Source: Rubellimicrobium arenae
GTDB lineage: Bacteria > Pseudomonadota > Alphaproteobacteria > Rhodobacterales > Rhodobacteraceae
Length of the DNA stretch: 64,000 nucleotides
Assembly: GCF_017916275.1 (NCBI RefSeq)
Contig: NZ_JAFMST010000001.1
Location: 248,001 to 312,000, forward strand
Reading direction: 5' to 3'
Shown here: positions 1 to 64,000 of the stretch, one piece after another
How positions within the stretch are numbered: position 1 is the first letter of the stretch
Layout: each line of letters starts with the position of its first letter
The notes under the pieces: generated by a model
What the model saw: the letters and a program-made list of their open reading frames with translations, nothing else
The model's database searches: none
What the model was told of the DNA's origin: nothing
Translations under genes and position numbers: made by a program

Positions 1-1
1 G

Positions 2-898
2 GGCATGAAGCAGCTCCAGGAAGATCCGTGGGACACCGTCGAGCGGAAGTACCCCTACGGGTCCGTCCACACCGGCCGCGTCACCAACATCACCGACTAC
101 GGCGCCTTCGTGGAGCTGGAGCCGGGGATCGAGGGCCTCGTGCACGTCTCGGAAATGTCCTGGACCAAGAAGAACGTGCACCCCGGCAAGATCGTCTCCA
201 CCTCCCAGGAGGTCGAGGTCATGGTTCTCGAGATCGACTCGCAGAAGCGCCGCGTGTCCCTGGGCCTCAAGCAGACCCAGCGCAACCCGTGGGAAGTCTT
301 CGCCGAGCAGTTCCCCGAGGGCTCGAACGTCGAGGGCGAGGTCAAGAACATCACCGAGTTCGGTCTGTTCGTGGGCCTGCCGGGCGACATCGACGGCATG
401 GTGCACCTGTCCGACCTGTCCTGGGACCAGCGCGGCGAGGACGCGATCCAGTCCTACCGCAAGGGCGACCACGTCAAGGCCAAGGTCATCGAGGTCGACG
501 TCGAGAAGGAGCGCATCTCGCTCTCCATCAAGGCGATGGAAAACGATCCCTATGCCGAGGCCCTGGGCGGCGTGAAGCGCGGTGACGTGATCACCGTGAA
601 CGTCACCAAGATCGAGGATGGCGGCATCGAGGTCGAGTACGAGGGGATGAAGTCCTTCATCCGCCGGTCCGACCTGTCGCGCGACCGCTCCGAACAGCGC
701 CCCGAGCGCTTTGGCGCGGGCGACAAGGTGGACGTGCGCGTCGTGTCCGTGGACACCAAGACCCGCAAGCTCGGCCTGTCGATCAAGGCCCGCGAGATCG
801 CGGAAGAGAAGGAAGCCGTGGAACAGTACGGCTCGTCCGACTCGGGCGCGTCGCTGGGCGACATCCTGGGCGCGGCGCTGCGCGGCGACCGCGGCTAA
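2..898 (+). CDS. rpsA: 30S ribosomal protein S1, C-terminal part (5' end outside the window)
   Basis: The reading frame is open from base 2, so the gene starts upstream of the window and only about 298 codons are visible. S1 binds mRNA on the 30S subunit and helps unfold structured or leaderless-poor transcripts for initiation. Three S1 (OB-fold) repeats can be seen, starting near visible residues 19, 106 and 193. The first two have the typical G-x-V-x-x-I-x-x-[YF]-G-[AL]-FV and [GL]-V-H-[VL]-S-[ED] motifs; the last is more divergent (IEDGGIEVEY). The C-terminal tail ends in an acidic, glycine-rich segment. A strong terminator follows at once, and ihfB lies downstream, an arrangement common in Rhodobacteraceae. 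Confidence 0.97.
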   Translation, partial: GMKQLQEDPWDTVERKYPYGSVHTGRVTNITDYGAFVELEPGIEGLVHVSEMSWTKKNVHPGKIVSTSQEVEVMVLEIDSQKRRVSLGLKQTQRNPWEVFAEQFPEGSNVEGEVKNITEFGLFVGLPGDIDGMVHLSDLSWDQRGEDAIQSYRKGDHVKAKVIEVDVEKERISLSIKAMENDPYAEALGGVKRGDVITVNVTKIEDGGIEVEYEGMKSFIRRSDLSRDRSEQRPERFGAGDKVDVRVVSVDTKTRKLGLSIKAREIAEEKEAVEQYGSSDSGASLGDILGAALRGDRG

Positions 899-921
899 GC
901 TCAGGCCGGCACGACACAGGG

Positions 922-951
922 AGGGCTCCGCCGGTCGGCGGGGCCCTTTTT
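922..951 (+). terminator. Intrinsic terminator of rpsA
   Basis: A 12-bp stem (AGGGCTCCGCCG paired with CGGCGGGGCCCT, one G-T pair) closes a 2-base loop and is followed by a T run at 948-951. It starts 24 bases after the rpsA stop codon. Confidence 0.9.
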
Positions 952-1053
952 CGTGTCCGGGGCGGGCCTGTCCGGGGCGGCCTCGCTGCGCGACCGGTCC
1001 GGGTCCGGCCGGTCCGGGGCCGCTGCCCTCGCGTCTTAATCCATTGTAGGCCT

Positions 1054-1081
1054 TTGTCCGTGCGGCCCTTTCTTCTATAGT
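1054..1081 (+). promoter_or_regulatory. Probable sigma-70-type promoter for ihfB
   Basis: TTGTCC at 1054-1059 and TATAGT at 1076-1081 are separated by 16 bases. They lie 55 bases upstream of the ihfB start and downstream of the rpsA terminator. The match is to the general -35/-10 pattern; the transcription start is inferred. Confidence 0.5.
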
Positions 1082-1136
1082 CAGGGTCGGAAGCAGGGCT
1101 TACCTGCTCGACGAGGTGAACTGTCCTGGGGGTGAG

Positions 1137-1472
1137 ATGATCCGGTCCGAGCTGATTCAGAAGATCGCGGAAGAGAACCCGCATCTTTACCAAAGGGACG
1201 TCGAGAAGATCGTGAACACGATCTTCGACCGGATCGTGGAGGCCATGGCCCAGGGAAACCGGGTGGAGCTGCGGGGCTTCGGGGCCTTTTCCGTGAAGCG
1301 GCGGGACGGGCGCACCGGCCGCAATCCCCGGACCGGCGAGGCCGTCGAGGTGGACGAGAAGCACGTCCCCTTCTTCAAGACCGGCAAGCTTTTGCGCGAC
1401 CGGCTGAACGGCAAGGTGGGCGGCGTGGCCGGCCCGGACGACGCGTCTGACCTTGACGACGACGAGGACTGA
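1137..1472 (+). CDS. ihfB: Integration host factor subunit beta
   Basis: This 111-residue protein of the HU/IHF family is the beta half of the IHF heterodimer that bends DNA at replication origins, sigma-54 promoters and recombination sites. It begins [19 protein letters not shown] and carries the diagnostic stretch [21 protein letters not shown] around residues 46-66, ending in the conserved proline-bearing arm and the [12 protein letters not shown] motif. An ATG seven codons further upstream is also open, but the ATG at 1137 follows a GGGGGTGAG ribosome-binding site and matches the family start. The last ~15 residues are an acidic Asp/Glu tail beyond the usual ~94-residue length, as is common in this family of bacteria. 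Confidence 0.95.
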
Positions 1473-1566
1473 GGCCCGCCGACCGGTTGCGCCCGGCGCG
1501 GGACGGTGGCATCTGTCCCAGCGCCGCCGCGCAGTTCCGCGCCGGACGGCCCGCGAGGCTTGATCC

Positions 1567-1929
1567 ATGCGATTTCTGAAGACCGCCTTCTGGGGCCTTG
1601 TCGCCGTCATCCTGGTGACCATGGGACTGGCCAACCGGGGCATCGTGACGCTGCGCGTGCTGCCCGAAGCGTTCAGCACCTGGCTGGGGGTGTCGCCCGA
1701 CATCGACCTGCCGCTGTTCCTGGTGATCCTTCTAGGGGTCGCGCTGGGGCTCCTCGTGGGGTTCATCTGGGAATGGATCCGCGAGATCCCGGAACGGGCG
1801 CAGGGGCGCGCCACCGCGCGGGAGCTGGAGCGGCTGCGCCGCGAGGTCGCACGCCAGCGGGCCGAGGCCGCGCCGAGGAACGACGTGCTGGCCGCGATCG
1901 AGGCGCCGGTGGTGCCGGCGCGGCGCTGA
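1567..1929 (+). CDS. LapA-domain (DUF1049) inner-membrane protein
   Basis: A 120-residue protein with two hydrophobic helices (about residues 4-22 and 48-70) joined by a short loop, followed by a charged coiled-coil-like segment rich in Arg/Glu/Ala. This is the LapA/YciS (DUF1049) plan; E. coli LapA works with LapB in control of lipopolysaccharide assembly. The gene lies between ihfB and trpF, the usual place for this family in Rhodobacteraceae. Its stop codon is one base before the trpF start, so the two are probably co-transcribed. Family assignment rests on topology and position; a role in LPS control here is inferred. Confidence 0.75.
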
Positions 1930-1930
1930 C

Positions 1931-2653
1931 ATGGCGTTCCGCGTCACCGGGCCGGCGCAGGCGGGCCTGCGGGCGGCGGGCCGGGCCAGCGGTCCGGTCC
2001 GGGTCAAGGTCTGCGGCCTGACCACGGAAGCCCAGGTCGAGGCGGCGGCCGAGGCTGGCGCGGGCTATGTGGGCTTTGTGTTCTTTCCCCGGTCGCCCCG
2101 CGCGGTGACCGCGGCGGCGGCGCGTCCGCTGGCCTGGGCCGCCCCGGTCGGTGTCGCCAAGGTCGGGCTGTTCGTCGACGCCTCGGACGAGGAGCTGGCG
2201 GCGGTGCTGGACGTCGTGCCGCTCGACATGGTGCAGCTTCATGGGGCGGAGAGCCCGGAGCGGGTCGCCGAGGTCCGGGCGCGCTGGGGGTTGCCGGTCA
2301 TGAAGGCCGTCGGCGTCGGCGGCGCCGAGGACCTGGCGCGGGCGCGGACCTACGAAGGCGTCGCGGACCAGCTGCTGCTGGACGCCAAGGCCCCCAAGGG
2401 GGCGGTGCTGCCGGGCGGGAACGGCGTGGCCTTCGACTGGGGGCTGCTGGCGGGCCAGAGCTGGGGCGTGCCCTGGATGCTGGCCGGGGGGCTGCATCCG
2501 GGCAACGTGGCCGAGGCGCTGCGGGTCAGCGGCGCGCGGCAGGTGGACGTGTCCTCGGGCGTGGAGAGCGCGCCGGGCGTCAAGGACCCCGGGCTGGTGC
2601 GCGGGTTCCTGGCGGCGGTGCGCGGGACGGGGAACGGGGGGCATCCCCACTGA
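1931..2653 (+). CDS. trpF: Phosphoribosylanthranilate isomerase
   Basis: TrpF catalyses the Amadori rearrangement of phosphoribosylanthranilate to CdRP in tryptophan synthesis. The protein (240 residues) has the catalytic cysteine in VKVCGLTTE near residue 27, [10 protein letters not shown], the DMVQLHG strand, the [12 protein letters not shown] phosphate-binding segment and the catalytic aspartate in QVDVSSGVE. The start at 1931 gives about 20 residues more than most TrpF proteins before the core, and no better in-frame ATG exists. A real start further in, at a GTG, cannot be excluded. It directly follows lapA and precedes trpB by 108 bases. Confidence 0.95.
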
Positions 2654-2761
2654 GGCGATGCGCCCGCCGTCGTCGGCAGGAGGGCGGGGCGGCGCAAGGG
2701 TGCTTCCGCCCGGCCCCGGATGGGGCTAGAACCCGCCCCTGACACAGGGGGAGGCGCGCAG

Positions 2762-3988
2762 ATGCCGGACACACGCCAGAACAGCTACATGACCGGACCG
2801 GACGAGCGCGGCCGCTTTGGGGAATTCGGGGGGCGCTTCGTCTCGGAGACGCTGATGCCTCTGATCCTCGATCTCGAGGCGGAGTACGAGAAGGCCAAGA
2901 CCGATCCGACCTTCTGGGCCGAGATGGACGACCTGTGGAAGCACTATGTCGGGCGTCCCTCGCCGCTGTATTTCGCACCGCGGCTGACGGAGCATCTGGG
3001 CGGGGCGAAGATCTACCTCAAGCGCGACGAGCTGAACCACACCGGCGCGCACAAGATCAACAACGTGCTGGGCCAGATCATCCTGGCGCGGCGCATGGGC
3101 AAGACCCGCATCATCGCCGAGACCGGGGCGGGCCAGCACGGGGTGGCCACCGCGACGGTCTGCGCGAAGTTCGGGCTGCAGTGCATCGTCTACATGGGCG
3201 CGCACGACGTGGAGCGGCAGGCGCCCAACGTGTTCCGCATGAGGCTTCTGGGCGCGACGGTGGTGCCGGTGACGTCCGGCCGGGGCACGCTCAAGGACGC
3301 GATGAACGATGCGCTGCGGGACTGGGTGACCAACGTGCGCGACACCTTCTACTGCATCGGCACGGTGGCGGGACCGCACCCCTATCCGGCGATGGTGCGC
3401 GACTTCCAGTCGATCATCGGCAAGGAGGTCCGCTGGCAGATGGAGGAGGCCGAGGGGCGGCTGCCGGACACGGTGGTCGCGGCCATCGGCGGCGGGTCCA
3501 ACGCCATGGGGCTGTTCTATCCGTTCCTGGACGACCCGAGCGTGCGGATCATCGGCGTCGAGGCCGGGGGCAAGGGCGTCGACGAGAAGATGGAGCATTG
3601 CGCGTCCCTGACCGGCGGCCGGCCCGGCGTGCTGCACGGCAACAAGACCTACCTGCTGCAGGACGAGGACGGGCAGATCCTGGAGGGCTACTCGATCTCG
3701 GCGGGGCTCGATTACCCCGGGATCGGGCCGGAGCACGCCTGGCTCCATGACATCGGGCGGGCGGAGTACGTGTCGATCACCGACAAGGAGGCGCTGGAGG
3801 CGTTCCAGATGCTCTGCGCGCTGGAGGGGATCATCCCGGCGCTGGAGCCGTCGCACGCGCTGGCCCATGTGATGAAGATCGCGCCGGACTTGCCCAAGGA
3901 CCACCTGCTGGTGATGAACCTCTGCGGGCGGGGCGACAAGGACATCTTCACCGTCGCCAAGCACCTGGGCGTCGAAGTCAGGACCTGA
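2762..3988 (+). CDS. trpB: Tryptophan synthase beta chain
   Basis: TrpB condenses indole with L-serine to make tryptophan, using pyridoxal phosphate, in the alpha2-beta2 complex. The protein (408 residues) contains the PLP lysine in HTGAHKINN (K98), the ETGAGQHG loop and the phosphate-binding GGGSNAMG. The ATG at 2762 follows a GGGGGAGG ribosome-binding site and gives the normal length; the open frame extends to 2720 but without support. Its partner trpA lies about 11 kb away at 15105-15896. Confidence 0.97.
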
Positions 3989-4019
3989 GACCCCGTCCCA
4001 TCGACCGGGCCTGCGATTC

Positions 4020-4053
4020 GCCCCCGCGTTCCCGGACGCGGGGGCATTCTCTT
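4020..4053 (+). terminator. Intrinsic terminator of the trpFB operon
   Basis: A perfect 10-bp stem (GCCCCCGCGT with ACGCGGGGGC), a 6-base loop and a T-rich trailer (ATTCTCTT) begin 31 bases after the trpB stop. Confidence 0.85.
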
Positions 4054-4260
4054 GCGCGCGGATCGGCCTGGGATGCCCCGGGCAAGGCCGGACGGGGGCT
4101 GCGGCACGGACCTTTGTCCTAAACTTGTGGCCAAGACGGGCCTGACGGGAGGAGGGGACAGCCCCGGCTAACCCGCCGTCGCATGGCATCCAGCCAGCGG
4201 GTCGTGGCTTCGTCGGTCCAGCGGGGCTGCGGAGCCCGCGGATCACACGGGAGACATGCG

Positions 4261-5028
4261 ATGAAACGGATCCTCTTCGCCGCGCAGGCGGCCCTGAGCC
4301 TCACGGTCGGGGCGGCTTCGGCGCAGACAGTGGCCGAGCAGGTGGTCGCCGGCCTGCAGGCGCAGGGCTACACCCATATCGAGGTGAGGCAGGGCCCGTC
4401 GCAGGTGAAGGTCGAGGCCGTCCGGGCGGACAGACGGTTGGAATACGTCTATGAGTTGAGCACTGGTCGGATTCTGTCGCGCGAGGTAGGTCATGTCCGG
4501 ACCGGCGACGATGATGCCCCCGGCGTCGAGGTGCGGACGGACGACCACGATTACGTGGACCCGTCGGATGATGAGGAGGATGGGCCGGATGCGGTGGACC
4601 CGGGCGACGGCGGCCCCGCCGGGGGCGACGGTTCCGGGGAGGACGGGGACGATGACGACGCCGGGGACGACGAGGGCGGTGACGAAGGCGACGAGGTCGG
4701 GGACGACGACGGTCCGGGCGATGACGACGGAACGGATGAGGACGGGGCCGACGACGGGGGCAACGATGCGCCGGAGGATGACGGCTCGGACGAGGACGGC
4801 GTGGACGACGGCGGCGACTCGGGCGAGGATGATGGCGACGGCGGTGACTCGGGCGAGGATCACGACCGCGGGCATGGCAACGACGACGACCATGACGATG
4901 CGGACAACCCCGGCCGCGGCCATGGGAACGACGGGCACGGCGGCAGGGACCACGCGGGCCGGACGCCGGGACGGGACAACGGCCACGACCGGGGCCATGG
5001 GCGGAACCGGGGTGGCGACGAGGATTGA
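4261..5028 (+). CDS. Secreted PepSY-like protein with an acidic Asp/Gly/His-rich tail
   Basis: A 255-residue protein. Residues 1-22 form a clear signal peptide ending in ASAQT. Residues 22-80 form one PepSY-like unit (QVVAGLQAQGYTHIEVRQG ... LEYVYELSTGRILSRE). The rest, about 170 residues, is low complexity: first Asp/Glu/Gly repeats, then Gly/His/Asp/Arg. Such a tail is disordered and could bind Ca2+ or other metals; this is inference. The ATG at 4261 is preferred over an open upstream start because the signal peptide begins there. It is the first of a tandem pair with 5096-5983, and a regulator follows. Confidence 0.8.
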   Translation: MKRILFAAQAALSLTVGAASAQTVAEQVVAGLQAQGYTHIEVRQGPSQVKVEAVRADRRLEYVYELSTGRILSREVGHVRTGDDDAPGVEVRTDDHDYVDPSDDEEDGPDAVDPGDGGPAGGDGSGEDGDDDDAGDDEGGDEGDEVGDDDGPGDDDGTDEDGADDGGNDAPEDDGSDEDGVDDGGDSGEDDGDGGDSGEDHDRGHGNDDDHDDADNPGRGHGNDGHGGRDHAGRTPGRDNGHDRGHGRNRGGDED

Positions 5029-5095
5029 TCGCGCCTTCCGGGCTTGATCGGACGGGTCTCCGCAGGGACGCGGGGACCCTTGGCAGGAGAACGTG

Positions 5096-5983
5096 ATGCG
5101 GCACTGGAGTGCATGGATCGTGGCGGGCCTGCTGGCCCTGGGACCAGGCCCGAGCGGCGCGCAGTCCCCCGCCGATTCCGTGATCGCCCAGCTTCGGGAG
5201 CAAGGCTACGAGCAGTTCAGCGTCTCGCGGACCCTTCTGGGGCGCATCCAGGTGATCGCGGAAGGGCAGCAGGGACGGCGCGAGATCGTGTTCAACCCGT
5301 CCACGGGAGAGATCCTGCGCGACTACGTCGAGGCCCGGAACGGCAACCGGACGCCCCGGATCTTCGATCCGTGGGGCGATGCGGACGAGAGCGGGACGGG
5401 AGGAACCGGCGCGGGAGGGGCCGGCGCGGACGATTCGGGCAACGGCGGCGGCCAGCCCGGGAACGGCAGCGGCTCGGGCGGCGGGCAGGGGGGAACCGGG
5501 GGTCAGGGCGGAACCGGGGGCCAGGGTGGAACCGGGGACGGAGCCTCGGCCGGAGGCGATGACGGCGGCGGCACCTCGGGCGGGGGCACCTCGGGCGGGG
5601 GCTCTGGCGGCGGCGGGGATGACGACGGCTCGGGCGGGGGCCGGGGCGGCAACGGCAACGCCGGGGGCAACGGGAACGGCAACTCCGGGGGGAATGGGAA
5701 CGGGAACTCGGGCGGCAACGGCAACGCGGGCGGCAACGGGAACTCCGGGGGCAACGGGAACGGCAACTCGGGAGGGAACGGCGGGGGGAACGGGAACGGC
5801 GGTGGGAACGGGAACGGCGGTGGGAACGGGAACGGCGGAGGGAACGGAAACGGGAACTCTGGCGGAAACGGGAACGGGAATGGCGGCGGGAGGGGCAACG
5901 GCGGCGACAACGGTCACGGCGGCGGCAATGGAGGCGGGAACGGCCGGGGACCCGGGAATGGCAAAGGTTCGGGTGACGACTGA
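5096..5983 (+). CDS. Secreted PepSY-like protein with a Gly/Asn-rich repeat tail
   Basis: A 295-residue paralogue of the preceding gene. It has a signal peptide (about residues 1-21, ending SGAQS) and one PepSY-like unit (SVIAQLREQGYEQFSVSRT ... REIVFNPSTGEILRDYVE, about residues 25-85). Then comes a tail of some 190 residues made almost only of Gly, Asn and Ser (GNGNSGG, GGNGNGG and variants), ending in GGGNGRGPGNGKGSGDD. The ATG at 5096 follows GGCAGGAGA; a GTG one codon earlier is possible. The domain plan matches its neighbour but the tail chemistry is neutral rather than acidic. Function is unknown. Confidence 0.8.
   Translation: MRHWSAWIVAGLLALGPGPSGAQSPADSVIAQLREQGYEQFSVSRTLLGRIQVIAEGQQGRREIVFNPSTGEILRDYVEARNGNRTPRIFDPWGDADESGTGGTGAGGAGADDSGNGGGQPGNGSGSGGGQGGTGGQGGTGGQGGTGDGASAGGDDGGGTSGGGTSGGGSGGGGDDDGSGGGRGGNGNAGGNGNGNSGGNGNGNSGGNGNAGGNGNSGGNGNGNSGGNGGGNGNGGGNGNGGGNGNGGGNGNGNSGGNGNGNGGGRGNGGDNGHGGGNGGGNGRGPGNGKGSGDD
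5410..5960 (+). repeat. Low-complexity GGN/GGC repeat array within the coding sequence
   Basis: Dense, imperfect repeats of units such as GGCAACGGGAAC and GGCGGTGGGAACGGGAAC (6, 9, 12 and 18 bases, all multiples of three) encode the Gly/Asn tail of the gene at 5096-5983. Length change by slippage would keep the reading frame. Confidence 0.8.
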
Positions 5984-6020
5984 AGCCTGACTGCTAGGTC
6001 ATGGGGTCGGGAGGAAGGCC

Positions 6021-6539
6021 GTGGATCGTACCGGTGTCATTGTCGCCATTCTGGCGGTGCAGACCATTTCGGCGGTGTTGTTCATCGCCAACATCGTGTG
6101 TTCGGTCCTGGGGGTCGCCCCTTTTGCCTGGATCGTCTACGAGCTGACCGAGATCGGCGCGGCGGTGGGCCTCATCCTCGGGACGATCCTGGGCGGCATC
6201 GCGCTCCAGCGGAGCCATGTGCGCACCCGGGAGGCGGAGGCGCGGCTGCGCGTGGCCTCGGGCGCGTTCATGGACCTGCTGGAGGAGCGGTTCGCCCTGT
6301 GGGGGCTGACGCCCGCCGAGCGCGACGTGGCGCTGTTCGCGATCAAGGGAATGTCCACGACCGAGATCGCCAAGATGCGGCAAACGAGCGAAGGCACCGT
6401 CAAGGCGCAGACGGCCGCGATCTATCGCAAGGCGGGCGTGTCCGGGCGGCCGCAGCTCCTGTCGCTGTTCATCGACGACCTCATCGCCGGGCCGATCGCG
6501 CCGGAGCCCGTGACGGGCGTCCGTCAGTCCAGGGCCTGA
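6021..6539 (+). CDS. Membrane-anchored LuxR-type transcriptional regulator
   Basis: A 172-residue protein with two transmembrane helices (about residues 5-30 and 38-62), a short linker, then a LuxR-type helix-turn-helix (LTPAERDVALFAIKGMSTTEIAK ... SEGTVKAQTAAIYRKAGVSGR, about residues 96-150). There is no receiver domain, so any signal would have to be sensed by the membrane part or a partner. The start is a GTG at 6021 behind GGGAGGAAGG. It lies 37 bases after the second PepSY-like gene, on the same strand, which suggests it controls or is controlled with that pair. Its 3' end overlaps the opposing DUF2237 gene by 16 bases. Confidence 0.8.
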   Translation: MDRTGVIVAILAVQTISAVLFIANIVCSVLGVAPFAWIVYELTEIGAAVGLILGTILGGIALQRSHVRTREAEARLRVASGAFMDLLEERFALWGLTPAERDVALFAIKGMSTTEIAKMRQTSEGTVKAQTAAIYRKAGVSGRPQLLSLFIDDLIAGPIAPEPVTGVRQSRA

Positions 6540-6895
6540 GAGCGCAGGATCTCGATCGGGACGACGTCGAGCGCGCGCCGATGCGTGGCGGCGAGGTGGA
6601 CGCGCGGGGCGCAGCCTTCCTCGTGCGCCTGAAGGAAGCGCCCGGCGCAGAGGCACCAGGAATCGCCGGGCTTGAGGCCGGGAGAGCGCGCCTCGGGCCG
6701 CGGGGTGGACAGGTCGTTGCCGACGTATTTGGAGTAGGCCAGGAACTCGGCCGTCATGACGGCGCAGACGGTGTGCGAGCCGCGGTCCTGACGGCAGGTG
6801 TCGCAGGCCCCGTTCCGGAAGAAGCCGGTGAGCGGGTCGGTCGAGCAGGGCTCGAGCTCCGTGCCGAGGACGTTGAGCGAGGGGTCCTTGTCCAT
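6524..6895 (-). CDS. DUF2237 family protein
   Basis: A 123-residue protein of the DUF2237 family, recognised by NVLGTELEPCSTDPLTGFFRNGACDT at the start, the HTVCAVMTAEFL segment, and GDSWCLCAGRFLQAHEEGCAPRVHLAATH near the end. The conserved cysteines are present. Function of the family is unknown. The start chosen is the ATG at 6895, where the conserved part begins. It is convergent with the LuxR-type gene. Confidence 0.85.
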   Translation of the reverse strand: MDKDPSLNVLGTELEPCSTDPLTGFFRNGACDTCRQDRGSHTVCAVMTAEFLAYSKYVGNDLSTPRPEARSPGLKPGDSWCLCAGRFLQAHEEGCAPRVHLAATHRRALDVVPIEILRSQALD

Positions 6896-6958
6896 GCGGC
6901 CTCCGGTAAGGGTCCTGGCCCCATCTTGGGACGCCGGACGGGGCCGCGACAAGGGGGC

Positions 6959-7663
6959 CTAGCGGAAACGATCGGCGAGCTTCTGGAGCGGGGAGCGGGT
7001 GTCCTCGGCGGCGGCTTCGGTCCTGCCGGGCGCGGGCGTGGGCCGGGCCGGGGCCTCGGTCCTGGCAGGCTCGGGCGCGGGCCTGGAGGAGCGGGGCGGG
7101 TTCAGGCGCAGCGCGACCTTGTTCTGGAACGTGGCCCAGTCCCCCTGGGCGAGCGCGGGCGCCCCATCCTCGATGCCGCGGAGCATGTCGTCGAGCCAGC
7201 CCTGCTCGGCCTTGGCGAAGTCGTGGAGCACGTAGCCCGGCACCGCGTCCTTGTGGCCGGGATGGCCGACGCCCATCCGCACGCGGTGGTAGGCGTCCCC
7301 CACATGGGCGTGCAGCGACCGGAGCCCGTTGTGCCCGGCATGGCCGCCGCCGGTCTTGACCTTGAGCCTGGCGGGGGCGAGGTCGATCTCGTCGTGGAAG
7401 ACCACGACGTCGGGCAGGGCGATCTTGAGGAAGCGCATGGCCTCGCCCACCGAGCGGCCCGAGTCGTTCATGTAGGTCTGGGGCTTGAGGAGCAGGACCT
7501 TTTCGCCCGCGAGCACGCCTTCGCTGGTCTGGCCCTGGAAGCGCGAACGCCAGGGGCCGAAGCCATGGCCTTCGGCGATGCGGTCCACGGCCATGAAGCC
7601 GATGTTGTGGCGATGGCGGGCGTATTGCGCGCCGGGGTTGCCGAGGCCGACGAAGAGTTTCAT
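6959..7663 (-). CDS. pth: Peptidyl-tRNA hydrolase
   Basis: Pth cleaves peptidyl-tRNA released from stalled ribosomes, freeing tRNA. The protein (234 residues) starts MKLFVGLGNPGAQYARHRHN, with the catalytic His in RHNIGF near residue 20 and Asn in GNPG, followed by the FHDEIDL segment and GHNGLRS. Normal Pth is about 190 residues; the extra ~45 at the C-terminus are a Pro/Ala/Arg-rich linker ending in a short basic helix (SPLQKLADRFR), a tail often seen in alphaproteobacteria. In many relatives pth is next to rplY, as here, with one small gene between. Confidence 0.96.
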   Translation of the reverse strand: MKLFVGLGNPGAQYARHRHNIGFMAVDRIAEGHGFGPWRSRFQGQTSEGVLAGEKVLLLKPQTYMNDSGRSVGEAMRFLKIALPDVVVFHDEIDLAPARLKVKTGGGHAGHNGLRSLHAHVGDAYHRVRMGVGHPGHKDAVPGYVLHDFAKAEQGWLDDMLRGIEDGAPALAQGDWATFQNKVALRLNPPRSSRPAPEPARTEAPARPTPAPGRTEAAAEDTRSPLQKLADRFR

Positions 7664-7724
7664 GGGCCGCGATGTAGCGCGGGACGGGGCCGAAGGGAAC
7701 GGGGCGCGCGGCCCTGCCGTGGCC

Positions 7725-8075
7725 TCAGTCTCCACGCCAGCGGCGGAGGCGGGCCAGCATCGCCTCGGGCGGGAGGAGCGTCAGCGCGGCGGTGAGGGCG
7801 AGGGTCCAGGCGGTGCCGGACTGGCCGGTCAGGGCGAAGCCCAGCGTGCCCACGGCGAAGGCCCCGGTCTTGAAGACGGCGAGGGGACGGCCTTCGAGCC
7901 GGCGGGGCGAGACCGGAGCGGCCCAGGTGCCCCAGGCCAGCGCGAAGGCGAGCCCGCCCAGCCCGAGAGCCAGCGCATGGAGCCGACCCGACGCGGCCAG
8001 CCCGGCCAGGAGCGCCGTGCCCCAGAGGGCGAACGCGTCGTCCACCAGCGCGAGGAGGAGGGTCAGGTTGGCCAT
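7725..8075 (-). CDS. Small four-helix membrane protein, DUF2568 (YrdB)-like
   Basis: A 116-residue, very hydrophobic protein with about four membrane helices. The arrangement helix-helix-WGTWAAPVSPRRL-helix-helix resembles the DUF2568/YrdB family, whose members have a W-G-x-[FW]-x-AP-x-x-P-[RK]-R-L motif at the centre. Function unknown. The start at 8075 is preferred because an ATG 18 bases upstream is not followed by better context. It sits between rplY and pth on the same strand, 61 bases from pth, so it may be co-transcribed with them. Confidence 0.65.
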   Translation of the reverse strand: MANLTLLLALVDDAFALWGTALLAGLAASGRLHALALGLGGLAFALAWGTWAAPVSPRRLEGRPLAVFKTGAFAVGTLGFALTGQSGTAWTLALTAALTLLPPEAMLARLRRWRGD

Positions 8076-8097
8076 GATGGGGGTCCCGGACATGCGA

Positions 8098-8119
8098 ACG
8101 GGACCCCAGGGGGTCCCGT
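8098..8119 (-). terminator. Hairpin after rplY, probable terminator
   Basis: A perfect 10-bp inverted repeat (ACGGGACCCC / GGGGTCCCGT) with a 2-base loop begins 26 bases after the rplY stop. The downstream T tract on the minus strand is weak (TTCGC), so termination may be partial and the small membrane protein and pth may be read through from rplY. Confidence 0.55.
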
Positions 8120-8145
8120 CTGGCCTGTCATGCAGGCGAGCGCCG

Positions 8146-8757
8146 TCAGGAGGCGGCCGGCTCGTCCACGTTGTCGGCGGCGCGCAGGCCCGAGGGGGCC
8201 GAGATGTTCGCCACGACGAAGTTCCGGTCGATCGTCGGCTTGGTGCCGGCGGGGAGCGGGATGTCCTGGATGTGGATCACGTCGCCGACCTGGCGGCCGG
8301 TCAGGTCCACTTCGATGTGGTCCGGGATGTCGCCGGCGGTCACTTCGAGCTGCACCTGCGGGCGCACGGCGACCAGGGTGCCGCCACGCTTCAGGCCCGG
8401 GGAGGCGGCGTGGTTCGTGAACACGACGTCGATCAGGAGGTTGATCCGGGTCGTGGGCGAGATGCGCAGGAAGTCGACGTGGGTCGGCAGGTCCTTGACG
8501 ACGTGGCGCTGCACGCCGCGGCAGACGACGCGCTGGTCGGCCTGGCCGTCGATCTTCAGGTTGAACATCGTGGACAGGAAGTGGCCCGCCTTCAGGCGCT
8601 TCATGAGCGCGTTGAAGTCGAGGTTGATCGGAAGGGGCTCTTGCCCGCCGCCGTAGACGATCCCAGGTACTGCGCCATCACGGCGAGCAGCGCGAGCGGC
8701 CCCCTTGCCCGTCCCCGCGCGAACCTGGGCCACGAGATCGATGACCTCACCAGCCAT
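8146..8757 (-). CDS. rplY: 50S ribosomal protein L25 (CTC/TL5 type)
   Basis: The protein (203 residues) binds 5S rRNA through its N-terminal domain and has the extra C-terminal beta domain of the long L25/CTC/TL5 form. Recognised by [24 protein letters not shown] at the start, [13 protein letters not shown] in the middle and the [12 protein letters not shown] segment in the C-terminal domain. The start at 8757 (ATGGCTGG) follows a GGAGA ribosome-binding site; an upstream ATG four codons earlier is open but less likely. Confidence 0.96.
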
Positions 8758-8777
8758 GGTAGTCTCCAATGATAAAG

Positions 8778-8804
8778 GGGCCGCCCTCCAAGGGTGTGCG
8801 GCCC
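8778..8804 (-). promoter_or_regulatory. Hairpin in the rplY leader
   Basis: A 7-bp GGGCCGC/GCGGCCC stem with an inner CCT/AGG pair lies 20 bases before the rplY start codon, and on the minus strand is followed by CTTTATCATT. It could be an attenuator or an autoregulatory leader element, or the end of an upstream transcript. Only the hairpin itself is seen. Confidence 0.3.
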
Positions 8805-8982
8805 GGTTGAGGGCGCCCGCTTAGCCTGTGCGGGTCCGGAAGGAAAGGGGGTCCGTGACCCTGCGACAGGCGGACCCGCCGATTCTCCATGCGATGGAGA
8901 AACAATCGGTGATCGGGGCGGCATTGCGAAGCGGGAAGGGGCTTGCGAGAAGCCGGGACGCGTCAATCCGAGCAGGTGATCC

Positions 8983-10117
8983 ATGTCCGTCCTGACCGCC
9001 GTCCGGCTCTCGGCCCGGCCGAGCGCCGCCTTTGCCTCGCTGGGGCTCTTCTGGGGCTGCTGGGCGGCCTATGTGCCCGTCGTGAAGGCGGGGCTCGGGG
9101 TCTCGGACGGGACCTTCGGGCTCCTGCTGCTGGGATCGGCCTGCGGGCTCGTGTCGGCGATGTGGATCGCGCCCAGGACGGACCGGGCGCTGGGCGCGCG
9201 CGCCATGCAGGTGCTGGCGCTGGCCTTTGCCGTGGCCTGGGTGCTGCCCACCATGGCGCCGGGGGCGCTGCCGTTCTTCCTCGCGCTGGTGGTGGTCGGG
9301 CTCTGCTCGGGCCTCCTGGACGTGACGATGAACTCGCGGGTGTCCGAGCTGGAGGCGGCGCATGGGCGGTCGCTGATGAACGGGGCGCACGGGATGTTCT
9401 CGGTCGGCTACACGGTCGGGGCGCTGTTCGCGGGCTTTGCGCGCGAAGGCGGGCTGCCGCCGTTCCTTGCGCTGGCCTGCGTCGCGGGTTTCGTCATCCT
9501 CGTGCTGGTGCCGCTGATGCGCCAGGAGCCCCATGTGGTGCCGCATCCCGCCGCCGGGCGGGGGGATTACCCGCTGGTGCCGATCCTGCTCTGCGGGGGG
9601 GTGGTGATGGCGGCCTTCATGACCGAGGCCGCCACCGAGGCCTGGTCGGCCCTCCATGTCGAGAGGACCCTGGGCGGGCGCGCGGCCGAAGGGGCGCTGG
9701 GGCCGGCCATGCTGGGCATCACCATGTCCATCGGCCGCTTTGGCGGGCAGGTCGTGGCCGAGCGGCTGCGCGAGGTCGGGGTGGTGGTCGGCGCCTCGGC
9801 GCTGGCCGCCCTGGGGGCGCTGGTGGCGGCCTGGGCGCCCGGGCCGCTGGTGGCCTACCTGGGCTTTGGCATGTTCGGCCTGGGCGTGTCCGTCATCGGA
9901 CCCATGGGCCTGGCCCTGGTGGGCAAGATGGTGCCCGCGCATTTCCGGACCGAGGCGATCAGCCGGGCGGCGGTCATGGGCTTTTCGGGATTCTTCTTCG
10001 CCCCCGTCATCATGGGGCTGGTGAGCCAGGGCTTCGGCCTGCGCTGGGCCTTTACCTGCGTCGCGGTCCTGGTGGCCTGCGCCATCCCGCTGGCGCTGGC
10101 CCTGGCCCGGCGTCCCG

Positions 10118-10134
<17 letters not shown>
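8983..10134 (+). CDS. MFS transporter
   Basis: A 383-residue protein with about 12 hydrophobic helices, of the major facilitator superfamily. The pattern resembles the YbjJ-like branch: FWGCWAAYVPVVKAGLGVSDGTFG in helix 1, LDVTMNSRVSELEAAHGRSLMNGAHGMFSVGY between helices 4 and 5 (a well-conserved stretch of that branch), and GPMGLALVGKMVPAHFRTEAIS in the second half. Substrate is not evident. The gene is convergent with the amylosucrase gene and overlaps it by 17 bases. Confidence 0.85.
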
Positions 10135-12061
<1,927 letters not shown>

Positions 12062-12154
12062 GATGCGTCCCCTGGCTGGCGTCCTCGGGCCCGTTAGGCC
12101 AGGACGACCCAAGGGGCAAGCGATCGTCCGGCCCCCGGCGCGGCCCGGGGCAGG

Positions 12155-13327
12155 TCAGGCGTTCTCGGCCCAGTCCCCCTCGAAGTCGCGGGGCACCAGC
12201 AGGATGTCCCGGTTCACCTCGCGCAGGGTGCGGCGGCCGCAGAGAGCCATGGTGACGTCCATCTCCTTCTGGAGGATCTGGAGCGCGCGGGTCACCCCCG
12301 CCTGGCCCATCGCGCCCAGGCCGTAGACATAGGCCCGCCCGATCATGGTCCCGTCCGCGCCCATGGCGATGGCCTTGAGGATGTCCTGGCCCGAGCGGAT
12401 GCCGGAATCGAGCCAGATCTCCGTCTCGCCCTTCACGGCCCGCACGATGGAGGGGAGGACGCGGATGGAGCTCAGCGCGCCGTCGAGCTGCCGCCCCCCA
12501 TGGTTCGACACCACGATGGCGTCGGCCCCGGCCTTGACGGCCAGCCGGGCGTCCTCGGCGTCGAGGATGCCCTTGAGGATGAACTTGCCGCCCCAGCGTT
12601 CGCGGATGCGTTCGACCTTGTCCCAGTCGAGCCGGGGATCGAACTGCTCGGCGGTCCAGGCCTGGAGCGAGCTGAGGTCGCCCACGCTCTTGGCATGGCC
12701 CACGATGTTGCGGAAGGTGCGCCGCCTGGTGCCGGCCATGCCGAAGGACCAGCTCCACTTGGTGGCCATGTCCCACAGGTTGCGCGGCGTGGGCTTGGGC
12801 GGCGCCGAGAGGCCGTTCTTGATGTCCTTGTGGCGTTGGCCGAGGATCTGGAGATCGAGCGTGAGCACCAGGGCCGAGCAGTTGGCCGCCCGCGCCCGTT
12901 CGATGATCTCGTCCACGAAGCCGGTGTCCTGCATGACGTAAAGCTGGAACCAGAAGGGCGCCGGGCTGTTCTGCGCCACGTCCTCGATCGAGCAGATCGA
13001 CATGGTGGACAGGGTGTAGGGCACGCCGAAGGCCGCGGCCGCGCGGGCGGCCTTGATCTCCCCGTCGGCGTTCTGCATCCCCAGCGACCCCACGGGGGCG
13101 AGCGCGACCGGCATCGTCACCGGCTGCCCGAGCATCGTCCCGTTGAGCGTCCGGCCCGACATGTCCACCGCCACCCGCTGGCGGAAGCGGATCCTGTCGA
13201 AGTCGCTGGTGTTCTCGCGGAAGGTCTGCTCGGTCCAGCTTCCGGATTCGCAGTAGTCGAAGAACATCTTGGGCGTGCGGCGGCGGTGCAGGCGCTTGAG
13301 GTCGTCGATGTTGGTGATGACGGGCAT
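12155..13327 (-). CDS. lldD: FMN-dependent L-lactate dehydrogenase
   Basis: A 390-residue member of the alpha-hydroxy-acid oxidase/LldD family, which oxidises L-lactate to pyruvate at the membrane and passes electrons to quinone. Visible signatures: the N-terminal NIDDLKRLHRRRTPKMFFDY, the FMN-binding PVALAPVGSLGMQNADGE and STMSICSIEDVA, WFQLYVMQD, and the active-site loop VSNHGGRQLDGA. The long FMN site is complete and the length is normal. The start at 13327 matches the family; the frame is open further upstream. Other 2-hydroxy acids could be the substrate. Confidence 0.9.
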   Translation of the reverse strand: MPVITNIDDLKRLHRRRTPKMFFDYCESGSWTEQTFRENTSDFDRIRFRQRVAVDMSGRTLNGTMLGQPVTMPVALAPVGSLGMQNADGEIKAARAAAAFGVPYTLSTMSICSIEDVAQNSPAPFWFQLYVMQDTGFVDEIIERARAANCSALVLTLDLQILGQRHKDIKNGLSAPPKPTPRNLWDMATKWSWSFGMAGTRRRTFRNIVGHAKSVGDLSSLQAWTAEQFDPRLDWDKVERIRERWGGKFILKGILDAEDARLAVKAGADAIVVSNHGGRQLDGALSSIRVLPSIVRAVKGETEIWLDSGIRSGQDILKAIAMGADGTMIGRAYVYGLGAMGQAGVTRALQILQKEMDVTMALCGRRTLREVNRDILLVPRDFEGDWAENA

Positions 13328-13474
13328 GGCGGTCTCGCAGGGGTTTCCCGACATTAGACGCGTTCCGGACGGCGATGAAAGTCCCGACCGGCGGCCCGGT
13401 CGGACGCAGCGCCGATTAACCATTTCTTTCCGCATCCCTGTTTAGGCTGCACGCCGAACATCCACGAGGTGCCG

Positions 13475-15025
13475 ATGAAGTCCCTGCTGCGAATCGCCTC
13501 CTGGCCCGTGGAGATCGGGGTCATCGCCGGGACCCTGCTGGCCTTTCGGCTGGCCGTCCATTTCGAAATGCTGGAGCAGATCTACGCCTTTTCCCGCGCC
13601 CACGAGGAGTGGGAGCTCGACGAGTACTTCACGCTGCTGCTGGCGCTGTCGATGTCGCTGCCGCTGCTGCTCTGGTGGTGGAACCGGCAGCTGTCCCGGG
13701 CCAACCGGCTGGCCTCGGCCGCCGAAGCCGAGGCGCGGCGCCTGTCGCTGCTCGATCCCCTGACCCGGCTGCCGAACCGGCGGGGATTCTATCGGGCGGT
13801 GGAGGAGGTGACCTCCGGCTCGAATCCCGCCCTGACGGTGCTTTTGCTCGACCTCGACCGGTTCAAGCCTGTGAACGACCTGCGGGGGCACGAGGCCGGG
13901 GACCAGCTGCTCCGCGCGGTGGCCCGGCGGTTGCGCCGCTCCTGCCCCGAGGATGCGATCGTGGCCCGCCTGGGCGGCGACGAGTTCGTGGTGGCCCTGT
14001 CGCGCCCCGGCCTGGACGACTGCGGCGATGCCATCGGGCGGACGATCCTGCGGGCCATGCAGGAGCCCTTCGTCTTCGACGACTGGCAGGCCTCCATCTC
14101 CTGCTCGATCGGCATCGCGGACTGGCAGCGGGGCCTGAGCGGGTCGGACCTGCTGCGGCGCGCGGACCAGGCGATGTACCGCGCCAAGCAGGCCGGACGC
14201 GACGGTCTGGCGCATTTCGACCCCCCTCTGGGCGAGGCGCTGCGCGAGCAGGCCGCCCTGGAGCACGACCTTCGCCGCGCCCTGACGGCGGGCGAGATCC
14301 TGCCCTACTTCCAGCCGATCTTCGACATCACGGGGCGGCAGCTGCGCGCCTTCGAGGTGCTGGCGCGCTGGTGCGATCCGCAGCGCGGCTTTGTCCCGCC
14401 CGACCGGTTCATCCCCCTGGCCGAGGAACTGGGCCTGATCGAGCGGCTGTCCGAGATCGTCCTGGAGAAGGCCTGCGCCGCGCTCGAGGGCTGGCCCACC
14501 GACCTGCCGATCTCGTTCAACCTGTCGCCCCGGCAGCTGGGGGACCCCATGCTGCCCTATCGGATCCTGGCCATCCTGGAACGGCACGGCATCCCGGGCA
14601 GCCGGCTCGAGATCGAGATCACCGAACGCGCCGTGCTGGCCGACATGGAGGTGGCCCGCCGGATCGTGGCGGAGCTGGTGAAGGCCGGGGTGCGCATCTC
14701 GCTGGACGATTTCGGGACCGGCACCTCCAGCCTTGCCATCCTGACGCAGCTTCCCATCGACCGGATCAAGATCGACCGCAGCTTCATCGCCGAGGTGGAC
14801 CGGCTGCCGGAACGGGCCAAGATCGTGGCAGGCGTCCTCGCGCTCGCATCCTCGCTGGGCCTCGACGTCACCGCGGAGGGGATCGAACGGGACGAGGAAC
14901 TGGCCTTCCTCCGCGAACGGCGCTGCGCGCTGGGCCAGGGCTTCCTGCTGGGGCGGCCCCAGCCGGCCGAGGACGTGGCGCGGCTGATCTCGGATCACGA
15001 GGAGCCGGCCCGGGCGGTGGGCTGA
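13475..15025 (+). CDS. Membrane GGDEF-EAL (cyclic-di-GMP) protein
   Basis: A 516-residue protein: two membrane helices (about residues 10-28 and 48-68), a GGDEF domain with intact RLGGDEFVVAL (about 170), and an EAL domain. In the EAL domain the signature reads FEVLARW, i.e. EVL in place of EAL, a substitution found in active phosphodiesterases. The other metal and catalytic positions are present: NLSPRQ, EITE, DDFGTGTSSL, KIDRSFI, AEGIE and GQGFLLGRP. So it may both make and break c-di-GMP, or one domain may be regulatory. The ATG at 13475 follows GAGG; a GTG two codons upstream is possible. It is divergent from lldD. Confidence 0.88.
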   Translation: MKSLLRIASWPVEIGVIAGTLLAFRLAVHFEMLEQIYAFSRAHEEWELDEYFTLLLALSMSLPLLLWWWNRQLSRANRLASAAEAEARRLSLLDPLTRLPNRRGFYRAVEEVTSGSNPALTVLLLDLDRFKPVNDLRGHEAGDQLLRAVARRLRRSCPEDAIVARLGGDEFVVALSRPGLDDCGDAIGRTILRAMQEPFVFDDWQASISCSIGIADWQRGLSGSDLLRRADQAMYRAKQAGRDGLAHFDPPLGEALREQAALEHDLRRALTAGEILPYFQPIFDITGRQLRAFEVLARWCDPQRGFVPPDRFIPLAEELGLIERLSEIVLEKACAALEGWPTDLPISFNLSPRQLGDPMLPYRILAILERHGIPGSRLEIEITERAVLADMEVARRIVAELVKAGVRISLDDFGTGTSSLAILTQLPIDRIKIDRSFIAEVDRLPERAKIVAGVLALASSLGLDVTAEGIERDEELAFLRERRCALGQGFLLGRPQPAEDVARLISDHEEPARAVG

Positions 15026-15104
15026 GGGCGTGCCGCCCGATGGCCGGGCAGGGCGGGGCGCCCTGTCAGGCCAGGCGCCCGTCCGGGGTCAGGGGGGGCA
15101 GGGG

Positions 15105-15896
15105 TCAGGCGGAGTGGGCGCCGTCGGCCAGGGACTTCACGAAGGCCAGCACCTCGGAAGGGGTGCGGCCCTGGGCCACCTCGGACACGATGGCCGAGCC
15201 GACCACCGCCCCATCCGCCACGCTGGCGATGTCGCGGGCGGACTCGGGCGTCCGGATGCCGAAGCCCACGATCACCGGGAGGTCGGTCTTGGCCTTGATG
15301 CGGGCGACCTCGGGGGCGACGTCACCCGCCTGCGCGGCGGCGGCCCCGGTGATCCCGGTGATCGAGACGTAGTAGACGAAGCCGGAGGTGTTCTGGAGCA
15401 CCTTGGGCAGGCGCCGGTCGTCGGTGGTGGGCGTCGCGAGGCGGATGAAGTTGAGGCCCGCCTTCTGGGCGGGGATGCAGAGCTCGTCGTCCTCCTCGGG
15501 CGGGAGGTCCACGACGATGAGGCCGTCGATCCCGGCCTCCTTGGCCTGCTCGAGGAAGCGCGGCACCCCGCGGGAGTGGATCGGGTTGTAGTAGCCCATC
15601 AGCACGATCGGGGTCTGGTCGCCGGTGGCGCGCAGGTCGCGGGCGATCTGGAGCGTCCGGTCCAGGGTCTGTCCGCCCGCCAGCGCGCGCTGCCCGGCCA
15701 GCTGGATCGTCGGGCCGTCCGCCATGGGATCGGTGAAGGGCAGTCCGAGTTCGATGATGTCGACGCCCGCGGCGGGAAGGCCCAGCACGATCTCGCGCGA
15801 GCTGTCGAAGTCGGGATCGCCCGCCATGACATAGGCCACGAAGGCCTTGCGCCCCTCGGCCCTGAGCCGCGCGAAGGTGTCGTCGATCCGTGTCAT
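15105..15896 (-). CDS. trpA: Tryptophan synthase alpha chain
   Basis: TrpA cleaves indole-3-glycerol phosphate to indole, which is channelled to TrpB. The protein (263 residues) carries [16 protein letters not shown] with the catalytic Glu (about 50) and Asp (about 61), YYNPIHSRG, and the phosphate-binding [10 protein letters not shown] and GAVVGSAIV. The start at 15896 gives [20 protein letters not shown], the family start. It stands alone, opposite in strand to trpFB and 11 kb from them. Confidence 0.97.
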
Positions 15897-16049
15897 GGCC
15901 CTATCCCCCGTTTTCCCGGGGGATGCGCCACGGCAGGCGGAAATGCAAGGAGGGCCGATGGACCCCATCCCGCCGCACGGGCGATGCGGCGGGATGGGGC
16001 GGACGGGCCGGGGAGGAGGACGCGGCCCGCCCGGTTCGTGCCCGACCCG

Positions 16050-16511
16050 TCAGGTCGGATGCGCCTCGGCTTCCTCGGTCGCGCGTTCGTCGGACATGGT
16101 GCCCCCCTCGGGCTCGGCCGAGATGATCCAGTGGGTGCCGAAGCGGTCCCGGACCATGCCGAAGCCCCGCGAGAAGAAGGTGGGGGCAAAGTCCTGGAGG
16201 ACGTCGCCACCCTCGGACAGCCGGTCGAAGGCGGACCGCGCGGCCCCGGGGTCGGGGAAGGTCTGCATGACGGACACGCCCTGCTGGCGGTCGCCGTCCA
16301 TCCCCGGCGGGAAATCCGAGGCCATGAGGAGCCCGCCGGCCGTCCGGATCTGGCCGTGCATGACCCGGTCCGAGCCCGCCCATCCCTCCGGGGCGTTCGG
16401 GCTTTCGGCGTAGCGCATCACGGCGAGGTCGGTGCCGCCCAGGGCTTCGGCGTAGAAGGCCAGCGCCTCGGCGCAGCGGCCCTGGAAATGCAGGTAGGGG
16501 ATTGTGGCCAT
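16050..16511 (-). CDS. PhnB-like VOC family protein (copy 1)
   Basis: A 153-residue vicinal-oxygen-chelate (glyoxalase/bleomycin-resistance fold) protein of the PhnB / 3-demethylubiquinone-methyltransferase-like group. Recognised by MATIPYLHFQGRCAEALAFYAEALGG, MHGQIRTAGGLLMASDFPPG, and FFSRGFGMVRDRFGTHWII. The last ~20 residues are a hydrophilic acidic tail. Its start overlaps the stop of the next VOC gene by one base (TGATG), so the two are translationally coupled and share the LexA box at 16966. Substrate unknown. Confidence 0.85.
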   Translation of the reverse strand: MATIPYLHFQGRCAEALAFYAEALGGTDLAVMRYAESPNAPEGWAGSDRVMHGQIRTAGGLLMASDFPPGMDGDRQQGVSVMQTFPDPGAARSAFDRLSEGGDVLQDFAPTFFSRGFGMVRDRFGTHWIISAEPEGGTMSDERATEEAEAHPT

Positions 16512-16927
16512 CAGGGGACCGGCGCGGGGGCGGGCTGCGATTCGGTGTCGATCATCCAGCGCGTGCCGAACCGGTCCGTGAGGCTGCCGAACCCGGGGGA
16601 CCAGAAGGTGGATTCGTAGGGCATCTCGATCTCGCCCCCTTCGGCCAGGGCGTCGAAGACGCGGCGGCCCTCGGACGTCGTGGGATAGGTGAGCGTGATG
16701 GAGTTCCCGGCCATCGGAACGGCCTTGGAATAGTCCGAGGCGTAAAGCCAACCGTCCCCGATCCGGAGCGCGGCGTGCATGACGCTGTCGGGGTCGCCCC
16801 AGCTTTCGCCGGAGGGCGCGTCGGCGGCCTTCATGATCTGCGGATCGGGCGAGCCGAAGATGCGGGCGTAGGTGCGAAGCGCCTCCTCGGCGGTGCCGTC
16901 GAAGAACAGGTAAGGGATCGGGGCCAT
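16511..16927 (-). CDS. PhnB-like VOC family protein (copy 2)
   Basis: A 138-residue paralogue of copy 1: MAPIPYLFFDGTAEEALRTYARIFG, MHAALRIGDGWLYASDYSKA, and FWSPGFGSLTDRFGTRWMID. It is the first gene of a two-gene transcript. A GGAGGA ribosome-binding site precedes the ATG at 16927, and a perfect LexA-type operator lies 38 bases upstream of the start. Function unknown; members of this group have been linked to resistance and to metal-dependent enzymes, but no role can be read from the sequence. Confidence 0.85.
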   Translation of the reverse strand: MAPIPYLFFDGTAEEALRTYARIFGSPDPQIMKAADAPSGESWGDPDSVMHAALRIGDGWLYASDYSKAVPMAGNSITLTYPTTSEGRRVFDALAEGGEIEMPYESTFWSPGFGSLTDRFGTRWMIDTESQPAPAPVP

Positions 16928-16965
16928 GCTGATTCCTCCGGGGTTGGGTGACGCTAGGTTAACAT

Positions 16966-16980
16966 GTTCCTATTTCGTTC
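16966..16980 (-). promoter_or_regulatory. LexA (SOS) box upstream of VOC copies 2 and 1
   Basis: GTTC-CTATTTC-GTTC is a perfect match to the alphaproteobacterial LexA operator GTTC-N7-GTTC. It ends 38 bases before the start of the VOC gene at 16927. The Pmp3-like gene diverges from the same region, about 80 bases away. Confidence 0.75.
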
Positions 16981-17059
16981 CAAAGCGCCGCATCGCGCCG
17001 CTGTCCGATTTCCGCCGATGGGGGATGAAGCGAGCCGGGCGAGCCCCCATATGCGGCCT

Positions 17060-17263
17060 ATGAACTATGTGCTCGCCCTCCTCCTCCCGCCCTTGTCGAT
17101 CCTCCTTGCGGGTCGGCCCATCCTCGCCGTCGTGGTGTTCCTGTTCTGGCTGCCCGCCATCATCTTCTCGGGCGGGCTGGGGCACCCGATCTTCATCCTG
17201 CTGGCCTGGATCATCATCTGGCAGAAGCAGGAGGACCGGCGCGTCCGACGCTTCGACCGCTAG
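17060..17263 (+). CDS. Pmp3/YqaE (UPF0057)-type membrane peptide
   Basis: A 67-residue peptide with two membrane helices: NYVLALLLPPLSILLAGRP (a good match to the family's LLPP-x-x-[VI]-L start) and FILLAWIIIWQKQ, with FWLPAIIFSGGLGHPIF in between. Pmp3-type peptides affect membrane potential and stress tolerance. The ATG at 17060 fits the family start; another ATG three codons upstream (17051) is open. No clear ribosome-binding site is seen. Its stop overlaps the end of the convergent VOC copy 3 by 4 bases. Confidence 0.75.
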   Translation: MNYVLALLLPPLSILLAGRPILAVVVFLFWLPAIIFSGGLGHPIFILLAWIIIWQKQEDRRVRRFDR

Positions 17264-17649
17264 GCCCCGCCACGGGGGGCGGCGATGGCGTCCACCATCC
17301 ATCGCGTCCCCCAGCGGTCCGTGACCCGGCCGAATCCCGGCGACCAGTCGGTCGCGCCATAGGGAGTTTCGACCCGGCCCCCATGGGACAGGGCGTCGAA
17401 GACGCGCTGCCCTTCGCCGGGGTCGGACAGCGTCACGGCCATCGCCGTGCCCGCGCCCGGGTCGGCGCGGCAGGGATCCGGGACGGCATGCCATCCGCGG
17501 GCGGTGTGGACCGAGGCATAGACGAGCGGGTTCGGGAAGGCCGATGCAGGGCAGGGGCGTCCGGCCTGCGGGCGCGGCCGGAAGATCGCGGCGTAGGTGC
17601 GCCGCGCGTCCGCGCAGGAGCCCTCGAACGTGAAGCAGGGAATGGTCAT
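17260..17649 (-). CDS. PhnB-like VOC family protein (copy 3)
   Basis: A 129-residue paralogue of the two VOC genes nearby: MTIPCFTFEGSCADARRTYAAIFR, and DWSPGFGRVTDRWGTRWMVD at the end. The middle is more divergent and lacks the second paralogue's ASDY segment. It has its own LexA-type operator 39 bases upstream, almost the same distance as for copy 2, which argues for a shared promoter design. Function unknown. Confidence 0.8.
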   Translation of the reverse strand: MTIPCFTFEGSCADARRTYAAIFRPRPQAGRPCPASAFPNPLVYASVHTARGWHAVPDPCRADPGAGTAMAVTLSDPGEGQRVFDALSHGGRVETPYGATDWSPGFGRVTDRWGTRWMVDAIAAPRGGA

Positions 17650-17688
17650 GACCGATTCCTTTCCTTGGGCAGGGGTTCAACATATCAT

Positions 17689-17703
17689 GTTCCCTTTTTG
17701 TTC
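17689..17703 (-). promoter_or_regulatory. LexA (SOS) box upstream of VOC copy 3
   Basis: GTTC-CCTTTTT-GTTC matches GTTC-N7-GTTC exactly and lies 39 bases before the start at 17649. Confidence 0.75.
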
Positions 17704-17770
17704 CCAAGCCTTGCTTGCGGTCGGGCGAAGGTCGCCCTAGAAGCGCGGCGTTTTGGTCACGGAGACGAGC

Positions 17771-18868
17771 ATGGGCTTTCGCATGGGGATCGTGGGGCTG
17801 CCCAACGTCGGCAAATCCACCCTGTTCAACGCGCTGACGCGCACGGCCGCCGCGCAGGCCGCCAACTTTCCCTTTTGCACCATCGAGCCCAATGTCGGCG
17901 AGGTGGCCGTGCCCGACCCCCGGCTGGAGAAGCTGGCCGAATTGGCAAAGTCGCGGCAGATCATCCCGACGCGGATGACCTTCGTGGACATCGCCGGGCT
18001 CGTGAAGGGCGCCTCCAAGGGGGAAGGGCTGGGGAACCAGTTCCTGGCCAACATCCGCGAGACGGATGCGATCGCCCATGTGCTCCGCTGCTTTGAGGAC
18101 GGGGACATCACCCATGTCGAGGGGCGGGTCGATCCGGTCGCGGACGCCCAGACCATCGAGACGGAGCTGATGCTCGCGGACCTCGAGTCGGTCGAGCGGC
18201 GGCTCCAGAACCTCGCCCGGAAGGTCAAGGGCGGCGACAAGGAGGCGGTGGAGCAGGAAGGGCTGCTCAAGCGCGCGCAGGCGGCGCTGTCCGAGGGCCG
18301 GCCCGCGCGGACCGTGCAGGTGTCCGAGGATGAGAGGCGGTCCTGGCGGATGCTGCAACTGCTGACCGCCAAGCCCGTGCTCTATGTCTGCAACGTCAAC
18401 GAGGAGGACGCGGCGGAGGGGAACGAGTTCTCGGCCCGCGTGGCGGCGATGGCCAAGGCCGAGGGCAACAGCCATGTCGTGATCTCGGCCCGGATCGAGG
18501 AGGAGATCGCCCAGCTTCCCCCCGAGGAGCAGACCGAGTTCCTGGAAACCATGGGGCTGGAGGAGGCGGGGCTCGACCGGCTGATCCGCGCCGGCTACGA
18601 GCTCCTGCATCTCCAGACCTACTTCACGGTCGGCCCCAAGGAAGCGCGGGCCTGGACCATCGGGCAGGGGACGCTGGCGCCGCAGGCGGCGGGCGTGATC
18701 CACGGCGACTTCGAGAAGGGCTTCATCCGCGCCGAGACCATCGCCTACGACGACTACGTGGCGCTGGGTGGCGAGGCGGCGGCGCGGGAGGCCGGCAAGC
18801 TGCGGGCCGAGGGCAAGACCTACGTCGTCAAGGACGGCGACGTCATGCACTTCCTGTTCAACACCTGA
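17771..18868 (+). CDS. ychF: Ribosome-binding ATPase YchF/OLA1
   Basis: A 365-residue Obg-family P-loop protein that hydrolyses ATP and binds ribosomes. It starts MGFRMGIVGLPNVGKSTLFNALT with the G1 motif, followed by the long FPFCTIEPNVGEVAVPD, DIAGLVKGASKGEGLGNQFL (G3), and the YchF-specific NVNEEDAAEGNEF (the NxxE form of G4 that favours ATP). The C-terminal TGS-like domain has TVGPKEARAWTI and HGDFEKGFIRAE. The start at 17771 matches the family. Length and motifs are all normal. Confidence 0.97.
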   Translation: MGFRMGIVGLPNVGKSTLFNALTRTAAAQAANFPFCTIEPNVGEVAVPDPRLEKLAELAKSRQIIPTRMTFVDIAGLVKGASKGEGLGNQFLANIRETDAIAHVLRCFEDGDITHVEGRVDPVADAQTIETELMLADLESVERRLQNLARKVKGGDKEAVEQEGLLKRAQAALSEGRPARTVQVSEDERRSWRMLQLLTAKPVLYVCNVNEEDAAEGNEFSARVAAMAKAEGNSHVVISARIEEEIAQLPPEEQTEFLETMGLEEAGLDRLIRAGYELLHLQTYFTVGPKEARAWTIGQGTLAPQAAGVIHGDFEKGFIRAETIAYDDYVALGGEAAAREAGKLRAEGKTYVVKDGDVMHFLFNT

Positions 18869-18886
18869 GGCGCCCGGAGGCGGGCG

Positions 18887-19192
18887 TCACTCCTCGCGTT
18901 CGGTGGTGAAGGCGAGCGGATAGCCCGCCTGTCCGCCCATGTCGGTGGCCTGCCGGGCCTTGGCCTCGGCTACCTCGCGCGTGAAGACGGCGACGACGCA
19001 GGCGCCCCGGCGGTGGGCGGTCAGCATGACGCCCAGCGCCTCGGCCTCGGTCATGCGGAACACGGCCTTGAGCACCTTCACCACGAAGTCGCGGGGGGTG
19101 AAGTCGTCGTTGAGCAGGATGACCTTGTAAAGGCGCGGACGCTCGGCTCGCGCCTTGGCCTGCGGCTTGGGGAGGAGGACGATGTCGGGCAT
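18887..19192 (-). CDS. clpS: ClpS adaptor for the ClpAP protease
   Basis: A 101-residue protein that delivers N-degron substrates to ClpA. It has the characteristic YKVILLNDDFTPRDFVVKVL, VMLTAHRRGACVVAVFTREVAEAK and the terminal FTTEREE. The start at 19192 (MPDIVLLPKPQAKA) is chosen over an upstream ATG because the flexible N-terminal arm of ClpS usually begins there. No clpA lies next to it here. Confidence 0.93.
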   Translation of the reverse strand: MPDIVLLPKPQAKARAERPRLYKVILLNDDFTPRDFVVKVLKAVFRMTEAEALGVMLTAHRRGACVVAVFTREVAEAKARQATDMGGQAGYPLAFTTEREE

Positions 19193-19270
19193 GGCCGCGT
19201 GGGGTCCGTGAACTGCACCGGGCGCGCGGGAAGATAGCACGCCGCCCCCGCAGCGAAAGGCTGGGGCCGC

Positions 19271-20728
19271 TCAGGCGGCCATCAGCTTGTCGAGATGTTC
19301 GCGGGCGGCGGTGAGGTCCTGGCGGAACTTCTCGGTCTCGAGCTCCTTGGCGACGGGATCGGGCAGGCGGAGCAGGAAGCTCGGGTGCACCGTCAGGAAG
19401 ACGGGGATGCCGTCAGGGCCGGATTCGACCGTGCCGCGCCGCTTGAGGATGCCATCGCGCGAGCCGGTGAGCGATTCCGCCGCCGAGGCGCCCAGCGCCA
19501 CGAGGAGCTTGGGCCGGACCAGCGACACCTCCTGCTGGAGCCACCACTTGCAGGCCGAGATCTCGCCGCCGTTGGGGCTCTGGTGGATGCGGCGGACGCC
19601 CTTGATCGTGTACTTGAAGTGCTTGACCGCGTTGGTGAGGAAGACCTTGGAGCGGTCGATGCCGGTGTCGCGCAGGATCTGGTCGAAGAGTTGCCCCGCC
19701 GGGCCGACGAAGGGGCGGCCGGCCAGATCCTCCTGATCGCCGGGCTGTTCGCCCACCATCATCAGCGCCGCGTCCAAGGGTCCTTCGCCGGGGACGGCCT
19801 GCGTCGCGTGGGCATGGAGCGGGCAGCGGGTGCAGGCGTCCTCCTCCTCCTTGAGGGCGGAGATCAGGCCGGGTGCGGCGAGGGGAGTTCTGGGCGGCGC
19901 GGGACGGGCGGCGATGGCCTTGGCGTAGAAGGGCGCGCGGGTCGGCGCGGCCTCGGCCATGGCGCGGACGCGGGTTTCGGCATTGGCGAGGAGGTCGGGG
20001 ATGGCGGCGGTCTCGGGCAGGTTCTTCCAGTAGCGCTTGGGCATCTCGGCCAGCATGCGGGCGGTCTTGACCCGCGCCGGATTGAAGATGTTGCGGAAAT
20101 AGGTGAGCCAGAGATCCTCGGCCGCGTCGTCGGGCAGGTCGGGCTTTTCGGCCCCTTCCTCGAAGGTGGTGACGCCATCCTCGAAGCGGGCCACGAGGTC
20201 GGGCGTGGCGATCAGCCAGTCCATGTCGGCGAAGCGACGGGCAAAGAAGGGCGCGGCGGGTTCGAGGGTGAAATGCGCGGGCTCGAACCAGGCGGCGAAG
20301 CGGCGGCGCGGGGCGGTGCGGTCGCCGATCTCGCGGAAGCGGACAAAGGCCTTGAGCTTGTGGAGGTCGCGGTGGACCGCCCGTTCCATCTGGCGGAGCG
20401 CGGTCAGGTCCTTGTCGGCCGGGTCCTGCATGAGGCCCGATTCGGTGCGCAGGCGCCACAGGACGGCGTAAAGGCGGGCGAAGCGTTCGGGGTCCTTGTG
20501 CCAGACCACCTGCGCGGCGAGGTGGACGAAGTTCTCGGGGACGCGGATCGCCCCGACCTTGGGCGCGGGCGGCGGCTCATCCTCGGCCCAAAGGACGGCC
20601 TCGCCGGGGCCGCGGCTCCAGGTGATCGCCTCGGGCGGGATGCGCGCGGACAGGCAGGCGCGGGCGGCCTCGCGCCAAGCCTCGGCGGTGCCGACCTTCG
20701 GGAGCGTCACATGGGGCATGAGGTTCAT
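19271..20728 (-). CDS. UdgX-type uracil-DNA glycosylase fused to a DUF4130 domain
   Basis: A 485-residue fusion. The N-terminal half (about 1-260) matches the DUF4130/TIGR03915 domain that is linked with DNA metabolism. The C-terminal half is a family-4-like uracil-DNA glycosylase with an iron-sulfur cysteine CTRCPLHAHATQ, GEQPGDQEDLAGRPFVGPAGQ, NAVKHFKY, and HPSFLLR. The segment KGVRRIHQSP carries the RRIH loop typical of UdgX, which links covalently to uracil in DNA. The next upstream gene is the radical SAM partner with which this protein nearly always occurs. The first ATG lies inside a LexA box; a second in-frame ATG at 20719 is an alternative start. Confidence 0.88.
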   Translation of the reverse strand: MNLMPHVTLPKVGTAEAWREAARACLSARIPPEAITWSRGPGEAVLWAEDEPPPAPKVGAIRVPENFVHLAAQVVWHKDPERFARLYAVLWRLRTESGLMQDPADKDLTALRQMERAVHRDLHKLKAFVRFREIGDRTAPRRRFAAWFEPAHFTLEPAAPFFARRFADMDWLIATPDLVARFEDGVTTFEEGAEKPDLPDDAAEDLWLTYFRNIFNPARVKTARMLAEMPKRYWKNLPETAAIPDLLANAETRVRAMAEAAPTRAPFYAKAIAARPAPPRTPLAAPGLISALKEEEDACTRCPLHAHATQAVPGEGPLDAALMMVGEQPGDQEDLAGRPFVGPAGQLFDQILRDTGIDRSKVFLTNAVKHFKYTIKGVRRIHQSPNGGEISACKWWLQQEVSLVRPKLLVALGASAAESLTGSRDGILKRRGTVESGPDGIPVFLTVHPSFLLRLPDPVAKELETEKFRQDLTAAREHLDKLMAA

Positions 20729-20737
20729 GTATTGTTC
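20723..20737 (-). promoter_or_regulatory. LexA (SOS) box overlapping the start of the UdgX-type gene
   Basis: On the plus strand GTTC-ATGTATT-GTTC, a perfect GTTC-N7-GTTC; read toward the gene it is GAAC-N7-GAAC. It overlaps the first ATG (20726-20728). No ribosome-binding site is visible in front, so transcription may begin inside the box and use either a leaderless ATG or the ATG at 20719. Confidence 0.75.
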
Positions 20738-20802
20738 TGCGCCTCGAGTCGCAACAATGAGCTAACGCGGGGACCGGGGCCAGGGGTCCCGGTGTGGCAG
20801 GG

Positions 20803-22038
20803 TCAGAACAGGCTGAGCTGTTCGGGTTCGGGCGCGAAGCGGGCGCGCAGGTCGGCACTGTCGGTGAGCGCCCCGGGGCTCCAGTCCGGCAGGGTGATGA
20901 AGGGCCGCGCCTTCTTGAGCGACGCCCCCATGCGAAGGAGGTCGTCGTAGCGCAGGCCGCGGTGCCGGCGCGTCTGGAGGACGCGGTCCACCGTCCTGGT
21001 GCCGAAGCCGGGGACGCGGAGCAGCATCTCGCGCGGGGCGCGCTGGACGTCGACCGGGAAGTGCTGCCGGTTCCGGAGCGCCCAGGCGAGCTTGGGGTCG
21101 ATCTGGAGGTCGAGGTTGCCGTCCTGCGCGATCTCGTCGGGCGAGAACTCGTAGAAGCGCATGAGCCAGTCGGCCTGGTAGAGCCGATGCTCGCGCAGGA
21201 GGGGCGGCGTCACCAGGGGAAGCTTGGCGGTCGAATCCGGGATGGGTGAGAAGGCCGAGTAATAGACCCGCTTGAGCCCATAGGAGCCGTAAAGGCGCGC
21301 GCTTTGCTGGAGGATCGTCGCGTCGTTCGTGGCGTCGGCGCCCACGATCATCTGGGTGGACTGGCCGGCCGGCGCGAACCTGGGCGCCGCGGTGCCCTGG
21401 AGGGACCGGTCGCTGGCCGCCTCGCGCCCGAGCCGGATGTCGGCCATGTGCTTGCGGATCTCGGCGGGCTTCTTTTCGGGCGCGAAGTCGGCGAGGCTTT
21501 GTTCGGTCGGAAGCTCGATATTGACCGACAGGCGGTCGGCGTAGAGCCCGGCCTCGGCCACCAGCGCGGGGTCGGCGCCGGGGATGGTCTTAAGGTGGAT
21601 GTAGCCGCGGAAGTCATGCTCTTCGCGCAGGGTCCTCACGATGCGGACCATGTCGCGCATCGTGTCGTCGGGCGACCGGATGATGCCCGAGGACAGGAAC
21701 AGCCCCTCGATGTAGTTGCGCCGATAGAATTCGAGGGTGAGGGTCACGACCTCCTCGGGCGTGAACCGGGCGCGCTGCACGTTCGAACTGACGCGGTTCA
21801 CGCAATAGGCGCAGTCGAAGATGCAGAAGTTGGTCATCAGGATCTTGAGCAGCGACACGCAGCGGCCATCCGGCGTGAAGCTATGGCAGATGCCGTTGCC
21901 ATCCGTGGAGCCCAGGCCCTTGCCGTCGCGGGAATCGCGGCGGGAGGTGCCGGACGAGGCACAGGAGGCGTCGTAGCGGGCTGCGTCCGAGAGGATCGCG
22001 AGCTTTTCCTGAAGGTTGGGTGCGGACATGACGTTCAT
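20803..22038 (-). CDS. Putative DNA modification/repair radical SAM protein
   Basis: A 411-residue radical SAM protein of the TIGR03916 type that is found linked to the UDG/DUF4130 fusion. The iron-sulfur motif CIFDCAYC is at about residue 77, after GICHSFTPDGRCVSLLKILMTN. Further motifs are FLSSGIIRSPDDTM, GYIHLKTIPGA, and a C-terminal helix-hairpin-helix-like segment (LLRVPGFGTRTVDRVLQTRR) that suits DNA binding. The reaction is unknown. It lies 74 bases upstream of the glycosylase on the same strand, and both have nearly identical operator/start regions. A second ATG at 22029 is an alternative start. Confidence 0.88.
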   Translation of the reverse strand: MNVMSAPNLQEKLAILSDAARYDASCASSGTSRRDSRDGKGLGSTDGNGICHSFTPDGRCVSLLKILMTNFCIFDCAYCVNRVSSNVQRARFTPEEVVTLTLEFYRRNYIEGLFLSSGIIRSPDDTMRDMVRIVRTLREEHDFRGYIHLKTIPGADPALVAEAGLYADRLSVNIELPTEQSLADFAPEKKPAEIRKHMADIRLGREAASDRSLQGTAAPRFAPAGQSTQMIVGADATNDATILQQSARLYGSYGLKRVYYSAFSPIPDSTAKLPLVTPPLLREHRLYQADWLMRFYEFSPDEIAQDGNLDLQIDPKLAWALRNRQHFPVDVQRAPREMLLRVPGFGTRTVDRVLQTRRHRGLRYDDLLRMGASLKKARPFITLPDWSPGALTDSADLRARFAPEPEQLSLF

Positions 22039-22047
22039 CTATTGTTC
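22033..22047 (-). promoter_or_regulatory. LexA (SOS) box overlapping the start of the radical SAM gene
   Basis: On the plus strand GTTC-ATCTATT-GTTC, a perfect GTTC-N7-GTTC. It overlaps the first ATG (22036-22038), exactly as in the glycosylase gene. Confidence 0.75.
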
Positions 22048-22167
22048 GCATCGGTCCCGTGCAAGGAACTGCGACATCCCGACCACCCCCCGACGGGTGC
22101 GGCAGGGGACCATGTCGTATCAGGATCATGATGGGTCGCATTGGCCCTTGGGCTGACGCAGCGAGCC

Positions 22168-24195
22168 ATGCAGGCTGGCCCCCAGGACAACCGAGCGCGG
22201 AGACCAAGGGTGGCCCGAGACCTTGAACCCCTGTTCCGCGTCACCGAGGAGCCCGACCTTGGCATCGTGCTGGCCGACGGCTGCCGGCTGTCGGCCCGGG
22301 TCTGGCGGCCCGAGGGCGCGGGGCCGGTGCCGGCGATCCTCGAATTCCTGCCCTACCGCAAGCGCGACGGCACCGTGGTGCGGGACGCGCTGACGCATCC
22401 CTGGTTCGCGGCGCGGGGCTACGCCTGCCTGCGGGTGGACATGCGCGGGAACGGCGATTCGGACGGGCTGATGGAGGACGAGTATTCGCCCCAGGAGCTG
22501 TCGGACGCCTGCGAGGTCATCGCCTGGATCGCGGCGCAGCCGTGGTGCAGCGGCCGGGTCGGCATGATGGGGATCAGCTGGGGCGGGTTCAATTCCTTGC
22601 AGGTGGCGGCGCTGCGACCGCCGGCGCTGGGCGCCATCATCACGCTCTGCTCCACGGTGGACCGCTACGCCGACGACATTCACTGGAAGGGCGGGTGCCT
22701 TCTCAACGAGAACCTGGGCTGGGGGGCGACGATGTGGTCGTACTCCTCCCGGCCGCCCGATCCGGCGCTGCGGCCCGACTGGCGCGAGGTCTGGCGCGCG
22801 CGGCTGGAGGCCGAGCCCTTCCTGCCCGCCGTCTGGCTGCGGCACCAGCGGCGCGACGCCTATTGGCGGCACGGGTCGGTCTGCGAGGACTTCGGCGCGA
22901 TCCGCGCGGCGACCCTGGCGGTGGGCGGCTGGGGCGACAGCTACAAGAACGTGCCGCCGGCGCTGCTGGAGGGCCTGTCGGCTCCGGTCAAGGCGATCAT
23001 CGGGCCGTGGATCCACAAGTATCCGCATTTCGCCGTGCCCGAGCCGCGCATCGGATTTCTGCAGGAAGCCCTGCGCTGGTGGGATCGCTGGCTCCGCGAC
23101 GAGCCGAACGGCGTCGAGGACGACCCCGCCTACCGCGCCTACCTGATGGACGGCCTCCGTCCCGCGACCTGGTACAAGGAGCGTCCGGGCCTGTGGATCA
23201 CCGAGGACAGCTGGCCGTCGCCCCGGATCGGCACCCAGCACCTGGAGTTCGGGGACCGGACGCTCGGCCCGGCGGCGCCGTTCGAGATCGTCCTCGCTTC
23301 CCCGCAGCATTGCGGGGCGGAGGGCGGAGAATTCTGCGCCATCTGGCTCGGGCCCGAGATGCCGGGCGACCAGCGGGCGGACGACGCCCTGTCGGCCTGC
23401 TTTGACAGCGGAGCCCTGGAGGAGACGGACATCGTCGGCGCGCCGGTGGTGACCCTGCGGCTGCGGTCGGACCGTCCGGTGGCGATGGTGGCGGTCCGGC
23501 TCTGCCATCTGCATCCCGACGGCGCCTCGACCCGGATCACCTGGGGCGCGCTGAACCTGACGCACCGGGACAGCCATGCCGATCCTGTGCCTCTCGTGCC
23601 CGGCGAGGAGGTCGAGGTCCGCGTGACGCTCGACCATATCGCGTACCGGCTGCCGGCAGGGCACCGGCTGCGGGTGGCCGTGTCGTCGAGCTACTGGCCG
23701 ATGTTCTGGCCGATGCCCGAGCCGGTGACGCTGACCCTGGCCGGGGGTGGTCTGGACCTGCCGGTGCGGCCGCGGGCCGAGGGGGACGAATGCGCCTTTC
23801 CCCCTCCGCAGGCGGCGGAGCCTCTGAAGGAGCGGGAGCTGCGCGCCCCGTCCCATGTGCGGCGCACCGAGATCGACCAGCGGAGCGGCGCGGTCACGCT
23901 CGTCATCGAGGACGATTTCGGGATGCAGGAGAACGGCGACCACGGGCTCATCTACGGGTCGGTGCTGCGCGAACGGTGGAGCATCCATCCCGACGACCCC
24001 CTCTCGGCGCGGGGCTGGGTGCACTGGACGCAGGAGATCCGCCGCGACGGGATCGAGATGCGGACCGAGGCCACGTCGGAGATGTGGTCGGACGCCGGCA
24101 GCTTTCACCTCAAGGGGCGCTTGGAGGCCTGGGAGGGCACGGCCCTGATCCACGCCCGCGACGTGGAGGAAAGCATTCCGCGCGACTTTCTGTGA
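22168..24195 (+). CDS. CocE/NonD-family (X-Pro dipeptidyl-peptidase-like) hydrolase
   Basis: A 675-residue alpha/beta hydrolase of the CocE/NonD family, which hydrolyses acyl esters or amide bonds of small substrates. The catalytic domain carries the nucleophile Ser in MMGISWGGFNS (about residue 140), VDMRGNGDSDG before it, and the acid/His region near GPWIHKYPHF. The C-terminal jelly-roll domain (about 420-670) has LRLRSDRPVAMVAVRLCHLHPDG and YRLPAGHRLRVAVSSSYWPMFWP. The start is uncertain: the ATG at 22168 is used, and a GTG at 22211 is also possible. It leads an ABC importer on the same strand, so it may act on what that importer brings in. Confidence 0.85.
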   Translation: MQAGPQDNRARRPRVARDLEPLFRVTEEPDLGIVLADGCRLSARVWRPEGAGPVPAILEFLPYRKRDGTVVRDALTHPWFAARGYACLRVDMRGNGDSDGLMEDEYSPQELSDACEVIAWIAAQPWCSGRVGMMGISWGGFNSLQVAALRPPALGAIITLCSTVDRYADDIHWKGGCLLNENLGWGATMWSYSSRPPDPALRPDWREVWRARLEAEPFLPAVWLRHQRRDAYWRHGSVCEDFGAIRAATLAVGGWGDSYKNVPPALLEGLSAPVKAIIGPWIHKYPHFAVPEPRIGFLQEALRWWDRWLRDEPNGVEDDPAYRAYLMDGLRPATWYKERPGLWITEDSWPSPRIGTQHLEFGDRTLGPAAPFEIVLASPQHCGAEGGEFCAIWLGPEMPGDQRADDALSACFDSGALEETDIVGAPVVTLRLRSDRPVAMVAVRLCHLHPDGASTRITWGALNLTHRDSHADPVPLVPGEEVEVRVTLDHIAYRLPAGHRLRVAVSSSYWPMFWPMPEPVTLTLAGGGLDLPVRPRAEGDECAFPPPQAAEPLKERELRAPSHVRRTEIDQRSGAVTLVIEDDFGMQENGDHGLIYGSVLRERWSIHPDDPLSARGWVHWTQEIRRDGIEMRTEATSEMWSDAGSFHLKGRLEAWEGTALIHARDVEESIPRDFL

Positions 24196-24273
24196 GCGCC
24201 CGAAAGATTCGTTGTTCCGCAAGCGGCGTGCGGTTTACGCTGCGATAAAAAGAATGAACAGGGAGCCTTAACG

Positions 24274-25869
24274 ATGAACGACGAACTCCGGTATCTGCTG
24301 GGGCGGACGGTGCGTGGGCGGATGAACCGTCGCGACTTTCTGGGACGCGCGGCGGCGCTGGGCGTGTCGGCGGCGACCGCGAACACGCTTCTCGCGACCG
24401 CCGTTCGCGCCGAAGGTCCGATCAAGGGCGGAACCCTCCGCTTTGGCCTCCAGGGCGGGGAGAGCACCAGCTCGCTCGATCCGGCGCTCGCGGCCTCGCA
24501 GGTGCCGTTCCAGAACCTGTCCACCATCGGTGAGCCGCTGGTCGAGGTCGGGCCGGACGGGTCGATCGTGCCCCGCGTGGCCGAGGCCGTGGACAGCACC
24601 CCGGACGCGAAGACCTGGACCTTCACGATCCGCAAGGGGATCGAGTTCCACAACGGCAAGACGCTGACGCCGGACGACGTGCTCGCGACGCTGCAGCGCC
24701 ACTCGGACGAGAAGTCGCAGTCGGGCGCCCTGGGCATCATGCAGGGCATCGAGTCGATGACGGTGGATGGCGACCACGTGGTGGTGACGCTGGCCACGCC
24801 CAACGCCGACCTGCCGTACCTGATGGCCGATTATCACCTGATGATGCAGCCGAACGGCGGGCGCGACAGCCCGGCGGACGGGATCATGTCCGGCCCCTAC
24901 AAGGTGGTCAGAGACGAGCCCGGCGTGCGCCACGTCTTCGAGCGTTTCGCCAACTACTGGGACCCGACGCGCGGGCATGTCGACACGATCGAGAACATCG
25001 TCATCAACGACCCCACCGCGCGGATGGCGGCGCTCCAGTCCGGGCAGGTCCATGTCGTCAACCGGGTCGAGCCCCGGACGGCCGCCCTGCTGTCCCGCGC
25101 GCCGGGGGTGTCGGTGACCTCGGCCAAGGGGCGGGGGCACTACGTCTTCATCATGCGCTGCGACGCCGCGCCCTTTGACAACAAGGACCTGCGGCTCGCC
25201 CTGAAATACGCCATCAACCGGCAGCAGATGCTGGACACGGTGCTGGCGGGCTACGGGTCGCTGGGGAACGACATCCCGATCAACGCCTCCTACCCGCTGT
25301 TCGACGAAAGCTGGCTGCCCCAGCGCGAGTACGATCCCGAGAAGGCGGCCTTCCACTACAAGGCCTCGGGGCACGACGGCTCTCCGATCGTGCTGCGGAC
25401 GTCGGACGTGGCCTTCCCGGGCGCGATCGACGCGGCGGCGCTGTTCCAGCAATCGGCGGCGGCGGCGGGCATCCCCCTCGAGATCCAGCGCGAGCCGGGC
25501 GACGGCTACTGGTCCGAGGTCTGGAACAAGCAGCCCTTCTGCGCCTCCTACTGGGGCGGCCGGCCGGTGCAGGACCAGATGTATTCGACGGCCTACCAGT
25601 CGTCGGCCGACTGGAACGACACCGCGTTCAAGAACGAACGCTTCGACCAGCTCATGCAGGAAGCGCGGGGCGAGCTCGACCAGGCCAAGCGCAAGGACAT
25701 GTATGGCGAGATGGCCAGGATCCTGCATGAAGAAGGGGGTCTCATCTGCCCGATGTTCAACGACTTTGTCGAGGCGCACGGTCCCGAGGTGCAGGGCTGG
25801 TTCGAGGACCCGACGCAGGAGCTCATGAACGGGCTCGCGGGCGTCAAGCTTTGGCTGAGCTCGAACTGA
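24274..25869 (+). CDS. Peptide/oligopeptide-type ABC transporter substrate-binding protein
   Basis: A 531-residue periplasmic binding protein of the SBP_bac_5 (DppA/OppA) family. The N-terminus has a twin-arginine signal (RRDFLGRAAALGVSAATAN) and is probably cut after AVRA near residue 47, which suggests export in a folded state. The mature part begins GPIKGGTLRFGL and has FTIRKGIEFHNGKTLTPDDV and LALKYAINRQQMLDTVL, the family's typical segments. It is the first of four transporter genes in a row. Substrate is not evident. Confidence 0.9.
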   Translation: MNDELRYLLGRTVRGRMNRRDFLGRAAALGVSAATANTLLATAVRAEGPIKGGTLRFGLQGGESTSSLDPALAASQVPFQNLSTIGEPLVEVGPDGSIVPRVAEAVDSTPDAKTWTFTIRKGIEFHNGKTLTPDDVLATLQRHSDEKSQSGALGIMQGIESMTVDGDHVVVTLATPNADLPYLMADYHLMMQPNGGRDSPADGIMSGPYKVVRDEPGVRHVFERFANYWDPTRGHVDTIENIVINDPTARMAALQSGQVHVVNRVEPRTAALLSRAPGVSVTSAKGRGHYVFIMRCDAAPFDNKDLRLALKYAINRQQMLDTVLAGYGSLGNDIPINASYPLFDESWLPQREYDPEKAAFHYKASGHDGSPIVLRTSDVAFPGAIDAAALFQQSAAAAGIPLEIQREPGDGYWSEVWNKQPFCASYWGGRPVQDQMYSTAYQSSADWNDTAFKNERFDQLMQEARGELDQAKRKDMYGEMARILHEEGGLICPMFNDFVEAHGPEVQGWFEDPTQELMNGLAGVKLWLSSN

Positions 25870-25879
25870 GGCGGGGCGC

Positions 25880-26836
25880 GTGCATCCGCTCCTGAAGATG
25901 GTGGTCCAGCGCGTCGCGCTGGGCTGCCTCCTGCTGATCGCCGCCTCGGTCGCGATCTTTGCCGGGACCGAGGTCCTGCCGGGAGACGTGGCCGCCTCGG
26001 TCCTGGGGCAGTCGGCGACGCCCCAGGCGCTCGCGAACCTCCGGGCGGAGATGGGGCTCGATGAGCCGGCGACCACGCGCTACTTCGCCTGGCTGCTGGG
26101 CGCGCTGCACGGGGACCTGGGCACCGCGCTCTCGAACAAGCAGGACATCGCGGCCGCCATGGGCCAGCGGCTGGGCAACACGCTGTTCCTGGCCTCCTGC
26201 GCGGCGGCCATCGCCGTGCCGCTGTCCATCCTGCTGGGCCTCATCGCGGTCCGCTACCGGGGGCGCTGGCCGGATCGGCTGATCTCGGGCGTGACGCTTG
26301 CCACCGTGTCCGTTCCTGAGTTTCTATTGGGTTACATCGTGATCTTCGCGCTGGCTGTGAAGTATCGCCTGTTCCCGTCCGTGGCCACGATCTACGCCGG
26401 GATGAGCCTGGGCGAGAAGCTTCAGGTGATCGCCCTGCCGGTGATCGTGCTGGTGCTGGTCGTCCTGGGGCACATGATGCGGATGACGCGGGCGGCGATC
26501 CTGAACGTCATGCAGAGCCCCTACATCGAGACGGCGGAGCTCAAGGGCCTGCGCCCCTTCGCCATCATCGCGCGGCACGCCTTTCCGAATGCCATCGCGC
26601 CGGTGGTGAACGTGGTGATGATCAACCTTGCCTATCTGGTGGTGGGCGTGGTCGTGGTCGAGGTCGTCTTCGTCTACCCGGGGATGGGGCAGTACCTTGT
26701 CGATCACGTGGCCAAGCGGGACGTTCCGGTGGTGCAGGCCTGCGGGCTGGTGTTCGCCGCCGTGTACATCGGCTTCAACCTCCTGGCCGACATCCTGTCG
26801 ATCCTCGCGAACCCCCGGCTGAGGCACCCGAGATGA
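25880..26836 (+). CDS. ABC transporter permease, DppB/OppB type
   Basis: A 318-residue inner-membrane permease with six helices. Starts at a GTG (25880), 10 bases after the binding-protein gene. The DppB pattern is seen in the first periplasmic stretch (GDVAASVLGQSATPQALANLRAEMGLDEP) and in the EAA loop TAELKGLRPFAIIARHAFPNAIAPV, which contacts the ATPase. Its stop overlaps the next start by 4 bases (ATGA). Confidence 0.92.
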   Translation: MHPLLKMVVQRVALGCLLLIAASVAIFAGTEVLPGDVAASVLGQSATPQALANLRAEMGLDEPATTRYFAWLLGALHGDLGTALSNKQDIAAAMGQRLGNTLFLASCAAAIAVPLSILLGLIAVRYRGRWPDRLISGVTLATVSVPEFLLGYIVIFALAVKYRLFPSVATIYAGMSLGEKLQVIALPVIVLVLVVLGHMMRMTRAAILNVMQSPYIETAELKGLRPFAIIARHAFPNAIAPVVNVVMINLAYLVVGVVVVEVVFVYPGMGQYLVDHVAKRDVPVVQACGLVFAAVYIGFNLLADILSILANPRLRHPR

Positions 26837-27651
26837 TGCGCGTTCCCCCTTCGGCCCTGCTGGGGCTCCTGGTCACGGCGGTCTTCTTCGGCGGCGCGAT
26901 CCTGGCGCCCTGGATCTCGCCCTATTCCTACGACGCGACGGTGGGCGGCGTCTGGGAGCCGGCCACGGCGGCGCACTGGCTCGGCACCGACGGGATCGGG
27001 CGGGACGTGCTGTCGCGCATGATCTGGGGGGGGCAGATCACCATCTGGGTCGCGACGGCGGCGACGCTGCTGAGCTTTGTCACCGGATCGGTGCTGGGCT
27101 TCACGGCGGCAGTGGCGGGCGGCTGGGTGGACCAGGCGCTGTCGCGCTTTGTCGACCTCGTCATGTCGGTGCCGTCGCTGATCTTCGCGCTGGTGGTGCT
27201 GTCGGTGATGCCGGTGACGCTGCCGGTGCTGATCCTGGTCATGGGCCTCCTGGACGCGACGCGTGTGTTCCGGCTGGCGCGGGCCGTGGCGGTGGACATC
27301 ACGGTCATGGACTACGTCGAGGCCGCGCGCCTGCGCGGCGAGGGCTGGGGCTGGATCATCTTCCGCGAGATCCTGCCCAACGCCCTGTCGCCGCTGGTCG
27401 CCGAGATGGGCCTGCGGTTCATCTTCATGGTGCTGTTCATCTCGACGCTGTCCTTCCTGGGCCTGGGCGTGCAGCCGCCGCTCGCCGACTGGGGCGGCAT
27501 CGTGAAGGAGAACAAGGACGGCATCGTCTACGGCATCCCGGCGGCCCTTTATCCGGCGGTGGCCATCGCGACGCTGGCGATCTCGGTCAACCTCGTGGCG
27601 GATTGGATCCTGAACCGCACGACCAGCCTCAAGGGAGGGCGCGGTGCCTGA
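26833..27651 (+). CDS. ABC transporter permease, DppC/OppC type
   Basis: A 272-residue permease that pairs with the preceding one. It has HWLGTDGIGRDVLSRMIWGGQI, the DppC hallmark, and the EAA loop YVEAARLRGEGWGWIIFREILPNALSPL. The start ATG overlaps the stop of the preceding gene, and its end overlaps the ATPase gene by 8 bases, so the three are tightly coupled. Confidence 0.92.
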   Translation: MMRVPPSALLGLLVTAVFFGGAILAPWISPYSYDATVGGVWEPATAAHWLGTDGIGRDVLSRMIWGGQITIWVATAATLLSFVTGSVLGFTAAVAGGWVDQALSRFVDLVMSVPSLIFALVVLSVMPVTLPVLILVMGLLDATRVFRLARAVAVDITVMDYVEAARLRGEGWGWIIFREILPNALSPLVAEMGLRFIFMVLFISTLSFLGLGVQPPLADWGGIVKENKDGIVYGIPAALYPAVAIATLAISVNLVADWILNRTTSLKGGRGA

Positions 27652-29344
27652 TCCGGTTCTGACGATCGACGGCCTCCGCATCGAGGCCACGGTCCACCCG
27701 CCCGGCGAGCCGTCTCGCGACGTGGTGCTGGTGGACGGGGTGTCCTTCAGCCTGCCGCGGGGCAAGGTCCTCGGCCTCATCGGGGAGTCGGGGGCCGGAA
27801 AGTCCACGATCGGCCTCTCGGCGCTGGGCTACGGGCGGGGCGGGGTCCGGATCACCGGCGGCCGGATCGCCGTGAACGGCCGCGAGATTCTGACCGGCGG
27901 CGCGGGGGCGCTGCGGTCCCTGCGCGGCCACGAGGTGACCTATGTCGCCCAGTCGGCGGCCGCGGCCTTCAACCCGGCCAAGCGGCTCATGGAGCAGGTG
28001 GTGGAGTCCACGCTGGCGCACGGGCTGGCCACCCGGGCCGAGGCCGAGGCGCGCGCCGTCGCCCTGTTCGCCAAGCTGGGGCTGCCGGACCCCGCGAACT
28101 TTGGCCGGCGCTACCCGCACCAGGTGTCGGGCGGGCAGCTCCAGCGGGCGATGACGGCGATGGCGCTCTGCCCGCAGCCCGATCTCGTGGTGTTCGACGA
28201 GCCGACGACCGCGCTGGACGTGACGACGCAGATCGGCGTGCTGGCCGCGATCAAGGACGCGATCCGCGACACCGGGGTGGCCGCGCTCTACATCACCCAC
28301 GACCTTGCGGTGGTGGCGCAGGTGTCCGACGAGATCCTCGTGCTGCGGCACGGCAAGATGGTCGAGCATGGCGAGGTCCGGCAGATCATCGACGCCCCGC
28401 GCCAGGACTACACCCGCGCGCTGGTGGCCGTGCGCGAGACCGAGAGCGCCGAGCGACCGCCCACGGCACAGGCGGTGCTGACCGTCCGCGACGTGACCGC
28501 CCGCTATGCGGGAGCGGGGGCGGACGTGCTCCGGGGGATCAACGTGGCGCTGGGCCCGGGCCGCACGCTGGCCGTGGTGGGCGAGAGCGGGTCGGGGAAG
28601 TCGACGCTGGCCCGGGCGATCACCGGCCTTCTGCCGGCGTCCGAGGGGCGGATCGAGTTCGCGGGCCGCGTGCTGGCCCCCCGGCTGGCCGAGCGGTCCA
28701 GGGACGACCTGCGCGACATCCAGATGATCTACCAGATGGCCGACGTGGCGATGAACCCGCGCCAGACCATCGCGACGATCATCGGGCGCCCGCTGGAGCT
28801 TTACTTCGGGATGCGGGGCCGCGCCCGCGACGCCCGCGTCGCCGAGCTGCTGGACGCCATCGAGCTGGGCCAGGGGTTCGCCCATCGCTACCCGGCCGAG
28901 CTGTCGGGCGGGCAGAAGCAGCGGGTCTGCATCGCCCGCGCCCTTGCCGCGCGGCCCAAGCTCATCATCTGCGACGAGGTGACCTCGGCCCTGGACCCCC
29001 TTGTGGCCGAGGGGATCCTCAAGCTGCTCGCGGAGATCCAGGCCGCCGAGGGCGTGGCCTACCTGTTCATCACGCATGACCTTGCCACCGTGCGGGCGAT
29101 CGCGGACGGGATCGCGGTGATGCACCGGGGGCAGGTCGTGCGGTACGGCACCAGGTCCGAGGTCCTGACGCCGCCCTTCGACGATTACACGGGCCTCCTG
29201 CTCGCCTCGGTGCCCGAGATGCGGCAGGGCTGGCTGGAGGACGCGATCCGGTCGCGCCGCGTGCCGGGGTCGGCGGCCGGGCTGCCCGACGCGCCGGGAC
29301 CGGCGATCCTGCCGGGCGGGCAGGTGGTCGGCGCGGGGTCCTGA
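27644..29344 (+). CDS. ABC transporter ATP-binding protein, fused DppD-DppF type
   Basis: A 566-residue protein with two complete ATPase domains in one chain, so it replaces the usual DppD and DppF pair. Domain 1: Walker [10 protein letters not shown] (about 49), signature [10 protein letters not shown], Walker [12 protein letters not shown]. Domain 2: Walker [10 protein letters not shown] (about 314), signature [10 protein letters not shown], Walker [12 protein letters not shown]. The start is a GTG at 27644 inside the end of the permease gene. The last ~30 residues are a Pro/Gly-rich tail. Confidence 0.92.
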
Positions 29345-29348
29345 GGGG

Positions 29349-30281
29349 TCAGGCAGGGTCCGGCCAGCGTCCACGGGCCAGCGCGTCGATGCTGTCGACG
29401 ATGCGGGTGAAGCTGTCCCGCGCCCGTGCGACCGAATGGCGGGCGCGCAGGTAGCCATGGACGAGCCCCGGCTCGGTGACGGCCCGGGCGCGTCCCCCGG
29501 CGGCGCGGAGGCGTTCGGCGTAGGCCGTGGCGTCGTCGCAGAGCGGGTCGCATTCCGCGGCAAAGGCGATGGTGGGCGGGAGCCCCGTGAGATCCGGGTC
29601 GCGCAGCGGCGCGAAGGTGGGGTCGTCCGGCACCTCGCGCGCCGTCGGCCGGCGGATGCGGTCGTAGAACTCGAGATCCGCCCGCGTCAGCATGGGCGCC
29701 TGGGCGTGCGCGACCATGCTGCCCGAATTCCGGTCGCCGCCCAGCGCCGGGTAGATCAGCACCACGCCCGCCAGGGGGCGCATCCGGCCCCGCAGCGCAT
29801 GGGCCGCCGCCGCCGCGAGGTTCCCGCCCGCGCTGTCCCCGGCCAGCACCAACGGACCGGGACAGGCGGCCCCGACGGCGAGAGTGGCGGCCACGGCGTC
29901 GTCGAAGGCCGCGGGATGCGGATGCTCGGGCGCGAGCCGGTAGTCCGCCGAGATCACCCGCAAGCCGGTGCGGGCCGCGATCTCGGCGCACACGTCGTCG
30001 TGGCTGTCGAGGCCGCCCACCACGAAGCCGCCGCCATGGAAATAAAGGACCGTCGCTTCGGGGCGGGGCGGATCGTAGCAACGGCAGGGCACCCCGCCCC
30101 AGGAGGTATCGGTGACATCGAGGCCCTCGGGCCGCGGCTGCCGGAACGCCGCGCACATCCGGTCGTAGACCTCGCGCTGCTGGGCGATGCCGAAACTCGC
30201 CGTTTCGGGCGGATACCAGCGTTCCGTGGCGCGGATGAAGGACCAGGTCTCGGGATCGATCAGGCGCGCGTAGTCGGTCAT
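29349..30281 (-). CDS. Alpha/beta hydrolase, hormone-sensitive-lipase family
   Basis: A 310-residue esterase/lipase. It has the oxyanion motif YFHGGGFVVGG (about 82), the nucleophile elbow AGDSAGGNLAAA (about 150), the catalytic Asp in the DPLCDD segment (about 245) and the His in GLVHGYL (about 280). The gene is convergent with the ABC operon, four bases apart. The ATG at 30281 is taken as start; the frame is open to 30308. Confidence 0.88.
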   Translation of the reverse strand: MTDYARLIDPETWSFIRATERWYPPETASFGIAQQREVYDRMCAAFRQPRPEGLDVTDTSWGGVPCRCYDPPRPEATVLYFHGGGFVVGGLDSHDDVCAEIAARTGLRVISADYRLAPEHPHPAAFDDAVAATLAVGAACPGPLVLAGDSAGGNLAAAAAHALRGRMRPLAGVVLIYPALGGDRNSGSMVAHAQAPMLTRADLEFYDRIRRPTAREVPDDPTFAPLRDPDLTGLPPTIAFAAECDPLCDDATAYAERLRAAGGRARAVTEPGLVHGYLRARHSVARARDSFTRIVDSIDALARGRWPDPA

Positions 30282-30336
30282 GGGGCGGGTCCTGTGAGGG
30301 TCGCCCACGAGGCTAGAGGCGGGACCCGGGCCGCGC

Positions 30337-30449
30337 CAGTCCCCGATCCCGCCAGTCCCCGATCCCGCCAGTCCCCGATCCCGCCAGTCCCCGATCCCGC
30401 CAGTCCCCGATCCCGCCAGTCCTCGATCCCGCCACTCCCCCGATCCCGC
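30337..30449. repeat. 16-bp tandem repeat, seven copies
   Basis: Five exact copies of CAGTCCCCGATCCCGC (30337-30416) are followed by one with a single change (30417-30432) and a 17-base variant (30433-30449). The array lies between the divergent/convergent ends of the esterase (start 30281) and the peroxidase (stop 30522). Copies are direct, not spaced by unique sequence, and 16 is not a multiple of three. Confidence 0.9.
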
Positions 30450-30521
30450 CGGAGCCCGGCGCGGCCGGGATGCCGGCCCCAGGGGACGGAACCGCCTGAC
30501 GCGCCCCCGTCCGGGGCCCGA

Positions 30522-31556
30522 TCAGAAGCCCTGCGGATGCGGGGTGCCACCCGCCCGCGCGGGGAGGACCGGCACCTCGACCGCGGGCTGCTCGCCCGTC
30601 AGGCTGCGCAGGAAGGCCACGATGTCATCGACCTCCGGAGCCGAAAGGTCGGCGCCAAGCTGCGCCGTGCCCATGATGTGAACCGCCTCGGGCAGCGACC
30701 AGACCGCGCCCGAATGGAAGTAGGGCGCCGTGAGGGCCACGTTCCGCAGCGGGGCCGCGCGGAAGACGTAGTCGTCGCTGGCCGTCTTGGTGACCGCGAA
30801 CCGGCCGAGGTCGCCCTCGGGCAGGACGTCGCCGCCGGGCCGTTCGACCACACCGAAGGGGAAGTAGTCCTGCCCGCCGAAGTTCACGCCGTTGTGGCAG
30901 CCCGCGCAGCCTTCCTCCATGAAGAGCTGGAGACCATGCTTCTGCACGTCGGTGAGCGCCGCGTCGTCACCCTGGAGCCAGCGATCGAACGGCGCGCCGG
31001 GGGTCACGAGCTTGGCCTCGAAGGCGGCGATGGCGTTGGCGAAGTTGTCGAAGCTGACCGGATCGGCCTCGTCCGGGAAGGCCTGGGCGAAGGCGTCCTT
31101 GTAGGGCTGCATCGAGTTGATGGTCGCCACGACCTGGTCCGGCGTGTTGTTCATCTCCACCGAGGCCTGGACGGGTCCCTTGGCCTGGGCCGCGAGGTCG
31201 GGCGCGCGCCCGTCCCAGAACTGGGCGATGTTGAAGGTCGCGTTGAGCACCGTGGGCGCGTTACGCGGCCCCTTCTGCCAGCCATGCCCGATCGAGGTCT
31301 CGAGCCCGTCCACGCCGCCCATGCCGACGTTGTGGCAGCTTTGGCAGGACACGAGGCCCGAGGACGACATGCGGGGATCGAAGAAGAGTTGCGCGCCGAG
31401 TTCGATGCGCGCGGCCTCGACCCCGTCGGCGGGGGCGGCAGGCGGCGGAACGGCGGCGAAAAGGTCGGAAGCGGCCGTCCGGAGGGCCGAGTCGTCGGCC
31501 AGGGCGGCCGTGCCGCCCAGGAGCAGGGCGGAGGTGAGGAGAGAAAGGCGATGCAT
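30522..31556 (-). CDS. Di-haem cytochrome c peroxidase (MauG/CcpA family)
   Basis: A 344-residue periplasmic enzyme that reduces hydrogen peroxide with electrons from cytochrome c. It has a signal peptide (residues 1-22, ending ALADDS) and two haem-attachment motifs, CQSCHN (about 75) and CAGCHN (about 215). GGVDGLETSIGHGWQKGPRNAPTVLNA and LRNVALTAPYFHSGAVWSL are typical of the family. An FNR-like site lies 61 bases upstream. The ATG at 31556 begins the signal peptide; the frame is open to 31700. Confidence 0.92.
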   Translation of the reverse strand: MHRLSLLTSALLLGGTAALADDSALRTAASDLFAAVPPPAAPADGVEAARIELGAQLFFDPRMSSSGLVSCQSCHNVGMGGVDGLETSIGHGWQKGPRNAPTVLNATFNIAQFWDGRAPDLAAQAKGPVQASVEMNNTPDQVVATINSMQPYKDAFAQAFPDEADPVSFDNFANAIAAFEAKLVTPGAPFDRWLQGDDAALTDVQKHGLQLFMEEGCAGCHNGVNFGGQDYFPFGVVERPGGDVLPEGDLGRFAVTKTASDDYVFRAAPLRNVALTAPYFHSGAVWSLPEAVHIMGTAQLGADLSAPEVDDIVAFLRSLTGEQPAVEVPVLPARAGGTPHPQGF

Positions 31557-31616
31557 CGCGGATGTCCTCTGGGTTGGAGCCGCCGACAGGCTCGCCCAAG
31601 CTCCGTTCACGTGGCT

Positions 31617-31630
31617 TTGATCTGGCGCAA
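31617..31630 (-). promoter_or_regulatory. Candidate FNR/FixK-type site for the peroxidase gene
   Basis: TTGATCTGGCGCAA (plus strand) resembles the FNR-family box TTGAT-N4-ATCAA: one half-site is perfect and the other is CGCAA. It lies 60 bases upstream of the start at 31556, where an activator would bind. Peroxidases of this family are often under oxygen control. Confidence 0.35.
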
Positions 31631-31675
31631 GTCGGGCGTGATTCCGTGGGCCCGCAACAAAGTGTTGCCCTCCCG

Positions 31676-31691
31676 CCCCCCCCCCGGGGGG
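31676..31691. repeat. Homopolymer tract C10-G6 in a divergent intergenic region
   Basis: Ten C residues (31676-31685) are followed by six G residues (31686-31691). Together with CCTCCC on the left and GGGAGG on the right, this can form a hairpin. It sits between the peroxidase and the LexA-controlled gene. Confidence 0.75.
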
Positions 31692-31768
31692 AGGTCGCAT
31701 TGAAGGTGGATCCGGGTCACGCGCGGCATCTGGCGCAAAGCTGAATCATTCTACTCGCCGTTGTGAAC

Positions 31769-31794
31769 GTTCCTGCTATGTTCTTGTTATGTTC
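31769..31794 (+). promoter_or_regulatory. Two overlapping LexA (SOS) boxes
   Basis: Three GTTC half-sites (31769, 31780, 31791), each separated by exactly 7 bases, form two GTTC-N7-GTTC operators that share the central half-site. They end 28 bases before the start codon at 31823. Confidence 0.8.
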
Positions 31795-31822
31795 CAACCT
31801 GCGAGTCCGATCCCCAGAGCTC

Positions 31823-32332
31823 ATGTCCCAGCATCCGCCCTCCCCGTCGTCCGACGACATCGTGCAGGCCCTCCTGGCTCTCGCCACGCGCGAGCACCTG
31901 GGCGAGGGCGTGACATGGGCGGAGGTGGAGGCGGCGATCAACCAGCTGGTGGACCGCCCCAGGGCCGCCCGGTTGCTGCGCGAGGCCCTGGAAAGGCTCG
32001 ACAATCCCAAGACGGCCCTGAACATCGCCGACTGGCTGGACCAGGCGGCCCGAAGCCGCGAGGCCGATGCGCGCGCCGCCGGGCGCAGCGGCGAGAAGTT
32101 CCTGGCTCCGCTTCAGGGCGTCAGCCTCGGGGCGCTGGCCACCTCGGGCTTCGCCTATGCGGCCGGCACCCTGGACGGGATCGTGTCGGCCTGCGTGGGG
32201 TCGGCGGCGTTCCTGCTGGCCGGAGCCTCGACGACGGGGCGCTGGATGCTGTCGCGCCGGGAGGATCTGGCCCGGCAGGACGCCGAAGCCCTCAGGCGGC
32301 TCGCGGAGATCGCCCAGTCCCGCGAGGCCTGA
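31823..32332 (+). CDS. LexA-controlled membrane protein of unknown function
   Basis: A 169-residue protein that I do not recognise. Residues 1-90 are soluble and helical (DDIVQALLALATREHLGEGVTWAEVEAAINQLVDR), residues ~105-140 form one or two hydrophobic helices (GALATSGFAYAAGTLDGIVSACVGSAAFLLAGAS), and the end is charged (LSRREDLARQDAEALRRLAEIAQ). The ATG at 31823 lies just after the double LexA box; an open GTG-initiated extension from 31763 would read through the operator and is less likely. Damage-inducible expression is inferred from the operator. Confidence 0.7.
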   Translation: MSQHPPSPSSDDIVQALLALATREHLGEGVTWAEVEAAINQLVDRPRAARLLREALERLDNPKTALNIADWLDQAARSREADARAAGRSGEKFLAPLQGVSLGALATSGFAYAAGTLDGIVSACVGSAAFLLAGASTTGRWMLSRREDLARQDAEALRRLAEIAQSREA

Positions 32333-32400
32333 GGCACGCCATTGCATCTCGCTTTCCGGTCCGGGACCGCTATATCATCGGGCCGAAGGAGCGTGCGCCC

Positions 32401-32580
32401 ATGAGCATTGCGGAACTCGGTGTCATTGCGGCTTCGGCCCTTGCGGCCGGTGGTGGCCTGGCCTTCATCTACCATGTCGTCCGGACCGGGGGGCGCGACC
32501 GGCCGAAGGACCCGGAGGGGGTTCGGCGCCTTGTCCGTTCCACCACGTCCGAGAGAACGGGACGCGTCGCGGCCGAGTAG
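32401..32580 (+). CDS. Small single-helix membrane protein
   Basis: A 59-residue ORF starting MSIAELGVIAASALAAGGG, with one hydrophobic helix (about 8-26) and a basic C-terminal half (RTGGRDRPKDPEGVRRLVRS). A GAAGGAG ribosome-binding site is seen upstream. It follows the LexA-controlled gene by 68 bases on the same strand. I do not recognise a family; a real gene is likely but not certain. Confidence 0.5.
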   Translation: MSIAELGVIAASALAAGGGLAFIYHVVRTGGRDRPKDPEGVRRLVRSTTSERTGRVAAE

Positions 32581-32595
32581 CAGCCGACAGGTGCC

Positions 32596-35223
32596 TCAGG
32601 CGGCGCCCTTGCTCTGGGTCCGCCATGTCCCGCCCGCGCCGTCGTGCCGCCGGTCCAGCGCCCTGAGGAACCCCTCGGGATAGGGCTGCGCGGGCAGGGC
32701 CAGGAGCTTGTCCGTCTGCTGGGCGTCGGGCCCCAGCATCCGCCAGATGTTCGCCGCCGACCGGGAATGGTACTGCCGTGCGCCCGAGGTCCGGACCTGG
32801 AGGCTCAGATGCTCGCGAGCGGCCCCGGTGAGAAGCTTGCTGAGCTTGTAGTGCCGGATGGGGAGCACGAGCGGCCCGCTCCAGAGATTGGAGCCGAGCG
32901 GCGGCGTCCCGTCCGTGTAGTGCACCGTATGGAAGCCCTGGTTGAGGTGCGTCCCGGTGCGATACCGGAGGAACGGCACCTTCCGGAGCGAATCGAAGGT
33001 CCCGAAGGCGTGGAAGCGGGCATCGAGCGCCCAGGACAGCCCCGCCCAGTCGCCGAAGCCCCAGCGGATCGACGGATGGGCGAGGTAGTCCGGGCTGGGC
33101 GCGGTCGGGGCGAGGCAGCAATGCGTCAGCACGTCCTCGAAGGAGGCCGGGTCCCGGTCGAGATCCTCGAGCGAGGCCGGAGCGGCCGGGAGCATGTCGA
33201 TCAGGAGGCCGCTGGTCCATTCCTTGCCCTCGGCCTCGGCGCGGCGGGCCAGGGCGGCGAAGTCGGGGAGCCCCTCGGGGAGGTCCACGAACTCGTCGGC
33301 GTCGACGGTGAGGGCCCAGTCGCCCGGCGCGAGGCAGAGCTTCATCATCGCCTCGAGCCAGAGCCCCTTGGCGGTGAGGAAGGTGCCCACCTTGGGCGTG
33401 ACGACATGGACGTCCGGCTCGTGCAGGGTGTCCCGCAGGGGGGCGGCGGAATGGTCGTCCACCAGGACGAAGCGCGTCACGCCCCGGCGGCGGTAATGAT
33501 CGAGGAAGCGCGGCAGGAAGTGGCCGTCGTCCTTGACGCAGGCGAAGAGCTGGAGCGCGTCCGGCCCGGCCGGCGCGGGAAAGCCGTGCGTCGTGTCGAA
33601 GATCATCCGTGCCAGCTCTGGCCCGGGCAGCAGGTCCACCAGCCGGTGCCGCGCGCTGTAGGCCAGGTCCACGTAGCGGTCCCGCCATTCGACGGAGGTG
33701 GTGTTGCCGATGAAGGACAGCGCCTGGTTGAACTCGGTCATGGCCCGCAGCACCTCATCCTCCTGGACGTAGCCGGCGCCGCGGGGGTTGAGGGGCGCGC
33801 GCCGGGGCGTCGGCGTCGCGTGGACGAAGGGGTTCCGCAGGTCCTCGTGGCGGACGAACTGCCGCGTGCGGTTGGACATCGTCACGAGATTGCGGTCGAG
33901 GTTGTGGCAGATCAGGGCCGCCGAGGGGTCCGCCCGCAGCGCCGACAGGATAAGGTCGATCTCGTCGAACTGGCGGGGCAGGAACCGGTCGTTGTAGCCG
34001 GTCGCCCGGTAGAGCGTGGCCGGCAGGCTGACACGCCCGCTCGAGCCGTCGCCCCATTCGCCCGAGAAGTGGTGGAAGACGAAATGGTCCCCGTGCACCG
34101 CATGGACGTCGAGAAGCTGCCGCGTCTCGGCGGCGGTGACGAAGTTGTCGGCGTCCAGGCTGGAATAGACCTGCCCCCGCAGGAGCGGACGGAAGGCGTT
34201 CTTGGCCTTGCCGAAGTGCCAGCCGTCGAGGCGGTCCAGCCGGACGATCCGCAGGCGGCGGGCGCGGATGTCCTTGCGGAACTCGTGGCGGACCCAATCC
34301 TGCGTCGCCCGGTCATCGTCGAAGAACAGGACGACGAACTCCACGAGGGAGCCGAAGGCGCGGTGTTCGTCGAGGTTCGCCCCGAGCGTGGCGCGCAGGT
34401 CGCCGCCGCGGTCCATCACGGGGATGCAGTAGGAGATGAGCGGACCCGATCCGGACGGGCGCGCCCGTGGCGGAACGAGGGGGACCGCCATCCCGAAGGC
34501 CGGCCGCACCACCGGCGGGCGCGGCAAGGTCGCGGGGGCGGGGGCGACGTTGGCCTGTTCGGGGCCGGTCGTGGAAGCGGGCCGGCGCGCGGCGGCCACC
34601 GCCTCGTCGGGCGTCAGGGCCGTGAAGCCACGCTCGCTGGACCAGGCGCCCAGAACGCCGGAGATCCCCCATTTGGCGCGCAACCTTTCGAACCGGTCGC
34701 GCAGCAGGTGGGCGGGTCCCGTTCCAGGGGGCAGGCGTTCGACGGTGTAGCCGCGCTGGAGGATGGGCTGGAAGGCCGTGCCATCGGTCAGGAAGACCGG
34801 CTTGAAGTCCATCGACGCCCTTTGGCGTGCGGCGATGTCGGCCACCGCGCGGTCGAGATCCTCGCCGGAGAGGCCCGGCACCAGAACGCCCAGCACGGCG
34901 CTGGCCTTGCCCTTGAGCCCGTCGCAGTCGAATCCGGGGGAGGGTTCCAGGATCGGAGGCGCCGCCGGGCCATCGTCCCAGGGCTGCACCTTGCGCGCGG
35001 TCGCCCGGGCGCGGGCGGTTCCGCCCAGCCGGGATGTCAGGCGGACGACATGGTGGGCTGCCGCACCGGTGGGCGGCTGGTCGGGGCCCGCTTGCAGGTC
35101 GCTGATGCGACGGGGCGGATCGTCCGCGACGGGCGCGACCTGTCGGGCGTCCAGGTCACCCGGGCCGTCGTGAGCGGGCCGGTCGGCGGGGCCGGGGCCT
35201 TCGGGCCTGCGATCCCCGGTCAT
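32596..35223 (-). CDS. Large two-domain glycosyltransferase (GT-A type)
   Basis: An 875-residue protein. The first ~240 residues are Pro/Ala-rich with little recognisable fold. A first GT-A-like domain begins near residue 250 (PLISYCIPVMDRGGDLRATLGANL) with FFDDDRATQDW and the DXD-like SSLDADNFV. A second, GT2-type domain begins near 545 (LQLFACVKDDGHFLPRFLDHYRRRGVTRFVLVDDHS) with WALTVDADEFVDLP. It probably adds two sugars or elongates a surface glycan; the acceptor is unknown. The start ATG (35223) overlaps the stop of the upstream glycosyltransferase by 4 bases (ATGA), so the two are made together. Confidence 0.75.
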   Translation of the reverse strand: MTGDRRPEGPGPADRPAHDGPGDLDARQVAPVADDPPRRISDLQAGPDQPPTGAAAHHVVRLTSRLGGTARARATARKVQPWDDGPAAPPILEPSPGFDCDGLKGKASAVLGVLVPGLSGEDLDRAVADIAARQRASMDFKPVFLTDGTAFQPILQRGYTVERLPPGTGPAHLLRDRFERLRAKWGISGVLGAWSSERGFTALTPDEAVAAARRPASTTGPEQANVAPAPATLPRPPVVRPAFGMAVPLVPPRARPSGSGPLISYCIPVMDRGGDLRATLGANLDEHRAFGSLVEFVVLFFDDDRATQDWVRHEFRKDIRARRLRIVRLDRLDGWHFGKAKNAFRPLLRGQVYSSLDADNFVTAAETRQLLDVHAVHGDHFVFHHFSGEWGDGSSGRVSLPATLYRATGYNDRFLPRQFDEIDLILSALRADPSAALICHNLDRNLVTMSNRTRQFVRHEDLRNPFVHATPTPRRAPLNPRGAGYVQEDEVLRAMTEFNQALSFIGNTTSVEWRDRYVDLAYSARHRLVDLLPGPELARMIFDTTHGFPAPAGPDALQLFACVKDDGHFLPRFLDHYRRRGVTRFVLVDDHSAAPLRDTLHEPDVHVVTPKVGTFLTAKGLWLEAMMKLCLAPGDWALTVDADEFVDLPEGLPDFAALARRAEAEGKEWTSGLLIDMLPAAPASLEDLDRDPASFEDVLTHCCLAPTAPSPDYLAHPSIRWGFGDWAGLSWALDARFHAFGTFDSLRKVPFLRYRTGTHLNQGFHTVHYTDGTPPLGSNLWSGPLVLPIRHYKLSKLLTGAAREHLSLQVRTSGARQYHSRSAANIWRMLGPDAQQTDKLLALPAQPYPEGFLRALDRRHDGAGGTWRTQSKGAA

Positions 35224-37211
35224 TGCGCCTCCGCGAGAAGGAGACGCTCTACGATGCGGGCGGCGTCCGGGGCGCCGTTGGCCGGGGCCAGCTTCAGGCA
35301 GTTCGCTCTCAGGTAGGCGCGGGCGCGCTGGTTGAGGATCAGCTTCACGATCTCCTCGAGGTCGGGCAGGTCCTGTTCTGACAGGTCGAAGGCTGCCGCA
35401 TGATCCTGTGCGAATCTGGCCCGGCCGGACTGGTCGTCCAGGGACGGATGCCGGTTGGGCACGAAGATCGTGGGAAGGCCGAAGCTGATGACATCCACAA
35501 ACGTGTTGTAGCCCGCCGCCGCGATGGAGAAATCGAACGCGTTGTAATACTGCGCGAGCGGGAAGCCGTTGACATAGGTTGCGTCCGGCCAGCGGCGCGC
35601 TGCCGCAGCCAGGGGGTCGCCCTCGGCGATGCAGATCCGGAGCCCGGGAAACCGGCCCAGGACGGCCATGATCCGGTCGATGAGGGTGGCGAGGTCGCGG
35701 TGGGTTCCCGAACCCATCTGGATCAGGACCGCGGTCGCGTCGGGATCCAGGGACAGGCCGGCGCGGGCCTCGTCCCGGGGCAGGAGATCCTCTGGATCGA
35801 GGAGGCGCACCGGATCGACGCGAAGGGCTTCGCTGCGCCGGGACGCCGTGATGCCGATGTCCCGCGCGCCCGCGATGTCGGCCGGCTCCAGAATGGCATC
35901 GCACCAGCGGGCGTTGGGCAGGAAGCGGCTGGTCGAGCGCCCCCACATGCCCCGTCGCACCCAGGCCAGCCGGCAGCCGTGCCGGGGACCCACCGCCTGC
36001 ACCAGCCCCGGCGTCAGGTGGTTGCCGTCGAAGATGACGGCCCCGGCGTCATAGGTTTCGATCAGGCGTTCGAGATCGTCCCGGAGCCAGCTGTCCCACT
36101 CGGGCGGCGAGGCTCCGGGCCCCGGCGCGGTCGGCAGGAACTCGGCCTGGAATCCCAGGGCCTCGATGGGCTGGAGCGCAGGGACCTGGGACGCGAACAC
36201 GACCGGGACGGTGCTCCGCAGGCGACGCGCGATGGCGAGCGACCGCATGAGGTGCCCGAGGCCCCCCTTGGCCGGAAGGAACAGGACGCTCCTGCGGCGC
36301 GGCCGCCGCGCGGCGGTCCTTGGACGCGGGGCGGTTGCGCTGGGCGACATGGCGGCCCTCGCGGGGGCGGTCCGGTCCCGGGTGGCCCAACGGGAGATCT
36401 GCTCGGCCATCCGCTCGGGCTCGCAGTAGTGGGGGCCGGGGCCGTGGAGGGGTTCCGTCCTGGGGGGAAGGAGAACCTCGACGCCCATGGCGAGGGCCCA
36501 TCGGATCATCGTGGGAAGGCAGGCCGGGGCAGCGTCGGGCGGGACGCCCACCAGGGCATCGAGCCGCCGCAGCAGGCGCTCGATGGCGAGGTCGGCAAAT
36601 CCCTGGTCGAGCAGATCGCCTCCGGCGGTCGCGACGCGCCGGTAGGGGACGGAGGACAGGTCCAGGATGTCCATCCGCGTCCCGGGCGCCAGGCCCGCGA
36701 GGCGCCCGAGGATCATGGGATCGGGCGGTGTCAGCCAGCCCAGGCCGAAGGTCGCCGGGCGCGGCAGCGATTCGAGAAAGGGCTGGCGGGGCGGAACCAG
36801 TGCCGCAGCCTGGAGGGCATCACGGACCACCGTGACGCGCCCATGCGGTGCCAAGGCGGCGATCTCCAGGTCGGTGACGGGGTCGGCGCCGTCGGGCAGC
36901 CGGACCTCGATCCCGGGGGCCGTCAGGCCCAGGAGCGCGGCGCGGACTCTCTCGCCCCCCGGCCAGCCGTGGATGATGACCCGTTCGGCCTGTGCGGCCT
37001 GTCCCGGGATGAGGCGCGCGGCCCGGCCCTGGCTCACATGCTCGCGCAGGCGGGTGGCCGCCCCCGGGATGAGATCGGACCCGGGCAGGGGGACCAGGCC
37101 GATCCGCTGGCCAAGGCGGGCGCAGTCCAGCAGGTCCAGATCGAGCCGCAGCCCGCGATCCGGAAGTTCGGAGAGATCGAAGATGAACACCCGGTCGTAA
37201 CGGTCGGCCAC
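35220..37211 (-). CDS. Glycosyltransferase, GT-B (MurG/UGT-like) C-terminal half
   Basis: A 663-residue protein. The C-terminal half (from about 310) is a GT-B fold: VLFLPAKGGLGHLMRSLAIARRL at the N-lobe and, in the nucleotide-sugar site, YNAFDFSIAAAGYNTFVDVISFGLPTIFVP. The N-terminal ~290 residues are a separate region of unknown fold; an Ala/Pro/Arg-rich linker joins the two. It starts at a GTG (37211). It is coupled with the downstream two-domain glycosyltransferase and likely acts in the same pathway. Confidence 0.75.
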   Translation of the reverse strand: MADRYDRVFIFDLSELPDRGLRLDLDLLDCARLGQRIGLVPLPGSDLIPGAATRLREHVSQGRAARLIPGQAAQAERVIIHGWPGGERVRAALLGLTAPGIEVRLPDGADPVTDLEIAALAPHGRVTVVRDALQAAALVPPRQPFLESLPRPATFGLGWLTPPDPMILGRLAGLAPGTRMDILDLSSVPYRRVATAGGDLLDQGFADLAIERLLRRLDALVGVPPDAAPACLPTMIRWALAMGVEVLLPPRTEPLHGPGPHYCEPERMAEQISRWATRDRTAPARAAMSPSATAPRPRTAARRPRRRSVLFLPAKGGLGHLMRSLAIARRLRSTVPVVFASQVPALQPIEALGFQAEFLPTAPGPGASPPEWDSWLRDDLERLIETYDAGAVIFDGNHLTPGLVQAVGPRHGCRLAWVRRGMWGRSTSRFLPNARWCDAILEPADIAGARDIGITASRRSEALRVDPVRLLDPEDLLPRDEARAGLSLDPDATAVLIQMGSGTHRDLATLIDRIMAVLGRFPGLRICIAEGDPLAAAARRWPDATYVNGFPLAQYYNAFDFSIAAAGYNTFVDVISFGLPTIFVPNRHPSLDDQSGRARFAQDHAAAFDLSEQDLPDLEEIVKLILNQRARAYLRANCLKLAPANGAPDAARIVERLLLAEAQ

Positions 37212-37366
37212 GGTTCCCGCCCTGATGACCTTCAGCCGATCAGTACGCCGGAGCGCAATGGTCCGCCACCACCCGAAGGCCGCAACGGCATGGCGGAGGC
37301 GTGCGGCGGACGACCTTTGCCGCGCGGAGAGCCTTGGATCCAGGGGCCAAGGGACCGAACGGCGAT

Positions 37367-37567
37367 TCAGTAGGCGTCGTGAAGATCGTTCTCGGCGAGC
37401 TGCAGCGGTTCCACGTCCTCGACCGGGCTGCCCCAGCCAAGAAGGTCGGCGGGATCGAAGGCCCCTGCGGTCGCGGTGCCGCCGTCCTGGGAGGTGGCGA
37501 TCTTGGCAATGGTGAGGGTCAGGCCCGCCGCCAATGCGATGGCCGCCATCAACTCCGTTCGGGACAT
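37367..37567 (-). CDS. Small secreted or membrane peptide
   Basis: A 66-residue protein with a hydrophobic N-terminus (SRTELMAAIALAAGLTLTIAK, signal peptide or single helix) and an acidic C-terminal part ending in LAENDLHDAY. The ATG at 37567 follows GGAAGA at good spacing. I do not recognise a family. It is on the same strand as the glycosyltransferases, 155 bases upstream of them. Confidence 0.55.
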   Translation of the reverse strand: MSRTELMAAIALAAGLTLTIAKIATSQDGGTATAGAFDPADLLGWGSPVEDVEPLQLAENDLHDAY

Positions 37568-37850
37568 GCAGTCTTCCTTCAACCCCGCGTCAGCTGGAGC
37601 CCAAGCGGGCTTCCAAAAACGCAACAGAAACAATCTAGGGGTTAATGGCTGCATTGTCTTATCACGATGTGCAAACCTTGGGTGATCGGCCAAATCCCGC
37701 TTTCGCTGCATCGCCGCGCGCCTGGGCGCGGGCCTGGGGCCGCCCGCGCCCTTGGGCGGTTGCCCTTGCCGGCGGGCCGTCCTAACGAAGGCGTTCTGCT
37801 GGCCTTGGGCGTGGTTCCGGGGTGACATGGATCGAGGGGGAGACCCGCGC

Positions 37851-38936
37851 ATGACCATCCGGACTCCCTTCGGGGGCACGTTGCGCTCGGCCGAGGATCT
37901 GGCACGGGCCGGGCTCGTGACAGAGGAGGCGCGGCCGGGGCTCGATGCGGTGGCGGCGCGCTATGCGGTCGCAATCACGCCCGCCATGGCCGACCTCATC
38001 GAACCCGATCTGCCCGACGACCCCATCGCGCGGCAATTCGTGCCAGATGCCGCGGAGCTGGATACCGCGCCCGAGGAGATGGCCGATCCGATCGGGGACA
38101 TAGCGCACAGCCCGGTCGCGGGGATAGTGCACCGCTACCCGGACCGCGTGCTGCTTAAGCCGCTGCATGTCTGCCCGGTGTATTGCCGCTTCTGCTTCCG
38201 GCGCGAGATGGTGGGGCCGGAGGGGATGGGAAACCTTGGTCCCGAGGAGATGGACGCCGCCCTGGCCTACATCGCCGGGCAGCCGAACATCTGGGAGGTG
38301 GTCGTGACCGGGGGCGACCCGCTGATCCTGTCGTCCCGGCGGATCGGCGAGCTTCTGGCGCGGCTGGCCGCGATCCCGCAGGTCAAGGTGGTCCGGTTCC
38401 ACAGCCGCGTTCCGGTCGTGGACCCTGGCCGCGTCACAGGGGAGCTGACGGCGGCGCTGAGGGCTGGCGGGCGCCTGGCCGTTTATGTCGTCCTGCATGC
38501 CAACCATGCGCGCGAGCTGACCGTCGAGGCCCGCGCGGCCTGCGCGCGACTCGTGGACGCCGGAGTGCCGATGCTGAGCCAGTCGGTGCTTCTGCGGGGC
38601 GTCAACGACAGCGCCGAGGCTCTGGAGGACCTGCTCAGGGTCCTCGTGGAGACGCGGATCAAGCCCTATTACCTGCATCATCCCGACCTGGCCCCCGGGA
38701 CTGGCCACTTCCGGGTGAGCATCGCCCAGGGCCAGGCGCTGATGCGGGCGCTGCGCGGGCGCGTGTCCGGGCTGTGCCAGCCGACCTATGTGCTCGACCT
38801 GCCGGGGGGGCATGGGAAGTCGCCGCTGGGTCCGAGCTATGCGACGCCTCTCGAGGGGGAGCCCGGGCGTCACCTCGTCGAGGACTACGACGGCCAAGTC
38901 CATCGTTATCCACCGGAAGCTGCGCCCGAAGGCTGA
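37851..38936 (+). CDS. KamA-family radical SAM protein (lysine 2,3-aminomutase-like)
   Basis: A 361-residue radical SAM/PLP enzyme of the KamA/EpmB family. The iron-sulfur motif is CPVYCRFC (about 107) and is followed by VTGGDPLILSSRR and FHSRVPVVDP, with the late segment PYYLHHPDLAPGTGHFRVS. EpmB-type members make beta-lysine for elongation factor P; neither efp nor epmA is nearby, and other members have other roles. The PLP lysine site lies near GGHGKSPL. The ATG at 37851 follows a GGGGGA site. Confidence 0.85.
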   Translation: MTIRTPFGGTLRSAEDLARAGLVTEEARPGLDAVAARYAVAITPAMADLIEPDLPDDPIARQFVPDAAELDTAPEEMADPIGDIAHSPVAGIVHRYPDRVLLKPLHVCPVYCRFCFRREMVGPEGMGNLGPEEMDAALAYIAGQPNIWEVVVTGGDPLILSSRRIGELLARLAAIPQVKVVRFHSRVPVVDPGRVTGELTAALRAGGRLAVYVVLHANHARELTVEARAACARLVDAGVPMLSQSVLLRGVNDSAEALEDLLRVLVETRIKPYYLHHPDLAPGTGHFRVSIAQGQALMRALRGRVSGLCQPTYVLDLPGGHGKSPLGPSYATPLEGEPGRHLVEDYDGQVHRYPPEAAPEG

Positions 38937-39154
38937 TCTCCGGGGAACCCGGGGCCGCGCAGAACCTTTCGGAACGGACCGGGGCCTCATGCCTCGGTCG
39001 GGGCGGGAACGGCAGAGCGGACGTCGGGATGAGGGCAGGATCGGCAGATCAGGGGCCGCGTCGCGCAAAGGGTCCTCGGGCAGATTCCCCGGGAGCCGAG
39101 GGGCTCGGGTCCCTGAGCGGGACATCGGCGGCTGGCGAACGCAGGACAGGGACG

Positions 39155-40003
39155 ATGGGGAGCATCATGGGATTTTTCCAGCTGATCCGGGCGGCCGCCA
39201 TCGGCTGGTGGAACGACCGGGCCATGAGCCTTGGGGCGTCGATCGCCTTTTTCACGCTGTTCTCGCTCGCGCCCATGCTGCTCCTTGCCATCAGCGTGGT
39301 GGGCCTGGCCTATGGACGCGAGGCGGCCCAGGGCGCGGTGGTCGGTGAACTGGGCGGGCTGCTCGGGAAGGATGCGGCGGCGGCGCTCGAGGCGCTGATC
39401 GCGAGCGCCCGCGACGTCGGATCGGGCGTGATCGGGACAGCGGTGGGGGTCGTCACGTTCCTTGTCGTCGCGACCGGCGCGGTGTCGGAGATCCAGGACA
39501 ACCTCAACATCATCTGGAAGGTCCAGGGATCGAGCTTCAGCCTGTGGTCGGTGCTGCGGACCCGGGTGCTGAGCCTCGCGCTCGTGCTGGGCATCGGGTT
39601 CCTGCTGCTGGTCTCGCTGCTCGTGGATGCGGCGATCTCGGTCATCGCGACCTACATCGAGGCCGGGTTCTCCGAGGGCCTCGCGGTGCTTCAGCTTCTC
39701 AACAGCGTGGCGTCCTTTCTGGTCGCCACCCTTCTGTTCGCCATGATTTTCAAGATACTGCCGGCGGTGGCGCTGGCCTGGCGCGACGTGGCGGCCGGGG
39801 CGGCCGTCACCGGGCTGCTCTTCACGGTCGGCAAGGTGCTGATCGGCCTCTACATCGGCCAGAGCGGCATTGCCTCGGGCTACGGGGCGGCGGCCTCGGT
39901 GATCACCATCATGCTCTGGATCTACTACTCCTCGCTGATCCTGCTCTTTGGAGCCGAATTCACCAAGGCGTTTGCCGAGACCCGGGGCAGCCACGCCCGC
40001 TGA
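39155..40003 (+). CDS. YihY/BrkB-family membrane protein
   Basis: A 282-residue protein of the YihY/virulence-factor-BrkB family (formerly called RNase BN). It has six hydrophobic helices; family motifs are the N-terminal AMSLGASIAFFTLFSLAPMLLL, the INLNIIWKV-like QDNLNIIWKV, and SVITIMLWIYYSSLILLFGAEFTKAFA near the end. Proposed roles include transport of lipids or other compounds, but the function is not settled. Two ATGs (39155, 39167) are possible. Confidence 0.85.
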   Translation: MGSIMGFFQLIRAAAIGWWNDRAMSLGASIAFFTLFSLAPMLLLAISVVGLAYGREAAQGAVVGELGGLLGKDAAAALEALIASARDVGSGVIGTAVGVVTFLVVATGAVSEIQDNLNIIWKVQGSSFSLWSVLRTRVLSLALVLGIGFLLLVSLLVDAAISVIATYIEAGFSEGLAVLQLLNSVASFLVATLLFAMIFKILPAVALAWRDVAAGAAVTGLLFTVGKVLIGLYIGQSGIASGYGAAASVITIMLWIYYSSLILLFGAEFTKAFAETRGSHAR

Positions 40004-40092
40004 GCCGACCCGTCCGGTCGACCCATGGGCGCTGGGACAGGAAATCAGCGGCCGGGACGGGAACGCCGGGCGCGCGATCGCGTTCGCGGCAC

Positions 40093-40872
40093 ATGGACGA
40101 TGGTCGCCGATGGTCGCCACAACTGCGTTCGGGTGCCGCGCTCGGCTTTGCGCTGGGCGGGTTCTTCGACGGCATCCTCCTGCACCAGATCCTGCAATGG
40201 CACCACCTCCTGAGCCTGGTGCCGGGCGTGGGCGACTTGCGGCGGCAGGTGCTCTGGGATGGCGCCTTCCATGCGCTGATGTACCTGATCGCCGCGTTGG
40301 CCCTATGGCGGCTTTGGTCGGGATCGAGGAGGGCGGGCCTGCCGGGGCCGGCGGCGCTGGCCGGATCCCTGCTGATGGGGTTCGGGGCTTGGCACGCGGT
40401 CGATGCGGTGCTGTCGCACTGGATCCTCGGCATCCATCGCATCCGGGTGGACACGGCGGCCCCGCTGGCCTGGGACCTGGGCTGGCTCGCCGTCTTCGGT
40501 CTCGTGCCGCTGGGGCTGGGCTGGATGCTGCTGGGCCGGGACGGCAGCGGGCCGCGGCGCAGGGCCGGGCCGGCGGTGCTGGGACTTGCGCTGCTGACGG
40601 CAGGGCTGGGGGCCTGGGCTCTCCGGCCGAGCGGGACGCCCTACACGGTGGCCGTGTTCGGCGCCGGTCAGAGCGCAGCGCAGATCGAGGCGGGCCTGAC
40701 GGAACTGGGTGCGCAGGTCGTCTGGGCCGGGCCATCGCTGGATGTCGTGGTCATCGACATGCCGCCGGAGCGACGCTGGTCGCTCTACCGGCAGGGCGCC
40801 TGGTTCGTCAGCGGCACGGGCGTCCCGGCCGGGTGCCTGGGCTGGAGCCGCCCCGGCGGGACCGACGCGTGA
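40093..40872 (+). CDS. DUF2243 membrane protein with an added C-terminal domain
   Basis: A 259-residue protein. The first ~150 residues match DUF2243, with four membrane helices and the histidine-bearing motif GGFFDGILLHQILQWHHLLS and later DAVLSHWILGIHRIR, which in this family suggests metal or haem binding. The last ~90 residues form a soluble domain (YTVAVFGAGQSAAQIEAGL ... VVVIDMPPERRWSLYRQGAWFVS) that is not part of DUF2243 in most relatives. Function unknown. The ATG at 40093 is the likeliest start; an open region upstream has no support. Confidence 0.75.
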   Translation: MDDGRRWSPQLRSGAALGFALGGFFDGILLHQILQWHHLLSLVPGVGDLRRQVLWDGAFHALMYLIAALALWRLWSGSRRAGLPGPAALAGSLLMGFGAWHAVDAVLSHWILGIHRIRVDTAAPLAWDLGWLAVFGLVPLGLGWMLLGRDGSGPRRRAGPAVLGLALLTAGLGAWALRPSGTPYTVAVFGAGQSAAQIEAGLTELGAQVVWAGPSLDVVVIDMPPERRWSLYRQGAWFVSGTGVPAGCLGWSRPGGTDA

Positions 40873-40971
40873 CCGGGTCCCGGGCGGAGGCGGCCTGCCA
40901 TTCCCGCTGATGCCGGCACGCGGGCCGCCCCGGCCTTCGGACGATCGCCCGAAGGCACCCGACCGATCCCG

Positions 40972-41544
40972 TCAGCGGCTGCGGCGGCCGATGGCGAGGG
41001 CGTAGGTCCAGGTCGGCACGACCACCCCCCGCGCGACCGAGAAGGACTCGGCGTCGCCCAGATACTCGAAGCCGTTGTTGGTCAGCACGCGGGCCGAGCC
41101 CTGGTTGTCCTGGAACACCTCGGCCACGATGGTCTCGTCCCCGTGCGGGTTCGCGGCGATCAGGGCGCCGACCGCCTCGCTCGCCAGGCCGGTGTTCCAG
41201 GCACCCGGGGCGATCCAGAAGCCGATCTCGCTTTGGCGGCGGTCCATCCGGGCGAGATGGATGAGGCCCAGCACCTCGCCCAGGCCCTGCGCGCTGCCGT
41301 CCAGCGCCCAGACATCCTCGGTCCGGTCCGGGTTCGTCGAGCGCGCCACGAGAGCCTCGGCGGCGCCGGGCGGGTAGGGGTGCGGGATCGAGCGGGTGTT
41401 GCAGGCCACCCGCCGGTCGCCCGCATAATGGGCGATCAGGCCCGCGTCGGATTTCCGCAACGGGCGCAGCACGAACCGGTCGGCCGCGATCACTGGTTGC
41501 GACAGGCTGGAATCGGGCTGCGTCGTGATGACGGTTTCAAGCAT
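40972..41544 (-). CDS. GNAT-family N-acetyltransferase (RimJ/RimL-like)
   Basis: A 190-residue acetyltransferase. It begins the catalytic part with RFVLRPLRKSDAGLIAHYAGD and has the acetyl-CoA-binding LASEAVGALIAANPHG and VFQDNQGSARVLTNNGFEYLG, typical of RimJ/RimL-type enzymes that acetylate protein N-termini or small molecules. It lies downstream of rplU and rpmA on the same strand, the usual place of such a gene in this group, but obgE does not follow. Confidence 0.88.
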   Translation of the reverse strand: MLETVITTQPDSSLSQPVIAADRFVLRPLRKSDAGLIAHYAGDRRVACNTRSIPHPYPPGAAEALVARSTNPDRTEDVWALDGSAQGLGEVLGLIHLARMDRRQSEIGFWIAPGAWNTGLASEAVGALIAANPHGDETIVAEVFQDNQGSARVLTNNGFEYLGDAESFSVARGVVVPTWTYALAIGRRSR

Positions 41545-41695
41545 TCTGGTGTCCTCCCCCGACACCCCATGTCCCCGGCACAGATCGGGGATCCTGCCGG
41601 GCATCTACACCCCGGCTTGCGGCGAAAACGTGACATATGTGGGGGCGGCGCATTCGATTGCAGCCCCGTCCGGGGTTCCGGGCCTGGGGGTCCGG

Positions 41696-41731
41696 AAAAA
41701 GGAAAGGGGACCGGCCCTCCCGCCGGTCCCC
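41696..41731 (-). terminator. Intrinsic terminator of rplU-rpmA
   Basis: A perfect 10-bp stem (GGGGACCGGC / GCCGGTCCCC, 41706-41731) with a 6-base loop is followed on the minus strand by TTTCCTTTTT. It starts 23 bases after the rpmA stop. Confidence 0.9.
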
Positions 41732-41753
41732 CGTCCTGTGTCGTGCGGGCGCC

Positions 41754-42023
41754 TTACTCGGCGGCTTGGGCGGCGGGTGCCACGGACACGAAGGTCCGGC
41801 CCTTGAGACCCTTGCGGAAGGACACCTGGCCTTCGGAGGTCGCGAAGATGGTGTGGTCGGTCCCCATGCCCACGCCGGTGCCGGGCCAGATCTTGGTCCC
41901 GCGCTGGCGCACGATGATGTTGCCGGGGATCACGACTTCGCCGCCGTACTTCTTGACGCCGAGACGGCGGCCGGCGCTGTCGCGCCCGTTGCGGGAAGAC
42001 CCGCCAGCTTTCTTGTGTGCCAT
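41754..42023 (-). CDS. rpmA: 50S ribosomal protein L27
   Basis: An 89-residue ribosomal protein at the peptidyl-transferase centre. It starts [20 protein letters not shown], the canonical L27 N-terminus, then [21 protein letters not shown] and [12 protein letters not shown]. Follows rplU by 12 bases. Confidence 0.98.
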
Positions 42024-42035
42024 AGGTAGCTCTCC

Positions 42036-42542
42036 TTAGGCTTGATCGGCCGAGTCGTTCGACCCGGCGGAGGTGGCGGCCAGCGCGGCGGCGGCTACGG
42101 CCGCGACGCCCACGGCAGCGGCGCCGACAAGGGCCGCGGTGCGGCCACGACGGGCCTTGGGCGCCGGCGTGGGGGCGGGCTCGTCCGCCGGGCGGGTCGA
42201 GGCGCCGATGGCGGCCTTGACGCCGGTCGAGTCAGCACCCGACGCGAGGATCTCGGTCACGCGGACGAGCGTGAGCTGCTGCCGGTGGCCCTTGGTCCGC
42301 TTGGACGAGTGCTTGCGGCGGCGGCGGACGAAGTGGATCGTCTTTTCGCCCTTGATCTGGTCGATGACGGTGGCCTGAACGGCGGCACCGGACACGAGGG
42401 GCGCGCCGATCTGGTCGCCGACGACCAGCACGTCGTTGAACTGGATCGTTTCGCCTGCTTCGGCGGCCAGCTTTTCGACCCGCAGGACATCGCCCTGCTG
42501 GACCCGGTACTGCTTGCCGCCGGTCTTGAGAACCGCGAACAT
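42036..42542 (-). CDS. rplU: 50S ribosomal protein L21 with a long Ala-rich C-terminal extension
   Basis: The first ~103 residues are a normal L21 (MFAVLKTGGKQYRVQQGDVL, VKAAVIDQIKGEK-like, FVRRRRKHSSKRTKGHRQQLT, which binds 23S rRNA). Beyond it are 65 extra residues: a Pro/Ala linker, then RRGRTAALVGAAAVGVAAVA-AAALAATSAG, a stretch long and hydrophobic enough to be a membrane helix, and a short polar end. The extension is in frame with no sign of a missed stop. rpmA follows directly. Confidence 0.93.
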   Translation of the reverse strand: MFAVLKTGGKQYRVQQGDVLRVEKLAAEAGETIQFNDVLVVGDQIGAPLVSGAAVQATVIDQIKGEKTIHFVRRRRKHSSKRTKGHRQQLTLVRVTEILASGADSTGVKAAIGASTRPADEPAPTPAPKARRGRTAALVGAAAVGVAAVAAAALAATSAGSNDSADQA

Positions 42543-42757
42543 CGGTTACTTCCTTTTCAAGTTCCGCGCCCTTCGGCCCCCCTGCTGGGGCGTTGTCGGA
42601 CCTTGCGGGCCCGGCCTCGGACAGCGCGCCCCGATGGGGCGTCAGTTACGCATGAGCGCGGCCAAGGCAGCGCGACCCCACAAACGAATCCGCTTGCCGG
42701 GATGGCGGCTTATCTGCGCATGTGCGCGCTGAGTCAACCCGAAAGCAGGTGCGTTCC

Positions 42758-43072
42758 ATGATCCGGTCCCTGTCGATCTGCCTTGTCCTTCTGCTCGGGG
42801 CCTGCACGCAGGGGGCCAATCCGGTCTCCCTCCTGAACCCGGCCGAGGCGCAACGGCGCGGCGCGGTCGAGGTGGCGGTGAAGTCCACCTTCCCGGGCAT
42901 CCTGGACGAGATCGAGGCCGGCGGCGGCCCCGCGATCAGCGGGGCCATGGACGCCGCCGGCGTGCCGGCGCAGGACCGGCCCGCGCGACTCCTGCAGCTT
43001 CGCGGCGATCTCGGACTTTACGAATCGAATCCGGCCGCCTTGGCCGCCGCGCTGGTGGTCTACGGGCGCTAG
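42758..43072 (+). CDS. Small lipoprotein
   Basis: A 104-residue protein with a type II signal: MIRSLSICLVLLLGACTQG, lipobox LLGAC, so the mature protein is lipid-anchored at Cys16. The rest is Ala/Gly-rich with no family recognised. It is divergent from rplU. Confidence 0.8.
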   Translation: MIRSLSICLVLLLGACTQGANPVSLLNPAEAQRRGAVEVAVKSTFPGILDEIEAGGGPAISGAMDAAGVPAQDRPARLLQLRGDLGLYESNPAALAAALVVYGR

Positions 43073-43116
43073 CAAGGGCGGACGCGCGGCGCCGGCCCGG
43101 GCGCAGGGGAAGGGTC

Positions 43117-43971
43117 CTAGAGTTCCTCGGTCGCCATGAACCGCGCCGCCGCCAGGCCAAGGCTCCGCGACACCTCGACGAACTGCTCGTCGAAAGCCTG
43201 GAAGACGGCGTGGTTGAGCGCCTGGCCCGGCCCGCTCTGGGAGAACTCGATCAAAGCCTCGATGTCGGAGTCGGACGCAGGCTCGTAGGCCTTGAGGAGG
43301 AAGGCGTACACCCATTCCGTCGTGTCGGCGCGGATCTGGGATTCCTGCGACCAGACGTCGGACAGGAGATCCTCCTCGGCAAGGTTCGGGTTCATGGCCC
43401 CGCCGTTCATCAGCCCCTTCAGGTAGGCGTAGTTCGTGTTCATCGTGCCAGCCACGTTCGCCTCGATAAGGTCCGTGGATTCGGCATATCGCTGCAGGCG
43501 TTCCAACCGGGGCGACTCCTCTGCCATCGCCACGGCTGCGGCCTCCTTGGCCGCCTGCTCGACATCGTCGTCGATCATCTCCTCCCGCGCCGAGACCTCG
43601 AGAGCGGTCAGGGACCGGCCGGGCTCGGATTCGAGGAAGGCGCGCATGGCGGCCGTATCCTCGCCGGCGAGCGTCTGGACGAGGGAGTCGAGGAGTTCCG
43701 ACTTGAGGTGCTCGGCGTCGTAGATCGAGGCGACCGCGCCGTTCCAGGCGGCCGGTTCGGCGCCGGGTCCGAACATGGTCGCCGCGATGGCGCTGCCATG
43801 CTCCTGGCCCTCGCGGACGACGACATCGACCACCTCGGGGATGAGGAGCGCCTCGTAGATCGCGCGGACATCGTCCGGGGCCGACGGATCCGAAGCGGGC
43901 TGGGGCTCGGCCGATTGGGCCAGAACAGGTCCGGCCGCGAGCAGGAGGACGCTGACAGATCGAAGGAACAT
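43117..43971 (-). CDS. Secreted DUF2059-like protein
   Basis: A 284-residue protein with a signal peptide (residues 1-19, ending VLAQSAEPQ). The body is helical and acidic: ALLIPEVVDVVVREGQEHGS and, near the end, DIEALIEFSQSGPGQALNHAVFQAFDEQFVEVSRSLG. The last part resembles DUF2059 (YecA/YfaZ-type helical domain) in which FY-x-S-P-x-G-x-x-[LM] recurs; here it is FSQSGPGQAL. The ATG at 43971 begins the signal peptide. Confidence 0.65.
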   Translation of the reverse strand: MFLRSVSVLLLAAGPVLAQSAEPQPASDPSAPDDVRAIYEALLIPEVVDVVVREGQEHGSAIAATMFGPGAEPAAWNGAVASIYDAEHLKSELLDSLVQTLAGEDTAAMRAFLESEPGRSLTALEVSAREEMIDDDVEQAAKEAAAVAMAEESPRLERLQRYAESTDLIEANVAGTMNTNYAYLKGLMNGGAMNPNLAEEDLLSDVWSQESQIRADTTEWVYAFLLKAYEPASDSDIEALIEFSQSGPGQALNHAVFQAFDEQFVEVSRSLGLAAARFMATEEL

Positions 43972-44147
43972 CGCATGGCTCCGCAGGGGCTTGAGGCCGC
44001 TGCACGGCCCGTTCCCTGCGAAGATAGGCCCGGCGCGTTGAGCCGCCAAGCAACCCCGTCGATGCCTGACGCGAACGTCATGACGTCGAGAACGCCCGAA
44101 GGGGGTTGCACCTGCCTGCGGCTCAGACTAGACGGGGCCTCGGCCGC

Positions 44148-44237
44148 GGAGAGATGCCGGAGCGGTCGAACGGGGCGGTCTCGAAAACCGTTAGGGGTGC
44201 AAGCCCCTCCAGGGTTCGAATCCCTGTCTCTCCGCCA
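44148..44237 (+). tRNA. tRNA-Ser (anticodon CGA)
   Basis: A complete class II tRNA: acceptor stem GGAGAGA/TCTCTCC, anticodon loop CTCGAAA with anticodon CGA (reads UCG), a long variable arm of the serine type (TAGGGGTGCAAGCCCCTCC) and the T arm GGGTTCGAATCCC. CCA is encoded. Its 3' end is the left attachment site of the element that follows. Confidence 0.95.
44223..44237 (+). repeat. attL: 3' end of tRNA-Ser
   Basis: CCTGTCTCTCCGCCA, 15 bases, identical to 57558-57572. The tRNA gene stays intact. Confidence 0.85.
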
Positions 44238-44298
44238 ACTTACTTCCTAAGGTGCTGTCTTATATGGCAGTTACAGCGCCCTGCCGATTTTACCCATC

Positions 44299-44493
44299 AT
44301 GCTACCCGCCATCACGGAAGCTACCGGCTCGGAGGCGGGTGGCAAGGCGGCGGCCATCGCATACACCCTGATCGAGACGGCCAAGCTTAACGTCATCGAC
44401 CCACAGGCTTGGCTCGCCGACACCCTGGCGCGCCTGCCTGACCACAAGATCACGAGGATCGATGAGCTACTCCCCTGGTCCTGGCGGCCGTAG
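44299..44493 (+). pseudogene. IS66-family TnpC transposase remnant (C-terminus only)
   Basis: A 64-residue open frame that matches only the C-terminus of IS66 transposases: GGKAAAIAYTLIETAKLNVID-type text, then DPQAWLADTLARLPDHKITR and IDELLPWSW, the usual end of TnpC. About 450 residues are missing, and the frame upstream runs into the element's left end within 60 bases, so this is a truncated leftover. Confidence 0.85.
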
Positions 44494-44566
44494 CGGTCAC
44501 GCTGGACAGTTCCTGCGGCGCCGAGCCTTCGTCCGGACCTGTATCTTAAGTGACACTGGCTGCTAC

Positions 44567-47500
44567 CTAGATGGGCTGCACGGCCGTTGGCAAGCCGTGG
44601 GCCGGTTCGACGGCGTCCTCGACACGGAAGGCCTTCCCGAGGAACCAGCCTCCTGCATCGCTTATCCTTTCGACCACGCTGAACAGCGACGGTACGAAGA
44701 GGAGGGAGAGCAGGGTCGAGAGCAGCAGGCCCCCGATCACCGCGATAGCCATGGGTGCGCGGAACTCGCCACCGGTGCTATGGGCAAGGGCCGAGGGCAC
44801 CATACCCGCGGCCATTGCAATGGTGGTCATGATGATGGGTCGCGCCCGCTTGTGGCCCGCCTCAATCATCGCAGTGGCCCGGTCAGTACCGTTCCGGGAC
44901 GCCTCGAGGGCGAACTCTACGAGCATGATGGCGTTCTTGGTCACGATGCCCATCAGCATTAGGAAGCCGATTACCACCGACAGCCCAATGCCCGCACCGT
45001 AGAGGTAGAGGGCGAAGATAGCGCCGCCGATGGCCAGCGGCAGCGACAGGAGGATTGTGACAGGCGTCACGAAGCTGCCGAACAGAAGCACGAGCACCAC
45101 GTAAACGAGCAGGACCCCCGCCCCCATCGCCAGCGCAAAGCTCGAGAAGACTTCGTTCATGGTCTCCACATCGCCGGCAGCCTGGATCGATGTCCCCTCG
45201 GGCATCGCGGCGGCGATAGGGAGTTGCATGATGGCCTGGTTTGCGGGGCCAAGGACTGCGCCTTCGGCCAGGTCGGCCTCAACAGCGACTCGGTAGCTCT
45301 GATCGTAGCGCTCGATGACGCTCGGCCCCGTGGCGAGGCGGATGTCGGCTAGGACCGCGAAGGGGACCTGTGCTCCGGTGGAAGAGCGCACACGCAGGCC
45401 AATAAGTTGCGAAAGATCGTTGCGCGCAGCCTCAGCCAAGCGCACCCGGATGGGGATCTGCTCCTCGCCTGCATCGAACTGCGCGAGGTTGGAGTCGCTA
45501 TCGCCCAACGTCGCCACTCTGATGGTTGAAGCTAAGGTCACCGCGTTGACCCCCAGCTCGGCAGCGATCTCAGGCCGGGGGGTGATCTGGATCTCTGGCC
45601 GTACTAGGGCCGCCTCGGTCGAGACAGCACGCAATTCGGGCAGTGTCTTCATTTCCTGAGCAAGCGCCCGTGCGGCCGTCGAAGCCGCGACCTCGGTGTC
45701 GCCCAGCACGTTGATGGATATGTCGCGCTGCTGGTTCTCGTTCAGCAGGAAAAGTCGGACGTCGGGAATATCCGCCACGCGTGCTGCAATCTCTTGGTCA
45801 ATCTCTGCGCCGGCGCGCTCGCGCGCTTCCTTCTCGCCGTAGTTGATCTGCACGTTGACGGCAGTCGCGGAGGAGCCGTCGACGAAGATGCCCTCGACCT
45901 CCGGGATCTCAGCGAGGAGGTTGGTGACCTCTTGTCCCACGGCCCGGGCTTCCGCGAGCGTGGAGCCGGGCGGTAGTTCGATCGAGATGGCCGCACGGCC
46001 GGTGTCGCTGGCCGGGATAAACTCGGTCGGCAGAAGCGTGGCGGAGTAGATGGAGCCCGCGAAGACGAAGATACCCAAGACAAGGGTCACAAGGCGGTGG
46101 CGCAGGGTCCAGCCGAGAATGCGGAGGTAGTTCCGCATGAGCCAACCATCTGGTGTCTCGTGTCCTGCTCTATGGCTTCGCAGGAAATAGGCTGCGAACA
46201 TAGGCGTGATGAGGCGTGCCACGAGCAGCGAAAACAGCACCGCGACCGCCACGGTGATCCCAAACTGCTTGAAGTACTGGCCGGCAATACCGGGCATGAA
46301 GCTCACGGGGGCAAAGACCGCCACAATGGTGAAGCTGATGGCGATCACCGTGGTACCGATCTCGGCCGCAGCCTCCATGGCAGCATCGAAGGCCCGCTGG
46401 CCGGCTTGGATGTGGCGGACGATATTCTCGATCTCGACGATGGCATCGTCCACCAGGATCCCAGTCACGAGTGTAATCCCGAGGAGGCTCACGGTGTTGA
46501 GCGAGAAGCCCAGCAGATCCATCACGATGAACGTGGGGATGATCGACAGCGGCAACGCGACCGCTGTCACAATCGTGGCGCGCCAATCACGAAGGAACAG
46601 GAACACAACGATGATGGCCAGGGCCGCGCCCTCGTAGAGCGTGTCCATGGCGGAATGGTAGTTGGCCTCGGTGTAGACGGTCGCGTCGTCCACAAGCGCG
46701 AAGCGTGTGTCGGTATACCGCTCCGCCAGCGCGGCGAGCCGCTCCTTGACCGCCTCGGCCGCAACGAGGTCGCTCTCGCCCGTGGCGCGGAAGACGCCGA
46801 AAGCCACCACGGGTTGGCCATCAAAGAGCGCGAAGTTCTCGGCCTCGCTCGCGCCGTCGCTGATCGTGCCCAGTTGGTCGAGCCGGATCGTGTCCCCGGT
46901 GCCAAGGCGGATCGCGGTCTGCCCAAGCGCACGAACGGAGGCCGCTGAGCCCAGTGCCCGGATCGAGTATTCCTGTCCGGCTAGATCCCCCTCGCCGCTT
47001 CCCACATCCGCGTTGCTCTGCGCCACCTGAGCGTTCACGTCGGCGGCAGTGAGCCCGAAGGCGAGGAGACGGTTCGGGTCGAGTTCTACCCGGATCTCGC
47101 GCTCGGCCCCGCCCAGGCGCGTGACCCGGCCCACACCCGCGGCAGCCTGGAGCTCACGGGCGACGACCTCGTCCACAAAGTAGGACAGCTCCTCGATCGA
47201 GCGGGTGGGATCGGAGACGGCATAGGTCAGAATGGCGCCGCCTGTCACATCGAGGCGCTGTACGACGGGCTCAGTCACATCGTCAGGGAGCTCTTGGCGA
47301 ATGCTGGAGATTGCGTCCTTGACGTCGTTGACGGCCCGGTCGGTGTCCGTGCCGATCTCGAACTCGATCGTGAGCCTTGCCGCACCGTCGTTGGCTGTGG
47401 CTGAGACGTGACGTACACCATCCACGTCCCGCACCTCGGCCTCGATCGGCTGGACGATCTGGCCCACAACTTCGGAGGGAGCCGCACCGGCCAGGTCCAC

Positions 47501-47644
47501 CGAAACCGTCACGATCGGAATGTCAACGTTCGGCATCTGCGTGACTGGCATCCGCAGGAAGCTCACAAGACCGGCCAAGCAAAGGACAAGAAAGAGCGCG
47601 ATGGGCGTGACGGGCCGTCGGATTCCCCAGGCTGACAGGTTCAT
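44567..47644 (-). CDS. RND-family efflux pump, inner-membrane transporter (HAE1 type)
   Basis: A 1025-residue proton-driven multidrug pump of the AcrB/HAE1 family. The two halves each have a membrane helix followed by a large periplasmic loop. The proton-relay residues are intact: Asp-Asp in LVDDAIVEIEN (about 405) and Lys in GIVTKNAIMLVEFA (about 935). It starts MNLSAWGIRRPVTPIALF. Its ATG overlaps the stop of the membrane-fusion gene by 4 bases. It makes up the main cargo of the element. No outer-membrane channel gene is present, so the chromosome would have to supply one. Confidence 0.92.
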   Translation of the reverse strand: MNLSAWGIRRPVTPIALFLVLCLAGLVSFLRMPVTQMPNVDIPIVTVSVDLAGAAPSEVVGQIVQPIEAEVRDVDGVRHVSATANDGAARLTIEFEIGTDTDRAVNDVKDAISSIRQELPDDVTEPVVQRLDVTGGAILTYAVSDPTRSIEELSYFVDEVVARELQAAAGVGRVTRLGGAEREIRVELDPNRLLAFGLTAADVNAQVAQSNADVGSGEGDLAGQEYSIRALGSAASVRALGQTAIRLGTGDTIRLDQLGTISDGASEAENFALFDGQPVVAFGVFRATGESDLVAAEAVKERLAALAERYTDTRFALVDDATVYTEANYHSAMDTLYEGAALAIIVVFLFLRDWRATIVTAVALPLSIIPTFIVMDLLGFSLNTVSLLGITLVTGILVDDAIVEIENIVRHIQAGQRAFDAAMEAAAEIGTTVIAISFTIVAVFAPVSFMPGIAGQYFKQFGITVAVAVLFSLLVARLITPMFAAYFLRSHRAGHETPDGWLMRNYLRILGWTLRHRLVTLVLGIFVFAGSIYSATLLPTEFIPASDTGRAAISIELPPGSTLAEARAVGQEVTNLLAEIPEVEGIFVDGSSATAVNVQINYGEKEARERAGAEIDQEIAARVADIPDVRLFLLNENQQRDISINVLGDTEVAASTAARALAQEMKTLPELRAVSTEAALVRPEIQITPRPEIAAELGVNAVTLASTIRVATLGDSDSNLAQFDAGEEQIPIRVRLAEAARNDLSQLIGLRVRSSTGAQVPFAVLADIRLATGPSVIERYDQSYRVAVEADLAEGAVLGPANQAIMQLPIAAAMPEGTSIQAAGDVETMNEVFSSFALAMGAGVLLVYVVLVLLFGSFVTPVTILLSLPLAIGGAIFALYLYGAGIGLSVVIGFLMLMGIVTKNAIMLVEFALEASRNGTDRATAMIEAGHKRARPIIMTTIAMAAGMVPSALAHSTGGEFRAPMAIAVIGGLLLSTLLSLLFVPSLFSVVERISDAGGWFLGKAFRVEDAVEPAHGLPTAVQPI

Positions 47645-48843
47645 TGGTCTTCTCCTGTGTGGTCGTCCGTCAGAACGGGACGGATCACGTCGCCGTCGCT
47701 GAAGAAGGCGGCAGCGCGGGCCACGACCTGATCGCCGGGCTCGAGGCCCGAAACGACCTCGCGCCACTCCTCCCACAATAGACCTGCAACCACAGGCTGC
47801 CGCTCGATCACACCGTCCTGAACACGAAGGACATAGCTCTCCTCGGCATCGGTGATGACGGCCGAGGCCGGAACGGCAAGCGCGTCGCGCTCCGCGACGG
47901 CGATCCAGCCCGCCGCAAAAAGACCAGGCCGCAGGCCTTCGCGCGCTTCAAGCCGGATGCGGACTGTGCCGAGGCGGTTGGCTGGGTCCACGACGGGCGA
48001 GACCAACCGGACGCTGCCCTCCAGTGGATCGAGGCCGGCCACCTCAAGCTCGACCGGGTCGTCCACCGCGATCAGACCAAGTTCCGTCTCCACGACCTCG
48101 GCTTCCACCTCGACGAGGCCATCGCGAATGATGCGATAAATGGGCTCCCCGCCCAAGCTGGTCATGGAGCCGATCTGGCCGTTGCGGACTGAGATGAGCC
48201 CTTTCACTGGCGCCGTGATCTCGGCATGCTCGAGGTTAATACGAGCAAGGTCGAGAGCCGCCTGTGCCTGCTGAAACTGCGCAGCCGCCATGCCAAAGCC
48301 ATCCTGGGCCGAAGCGAGAGAAGCGGCGGCAGTCAGCGCAGCCGCCGTCGCATCGTCCAGGTTGGCCTGGGTGGCCGTGCCATTCTCGTGCAGGGCCTTC
48401 GTGCGGTCGAGCGCCTGGTTCACTTGGCTCACCGTCGCCTCGGAGGAGGCAATGGCGTTACGCGCCTGCCGCATGCCGGCGACCGCTCTTGCGTTCTCTG
48501 CTTCGGCCTGAGCCAGTTGTCTCCGGAGCGCGTGGTCGTCCAAGTGAGCGATAAGCTGTCCCGTCTCGACGTGGTCGCCGACATCCACATAGAGCCCAAT
48601 GATGGGATATCCGCTGATCTCCGGATAGACCAGCACCTCCTCCCGAGGAATAAGCGTGCCTGCGATGGCGACCCTCTGGACCAGTGCGCGCTCCGCCGCC
48701 AGGGCGACCGTCACCGCAGGGACCACTCCCTCGCCCTGCTCCTCGCCTCCTTGCGCCAAGAGCGATGAGGGAGCGAGCCCCGGCACGAGACTGCTGAAAA
48801 CAACAATGCTGACCGGAACAACGAACCTCTGAATCCCTGACAT
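47641..48843 (-). CDS. RND efflux membrane-fusion (periplasmic adaptor) protein
   Basis: A 400-residue HlyD/AcrA-type adaptor that joins the RND pump to an outer-membrane channel. It has a signal peptide (ending SLLAQGGEE near residue 32), a biotinyl-lipoyl split motif (GYPIIGLYVDVGDHVETGQLIAHLDD and AEITAPVKGLISVRNGQIGS) around a coiled coil, then the beta-barrel and proximal domains. No lipobox. The ATG at 48843 follows AGGAG. It is the first gene of the pump operon; no regulator gene is adjacent. Confidence 0.9.
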   Translation of the reverse strand: MSGIQRFVVPVSIVVFSSLVPGLAPSSLLAQGGEEQGEGVVPAVTVALAAERALVQRVAIAGTLIPREEVLVYPEISGYPIIGLYVDVGDHVETGQLIAHLDDHALRRQLAQAEAENARAVAGMRQARNAIASSEATVSQVNQALDRTKALHENGTATQANLDDATAAALTAAASLASAQDGFGMAAAQFQQAQAALDLARINLEHAEITAPVKGLISVRNGQIGSMTSLGGEPIYRIIRDGLVEVEAEVVETELGLIAVDDPVELEVAGLDPLEGSVRLVSPVVDPANRLGTVRIRLEAREGLRPGLFAAGWIAVAERDALAVPASAVITDAEESYVLRVQDGVIERQPVVAGLLWEEWREVVSGLEPGDQVVARAAAFFSDGDVIRPVLTDDHTGEDQ

Positions 48844-49174
48844 GAACGGACTCCTATGTTCTGTCGACCTCATCCGAGGTATCTCGGCGGTCGTGTTCGC
48901 TGTCGACGATGACCTCCAGCGGCTTGGGTGTTGGGCTGCACTGGCTCTTGAGAGGGTGCCAGATCTCCACTTCCTGCGTTTGGACTATATCACATTTGCA
49001 AGCGACATGCGCGGGGATCCTGCCACCCAGCAGGCCATGGTTCTGGTTCACCATCATCGGCCGAGAATGGGGCCGTTCCTCAGTTCACTTCGGCCCTGGG
49101 CACCAAGCACTCATCTTCGGCGGCGAAATCCTAACCACTGGCCTGATGAGTTGTAGCGGCCAGACCAGACGTGT
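48844..49174. other. Intergenic stretch between the efflux operon and the insertion sequence
   Basis: 331 bases with short open frames on both strands (up to 104 codons) but no recognised motif, signal peptide or ribosome-binding site. It should hold the efflux promoter; no operator could be named. Confidence 0.5.
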
Positions 49175-49186
49175 GTGGACGCCCCC

Positions 49187-49434
49187 TGGGATGCAAGTGA
49201 TACTTGGCACGATCGGGCATGTGGTCAGGTGCGGTCGTGTGTCCGGCCTCGAAGATGCGGCCTGTCATGCGCCGCGGGCCTGTATGGAGATATGCAGGTC
49301 AGGCCCAGTTCGCTTACCCGCGCTCGATGGCGCTCCGTCCGGAATGCTGGTTCGCCCGACCCGGTCTCGTGACCGTCTGCCCTTACGTTCCTTCGCTCCT
49401 CTCACATCCTCGGCGACAACCCGACGATCCTGGC
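49187..49434 (-). ncRNA. Candidate bridge-RNA (seekRNA) region of the IS1111-type element
   Basis: About 250 bases of non-coding DNA lie downstream of the transposase stop, inside the element, while only 60 bases lie upstream of its start. In the IS1111 group the guide RNA that pairs with target and donor is encoded on that downstream side. No structure was computed, so this is a positional inference. Confidence 0.25.
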
Positions 49435-50463
49435 CTAGGCGGCCGCCATCGCCGGATCCCTGTAGACCTCTCCCTTGTTCATGAGCGCCCAGGCGACACG
49501 GGCCATGCGGTTGGCCAGCGCCACGGCCACCAGCATCTTCGGCTTGCGCGCCAGCATCCGCGCAAGCCACGAGCCCTCGGGGAGGCCCTTGCGCGCGGCC
49601 CATCGCACCACCGCCACCGCGCCAATGATCAGCAGCCGCCGGATGTCCTTCTGGCCCATCTTCGACGTTCGGCCCAGCCGGTCCTTGCCCCCGCTCGAGT
49701 GCTGTCTCGGCGTCAGGCCAACCCAGGCGGCGAAGTCGCGGCCTTTCGAGAAGGTCTCCATGGGCGGCGCAAAGGTGGTGATCGCCGCTGCGGTGATGGC
49801 GCCCACGCCCGGGATCGTTGTCAGCCGTCGCGCCGCATCGTCGGCGGCCGCACGGCGACGAAGCTCGGCATCGAGGTCCGCGATCTTCGCAGCCAGACCA
49901 GCGATCTGGTCCAGCATAAGGCGCGCCAGGTCGCGCACCGCCGCAGGCAGCAGCCCATCATCCCCCTCGATGACGGCCGCGAGACGCCCGACATGCGCCG
50001 GACCGGTGGGGGCGACGATGCCCTGCTCGGCCAGATGCGCACGCAGGGCATTGATCGTCTGCGTGCGCTGGCGAACTAGCAGGTCTCGGGTGCGGTAAGC
50101 CATCGCTGCGGCCTGCTGGGCCTCAGACTTCACGGCCACGAACCGCATGGTCGGCCGCGATGCGGCTTCCGTAATCGCCTCGGCATCGGCCATGTCGTTC
50201 TTCTGCCTCTTCACGAACGGCTTCACATAGGCCGGCGGGATCAGCCGCACCTCGTGGCCGAGATCGCCAATAGCCCGGCCCCAGTAATGCGCACTGGCGC
50301 AAGCCTCCATCGCCACCACGCACCGCGGCTGCCGGCCAAGGAACTCCAGCAGCTGCGCACGCGATAGCTTGCGCCGAAAGACCACAGACCCATCGACCCC
50401 GGCGCCGTGCGCCTGAAACACGTTCTTGGCCAGATCCAAGCCGATGATGCTAACCTCTCCCAT
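49435..50463 (-). CDS. IS110/IS1111-family transposase (DEDD recombinase)
   Basis: A 342-residue transposase. The N-terminal RuvC-like domain shows GLDLAKNVFQ (Asp 9), VVAMEACASAHYWGR (Glu about 52) and the DMADAEAI cluster (about 95). The C-terminal Tnp20 domain has LTTIPGVGAITAAAI and the serine loop AAWVGLTPRQHSSGGKDRLGR. No frameshift or stop is seen, so the element may be active. Confidence 0.93.
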   Translation of the reverse strand: MGEVSIIGLDLAKNVFQAHGAGVDGSVVFRRKLSRAQLLEFLGRQPRCVVAMEACASAHYWGRAIGDLGHEVRLIPPAYVKPFVKRQKNDMADAEAITEAASRPTMRFVAVKSEAQQAAAMAYRTRDLLVRQRTQTINALRAHLAEQGIVAPTGPAHVGRLAAVIEGDDGLLPAAVRDLARLMLDQIAGLAAKIADLDAELRRRAAADDAARRLTTIPGVGAITAAAITTFAPPMETFSKGRDFAAWVGLTPRQHSSGGKDRLGRTSKMGQKDIRRLLIIGAVAVVRWAARKGLPEGSWLARMLARKPKMLVAVALANRMARVAWALMNKGEVYRDPAMAAA

Positions 50464-50534
50464 GGACGCCCTCCTCCTAGCGGTGCTTCAACACCCGCTA
50501 CCTTGGCACATCGATGCCGTCGGGGGGCGTCCAC

Positions 50535-50836
50535 CCCATCGCTTACCTTCTGCAGGCTGTGAAACTTGTTCCTCGGAGGACCTATCTCCGATAGCCCGGG
50601 CCAAGCTCGGCCTGGGTTGTGGCGAGGTGCAGTGAGACCTCCTGGCAGGCCTAGCGGTCAGGCCGGACGCTTACGCCAGCAGCGCACGAAGTGCACGACT
50701 GCCAAGTTTCACTTGGCCGTTAGTGGCACTCGGACCGGCTCTCATCCGACAAACCGCAAGAAGGGCAATGTCAAACGCCCACTCTGGCTCCGAACTGAAA
50801 GCCGATCGGCCGATAGCTCGGCGTCGATAAGCAAAG
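50535..50836. other. Intergenic stretch beyond the insertion sequence
   Basis: 302 bases with no supported gene. An imperfect inverted repeat (CCCGGGCC and GGCCTGGG, near 50597-50618) is the only structure seen. Confidence 0.4.
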
Positions 50837-51382
50837 CTAGTTGCCGTTTCCAAGAGGAGTTTCGAGGAGTCGTATTTCGAACTGTAATTCCGTCACCTGC
50901 TCGCGGAGCCTCTCAATCTCCTGCTGGCTCTCGGCTAACAGCGCTGCTTGAGTTTGGGCCAATGCGCTGTCTACCTCTTCTCGGGCAGCTGTAGTAAAGG
51001 CTTCCTGAAGTAGGTCAGAGGCATCGAGGCAGTGACCTTCCTTGACCGTTCCGCTCCGAACTAGAACGGCCTTTCCGACTTTCTCGCCAGCAATGGTTCG
51101 TGGGGCATCTACCAACGAAACCTGCAGTATGTCTCCCTCAGATAGTAACGCCAAGCGACCGCTTCCCTCGCTCACCTGCCAGTTTCGCCATGCGCCTATT
51201 CCATGAAGCTGTCCCCGGCCATCGTGCTGCAGAACCGGCATCATCAGTTCCCCTTCGAAATAGCAGACCATGGCCGCAGCTGAGCGTAAGGTCTCAAGAG
51301 CTGCCGACCGTTGCTCCTCTGCTCGCGCAATCCCGTTCCAAGCAATCACAAGCGTCGCGGCACTCAGCAGGCGGAGCATCAT
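50837..51382 (-). CDS. Secreted protein with a C-terminal coiled coil, unknown
   Basis: A 181-residue protein with a signal peptide (residues ~1-21, ending GIARAEE), a compact middle (VCYFEGELMMPVLQHDGRGQ, and a beta-rich SGRLALLSEGDILQVSLVD), and a coiled-coil end rich in Glu/Gln/Leu. Two starts are possible (51382 and 51379), behind GAAGG. Its 5' end overlaps the 3' end of the HTH gene upstream by 89 bases on the same strand. Family not recognised. Confidence 0.6.
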   Translation of the reverse strand: MMLRLLSAATLVIAWNGIARAEEQRSAALETLRSAAAMVCYFEGELMMPVLQHDGRGQLHGIGAWRNWQVSEGSGRLALLSEGDILQVSLVDAPRTIAGEKVGKAVLVRSGTVKEGHCLDASDLLQEAFTTAAREEVDSALAQTQAALLAESQQEIERLREQVTELQFEIRLLETPLGNGN

Positions 51383-51980
51383 AAACCTTCCTATAAGGGC
51401 AGCTAACCGAGCGTATCGCGTCTTGGACGATGTTGCTATCCAACTGCTTGTCGACTTCCTCCGGCGTTTCCGCTTGCTGCCACGCCGCCCACCGCTGCCG
51501 CTGGGCCTCGGCTATCTTGGCCCGCCCTTCGGCCGTCCTCGGCCCTGTGCTCTTGCCGCCGTGGAACTTGCAGCGTCGCCGTCCGGGCTCGCTCTTGAGG
51601 CGGCAGGGCAGCCCCTTGCGGGTGCGTGCCCCACAAGGAACCCGAAGCTTGGCGTTGCGCTGGGCCTCCCGCTCTCGCAGGCGAGCACCGCTGACCTCGG
51701 CCTCCCGACCCAGGCTGGCCTGCCAGGGGTCAGGGGCGGTAAGACCCCATGCCCGCGCGCGCGCATTTGGTGTCCGAAAAACCATCAGCCCGAGCGCCTG
51801 GCGCAGCCGGCGGGGGGCGTGGCCGTGCATCGGGACCGCGGCCTTGCGCTCCCAATACTGCACGGTGTCCCGGCTCAGGCCGCACAGCGCCGCAAGGCGG
51901 ACCTGCGAGAGCCCAGCGGCCTTGCGGTGCGCCCGCAGCGCCGCCCCGGTCAGGACGGTTGCACCCTTACCCTGGCTCAT
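51294..51980 (-). CDS. HTH protein fused to an HGG-motif domain (phage/island type)
   Basis: A 228-residue protein. Residues ~10-60 are an XRE-like helix-turn-helix (GAALRAHRKAAGLSQVRLAALCGLSRDTVQYWERKA). Residues ~110-160 have CGARTRKGLPCRLKSEPGRRR and CKFHGGKSTGPRTAEGRAKI, the HGG-x-STGP motif of small proteins common in phages and islands. It is the last of a run of ATGA-coupled genes. The final ~30 residues, overlapping the secreted-protein gene, do not look like the rest and may be read-through past a lost stop. Confidence 0.7.
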   Translation of the reverse strand: MSQGKGATVLTGAALRAHRKAAGLSQVRLAALCGLSRDTVQYWERKAAVPMHGHAPRRLRQALGLMVFRTPNARARAWGLTAPDPWQASLGREAEVSGARLREREAQRNAKLRVPCGARTRKGLPCRLKSEPGRRRCKFHGGKSTGPRTAEGRAKIAEAQRQRWAAWQQAETPEEVDKQLDSNIVQDAIRSVSCPYRKVYDAPPAECRDACDCLERDCASRGATVGSS

Positions 51981-52315
51981 GCCGCGTTCCGTTCGTGGAT
52001 CATTGCCAAGGCTGAGGCGGGCCACTCAACAACCATCCGCGCGAGACGTGGGACTGTCGGTCCGGCAGCCGTTGCTGCTCCACCAAAGAGGCGCTGGGCT
52101 CGCTCCACGCGCCAGCGGGACCTCCGATAAGCCATAGCCCTTTCGCACGGCCTAGCCACGGTGTGGCACGGGGCTCGGCAACCCCGTGCACGTGCTATTC
52201 GTGCTATTCGTGCGATTTCGGGCGGCGCAGAGGTGGGTGGATTAGCACGGGTCGCACGAATAGCACGGCTCCCTGCCGCCACGTCGCTCGCCACGGTCAT
52301 GAGAGCGTCGTTCAT
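51977..52315 (-). CDS. Small island protein, unknown
   Basis: A 112-residue, Ala/Arg-rich protein with a short repeat (IARIARIAR, from three 9-base DNA repeats near 52193). Both ends overlap neighbours by ATGA (DUF3987 gene upstream, HTH gene downstream), which is the main reason to call it real. Family not recognised. Confidence 0.5.
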   Translation of the reverse strand: MNDALMTVASDVAAGSRAIRATRANPPTSAPPEIARIARIARARGCRAPCHTVARPCERAMAYRRSRWRVERAQRLFGGAATAAGPTVPRLARMVVEWPASALAMIHERNAA

Positions 52316-53808
52316 TCGGACGCCTCCCGGACGACGCGGAAGGCTTCCCTTCGACTCTTGCCGCGCACGGTCGCACCTTGCTCCAGCGTCACCAGCCAGC
52401 CCGCCTCCACCAGCCGTGCCGTTGCCTTGCTGGCCGTCGGGCGGTCCCGCAATGCTCGGACCGGGGCATATCGCAGGATGTCGCTGGGCAGCACCTCGGG
52501 TTCGCGCCAAGTCTCGACGAGCCAGCGCCGCAGCCGTTCGGCCTGCTCCACCTCGGGAGCCATGGCGGCGCCGTCCGCCAGTCGGGCGGCTTCGGACAGG
52601 TAGAAGTCGGCAAGCGCGATGGCGTCGGCCATGGTGTCGGGCTGCACCTCGCCTGCGCCCAAGTTACCCCAGAGGGTCAGCACGCCCGCAATGCGTGCCG
52701 CCTGCTCGGCCGACTTGCTGGCGTAGCCCGTGACGTGGGCCAGGTCGCCGCCAGGCGCCTGCCGGGTCTCCACCTCATCCGAGAAGCGCACCAGCAGCGC
52801 GCGAGCCTCAGTCGCCAGCGGCAGGTGGCGAGGGGTCAGCTCGCGGGTGTCCGGGTCCGTCATCGGCATGGCTTGGGCCAGAATGGTTCGCAGCCGCTGG
52901 GCAAAGGCCTCAACCGGCCGAGGGTCCGTCCTCAGCGTCGCGGACAGGCGCCGACCGATGGTGCTGGGCGGCTCACAAATCAGGAAGCGCGGCAGAAAGC
53001 CGGTGCCCCCCGCCAGACTGTCGGCCATGAACGCGCGCGCCACCACCGGCTGCACCATGAGGTGAACCGCCAGCCTCCGGCCAAAGAGCGTGTAGGAGCC
53101 TTCACCCGCGCGCGTGCGCCGGATCGGGTTGCCGCCCCACAGATCGTTGAGGGCGGCCAGGGTCTTTTGCCGGTTCTCGGCTCCCATGCCGTGCCCGCCC
53201 AGGAACTGCCCGCCCTCATCCGAAAAGATGCCAAGCGACGGCTGCCCCTGAGCAAAGAGCCGGGTCAGGCCCTCGAAGGTGGGCTCGGTCACGGTGCGGT
53301 CCTGCGACGGGGGCGCGGCGGGCTCTGCGCCCAGCGCGGCCAGATCGGCTTGCGCGGCTGTCCGCTTCTCGCCCTTGCCCCGCTTGGCCTCAGTCAGGAT
53401 TCGCTCGCGCTCGCCCTTCCAGAGCGCGTGCCGGTTCTGCCAGGCCGTGACCTCCTCGCGCAGGGCGCGGTTGGCCTCGCGCTCATGCTCGCGCAGGCCT
53501 TCCATGAGGGGACGGTCGCATGACGACTTGCGCGCCCCGCTCTCCGCAATGGTGAGGGCATAAACCGACAAGGGCGCAGGCCCGCCCAGCGCCTCGACAT
53601 CGGCGTGGGCCTGCACGGCTAAAGACGCCACAGACAGGGCCGATTGCGCGGGGATGGCCATGGGGGCTCCGGTCATGGCCTGCACAGCCTCCACAGCTGC
53701 CCGCAGCGGCCCCAGCGCCTCGAGAGGATAAGGGCGGCCGGGCGGCACGTCGCGCACCAGCGGTTGTGGCCCCTCCGGCCGGAAGGGGATCGGTTGCACG
53801 ACCGTCAT
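52312..53808 (-). CDS. DUF3987 (YfjI-like) replication/helicase-type protein
   Basis: A 498-residue protein of the DUF3987 family that is found with primases in P4-type elements. The P-loop is degenerate (TIAESGARKSSCDRP, about 92), then LGIFSDEGGQFLGGHGMGAENRQKTLAALNDLWGG (a Walker B/sensor-like part) and RLAVHLMVQPVVARAF. It is coupled by ATGA to the Toprim gene upstream and the small gene downstream. Confidence 0.8.
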   Translation of the reverse strand: MTVVQPIPFRPEGPQPLVRDVPPGRPYPLEALGPLRAAVEAVQAMTGAPMAIPAQSALSVASLAVQAHADVEALGGPAPLSVYALTIAESGARKSSCDRPLMEGLREHEREANRALREEVTAWQNRHALWKGERERILTEAKRGKGEKRTAAQADLAALGAEPAAPPSQDRTVTEPTFEGLTRLFAQGQPSLGIFSDEGGQFLGGHGMGAENRQKTLAALNDLWGGNPIRRTRAGEGSYTLFGRRLAVHLMVQPVVARAFMADSLAGGTGFLPRFLICEPPSTIGRRLSATLRTDPRPVEAFAQRLRTILAQAMPMTDPDTRELTPRHLPLATEARALLVRFSDEVETRQAPGGDLAHVTGYASKSAEQAARIAGVLTLWGNLGAGEVQPDTMADAIALADFYLSEAARLADGAAMAPEVEQAERLRRWLVETWREPEVLPSDILRYAPVRALRDRPTASKATARLVEAGWLVTLEQGATVRGKSRREAFRVVREASE

Positions 53809-54683
53809 GCGGCGGTCCTTTCCTGCAATATGTCGTTCCAGTCGCGCCCCTCGGGCGCGGGCAGCAGGCTCACGGACCAGCCCAGGCGCGCGGCGTGGCG
53901 GGCGAGGTAGTCCCCCGCCTTCTGCCCCGCCTGGTCGCCGTCCATGGCCACGATCAACTCGCCGGGCTCGGGTGGAAGGCGCAGGCTGGTGAAGCCCGAG
54001 GCGCTCAGGGCTGCCCAGACCGTCGCTGGGCCGCGCAGAAGGCCACTGGCGAGGCTCAGGGCCGTCTCGATCCCCTCCGCCACCACGAGCGGCCCAGGTC
54101 CGCCGGCGAGGCGCACAGCCCCGCCGCGCACGCTCCCCAGCATCGCTTTCGTGGGCTCCACGTCGGCCTTGCCGCTCCCATCCGGGCGCAGGTAGGTCCG
54201 GTGAACGGCAGGCCCGTCCCCTCCCTCCACGAGCGCCACCATGGCGGGCCAGCGCCGGGCACTTGGATGCCAGGCCTCCGGGTGGAAGCGCAGAGAGGGT
54301 GGCAGGGCGCAGGTGATGCCCCGCGCCCGCAGGTAGGTCTCGGCCGGGGTGCCCGTGATGGGGCCAGCCTCCTGCCATGCGGCCAGGGCCTGCGCTGCCC
54401 GGCGCTGGGCGTCGGCACGCTCCTCAGCCTCCCAACGGGCCGACGCTGTCAGATCCGATTGAGGCTGAACGTCCCCTGTCCCAAGCAGCCCGAGGCCGCG
54501 CAGGGCACCTAGGATGTCCGAGAACTCGCATCCCGCGTGGCAGCGCAACAGAAGGCGTGCGTCCGCGCCGGTGGACAGGCTGAGGCTGGGCGAGCGGTCA
54601 TCGTGGGCGGGGCAGCGTGCGAGCCCGTAGCGGCCGTGCCAGCGCCCGCCCATCGCCCGGGTCAGGGTGCGGGCGTCGCTCAT
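53805..54683 (-). CDS. Toprim-domain primase-like protein
   Basis: A 292-residue protein. The N-terminal zinc finger reads RCPAHDDRSPSLSL ... LLRCHAGCEFSDILGAL; the C-terminal Toprim domain has PLVVAEGIETALSLASGL and ELIVAMDGDQAGQKAG, ending WNDILQE. This is the primase part of a P4-type minimal replicon. Start ATG (54683) overlaps the stop of the short upstream gene, stop overlaps the DUF3987 start. Confidence 0.85.
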   Translation of the reverse strand: MSDARTLTRAMGGRWHGRYGLARCPAHDDRSPSLSLSTGADARLLLRCHAGCEFSDILGALRGLGLLGTGDVQPQSDLTASARWEAEERADAQRRAAQALAAWQEAGPITGTPAETYLRARGITCALPPSLRFHPEAWHPSARRWPAMVALVEGGDGPAVHRTYLRPDGSGKADVEPTKAMLGSVRGGAVRLAGGPGPLVVAEGIETALSLASGLLRGPATVWAALSASGFTSLRLPPEPGELIVAMDGDQAGQKAGDYLARHAARLGWSVSLLPAPEGRDWNDILQERTAA

Positions 54684-54784
54684 TCGTCGCCCCCTTCACC
54701 ATAGGCCAGGAGAGCGACTAGGGTCGCCTGGGCTGTCGTGAGGCCGAAGCGATGACGCAGGCGGGCGTTGCGCAGAGCCATCAT
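54680..54784 (-). CDS. Very small ORF in the island operon
   Basis: A 34-residue ORF (MMALRNARLRHRFGLTTAQA ... LLAYGEGGDE) with ATGA overlaps on both sides, between the zinc-finger-like gene and the Toprim gene. TTAQATLVALLAYGEG resembles the helix-turn-helix start of some island regulators (as in LTPAQARLLALL), so it may be a truncated HTH protein. The coupling is the main evidence. Confidence 0.45.
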   Translation of the reverse strand: MMALRNARLRHRFGLTTAQATLVALLAYGEGGDE

Positions 54785-55023
54785 GCCTCGCCCTCCGCGG
54801 CCAGCGCACGGGCGGAGGGCGGGAAACGCAGAGCCGTGCGATGCAGGTCGCAAAGGATCCGCCGGCCATAACGAGATTTCAGGCGATGGCAGGACGCGGC
54901 CAGCCGCCAGCCACGCACCTCCCGAAACTCCGTGCGGTGATCGTTGGTCCGGCCTTCGAGAAGGGCGCAACAAGCACAATAGACCTGGGTCGGGCTGGAG
55001 TACCAGCCGCCGGGACTGGACAT
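54781..55023 (-). CDS. Small cysteine-rich (zinc-finger-like) protein
   Basis: An 80-residue protein with CACCALLEGRTNDHRTEFREVRG and ASCHRLKSRYGRRILCDLH: cysteine/histidine pairs suited to bind one metal ion. It begins at 55023 and overlaps the next gene by ATGA. Family not recognised. Confidence 0.55.
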   Translation of the reverse strand: MSSPGGWYSSPTQVYCACCALLEGRTNDHRTEFREVRGWRLAASCHRLKSRYGRRILCDLHRTALRFPPSARALAAEGEA

Positions 55024-55131
55024 GCTCAAAGCCTCTTTGGCTTGAGCGACGGGCGTTCGTGCGTTACCTCTCGGGGCGTCCACCGCCGTAACAGATACGC
55101 CGCCGCCCGGTCGCTCGGGTGGCGGTTTCTG

Positions 55132-55314
55132 TCAGGCGGCGGTCCTTGCCGCCTCCCAAGCTTCAATCTCCGCCAGCTTCCAGCGGGTGCAGCCGGGTGA
55201 CAGGGAAATGGGTTTTGGAAAGGCGGGGTCCGCCTTGACCCAACGCCACAGTGTTGTGCGGTGAACGCCATAACGCGTAGCGAGTTGCGTGTCAGCTAGA
55301 TATGCCTCGGCCAT
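55132..55314 (-). CDS. AlpA-family excisionase/transcriptional regulator
   Basis: A 60-residue MerR-like winged-helix protein of the AlpA type: YLADTQLATRYGVHRTTLWRWVKADPAFPKPISLSPGCTRWKLAEIEAWEAAR. Such proteins act as excisionase or turn on integrase genes in P4-type elements. It is the first gene of the replication block, 108 bases before the next. Confidence 0.88.
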   Translation of the reverse strand: MAEAYLADTQLATRYGVHRTTLWRWVKADPAFPKPISLSPGCTRWKLAEIEAWEAARTAA

Positions 55315-55399
55315 TTCTGTACATCTCGAACGATTGCGATGAACTGCAACATGATGCGGGCGGACGGGCACTGTCGTGGATCAACTCCGGTGTGGGTTT

Positions 55400-56119
55400 T
55401 TACCCATCCGAACTTCCAAGGTGCCGAAGAAATGACGGGTTAGGGCGGCGGCGCCTTCTTTGGGTCCAGACCCGTTTGACTGCTGAATAGCTGTCCGGCT
55501 GTAGTCGCAGGAGGCCGAGCCCTTCAGCTACAGCATGGCAGGCGCTTGTGCCCCGCTCCTCATCGGCTGATGTTGCTTTCAGCCCGCGCCATTGCACCAC
55601 TTCAGAAATCAACGTCGAGATTGCTCGATCTCTATCTATCGTGGCGAACGGATACTTTCCTTTCTGCTTTGGCCTTTCTAGCTGGCCCGTGAGCGCCAGG
55701 AATGCCCACTCACGCATCTGTTCGGGCACTAACCTTCCATATTTGGCGCAATCGGCAACTATGCGAAGCAAGGCATCATGGGCCAGAGGGTCATGCTCAG
55801 CCGACTGGAGAAGATTTGCTGCCGCCCTTTCTCTATCCTTGGTGTCCATAATGATAGCGTGCTCAATGCTATCTCCGCGGGAGCCCGCGATGCCCGCATA
55901 CAGCGACGTCAGTGATCGATACGGCGGCGTGGCCTTCCCAAATTCAACAATCAATTCTCTTCCGTCGCTGTACATCCTTGCTTCGCAATCAATGCAGAAT
56001 GGGCCAGCCCTGCGGCGACATTCGCAGTTTGGATTGCCGTCGAACTGTCGAACGACATAGTCAACTGCGCATCGGTAGCATCCGGTAGCCTGACAGTTAC
56101 AGACTCGGTAGAGGCTCAA
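55400..56119 (-). CDS. Cysteine-rich protein of unknown function coupled to the integrase
   Basis: A 239-residue protein with an N-terminal region of many cysteines (CNCQATGCYRCAVDYV, CECRRRAGPFCIDCEARM), likely one or two zinc knuckles, and a helical body with no recognised family. Its start is a TTG (56119) that overlaps the integrase stop by 4 bases (TTGA); an internal ATG at residue 49 is the alternative but would lose the cysteines. Its GC content is well below its neighbours, a sign of separate origin. Confidence 0.65.
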   Translation of the reverse strand: MSLYRVCNCQATGCYRCAVDYVVRQFDGNPNCECRRRAGPFCIDCEARMYSDGRELIVEFGKATPPYRSLTSLYAGIAGSRGDSIEHAIIMDTKDRERAAANLLQSAEHDPLAHDALLRIVADCAKYGRLVPEQMREWAFLALTGQLERPKQKGKYPFATIDRDRAISTLISEVVQWRGLKATSADEERGTSACHAVAEGLGLLRLQPDSYSAVKRVWTQRRRRRPNPSFLRHLGSSDG

Positions 56120-57426
56120 GCCGATATCCTCGCCACATTTACATTGCTGTGTCGTGAAGCAGCCAAGAAGTCCGACCAGTCACGCATCATGCAGCGACGC
56201 TTCTCGACCATGTCGCTCCGCCGATATGCCCGCTCGACTTCGCTGCCGACCGTGTGCGCTAAGGAAATCTCGGCCATATCGGACGGGTAGGTCGTCCGCT
56301 CGGCCACCCAGTCACGGAACGTGGAACGCAGCCCATGCGGCACGGCTGGTTGCCCGGTCCGGCTGTCCAGCCAACCGGACTCGCCCGCTTTCACGGCATC
56401 TGCGTGCATCCTGCGCATGACGGCCGACAGGCTCATGTCCGACAGCGCACCGCCGCGCGGGGCGGGGAACACCAGAGGGCTACTCTCCTGCCGGGGCAGG
56501 GCGCGTAGAAGGGCCACTGCCTCGCGCGTGAGCGGCACGCGATGCTCCCGGCCCGCCTTCATGCGCTCAGCCGGAATTGTCCACATGGCTTCGTCCAGAT
56601 CGACCTCGGACCAGAGCGCGCCCCGGACCTCGCCCGACCGCACAGCTGTCATCGCTGCGAACTCCAGCGCCCGCGCCGACATGCCGTCCCGCGCGCGCAG
56701 AGTTGCGAACCAAGCGGGCGCATCCTTGAGGCTGACAGCCGGGTAGCTCTCCGCTTTCGCTACCTTGTCGGGCTTGGGCAGAAGGGCCGACAGGTTGTGC
56801 TTCCATCGCGCCGGGTTCTCGCCCTTGCGGTGCCCCGCGACCGTGGCCCAAGCCAGAACGGCCTCGATTCGGCCCCGCAGCCGAGTTGCCGTTTCGGTCT
56901 TGGTCAGCCAGATCGGCTCCAGCACGGATAAGACGTGGGCAACCTCGATGTCCTGCACCAGCATGTCACCCAGCACGGGCTTCGCGTAGGTGTCCAAGGT
57001 GGAGCGCCATTGCGCTCGATGCTTGGGATTACGGAACTCCCCTTCCTTGCTCGGAAGGTAGCGGTCCACCGCAGCCGAGAACGTCAGCCCTCGACGCTGA
57101 GCGGCTGTCAGAGCAGAGCGGGCCGCCTTGCGCTGCTCCACGGGATCGACGCCGGCCCGGATCATCAGACGCGCCTCCCGAGCTTTCGTCCTGGCGTCGG
57201 ATAGAGAAACCTCGGGGTAGCCGCCCAAGCCGATCTCTCGCCGCCGCTCCCCGACCATGGTCCGCAGGAGCCACGTCCGTCCGCCACCCGGAGTAACTTG
57301 CAGCATGAGCCCCGGCACTCCGCCCACCGGGAACACGGTGTTGCCGCTCCCGCCGGGATGACGGAGGCGCTTGACCTCCACAGCGCTCATTTCTCGTGCG
57401 ACCTTTGGCATCCCGTTACCCGCCAT
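56116..57426 (-). CDS. int: P4-type tyrosine integrase (DUF4102 N-terminal domain)
   Basis: A 436-residue site-specific recombinase. The N-terminal DUF4102 domain begins near 18 (VKRLRHPGGSGNTVFPVG and DARTKAREARLMIRAGVDP). The catalytic domain shows Arg in AVRSGEVRGALWSEVD, the box HGLRSTFRDWVAE (His/Arg), and LAHTVGSEVERAYRRSD with the nucleophile Tyr. The ATG at 57426 follows GGAGG. It starts 131 bases from attR. Confidence 0.93.
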   Translation of the reverse strand: MAGNGMPKVAREMSAVEVKRLRHPGGSGNTVFPVGGVPGLMLQVTPGGGRTWLLRTMVGERRREIGLGGYPEVSLSDARTKAREARLMIRAGVDPVEQRKAARSALTAAQRRGLTFSAAVDRYLPSKEGEFRNPKHRAQWRSTLDTYAKPVLGDMLVQDIEVAHVLSVLEPIWLTKTETATRLRGRIEAVLAWATVAGHRKGENPARWKHNLSALLPKPDKVAKAESYPAVSLKDAPAWFATLRARDGMSARALEFAAMTAVRSGEVRGALWSEVDLDEAMWTIPAERMKAGREHRVPLTREAVALLRALPRQESSPLVFPAPRGGALSDMSLSAVMRRMHADAVKAGESGWLDSRTGQPAVPHGLRSTFRDWVAERTTYPSDMAEISLAHTVGSEVERAYRRSDMVEKRRCMMRDWSDFLAASRHSNVNVARISA

Positions 57427-57557
57427 AATACCCTCCATAGGATATGCGGATGGGTGCAACTGACTGCAACGGAATTCTATAGGGTGGCTGGATTATATTG
57501 AAGCATCATAAGGCTATGCGCGACGGACTGCGACAGCCTGATACAGGTTTTTGGCGG

Positions 57558-57572
57558 CCTGTCTCTCCGCCA
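57558..57572 (+). repeat. attR: copy of the tRNA-Ser 3' end
   Basis: CCTGTCTCTCCGCCA, 15 bases, identical to 44223-44237. Two similar short sequences, ACTGCAACGG (about 57459) and ACTGCGACAG (about 57527), lie between it and the integrase and may be integrase arm sites. Confidence 0.85.
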
Positions 57573-57671
57573 CTAATCCCCATGCTCTATGGTTAAACCT
57601 GATAACCAGCGACGCCTTCCAGCGACGCCGGATCCATTGCGCGATCCGGGTGGGGCTGCATCTGCAATCAT

Positions 57672-60047
57672 TCAGGCGACCTGACGAGGCATGTCCACGT
57701 CCATGCCGGCCGGGACCCATCTTCCCGCCTCATGCCGGAGCAGGCCTCGGGTCCCGCCGTGCATGGCGTAAAGCGAGAGCCAGGCGTTGTCGAAGAGGGC
57801 CCGCACGTCCGGGTGGCGCTCAAGCACCGCCGAGATGGCCTCGGGCGGAGCCTCAAGGACCACCACGAGTCGGCCGGGCTCGTGCCGGAGCCGGTCGCCG
57901 TCGTGGACCGACTGCCAGGGCAGGCCCACGCGCAGCAGCCCGCCATTGCCCTCCACGACCCCCAGCCCTCCGGTGACGTTGTGCAGGAGCTTGTTGCCGG
58001 CGCCGAAGACCTCGGGCGCCACGGCCGAGCCGTGATACTGGAGGGCGATCCAGCTTGCCACGACAACGGGGGCCGTCAGGATCAGCTCGAGCGCGGCGAA
58101 GCCGTCGTCGCCCCGCCAGTCGTAGCTGTGCAGGAACGCGCGCCCCCCGAGATCCCATCCGGCCGTGCGGGCACGCGGCGCGGCAATGAAGGCGCTGCAC
58201 CCGGCCAGGCCCCATTCGGGACGGAGCTCGGCCCAGTCGGCACCCCGCCGGCGCAGGGTCTCGGGGTTGGCGGCGCGGGGAAGGCGCGCCGCGCGCTCGG
58301 TCCGCGCCAGCCGTCCGGCGGTGGCAAGAGCGTCATGGAGGCGGGCGAGATCTTGGGCATGGCCGGGTGCGGGATGGTCGTCGAAGAGGCGCAGCGCGTC
58401 CGAAACCGTGTCGTGCTGCCCCGCGACGAAGAGGGTGTCCGCCGGGATCTCGATCCCGACCTCCCGCAGGCCGGCGCGAGTGGCGGGCTCGTTCAGCAGC
58501 CCGGCAAGGAGGCGCGCGTTCACATCCCCCGCATGTCCGCCGCAGGCCCCGCATTGAAGCGCGCTGGCGTGGGGCATGTTCGTGACCGTCGAGCCATGCC
58601 CGGCCAGCAGCACGACCCGCGCGAAGTCCCGGGTCAGCGACATCGCTCGCAGGATCCTGGCTGCGGCGGTGATCCTCTCGCCCGGGGCCAGGTCGAGCAC
58701 CGGGGCCGGCTCCGGCCTGGTCTGGGCGGGGTGGCCCAGCGCGTCCCGCACCAGCTTGGCGGCGTAGAGCGGTCCCGCCGCCTCGATGAAGGCGAAGGAC
58801 GACACGGCGGCCGTCTGGAACCGGCCCCAGGCCCGCACGGCGCGGCGGTGCAGGCGGAGTTGGGTGGTGGCGGCGGACGCGGCCGAGGACGTGCTCTGCA
58901 CCACGGTCGGGATGAGGGCCGGGCCCCGCGCCTCGGCCAGGTCCGAGGCCATGGGGCGGTGATGTGCGGCCAGACCGAAGAAGCCGGCGAAACCCAGCGT
59001 GGCGATCCCGGGATCGGCCGTCTCAAGGGCGCGGCGGAACACCTCGGAGCGCACGTCGATGCAGAAGACGGCCTGGATTGCGGGCCGGCTGGCCGTCGAG
59101 GTCGGGGCCGGGGCCGCCATTTTCTCGGTCAGCCAGCGCTCGGCCGCACGGTCGGCCGCCTCCTGGAGCGCGAGGTCGATGAGCTGGTCCTCGCTGGGCA
59201 CGAGCGGTCTCGCGTGCTCCACGAGGGTGCGGGTCCAGTCGGCCGCCACCTCGTCGCGGTACCGGTCCAGGAGCGCGGCCTCCCATACGAGGCGAATCGC
59301 GAGGAGGTCCAGGAGGGAGCCGTCGTGCCGCCCCTCCAGGCCCGCCTGCCAGTCGAGGCCGCGCGCGAGCTGCGACCACCCGCCCAGCGCCATGTGGAGG
59401 CGGTGGAACGCAGTCGGCGCGGTGTCCGGGCCGAGGCCAAGGGTATCGGAGCCCTCGGCAAGGGCGGCGCAGGCCGACGGAGCCAGTGCCGCGACCCGAG
59501 CCGCGAAGCCCCGCAGGCCTGCGATCTCGGGCGTCAGGTCATGGCCAGCAAAACCGTGCCAAGACGCAAAGGCGCCGATGCGCGGGGCAGGCCAGAGCGT
59601 CTGCCCGCGGTCGAAGTGTCCCGCCGCCCAGAGCCCGATGCGTTCGGCGACCAGGCCGGGCCAGTCGATCCCGGAGACGCGGGCAGCAAGGTCGGCCACA
59701 GTCGGCAGCGGCATGAGCGCGGGCGTCGGACGGCCGGCGGCGGCACGGAGGCTGGCGGGCGTCCCGGGCAGGCCGGTCACAGCGAGCGCCGCCGCGAGGT
59801 CCGCATCGGTGATCTCGCCTTCCGCGATCATACGCGCATAGGTCGCCCGGGGCTGCGCGAGCGAGACCCCGGCGACCCTCGCCAGACGGGCGGAGGCGGT
59901 CGCGCGGCTCTCCCCGACCTGGCCGAGGAACGGGTTCACGGCGACCGTCGCCTCCAGCGGGAAGGCAGGTGGAACCTGCCGCCCGGCCTCCTCGGCGACA
60001 GCAACGAGTTCGAGCACGGGGCCGGGCAGGGCGGACGCAGGGATCAT
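57672..60047 (-). CDS. dabA: Inorganic-carbon transport protein DabA (DUF2309)
   Basis: A 791-residue soluble partner of the DAB system, which converts CO2 to bicarbonate in the cytoplasm with help from a membrane ion gradient. The carbonic-anhydrase-like zinc site is present: CIDVRSEVFRRALE (Cys/Asp, about 355), GHGSTVTNMPHASALQCGACGGHAG (His and Cys, about 500). The C-terminal part has EWGLAGCSAFIAAPR and GVVEGNGGLLRVGLPWQSVH, typical of DUF2309. The ATG at 60047 overlaps the dabB stop by 4 bases. Confidence 0.92.
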   Translation of the reverse strand: MIPASALPGPVLELVAVAEEAGRQVPPAFPLEATVAVNPFLGQVGESRATASARLARVAGVSLAQPRATYARMIAEGEITDADLAAALAVTGLPGTPASLRAAAGRPTPALMPLPTVADLAARVSGIDWPGLVAERIGLWAAGHFDRGQTLWPAPRIGAFASWHGFAGHDLTPEIAGLRGFAARVAALAPSACAALAEGSDTLGLGPDTAPTAFHRLHMALGGWSQLARGLDWQAGLEGRHDGSLLDLLAIRLVWEAALLDRYRDEVAADWTRTLVEHARPLVPSEDQLIDLALQEAADRAAERWLTEKMAAPAPTSTASRPAIQAVFCIDVRSEVFRRALETADPGIATLGFAGFFGLAAHHRPMASDLAEARGPALIPTVVQSTSSAASAATTQLRLHRRAVRAWGRFQTAAVSSFAFIEAAGPLYAAKLVRDALGHPAQTRPEPAPVLDLAPGERITAAARILRAMSLTRDFARVVLLAGHGSTVTNMPHASALQCGACGGHAGDVNARLLAGLLNEPATRAGLREVGIEIPADTLFVAGQHDTVSDALRLFDDHPAPGHAQDLARLHDALATAGRLARTERAARLPRAANPETLRRRGADWAELRPEWGLAGCSAFIAAPRARTAGWDLGGRAFLHSYDWRGDDGFAALELILTAPVVVASWIALQYHGSAVAPEVFGAGNKLLHNVTGGLGVVEGNGGLLRVGLPWQSVHDGDRLRHEPGRLVVVLEAPPEAISAVLERHPDVRALFDNAWLSLYAMHGGTRGLLRHEAGRWVPAGMDVDMPRQVA

Positions 60048-61612
60048 GGCCGGATATCCTTGGGCGGATTGGACAGGGACCAGCCGCCGAGCCAGCGGTT
60101 GGTGAGAGCGTTGAGGTAGAAACCGTTCGCGACATGGACCCGGAGGCCCGCCGCGGCCGGGTGCCCGGCCCAGAGCGGCAGGGCCGCTTGCGCGACGGCG
60201 ACGACGCCGAAGGTTGCGACGGCCAGGACCAGGACGGCCCAGCCGAGCGCATCGGGTTCGGGAGTGGGCGGCAGGGTGCCGGCCGTCAGGGCCTCGGCGC
60301 CGGTCTGGAGCGCGAAGTAGGCCAGGGTGGCGCCGACCGACATGGCCAGCGTCCGGCGGGTCAGCGCCCGGGGCGCGGCGTCGGCAAGTCCCTGGGCGAT
60401 CAGATAGGCCACGCCGAGGACGAGGATGCTCCCCAGCGCGATGGCCTGCGGCGGCTTGCTCGCCAGGCCGACGGCAAGGCCGAGCACGACGTAAAGGCCC
60501 AAGGCCAGACCGAACGCCTGGAGGATGGGGCGGGCTCCCGGCACGGCGACTGGACCGGGCCGCCGGATCGCGGCCACGGCGTCCACGGCCCGGCCCGAGG
60601 CGAGGAAGGCGTGGGCCTTGTAGAGCGAGTGCGCCACGATGTGCAGGAGTGCCAGCGGGAACAGCCCGAGCCCGCATTGCAGCACCATGAAGCCCATCTG
60701 CGCGCAGGTGCTCCAGGCGAGGGCCGTCTTGACCGCCGGCTGGGTCAGCATCACCACCGCCGCCAGAAGCGCGCTGAACCCACCCAGAAGCGCCAGCACG
60801 GCCAGCACGCCCGGCGCCGCGAGGAGCACGTCGGCGAAGCGGATCAGCAGGAAGCCCCCGGCATTGACCACGCCGGCATGGAGCAGGGCCGAGACGGGGG
60901 TGGGCGCTTCCATCACCTCGGTCAGCCAGCCGTGGGTCGGGACCAGCGCGGACTTGAACACCGCCGCCAGGCTAAAGGCGCCCGCGGCCCAGAGAGCGGC
61001 CGGGGGGACGTGGCCCTCGCGGGCTTGCCCGAGGATCTCTGCGACATCCCCGGTGCCGTAGGCCACCAAGAGAAGGCCCGCGCCTGTGGCAAGAGAGATG
61101 GTGCTGATCAAGCCGGTCAGCGCCTTCTTCCGAGCTGCACGGCGGGCCGCCGGGCGTTCGGGGTAGAAGAGGAGGAGGCGGTCAACTGCCACGCCCACGG
61201 CAGCCCAGGCGAGCACCAGTTGCCCGAGGTTGCCCGCGGTGACGAGGCCCAGCACGGCGGCGAGGGCCAGGCTCATCCAGGCCAGGAAGGCGGCCTGCCG
61301 GGGCTCGCCGTCCAGCGCGATCGCGGAAAAGCGCAGGACGACCCAGCCCACGAACGCCACAAGGAGGAGCATCGTGACACTTACCGCATCGAGCCGGACA
61401 GAGAGGCCAAGCCCGCCACCGCCGATGAGCGGGCTCGTGGCTGGCCCATGACGCGCGAGCCATATGGCCGAGGCGACGCCCAGGATCATCGCGCCGAGTG
61501 CAGCCGCCTCGGGCCAGCGGAGGCGCCGACCGGCACGGGGCGGGGGTCGGAGCAGAAGGTCGATGGCCATCGCAACGAGAAGAAGCGGGGCGAGAAGGGG
61601 GAGCAGGAGCAC
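60044..61612 (-). CDS. dabB: DabB membrane subunit (NuoL/MrpA-like)
   Basis: A 522-residue membrane protein of about 14 helices in the proton-translocating NuoL/MrpA family. FKSALVPTHGWLTEVMEAPTPVSALLHAGVVNAGGFLLIRF, with the conserved Lys and the helix-breaking Pro, is the hallmark, and ALAWSTCAQMGFMVLQCGLG follows. Starts at a GTG (61612) and overlaps dabA. Upstream, divergent, is a LysR gene. In this class DabB drives the DabA hydration reaction. Confidence 0.92.
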   Translation of the reverse strand: MLLLPLLAPLLLVAMAIDLLLRPPPRAGRRLRWPEAAALGAMILGVASAIWLARHGPATSPLIGGGGLGLSVRLDAVSVTMLLLVAFVGWVVLRFSAIALDGEPRQAAFLAWMSLALAAVLGLVTAGNLGQLVLAWAAVGVAVDRLLLFYPERPAARRAARKKALTGLISTISLATGAGLLLVAYGTGDVAEILGQAREGHVPPAALWAAGAFSLAAVFKSALVPTHGWLTEVMEAPTPVSALLHAGVVNAGGFLLIRFADVLLAAPGVLAVLALLGGFSALLAAVVMLTQPAVKTALAWSTCAQMGFMVLQCGLGLFPLALLHIVAHSLYKAHAFLASGRAVDAVAAIRRPGPVAVPGARPILQAFGLALGLYVVLGLAVGLASKPPQAIALGSILVLGVAYLIAQGLADAAPRALTRRTLAMSVGATLAYFALQTGAEALTAGTLPPTPEPDALGWAVLVLAVATFGVVAVAQAALPLWAGHPAAAGLRVHVANGFYLNALTNRWLGGWSLSNPPKDIRP

Positions 61613-61708
61613 GACAGGGTTCCTTCGGTGGCCTGCCCCGGACGTAGACGTTCCGCGTCCCCGTTAAAAATGCATTGTATTTTCTTGATCGTTCGATAAA
61701 TCTAAACC

Positions 61709-62599
61709 ATGGGCGAGCTGAACTACCACCACCTGCGTTACTTCCGGGCGGTTGCTCATGACGGGAACCTTACGCGCACCGCCGAGAAGCTGAACGTCAC
61801 CCAGTCGGCCCTGTCGGTGCAGATCCGTCAGCTCGAGGCCCGGCTCGGCCACGACCTCTTCGAACGGCGGGGCCGGCAACTCCACCTGACCGAGGCGGGG
61901 CGGATCGCCCTCGATCACGCCGATGCCATCTTCGGCGTCGGCGAGGAGCTCGTGGCGACGCTCGCCCGGCGCGGCGGCACGCAGCAAGCCCTTCGCATCG
62001 GGGCGCAATCCACGCTGTCGCGGAACTTCCAGATGGGCTTCCTGCGGCCTGTCCTGGGCCGCGGGGACGTAGAGATCGTGCTCCGCTCGGGCTCTGGGCG
62101 GGAGTTGCTGGACGCGCTCCACGCGCTGTCGCTGGACGTCGTGCTGACCAACGCCCCGCCAGCCGGAGAAAGCCCTCTCCTGATCCACAAGATCGCTGAC
62201 CAGACGGTGAGCCTCTTTGGCACGCCGGCGCGGGTCGCGCATGGTTCGCTGCGGGACGTTCTCATGGCCGAGCCGGTGATCCTGCCAACCGAGAGCTCGA
62301 TCCGCACGGGATTCGACAGCCTCGTCGCACGGCTGGAGGTGCGCCCTCGAATCGCCGCGGAGGTGGACGACATGGCTATGGTGCGCCTGCTCGCGCGCGA
62401 GGACGCGGGGCTGGCTGTCGTTCCGGCGGTGGTTCTCGCCGATGAGCTGGGGGCCGGCCTTCTCGCGGAGGCGCCGTTCCCACTCGGCATCTCTGAGCCG
62501 TTCTACGCGGTCACCGTGGAGCGGCGGTTCCCGAACCCGCTGGTGCAGGCGCTGATCGATGCGTCGCGGCCGGCAGAGGCAGGCATCCTCGGCGGGTAG
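61709..62599 (+). CDS. LysR-family transcriptional regulator
   Basis: A 296-residue LysR regulator: helix-turn-helix HLRYFRAVAHDGNLTRTAEKLNVTQSALSVQIRQLEARLG at the start and an effector domain from about 90. It is divergent from dabBA with a 96-base gap that contains AT-rich stretches, the classical arrangement for control of the neighbouring operon. The NhaR-like branch is likeliest. The effector is unknown. Confidence 0.9.
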   Translation: MGELNYHHLRYFRAVAHDGNLTRTAEKLNVTQSALSVQIRQLEARLGHDLFERRGRQLHLTEAGRIALDHADAIFGVGEELVATLARRGGTQQALRIGAQSTLSRNFQMGFLRPVLGRGDVEIVLRSGSGRELLDALHALSLDVVLTNAPPAGESPLLIHKIADQTVSLFGTPARVAHGSLRDVLMAEPVILPTESSIRTGFDSLVARLEVRPRIAAEVDDMAMVRLLAREDAGLAVVPAVVLADELGAGLLAEAPFPLGISEPFYAVTVERRFPNPLVQALIDASRPAEAGILGG

Positions 62600-62807
62600 C
62601 CAGATGCCCGTTGCCCAACTGTCGCACCACGTCCCAGCAACTGTGTGCGACCTATGAGAACACCTGACGGAACCGTTCGACCTGGTCGAGGCGGTTGAGG
62701 GCGCAGCCGATCCGCGAGGGCCTCCTGGAAATCGGCGCGCCGCTCGTGAGCCGGATATCCGGCCGACGGAAGCGGTTGGCCCAGGCGAGCGTCGCCTCGG
62801 GCGCGCC
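62600..62807. other. Intergenic stretch between the LysR gene and the chemotaxis gene
   Basis: 208 bases. A few open frames exist but none has a start, a ribosome-binding site or a recognised motif. Confidence 0.4.
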
Positions 62808-64000
62808 TTAGGCTGCGCGGCCCGCCCGGGTGAAATGGGCGTCCAACTCGTCCTGGCCCGGGCCCATCTCGAGGGCAAAGCCCACCGGGCGCGTCGGTCG
62901 GCGGGCGCTGGATCGTGCAGCGACCTTTGCCGGTGCAACCGGGGCCGGAGCGGCTGCGACCACGTCCCCGTCGGCGGTGCGGAAGAACGCCACGGTGGCG
63001 CGCAGCGCATCAGCCTGCTGGGCCAGTTGCTCGGCGGTGGTCGAGACCTGCTCGGAGGCGGCGCTGTTCTGCTGCGTGACCTCGTTGAGCTGTATGATGG
63101 CCGTGTTCACCTGCGCGGCTCCGGTGGCCAGCTCCTGGTTGGCATTGGCGATCTGCGCCACCAGATCGGCCGTGCGCTCGATCTCGGGCAGGAGCGCCTC
63201 CAGGCTCTCGCCGGCGGCCGTGGCCTCGCGCAGCGTCTGCCCGGACAGCTGGCTCACCTGGCCCGCAGCCGTTTGGCTGCGCTCGGCAAGCTTTCGCACC
63301 TCGGAGGCAACCACGGCAAAGCCGCGCCCGTGCTCGCCCGCGCGGGCTGCCTCCACAGCCGCGTTGAGCGCCAGCAGGTCGGTCTGGCGCGCGATCTCCT
63401 GGATGATGAGGACCTGCTCGGCCACCGTCTTCATGGCGGCCATGGCGCGGCCCGTGGTCTCGCCCACCGTCCGGGCCCGCTCGGCCGAGGAGCGGGCGAT
63501 GGCCTCGGTCTCCTGGGCGCTGTGGGCCGTCTGCTTGATGTTGGCCGCCATCTGCTCGACGGAGGCGGACGCCTCCTCGGTGGAGGACGCCTGCTCGGTC
63601 GCACCCTGGCTCAGCTGGGTGGATGTGGCCGCCATCTCCACCGCGCCGCTCGCCACCTGGCGGGCGTTGTCGCCGGCCTCCGAGGCCACCTCGCGCAGCC
63701 GTTCCACCATGCCGTTCAGCGCCTGGCAAACCTGGCCCACCTCGTCGCGCGAGGTCACGTCGACCGTCGTGCGCAGGTCGCCCGACGAGACGGCCTCGGC
63801 CAGACGCGCGGCCCCGCTCAGGTTCCGGCGCAGGCGAGCGCCATAGAACAGCACCAGCGCCAGCGCCAATGCCACGAACAGAATGGAAAGCCCGGCGGTG
63901 CCCAGCGCGATGGTCCGGGACAGGTCCAGGGCTTCGGCCGTCAACCGGGAGGCCTCCTGCTCCTGGTATGTCGTCAGCTGTCCCAGAGCCTCGCGGAAGG
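62808..64000 (-). CDS. Methyl-accepting chemotaxis protein (5' end beyond the window)
   Basis: The frame runs off the right edge; 398 codons are visible. It has an upstream sensory part of which only a stretch like [18 protein letters not shown] is seen, one membrane helix (about 30 residues in), a HAMP domain ([35 protein letters not shown]), then the signalling domain with the hairpin tip [44 protein letters not shown] basic Pro/Ala tail ends the protein. It signals through CheA to motility. Confidence 0.93.

Follow-up and report, generated by a model that had tools for sequence, protein, structure and literature searches.

PhnB-like VOC proteins are widespread and, to our knowledge, mostly without a known role. 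Three of their genes in Rubellimicrobium arenae, lying behind two perfect copies of a LexA motif, raise the question of whether members of this family have been placed under the control of the DNA-damage response. The original prediction was made on a stretch of 64,000 nucleotides of this genome (the whole of which is called the window here) and described perfect boxes 38 and 39 bases from the start codons of VOC-A and VOC-C, respectively; both the sequences and the distances were confirmed. GTTC-N7-GTTC is the LexA motif of the Alphaproteobacteria (PMC3323433), and both boxes read in this form on the forward strand and as GAAC-N7-GAAC in the orientation of the genes. The features of the locus, in window coordinates, are as follows.

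16050 to 16511, reverse strand: VOC-B, PhnB-like VOC protein of 153 aa, downstream gene of the operon (PF06983, 29.4 bits; older separate branch)
16511 to 16927, reverse strand: VOC-A, PhnB-like VOC protein of 138 aa (PF06983, 40.3 bits; predicted model)
16956 to 16961, reverse strand: VOC-A promoter, putative -10-like element (TAACCT), 17 bp past the -35
16966 to 16980, reverse strand: predicted LexA box before the VOC-A/B operon, GAACGAAATAGGAAC when read in the direction of the genes; perfect motif, conserved in the genus
16979 to 16984, reverse strand: VOC-A promoter, putative -35-like element (TTTGGA), assigned by position and by column conservation in aligned promoters
17260 to 17649, reverse strand: VOC-C, diverged VOC-A duplicate of 129 aa without the His of the VMH motif (tree, alignment, codon-position differences)
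17679 to 17684, reverse strand: VOC-C promoter, putative -10-like element (TATGTT), assigned from aligned promoters
17689 to 17703, reverse strand: predicted LexA box before VOC-C, GAACAAAAAGGGAAC when read in the direction of the gene; perfect motif, conserved in the genus
17702 to 17707, reverse strand: VOC-C promoter, putative -35-like element (TTGGGA), assigned from aligned promoters

The three proteins are PhnB-like paralogues, as originally described: VOC-A and VOC-B match PF06983, both above the Pfam cut-off of 24, and VOC-C nests among the VOC-A proteins of the genus in the tree. The VOC-A and VOC-B genes meet in a TGATG junction, where the ATG of VOC-B overlaps the stop codon of VOC-A by one base. 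The predicted model of VOC-A (pLDDT 91.4) has PA1353 (1u6l) as its top PDB match, by sequence and by fold, and its best PDB matches are PhnB-like structures. VOC-A and VOC-B thus share the fold and family of PhnB-like/YjdN proteins such as PA1353, but all three proteins fall below the cut-off of 122 for the YjdN equivalog NF007537 (72 bits for VOC-A, 62.6 for VOC-B and 44.7 for VOC-C, for which the model is a weak match) and VOC-C has diverged past the Pfam model. No Pfam family was matched by the VOC-C proteins of four genomes, the PF06983 cut-off not being reached; VOC-C is placed as a PhnB-like paralogue by the tree and by a partial fold match, its predicted model (pLDDT 79.7) matching PA1353 over the C-terminal half.

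The tree of 37 proteins also bears on how the three genes arose. VOC-A and VOC-C of the genus form one group (support 99/95), inside which VOC-C is a clade of its own (100/100) whose branch measures 0.88 changes per column; the exact fork is placed only tentatively (86/80). VOC-B is a separate, older lineage, and in genome G097 a gene of this lineage adjoins an A-type gene, without a box. The His of the VMH motif is kept in VOC-A and VOC-B and lost in all VOC-C proteins of the alignment. Differences among VOC-C genes are more frequent at third (0.43) than at second (0.21) codon positions, a pattern like that of VOC-A and VOC-B, which indicates purifying selection. VOC-A was duplicated within the genus to give VOC-C, which has changed fast and lost the His and is still under purifying selection.

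Whether the boxes themselves could be coincidental was judged from their frequency and conservation. The window holds 7 perfect motif matches against 1.04 expected from shuffles, none of 100 shuffles reaching 7, and the genome (4.55 Mb) holds 114, where the reversed motif gives 64. From the reversed-motif control, the chance of a box in any given 60-bp upstream stretch is ~8e-4, making two boxes before VOC genes unlikely by chance, and their conservation across the genus excludes chance for practical purposes. VOC-A is present in 8/8 Rubellimicrobium genomes, each with a perfect box, which lies 52–61 bases before the gene in seven. In the eighth (G120) a perfect box with the same flanking promoter sequence lies at -196, with an apparent insertion of ~145 bp before VOC-A. 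VOC-C was found in four genomes of the genus, and 4/4 have a perfect box between -52 and -55. The original prediction had been staked on the motif recurring before orthologues in close relatives, and within the genus it does so at every VOC-A and VOC-C promoter. Outside the genus, a perfect box within 130 bases upstream was found in 0/31 relatives, and a search of 395 family and 385 class genomes for the promoter and gene together recovered no further VOC gene, using a pattern that demands a perfect box and a P-Y-x-x-x-F start and so misses weaker cases. Its matches outside the genus (L083–L085, L088 and L141–L145) were rejected because they do not look like a VOC gene behind the promoter, L141 on the basis of its ORF. 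The confinement of the box to one genus implies a function that is not of general importance to the SOS response. LexA regulons vary by lineage, and lineage-specific gain of genes is common.

The promoters offer a finer view of the boxes. Of the 12 VOC-A and VOC-C promoters in the genus, 11 were aligned on the box, leaving out that of VOC-A in G120. The eight motif bases are 100% identical across these promoters and the distal flank of the VOC-A set is 30% identical. They also share AA at box positions 6–7, where the VOC-A box of G120 has TA. Directly before the box is a TTTGGA/TTGRGA-like element, and TAnnnT starts 17 bp later in most promoters, its TA being invariant across the 11. No promoter was called here by a strict scan for the sigma-70 consensus, and the -35 and -10 elements are accordingly assigned from conservation. 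With these assignments, the box would fill the 17-bp gap between the two elements, a natural position for a repressor. Both sets of promoters have the order -35, GAAC-N-AA-N4-GAAC, TAnnnT, and this shared layout, with the nesting of VOC-C in the genus VOC-A proteins, upholds the earlier suggestion that the promoter design was kept after duplication. An inverted repeat (CAAGCCTTGCTTG, 17703–17720) lies just upstream of the VOC-C promoter and is kept in 4/4 genomes with VOC-C.

The same alignment speaks to a different regulator. GGAAC occurs in many of the promoters and could mark an EcfG-type promoter of the general-stress sigma factor (GGAAC-N16/17-GTT), which would tie the genes to general stress and not to DNA damage. 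One of the 11 promoters, that of VOC-C in G122, does fit GGAAC-N16-17-GTT, but the other ten do not, GGAAC varies at its first G, and the second GAAC, useless to an EcfG promoter, is invariant at an exact spacing of 11 bp. An EcfG-type promoter was rejected on this single fit and is, in our judgement, extremely improbable.

A further question is which genes the boxes serve, as both lie in divergent intergenic regions. The VOC-A box is 79 bp from a 67-aa ORF (17060) and the VOC-C box 67 bp from ychF (17771), and the boxes might be real LexA sites whose targets are this putative membrane ORF and ychF. The genus provides the comparison that separates the two sets of candidates. In G000 (the genome of the window), G120, G121 and G122, VOC-C and its box sit between the 67-aa ORF and ychF, the box 82 bases upstream of ychF; in the three examined genomes that have no VOC-C there (G123, G124 and G126), ychF lies 59–87 bases past the 67-aa ORF, without a box. 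In R. rubrum YIM 131921 (G123), VOC-A is ~7.5 kb from ychF and has kept its own box, and the 67-aa ORF, away from VOC-A, has none. The distance from box to VOC gene is also fixed in most genomes, and the -35 and -10 elements face the VOC side. Because ychF and the 67-aa ORF are without a box in the examined genomes that lack the neighbouring VOC gene, the boxes belong to the VOC genes; the divergent genes were ruled out as targets on this evidence, and we hold their control by the boxes to be very unlikely. The 67-aa ORF (17060–17263), hydrophobic and beside ychF, is conserved in the genus and had no Pfam or NCBIfam match. In G126 (L068, L137/L139), VOC-B and ychF are both frame-split, which points to errors in the assembly more than to decay of the genes.

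Control of the VOC genes by LexA is also consistent with the rest of the genome. The surroundings of the motif were examined at 70 loci covering most of the matches listed, with gene starts taken from a simple ORF script and not a full gene caller. Among the matches listed, the distance from the end of the box to the gene start is 50 nt for recA (box GAACAAGACGGGAAC), 29 for lexA (box GAACGGCCCCAGAAC), 65 for uvrA and 43 for uvrD/pcrA, and boxes also stand 56 nt before dprA, 35 before xseA and 31 before nrdJ, the B12-dependent ribonucleotide reductase of the genome. The proposal of LexA control thus gains support from the boxes conserved in the genus and from the same motif at recA, lexA, uvrA, uvrD and dprA. 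The genome has one LexA (a single TIGR00498 match above the cut-off), and with Ala-Gly at 119, Ser in GDSM and Lys in the downstream ATLKR, its sequence is that of a self-cleaving LexA.

Several other boxes were observed. Perfect boxes at 20723–20737 (a UdgX/TIGR03915 fusion) and 22033–22047 (a TIGR03916 radical-SAM repair protein) overlap start codons, and pdeM (L016) has a box at the gene start in the same layout. At 31769–31794 of the window, three tandem GTTC half-sites spaced at 11 bp amount to overlapping perfect boxes at 31769 and 31780, 28 bases before a 169-aa ORF (31823–32329) without a Pfam match, which is likely a LexA-regulated gene. The box at 47072 is inside a long ORF. Elsewhere in this genome, a GNAT-family acetyltransferase gene starts 11 bases past a perfect box (GTTCTCAACTTGTTC; L112 1539), and a gene for a small DUF2934 protein is preceded, at a distance of 21 bases, by a perfect box (L025 1501).

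We favor the reading that the two VOC promoters are repressed by LexA and released by DNA damage, that this control is ancestral in the genus, and that VOC-A was then duplicated together with its promoter, and assign to it a probability of roughly 0.78 from the comparative sequence evidence. The motif, its position and conservation, its attachment to the VOC genes and the duplication are established from the sequence, and binding by LexA with induction by damage is very probable. Repression by LexA and release through RecA-driven cleavage are established LexA biology, applied here to the VOC sites. A LexA dimer on GAAC-N7-GAAC in the -35/-10 spacer would block RNA polymerase; upon DNA damage, activated RecA would promote the self-cleavage of LexA and free the boxes. 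The VOC-A/VOC-B operon would then be expressed alongside the repair genes, as would VOC-C from a promoter of its own. LexA control would date from the common ancestor of the Rubellimicrobium genomes sampled, and the duplication of VOC-A with its promoter would have given rise to VOC-C, fixed beside ychF. One genus appears, from these sequences, to have placed a PhnB-like family under LexA and then to have duplicated one gene along with its promoter.

What the proteins do once produced can be approached through the fold. VOC proteins of known function bind or convert small compounds, which is why we favor a small reactive compound as what these proteins bind or convert, and small-molecule binding or detoxification is our best guess. 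Tentatively, the VOC cavity of VOC-A and VOC-B may bind a small molecule or convert it, which would limit the damage done by a reactive or genotoxic compound, with VOC-C, lacking the conserved His, as a binding or partner subunit. A fuller version, in which the VOC proteins form an SOS module of the genus that captures or destroys a genotoxin, and VOC-C, having given up the His, serves without catalytic activity as a binding or partner subunit and stays under LexA, strikes us as unlikely. The mitomycin resistance protein MRD and the bleomycin-binding proteins share the VOC fold with VOC-A, but at ~12–15% identity and far down its fold list, a link by fold only; a sequence search against the PDB returned PhnB-like structures only, and no sequence-level match to MRD or the bleomycin-binding proteins.

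The LexA-controlled proteins may instead act on nucleotides or another housekeeping metabolite, supplied during recovery, and not on a genotoxin. In G125 (L067, between 828 and 1489) and G121 (L070, between 891 and 1462), and only there, VOC-A and VOC-B are separated by a cytidine/deoxycytidylate-deaminase-like gene; the B12-dependent ribonucleotide reductase also has a box, and we know of no substrate for PhnB-like proteins. The deaminase is missing at that position in the other genomes, however, and may be a passenger. Set against action on a reactive compound, a role in nucleotide metabolism deserves serious consideration, though we hold it to be somewhat unlikely.

Placed beside known systems, the VOC boxes resemble the alphaproteobacterial LexA regulon in having a perfect motif at a promoter position, in common with lexA, recA and uvrA, and differ in that membership of the VOC genes is restricted to Rubellimicrobium. 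PhnB-like or VOC genes were not found as LexA regulon members in the literature searched, and here the VOC genes are a probable lineage-specific addition to the LexA regulon that is new in that literature. The original statement that no role in the SOS response had been described for such proteins holds for this literature and needs qualification more broadly, as damage-inducible VOC proteins are known elsewhere: in Mycobacterium tuberculosis, SigG drives the VOC genes Rv0887c and Rv0911, the former inducible by mitomycin C (PMC3776920). That regulon likewise has two VOC-superfamily genes on one type of damage-linked promoter, but through a sigma factor outside the SOS response, where the Rubellimicrobium genes are predicted to answer to LexA.

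The comparison with the SigG genes suggests that VOC proteins have come under damage control more than once, through different regulators. The Rubellimicrobium locus is a clear example of a regulon that took in a gene family and then spread through the joint duplication of gene and promoter, and the genomes without the VOC-C duplicate serve as natural controls. For the PhnB-like proteins, the conserved link to LexA in one genus provides a condition, DNA damage, under which a substrate may be sought.

Follow-up and report, generated by a model that had tools for sequence, protein, structure and literature searches.

The window analyzed here, a stretch of 64,000 nucleotides from Rubellimicrobium arenae, contains at positions 31769-31794 the sequence GTTCCTGCTATGTTCTTGTTATGTTC, which matches GTTC-N7-GTTC-N7-GTTC exactly, with the three half-sites following one another at exact 11-base steps. 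The arrangement amounts to two LexA boxes on the plus strand, GTTCCTGCTATGTTC (box 1, 31769-31783) and GTTCTTGTTATGTTC (box 2, 31780-31794, with a spacer that is A/T at six of seven positions), both exact motif matches that share the half-site at 31780-31783. The last half-site lies 28 bases from the start of ORF1 (31823-32332, plus strand, 169 amino acids), which is read in the same direction, and a gap of 68 bases separates the end of ORF1 from the start of ORF2 (32401-32580, plus strand, 59 amino acids). Upstream of ORF2 we observed a ribosome-binding site, AAGGAG (32386-32391, plus strand), which overlaps the stretch AGGAGCGTG, and, by eye, TATATC (32371-32376, plus strand), a possible -10 element of a promoter for ORF2. 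A weak candidate promoter for ORF1, also recognized by eye (TTGTGA and TGTTAT separated by 18 bases, 31761-31790, plus strand), is overlapped by the operator; a consensus scan called no promoter at this position. The first-pass annotation of this DNA had described three GTTC half-sites forming two boxes with a common middle half-site, and an SOS-type operator 28 bases ahead of the gene; the sequence and coordinates confirm the former and support the latter.

According to PMC3323433, GTTC-N7-GTTC is the LexA motif of Alphaproteobacteria. It occurs seven times in the window, whereas 100 shuffles gave 1.04 occurrences on average and never as many as seven. Genome-wide, the motif was found 114 times versus 64 for the backwards control, and any lone box in the source genome is therefore only about half believable. 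The composition of the spacers adds to the picture: the downstream spacer of the triple is A/T at six of seven positions (the upstream one at four of seven), and this 6/7 class accounts for five of 100 listed sites, against approximately 0.25 expected among 64 chance sites. The source genome encodes LexA, and the lexA promoter itself carries GTTC-N7-GTTC. Taken together, the place of the site directly upstream of a start codon that is read the same way, the A/T-rich downstream spacer, and the genome's own LexA make for a convincing putative operator. ORF1 has a box of the right type near its promoter, as members of a LexA regulon do, SOS-type regulation of the locus is well supported, and ORF1 is very probably under LexA control.

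ORF1 has a GC content of 0.735/0.553/0.918 at the three codon positions, a coding-type pattern on the plus strand, and this third-position value (0.92), together with one true homologue, indicates a real gene. Its hydropathy profile contains two hydrophobic segments, at approximately residues 93-111 (weak) and 113-139. The AlphaFold2 model, computed from an input of two sequences, has a mean pLDDT of 78 and consists of three short N-terminal helices followed by long helices at residues 62-113 and 119-166, with the hydrophobic stretch at the junction of the two; we read these as a predicted hairpin with a hydrophobic tip, preceded by a helical head. The model of the homologue, found in the genome designated G187, is weaker (pLDDT 68), and its residues 92-114, corresponding to the membrane region, score under 50. 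Positively charged residues number 12 in residues 1-97 and seven in 139-169, with none in the loop at 112-118, a distribution that suits two membrane helices with both the head and the tail in the cytoplasm. ORF2 also has a hydrophobic segment, in this case a single one. Both proteins are very probably membrane proteins.

ORF1 matched none of the Pfam, NCBIfam, PHROGs, or PADLOC families at the cut-off or with a convincing E-value; the best Pfam matches (DUF4381 / DUF4781) fell below the gathering cut-off both for ORF1 (14.0 of 27.2 bits) and for the G187 homologue (18.1 of 27.9 bits). A Foldseek comparison of the ORF1 model with PDB and viral models returned no match at E 0.001 or better. VIA-align gave a best Z of 9.9, its rows being unrelated helical hairpins, a shape for which, as the tool warns, Z below approximately 13 may mean little. 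Rows with pore-forming toxin folds were dropped as evidence of function, as they fall within chance for helical hairpins. The earlier description of an unrecognized membrane protein of 169 residues with a soluble helical domain is supported by the absence of any family reaching its cut-off, the two hydrophobic segments, and the modeled helical head. The homologue and structure search that had been proposed alongside it recovered one homologue, in G187, and no significant fold match. As for the roles suggested at that stage, sequence cannot separate a division inhibitor, a toxin-like protein, and a stress factor in the case of ORF1.

The distribution of ORF1 is narrow. Among 394 genomes of the family, the only true homologue was that of G187 (36% identity over residues 7-165, E 1.8e-27), whose locus is recorded publicly as an uncultured Rhodobacteraceae bacterium, isolate N326-Z; with the source genome (G000) included, ORF1 is present in two of the 394, and ORF2 lies next to it in both. 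A profile built from the two sequences yielded no further convincing member in these 394 genomes, in 101 relatives of G187, or in 385 genomes of the class, and ORF1 was absent from all seven genus mates searched. Nor was it found in viral contigs, plasmids, or phages. A search of genome contigs gave no homologue with ORF1 alone and a single locus with the two-sequence alignment (L059), which contains L038, the G187 locus again. Matches in 23 further family genomes (E 4e-4 to 0.01) and six further profile matches (E 1.5e-4 to 0.0055) were treated as chance; the weak matches were short and mostly lay within much longer frames or were interrupted by stops, and the best rescored locus of the first set (E 0.00024) is inside a frame of 354 residues.

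In G187, ORF1 and ORF2 are likewise adjacent and in the same order, despite the 36% identity of ORF1, and ORF1 shares 4 bases with the end of the DUF1285 gene that it follows. No exact LexA box was detected in the 3,477 bases around this pair; in a larger record of the locus, one exact box lies on the opposite strand at a distance of almost 5 kb. The box is thus not conserved with the gene, as the only homologous pair has none nearby, and the pair can therefore work without LexA; such conservation would support membership of the LexA regulon but does not strictly define it. Considered jointly, the differences between the loci of the source genome, G187, and the genus mate G004 (discussed below) indicate that the pair is accessory and that LexA control either arose newly here or disappeared from the other lineage.

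The coding signal of ORF2 is weaker when taken alone (GC by codon position 0.717/0.583/0.767), but homologues support it, and its frame, hydrophobic segment, and homologues support the second small membrane ORF of 59 residues that the first-pass annotation had reported. Its counterpart in G187 occupies the same place and is identical at 18 of 48 residues (E 2e-11 in a single comparison), and the leaders of the two genes share the stretch AGGAGCGTG and the TATAT element. Could ORF1 be controlled by LexA while ORF2 is a separate, constitutive gene? The TATAT element, which precedes ORF2 in both genomes, and the occurrence of ORF2 relatives elsewhere without ORF1 speak for such a division, which we nonetheless regard as rather doubtful: the gap between the genes is 68 bases, we found no terminator between them and, by eye, no good -35 element, and G187 keeps the same gene order.

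A two-sequence profile of ORF2 detected a relative in G076, a genome from another family of the class (E 1.7e-9); overall, 36 of 176 genomes matched this profile at E 0.05 or better, all of them weakly except G000 and G076. With the G076 sequence as query, three Roseobacteraceae plasmids proved to carry relatives (E 2e-6 to 1e-3), and a fourth plasmid was added later; the G187 ORF2 gave nothing useful against plasmids. Viral contigs likewise yielded nothing useful for ORF2, and two weak terminase rows from phages were treated as chance. We define the ORF2 family as proteins of 57-62 residues with one N-terminal membrane helix and a GRDRPxDP-type tail, a description that ORF2, with its N-terminal helix and GRDRPKDP tail, fits. 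Six members align over 59 columns with almost no internal gaps; the helix is followed mostly by GRDRPxDP and often by APYE, and in the Roseivivax and Ruegeria relatives the tail motif is altered. In G076, the relative lies behind what we take, by eye, to be a HicB-like ORF, and in L114 (G076:C13:1-413) it runs, also by eye, into an RpoD-like fragment at the contig end. This contig is probably chimeric, and the G076 relative was used solely as an ORF2 sequence.

The ORF2 family is small and is also present on Roseobacteraceae plasmids, usually in the vicinity of toxin-antitoxin genes; the annotated neighbors there include VapC, MbcA/ParS with RES, and a ParD-like gene. The family offers a short, searchable signature for small proteins in this setting. 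In Ruegeria, the ORF2 relative overlaps another frame, and the sole Pfam match of that frame, to exonucleases, falls below the cut-off. A comparison with ORF1 covered the neighbors read at the loci of Sulfitobacter SK025, Roseivivax, and Ruegeria and gave no match; ORF2 relatives thus occur without ORF1.

This company would suit a toxin-antitoxin-like arrangement in which SOS-induced ORF1 depolarizes the membrane and ORF2, with a promoter of its own, keeps ORF1 in check, or the roles are swapped, as would the tight pairing of ORF1 with ORF2 and the TATAT element as a possible promoter of ORF2. We consider such an arrangement unlikely. ORF2 relatives are found without ORF1, the pore-forming toxin fold matches are within chance, and no toxin or antitoxin family matched either ORF1 or ORF2, although the two are linked in two genomes. 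Moreover, two Sulfitobacter plasmids have different toxin-antitoxin neighbors despite 94.8% identity over the adjoining 3,149 bases, and the association of ORF2 relatives with such genes may therefore be simply a plasmid hotspot effect.

These two Sulfitobacter plasmids also carry an identical box, GTTCCTCTATCGTTC (L115:5310-5324 and L118:3142-3156), downstream of the ORF2 relative and ahead of an unannotated frame (L115:5466-5690); in one plasmid only, a VapC gene and a preceding small gene separate the ORF2 relative from the box. Two frames beside plasmid ORF2 relatives (L117:3507-3827 and L116:4177-4608), one of which is annotated as ParD-like, have in common a C-terminal PGP.E.AFFA.R stretch, as judged by eye.

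SOS regulons often include lineage-specific membrane proteins of open role. In Caulobacter, the SOS-induced division inhibitor SidA is a protein of 29 residues that resides in the inner membrane and interacts with FtsW, as stated in PMC4211646. A comparable checkpoint at our locus would have ORF1 or ORF2 bind the late divisome in the membrane and delay septation until repair is complete. The likeness would lie in a small inner-membrane protein behind LexA control; ORF1, with 169 residues, a helical head, and a hairpin, is far larger than SidA, and the pair is accessory (two of 394 family genomes) and also occurs without a nearby box. Overall, we give this checkpoint a low probability.

A second Caulobacter protein, HigX, is described in PMC13384398 as an SOS-induced, membrane-associated factor linked to toxin-antitoxin genes. 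ORF1 would resemble it as an alphaproteobacterial SOS gene acting at the membrane, but HigX is a transcription factor with wide conservation among alphaproteobacteria, whereas ORF1 is rare and has no recognized DNA-binding domain. SidA and HigX show that SOS genes with membrane products exist in the class. SLATT and other two-helix effectors share with the predicted ORF1 two membrane helices continued by cytoplasmic helices, and a SLATT-domain protein appeared at rank 47 in the viral fold search with ORF1 (E 0.82, not significant); in contrast to these effectors, ORF1 has no Pfam match above cut-off, and no sensor partner was seen. In Dinoroseobacter, in-silico LexA sites have been placed at lexA, recA, flagellar, and pilus genes, according to PMC6473078. 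Literature searches brought up nothing that, judged by its title or the opening of its abstract, deals with the ORF1-ORF2 pair.

The reading that we favor, and hold as a whole to be moderately probable, is that of an accessory pair of inner-membrane proteins placed under LexA control in this lineage and serving as a brake on growth or division. From what the sequence supports, namely the boxes, LexA, the genes, the hydrophobic segments, and the position of ORF1 and ORF2 side by side in two genomes, we infer LexA binding, induction, co-transcription, topology, and action as follows. In an undamaged cell, a LexA dimer on either of the overlapping boxes would cover the promoter and silence ORF1, and ORF2 would be silenced alongside it, probably by dependence on read-through. 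DNA damage would trigger, through RecA, the cleavage of LexA and its release. The ORF1 hairpin would then insert in the inner membrane with its head and stalk in the cytoplasm, bitopic ORF2 would join it with the GRDRP tail inside, and the pair would act on the envelope as a temporary brake. This mode of action is derived from the membrane location, the patchy distribution, and the company of the ORF2 relatives, and we put forward the braking function itself only tentatively. The patchy distribution (two of 394) and the ORF2 relatives beside plasmid toxin-antitoxin genes would suit an accessory effector. A bolder version, which we think improbable, is an undescribed mobile membrane effector pair in which ORF2, with its kin on Rhodobacterales plasmids, serves as a small adaptor or as an immunity protein and ORF1 is a hairpin effector captured in this lineage by LexA, turning damage into growth arrest at the membrane; if so, DNA damage such as that caused by phage attack would trigger the arrest. 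What is new at this locus is the two proteins, which belong to rare, undescribed families, whereas the operator is ordinary: a common LexA switch is here coupled to two protein families without names. The same pair with and without a LexA box also provides a natural comparison of how an accessory pair is controlled.

That the operator is ordinary is evident from its occurrence in relatives. At least one exact triple GTTC was found in 187 of the 394 family genomes (a raw count, uncorrected for control matches), and within the genus in five of eight genomes, with six matches versus two control matches. Eight genes beside triples, chosen for readability rather than at random, were profiled, and seven of these were assigned to a family, with the triple 19-67 bases from the matched start: LexA (two), photolyase (one), impB/mucB/samB-type polymerases (IMS-domain, Y-family; three), and RecA (one). 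The 28 bases at our locus fall within this range. The eighth gene, encoding a protein of 109 residues, matched no family. Of ten triple-site loci considered, L087, L089, L090, and L093 were left without a gene assignment; L086 gave no family match, and the identification of lexA at L084 was purely visual. In G187, too, the triple half-site is present at lexA. The overlapping triple operator is thus an ordinary design in these relatives, and the "tight, possibly late" induction once proposed for it is not borne out, as the same triple precedes lexA, recA, photolyase, and Y-family polymerase genes with no sign of lateness. Because the middle half-site is common to both boxes, two dimers should exclude each other, and the overlap would therefore let a single dimer bind in either of two registers and would not act as a double lock. 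Our locus shares with other alphaproteobacterial LexA operators the exact motif, the promoter position, and the triple, but differs in that it precedes a gene which is not recognized as belonging to repair and which relatives have not retained.

One family genome, G030, stands apart: it contains 46 exact triples, of which 26 are forward and 20 reverse, against zero control matches, and this may reflect a repeated element.

Two further explanations concern the boxes themselves. The whole source genome contains one exact triple GTTC and also one control triple, and the triple, taken by itself, could thus have arisen by chance; a chance match is nevertheless very improbable, given its location 28 bases ahead of a coding start in the same direction, the A/T-rich downstream spacer, and a LexA gene with its own box in the genome. 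Weakest of all is the idea that the boxes control a divergently oriented gene for a cytochrome c peroxidase (30522-31556, minus strand), which starts 213 bases away; we regard this as highly improbable, as the boxes stand at promoter distance from ORF1 and the 14 kb around the orthologue in G004, which is 83% identical, contain no exact box. G004 is the one genus mate with a close orthologue of this neighboring gene; it resembles the window no further than the peroxidase gene, and an empty-site comparison with genus mates failed for this reason. The first-pass annotation had raised the case of relatives that lack ORF1 and keep the box for another gene, and here the outcome is mixed: ORF1 is indeed missing (seven of seven genus mates), but G004 keeps no box for another gene at this place.

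Other LexA boxes in the window accompany different genes. Those at 20723-20737 and 22033-22047 lie at the starts of a gene for a DUF4130-UDG protein and a radical SAM gene, respectively, which are probably true SOS genes; their presence in the window speaks for the reading that we favor. The boxes at 16966-16980 and 17689-17703 each precede, by approximately 40 bases, a small minus-strand gene (16511-16927 and 17260-17649). The first of these genes matches the 3-dmu-9_3-mt and glyoxalase families; the second matched no family at E 0.001 and resembles the first by eye, as does a third frame at 16050-16751.
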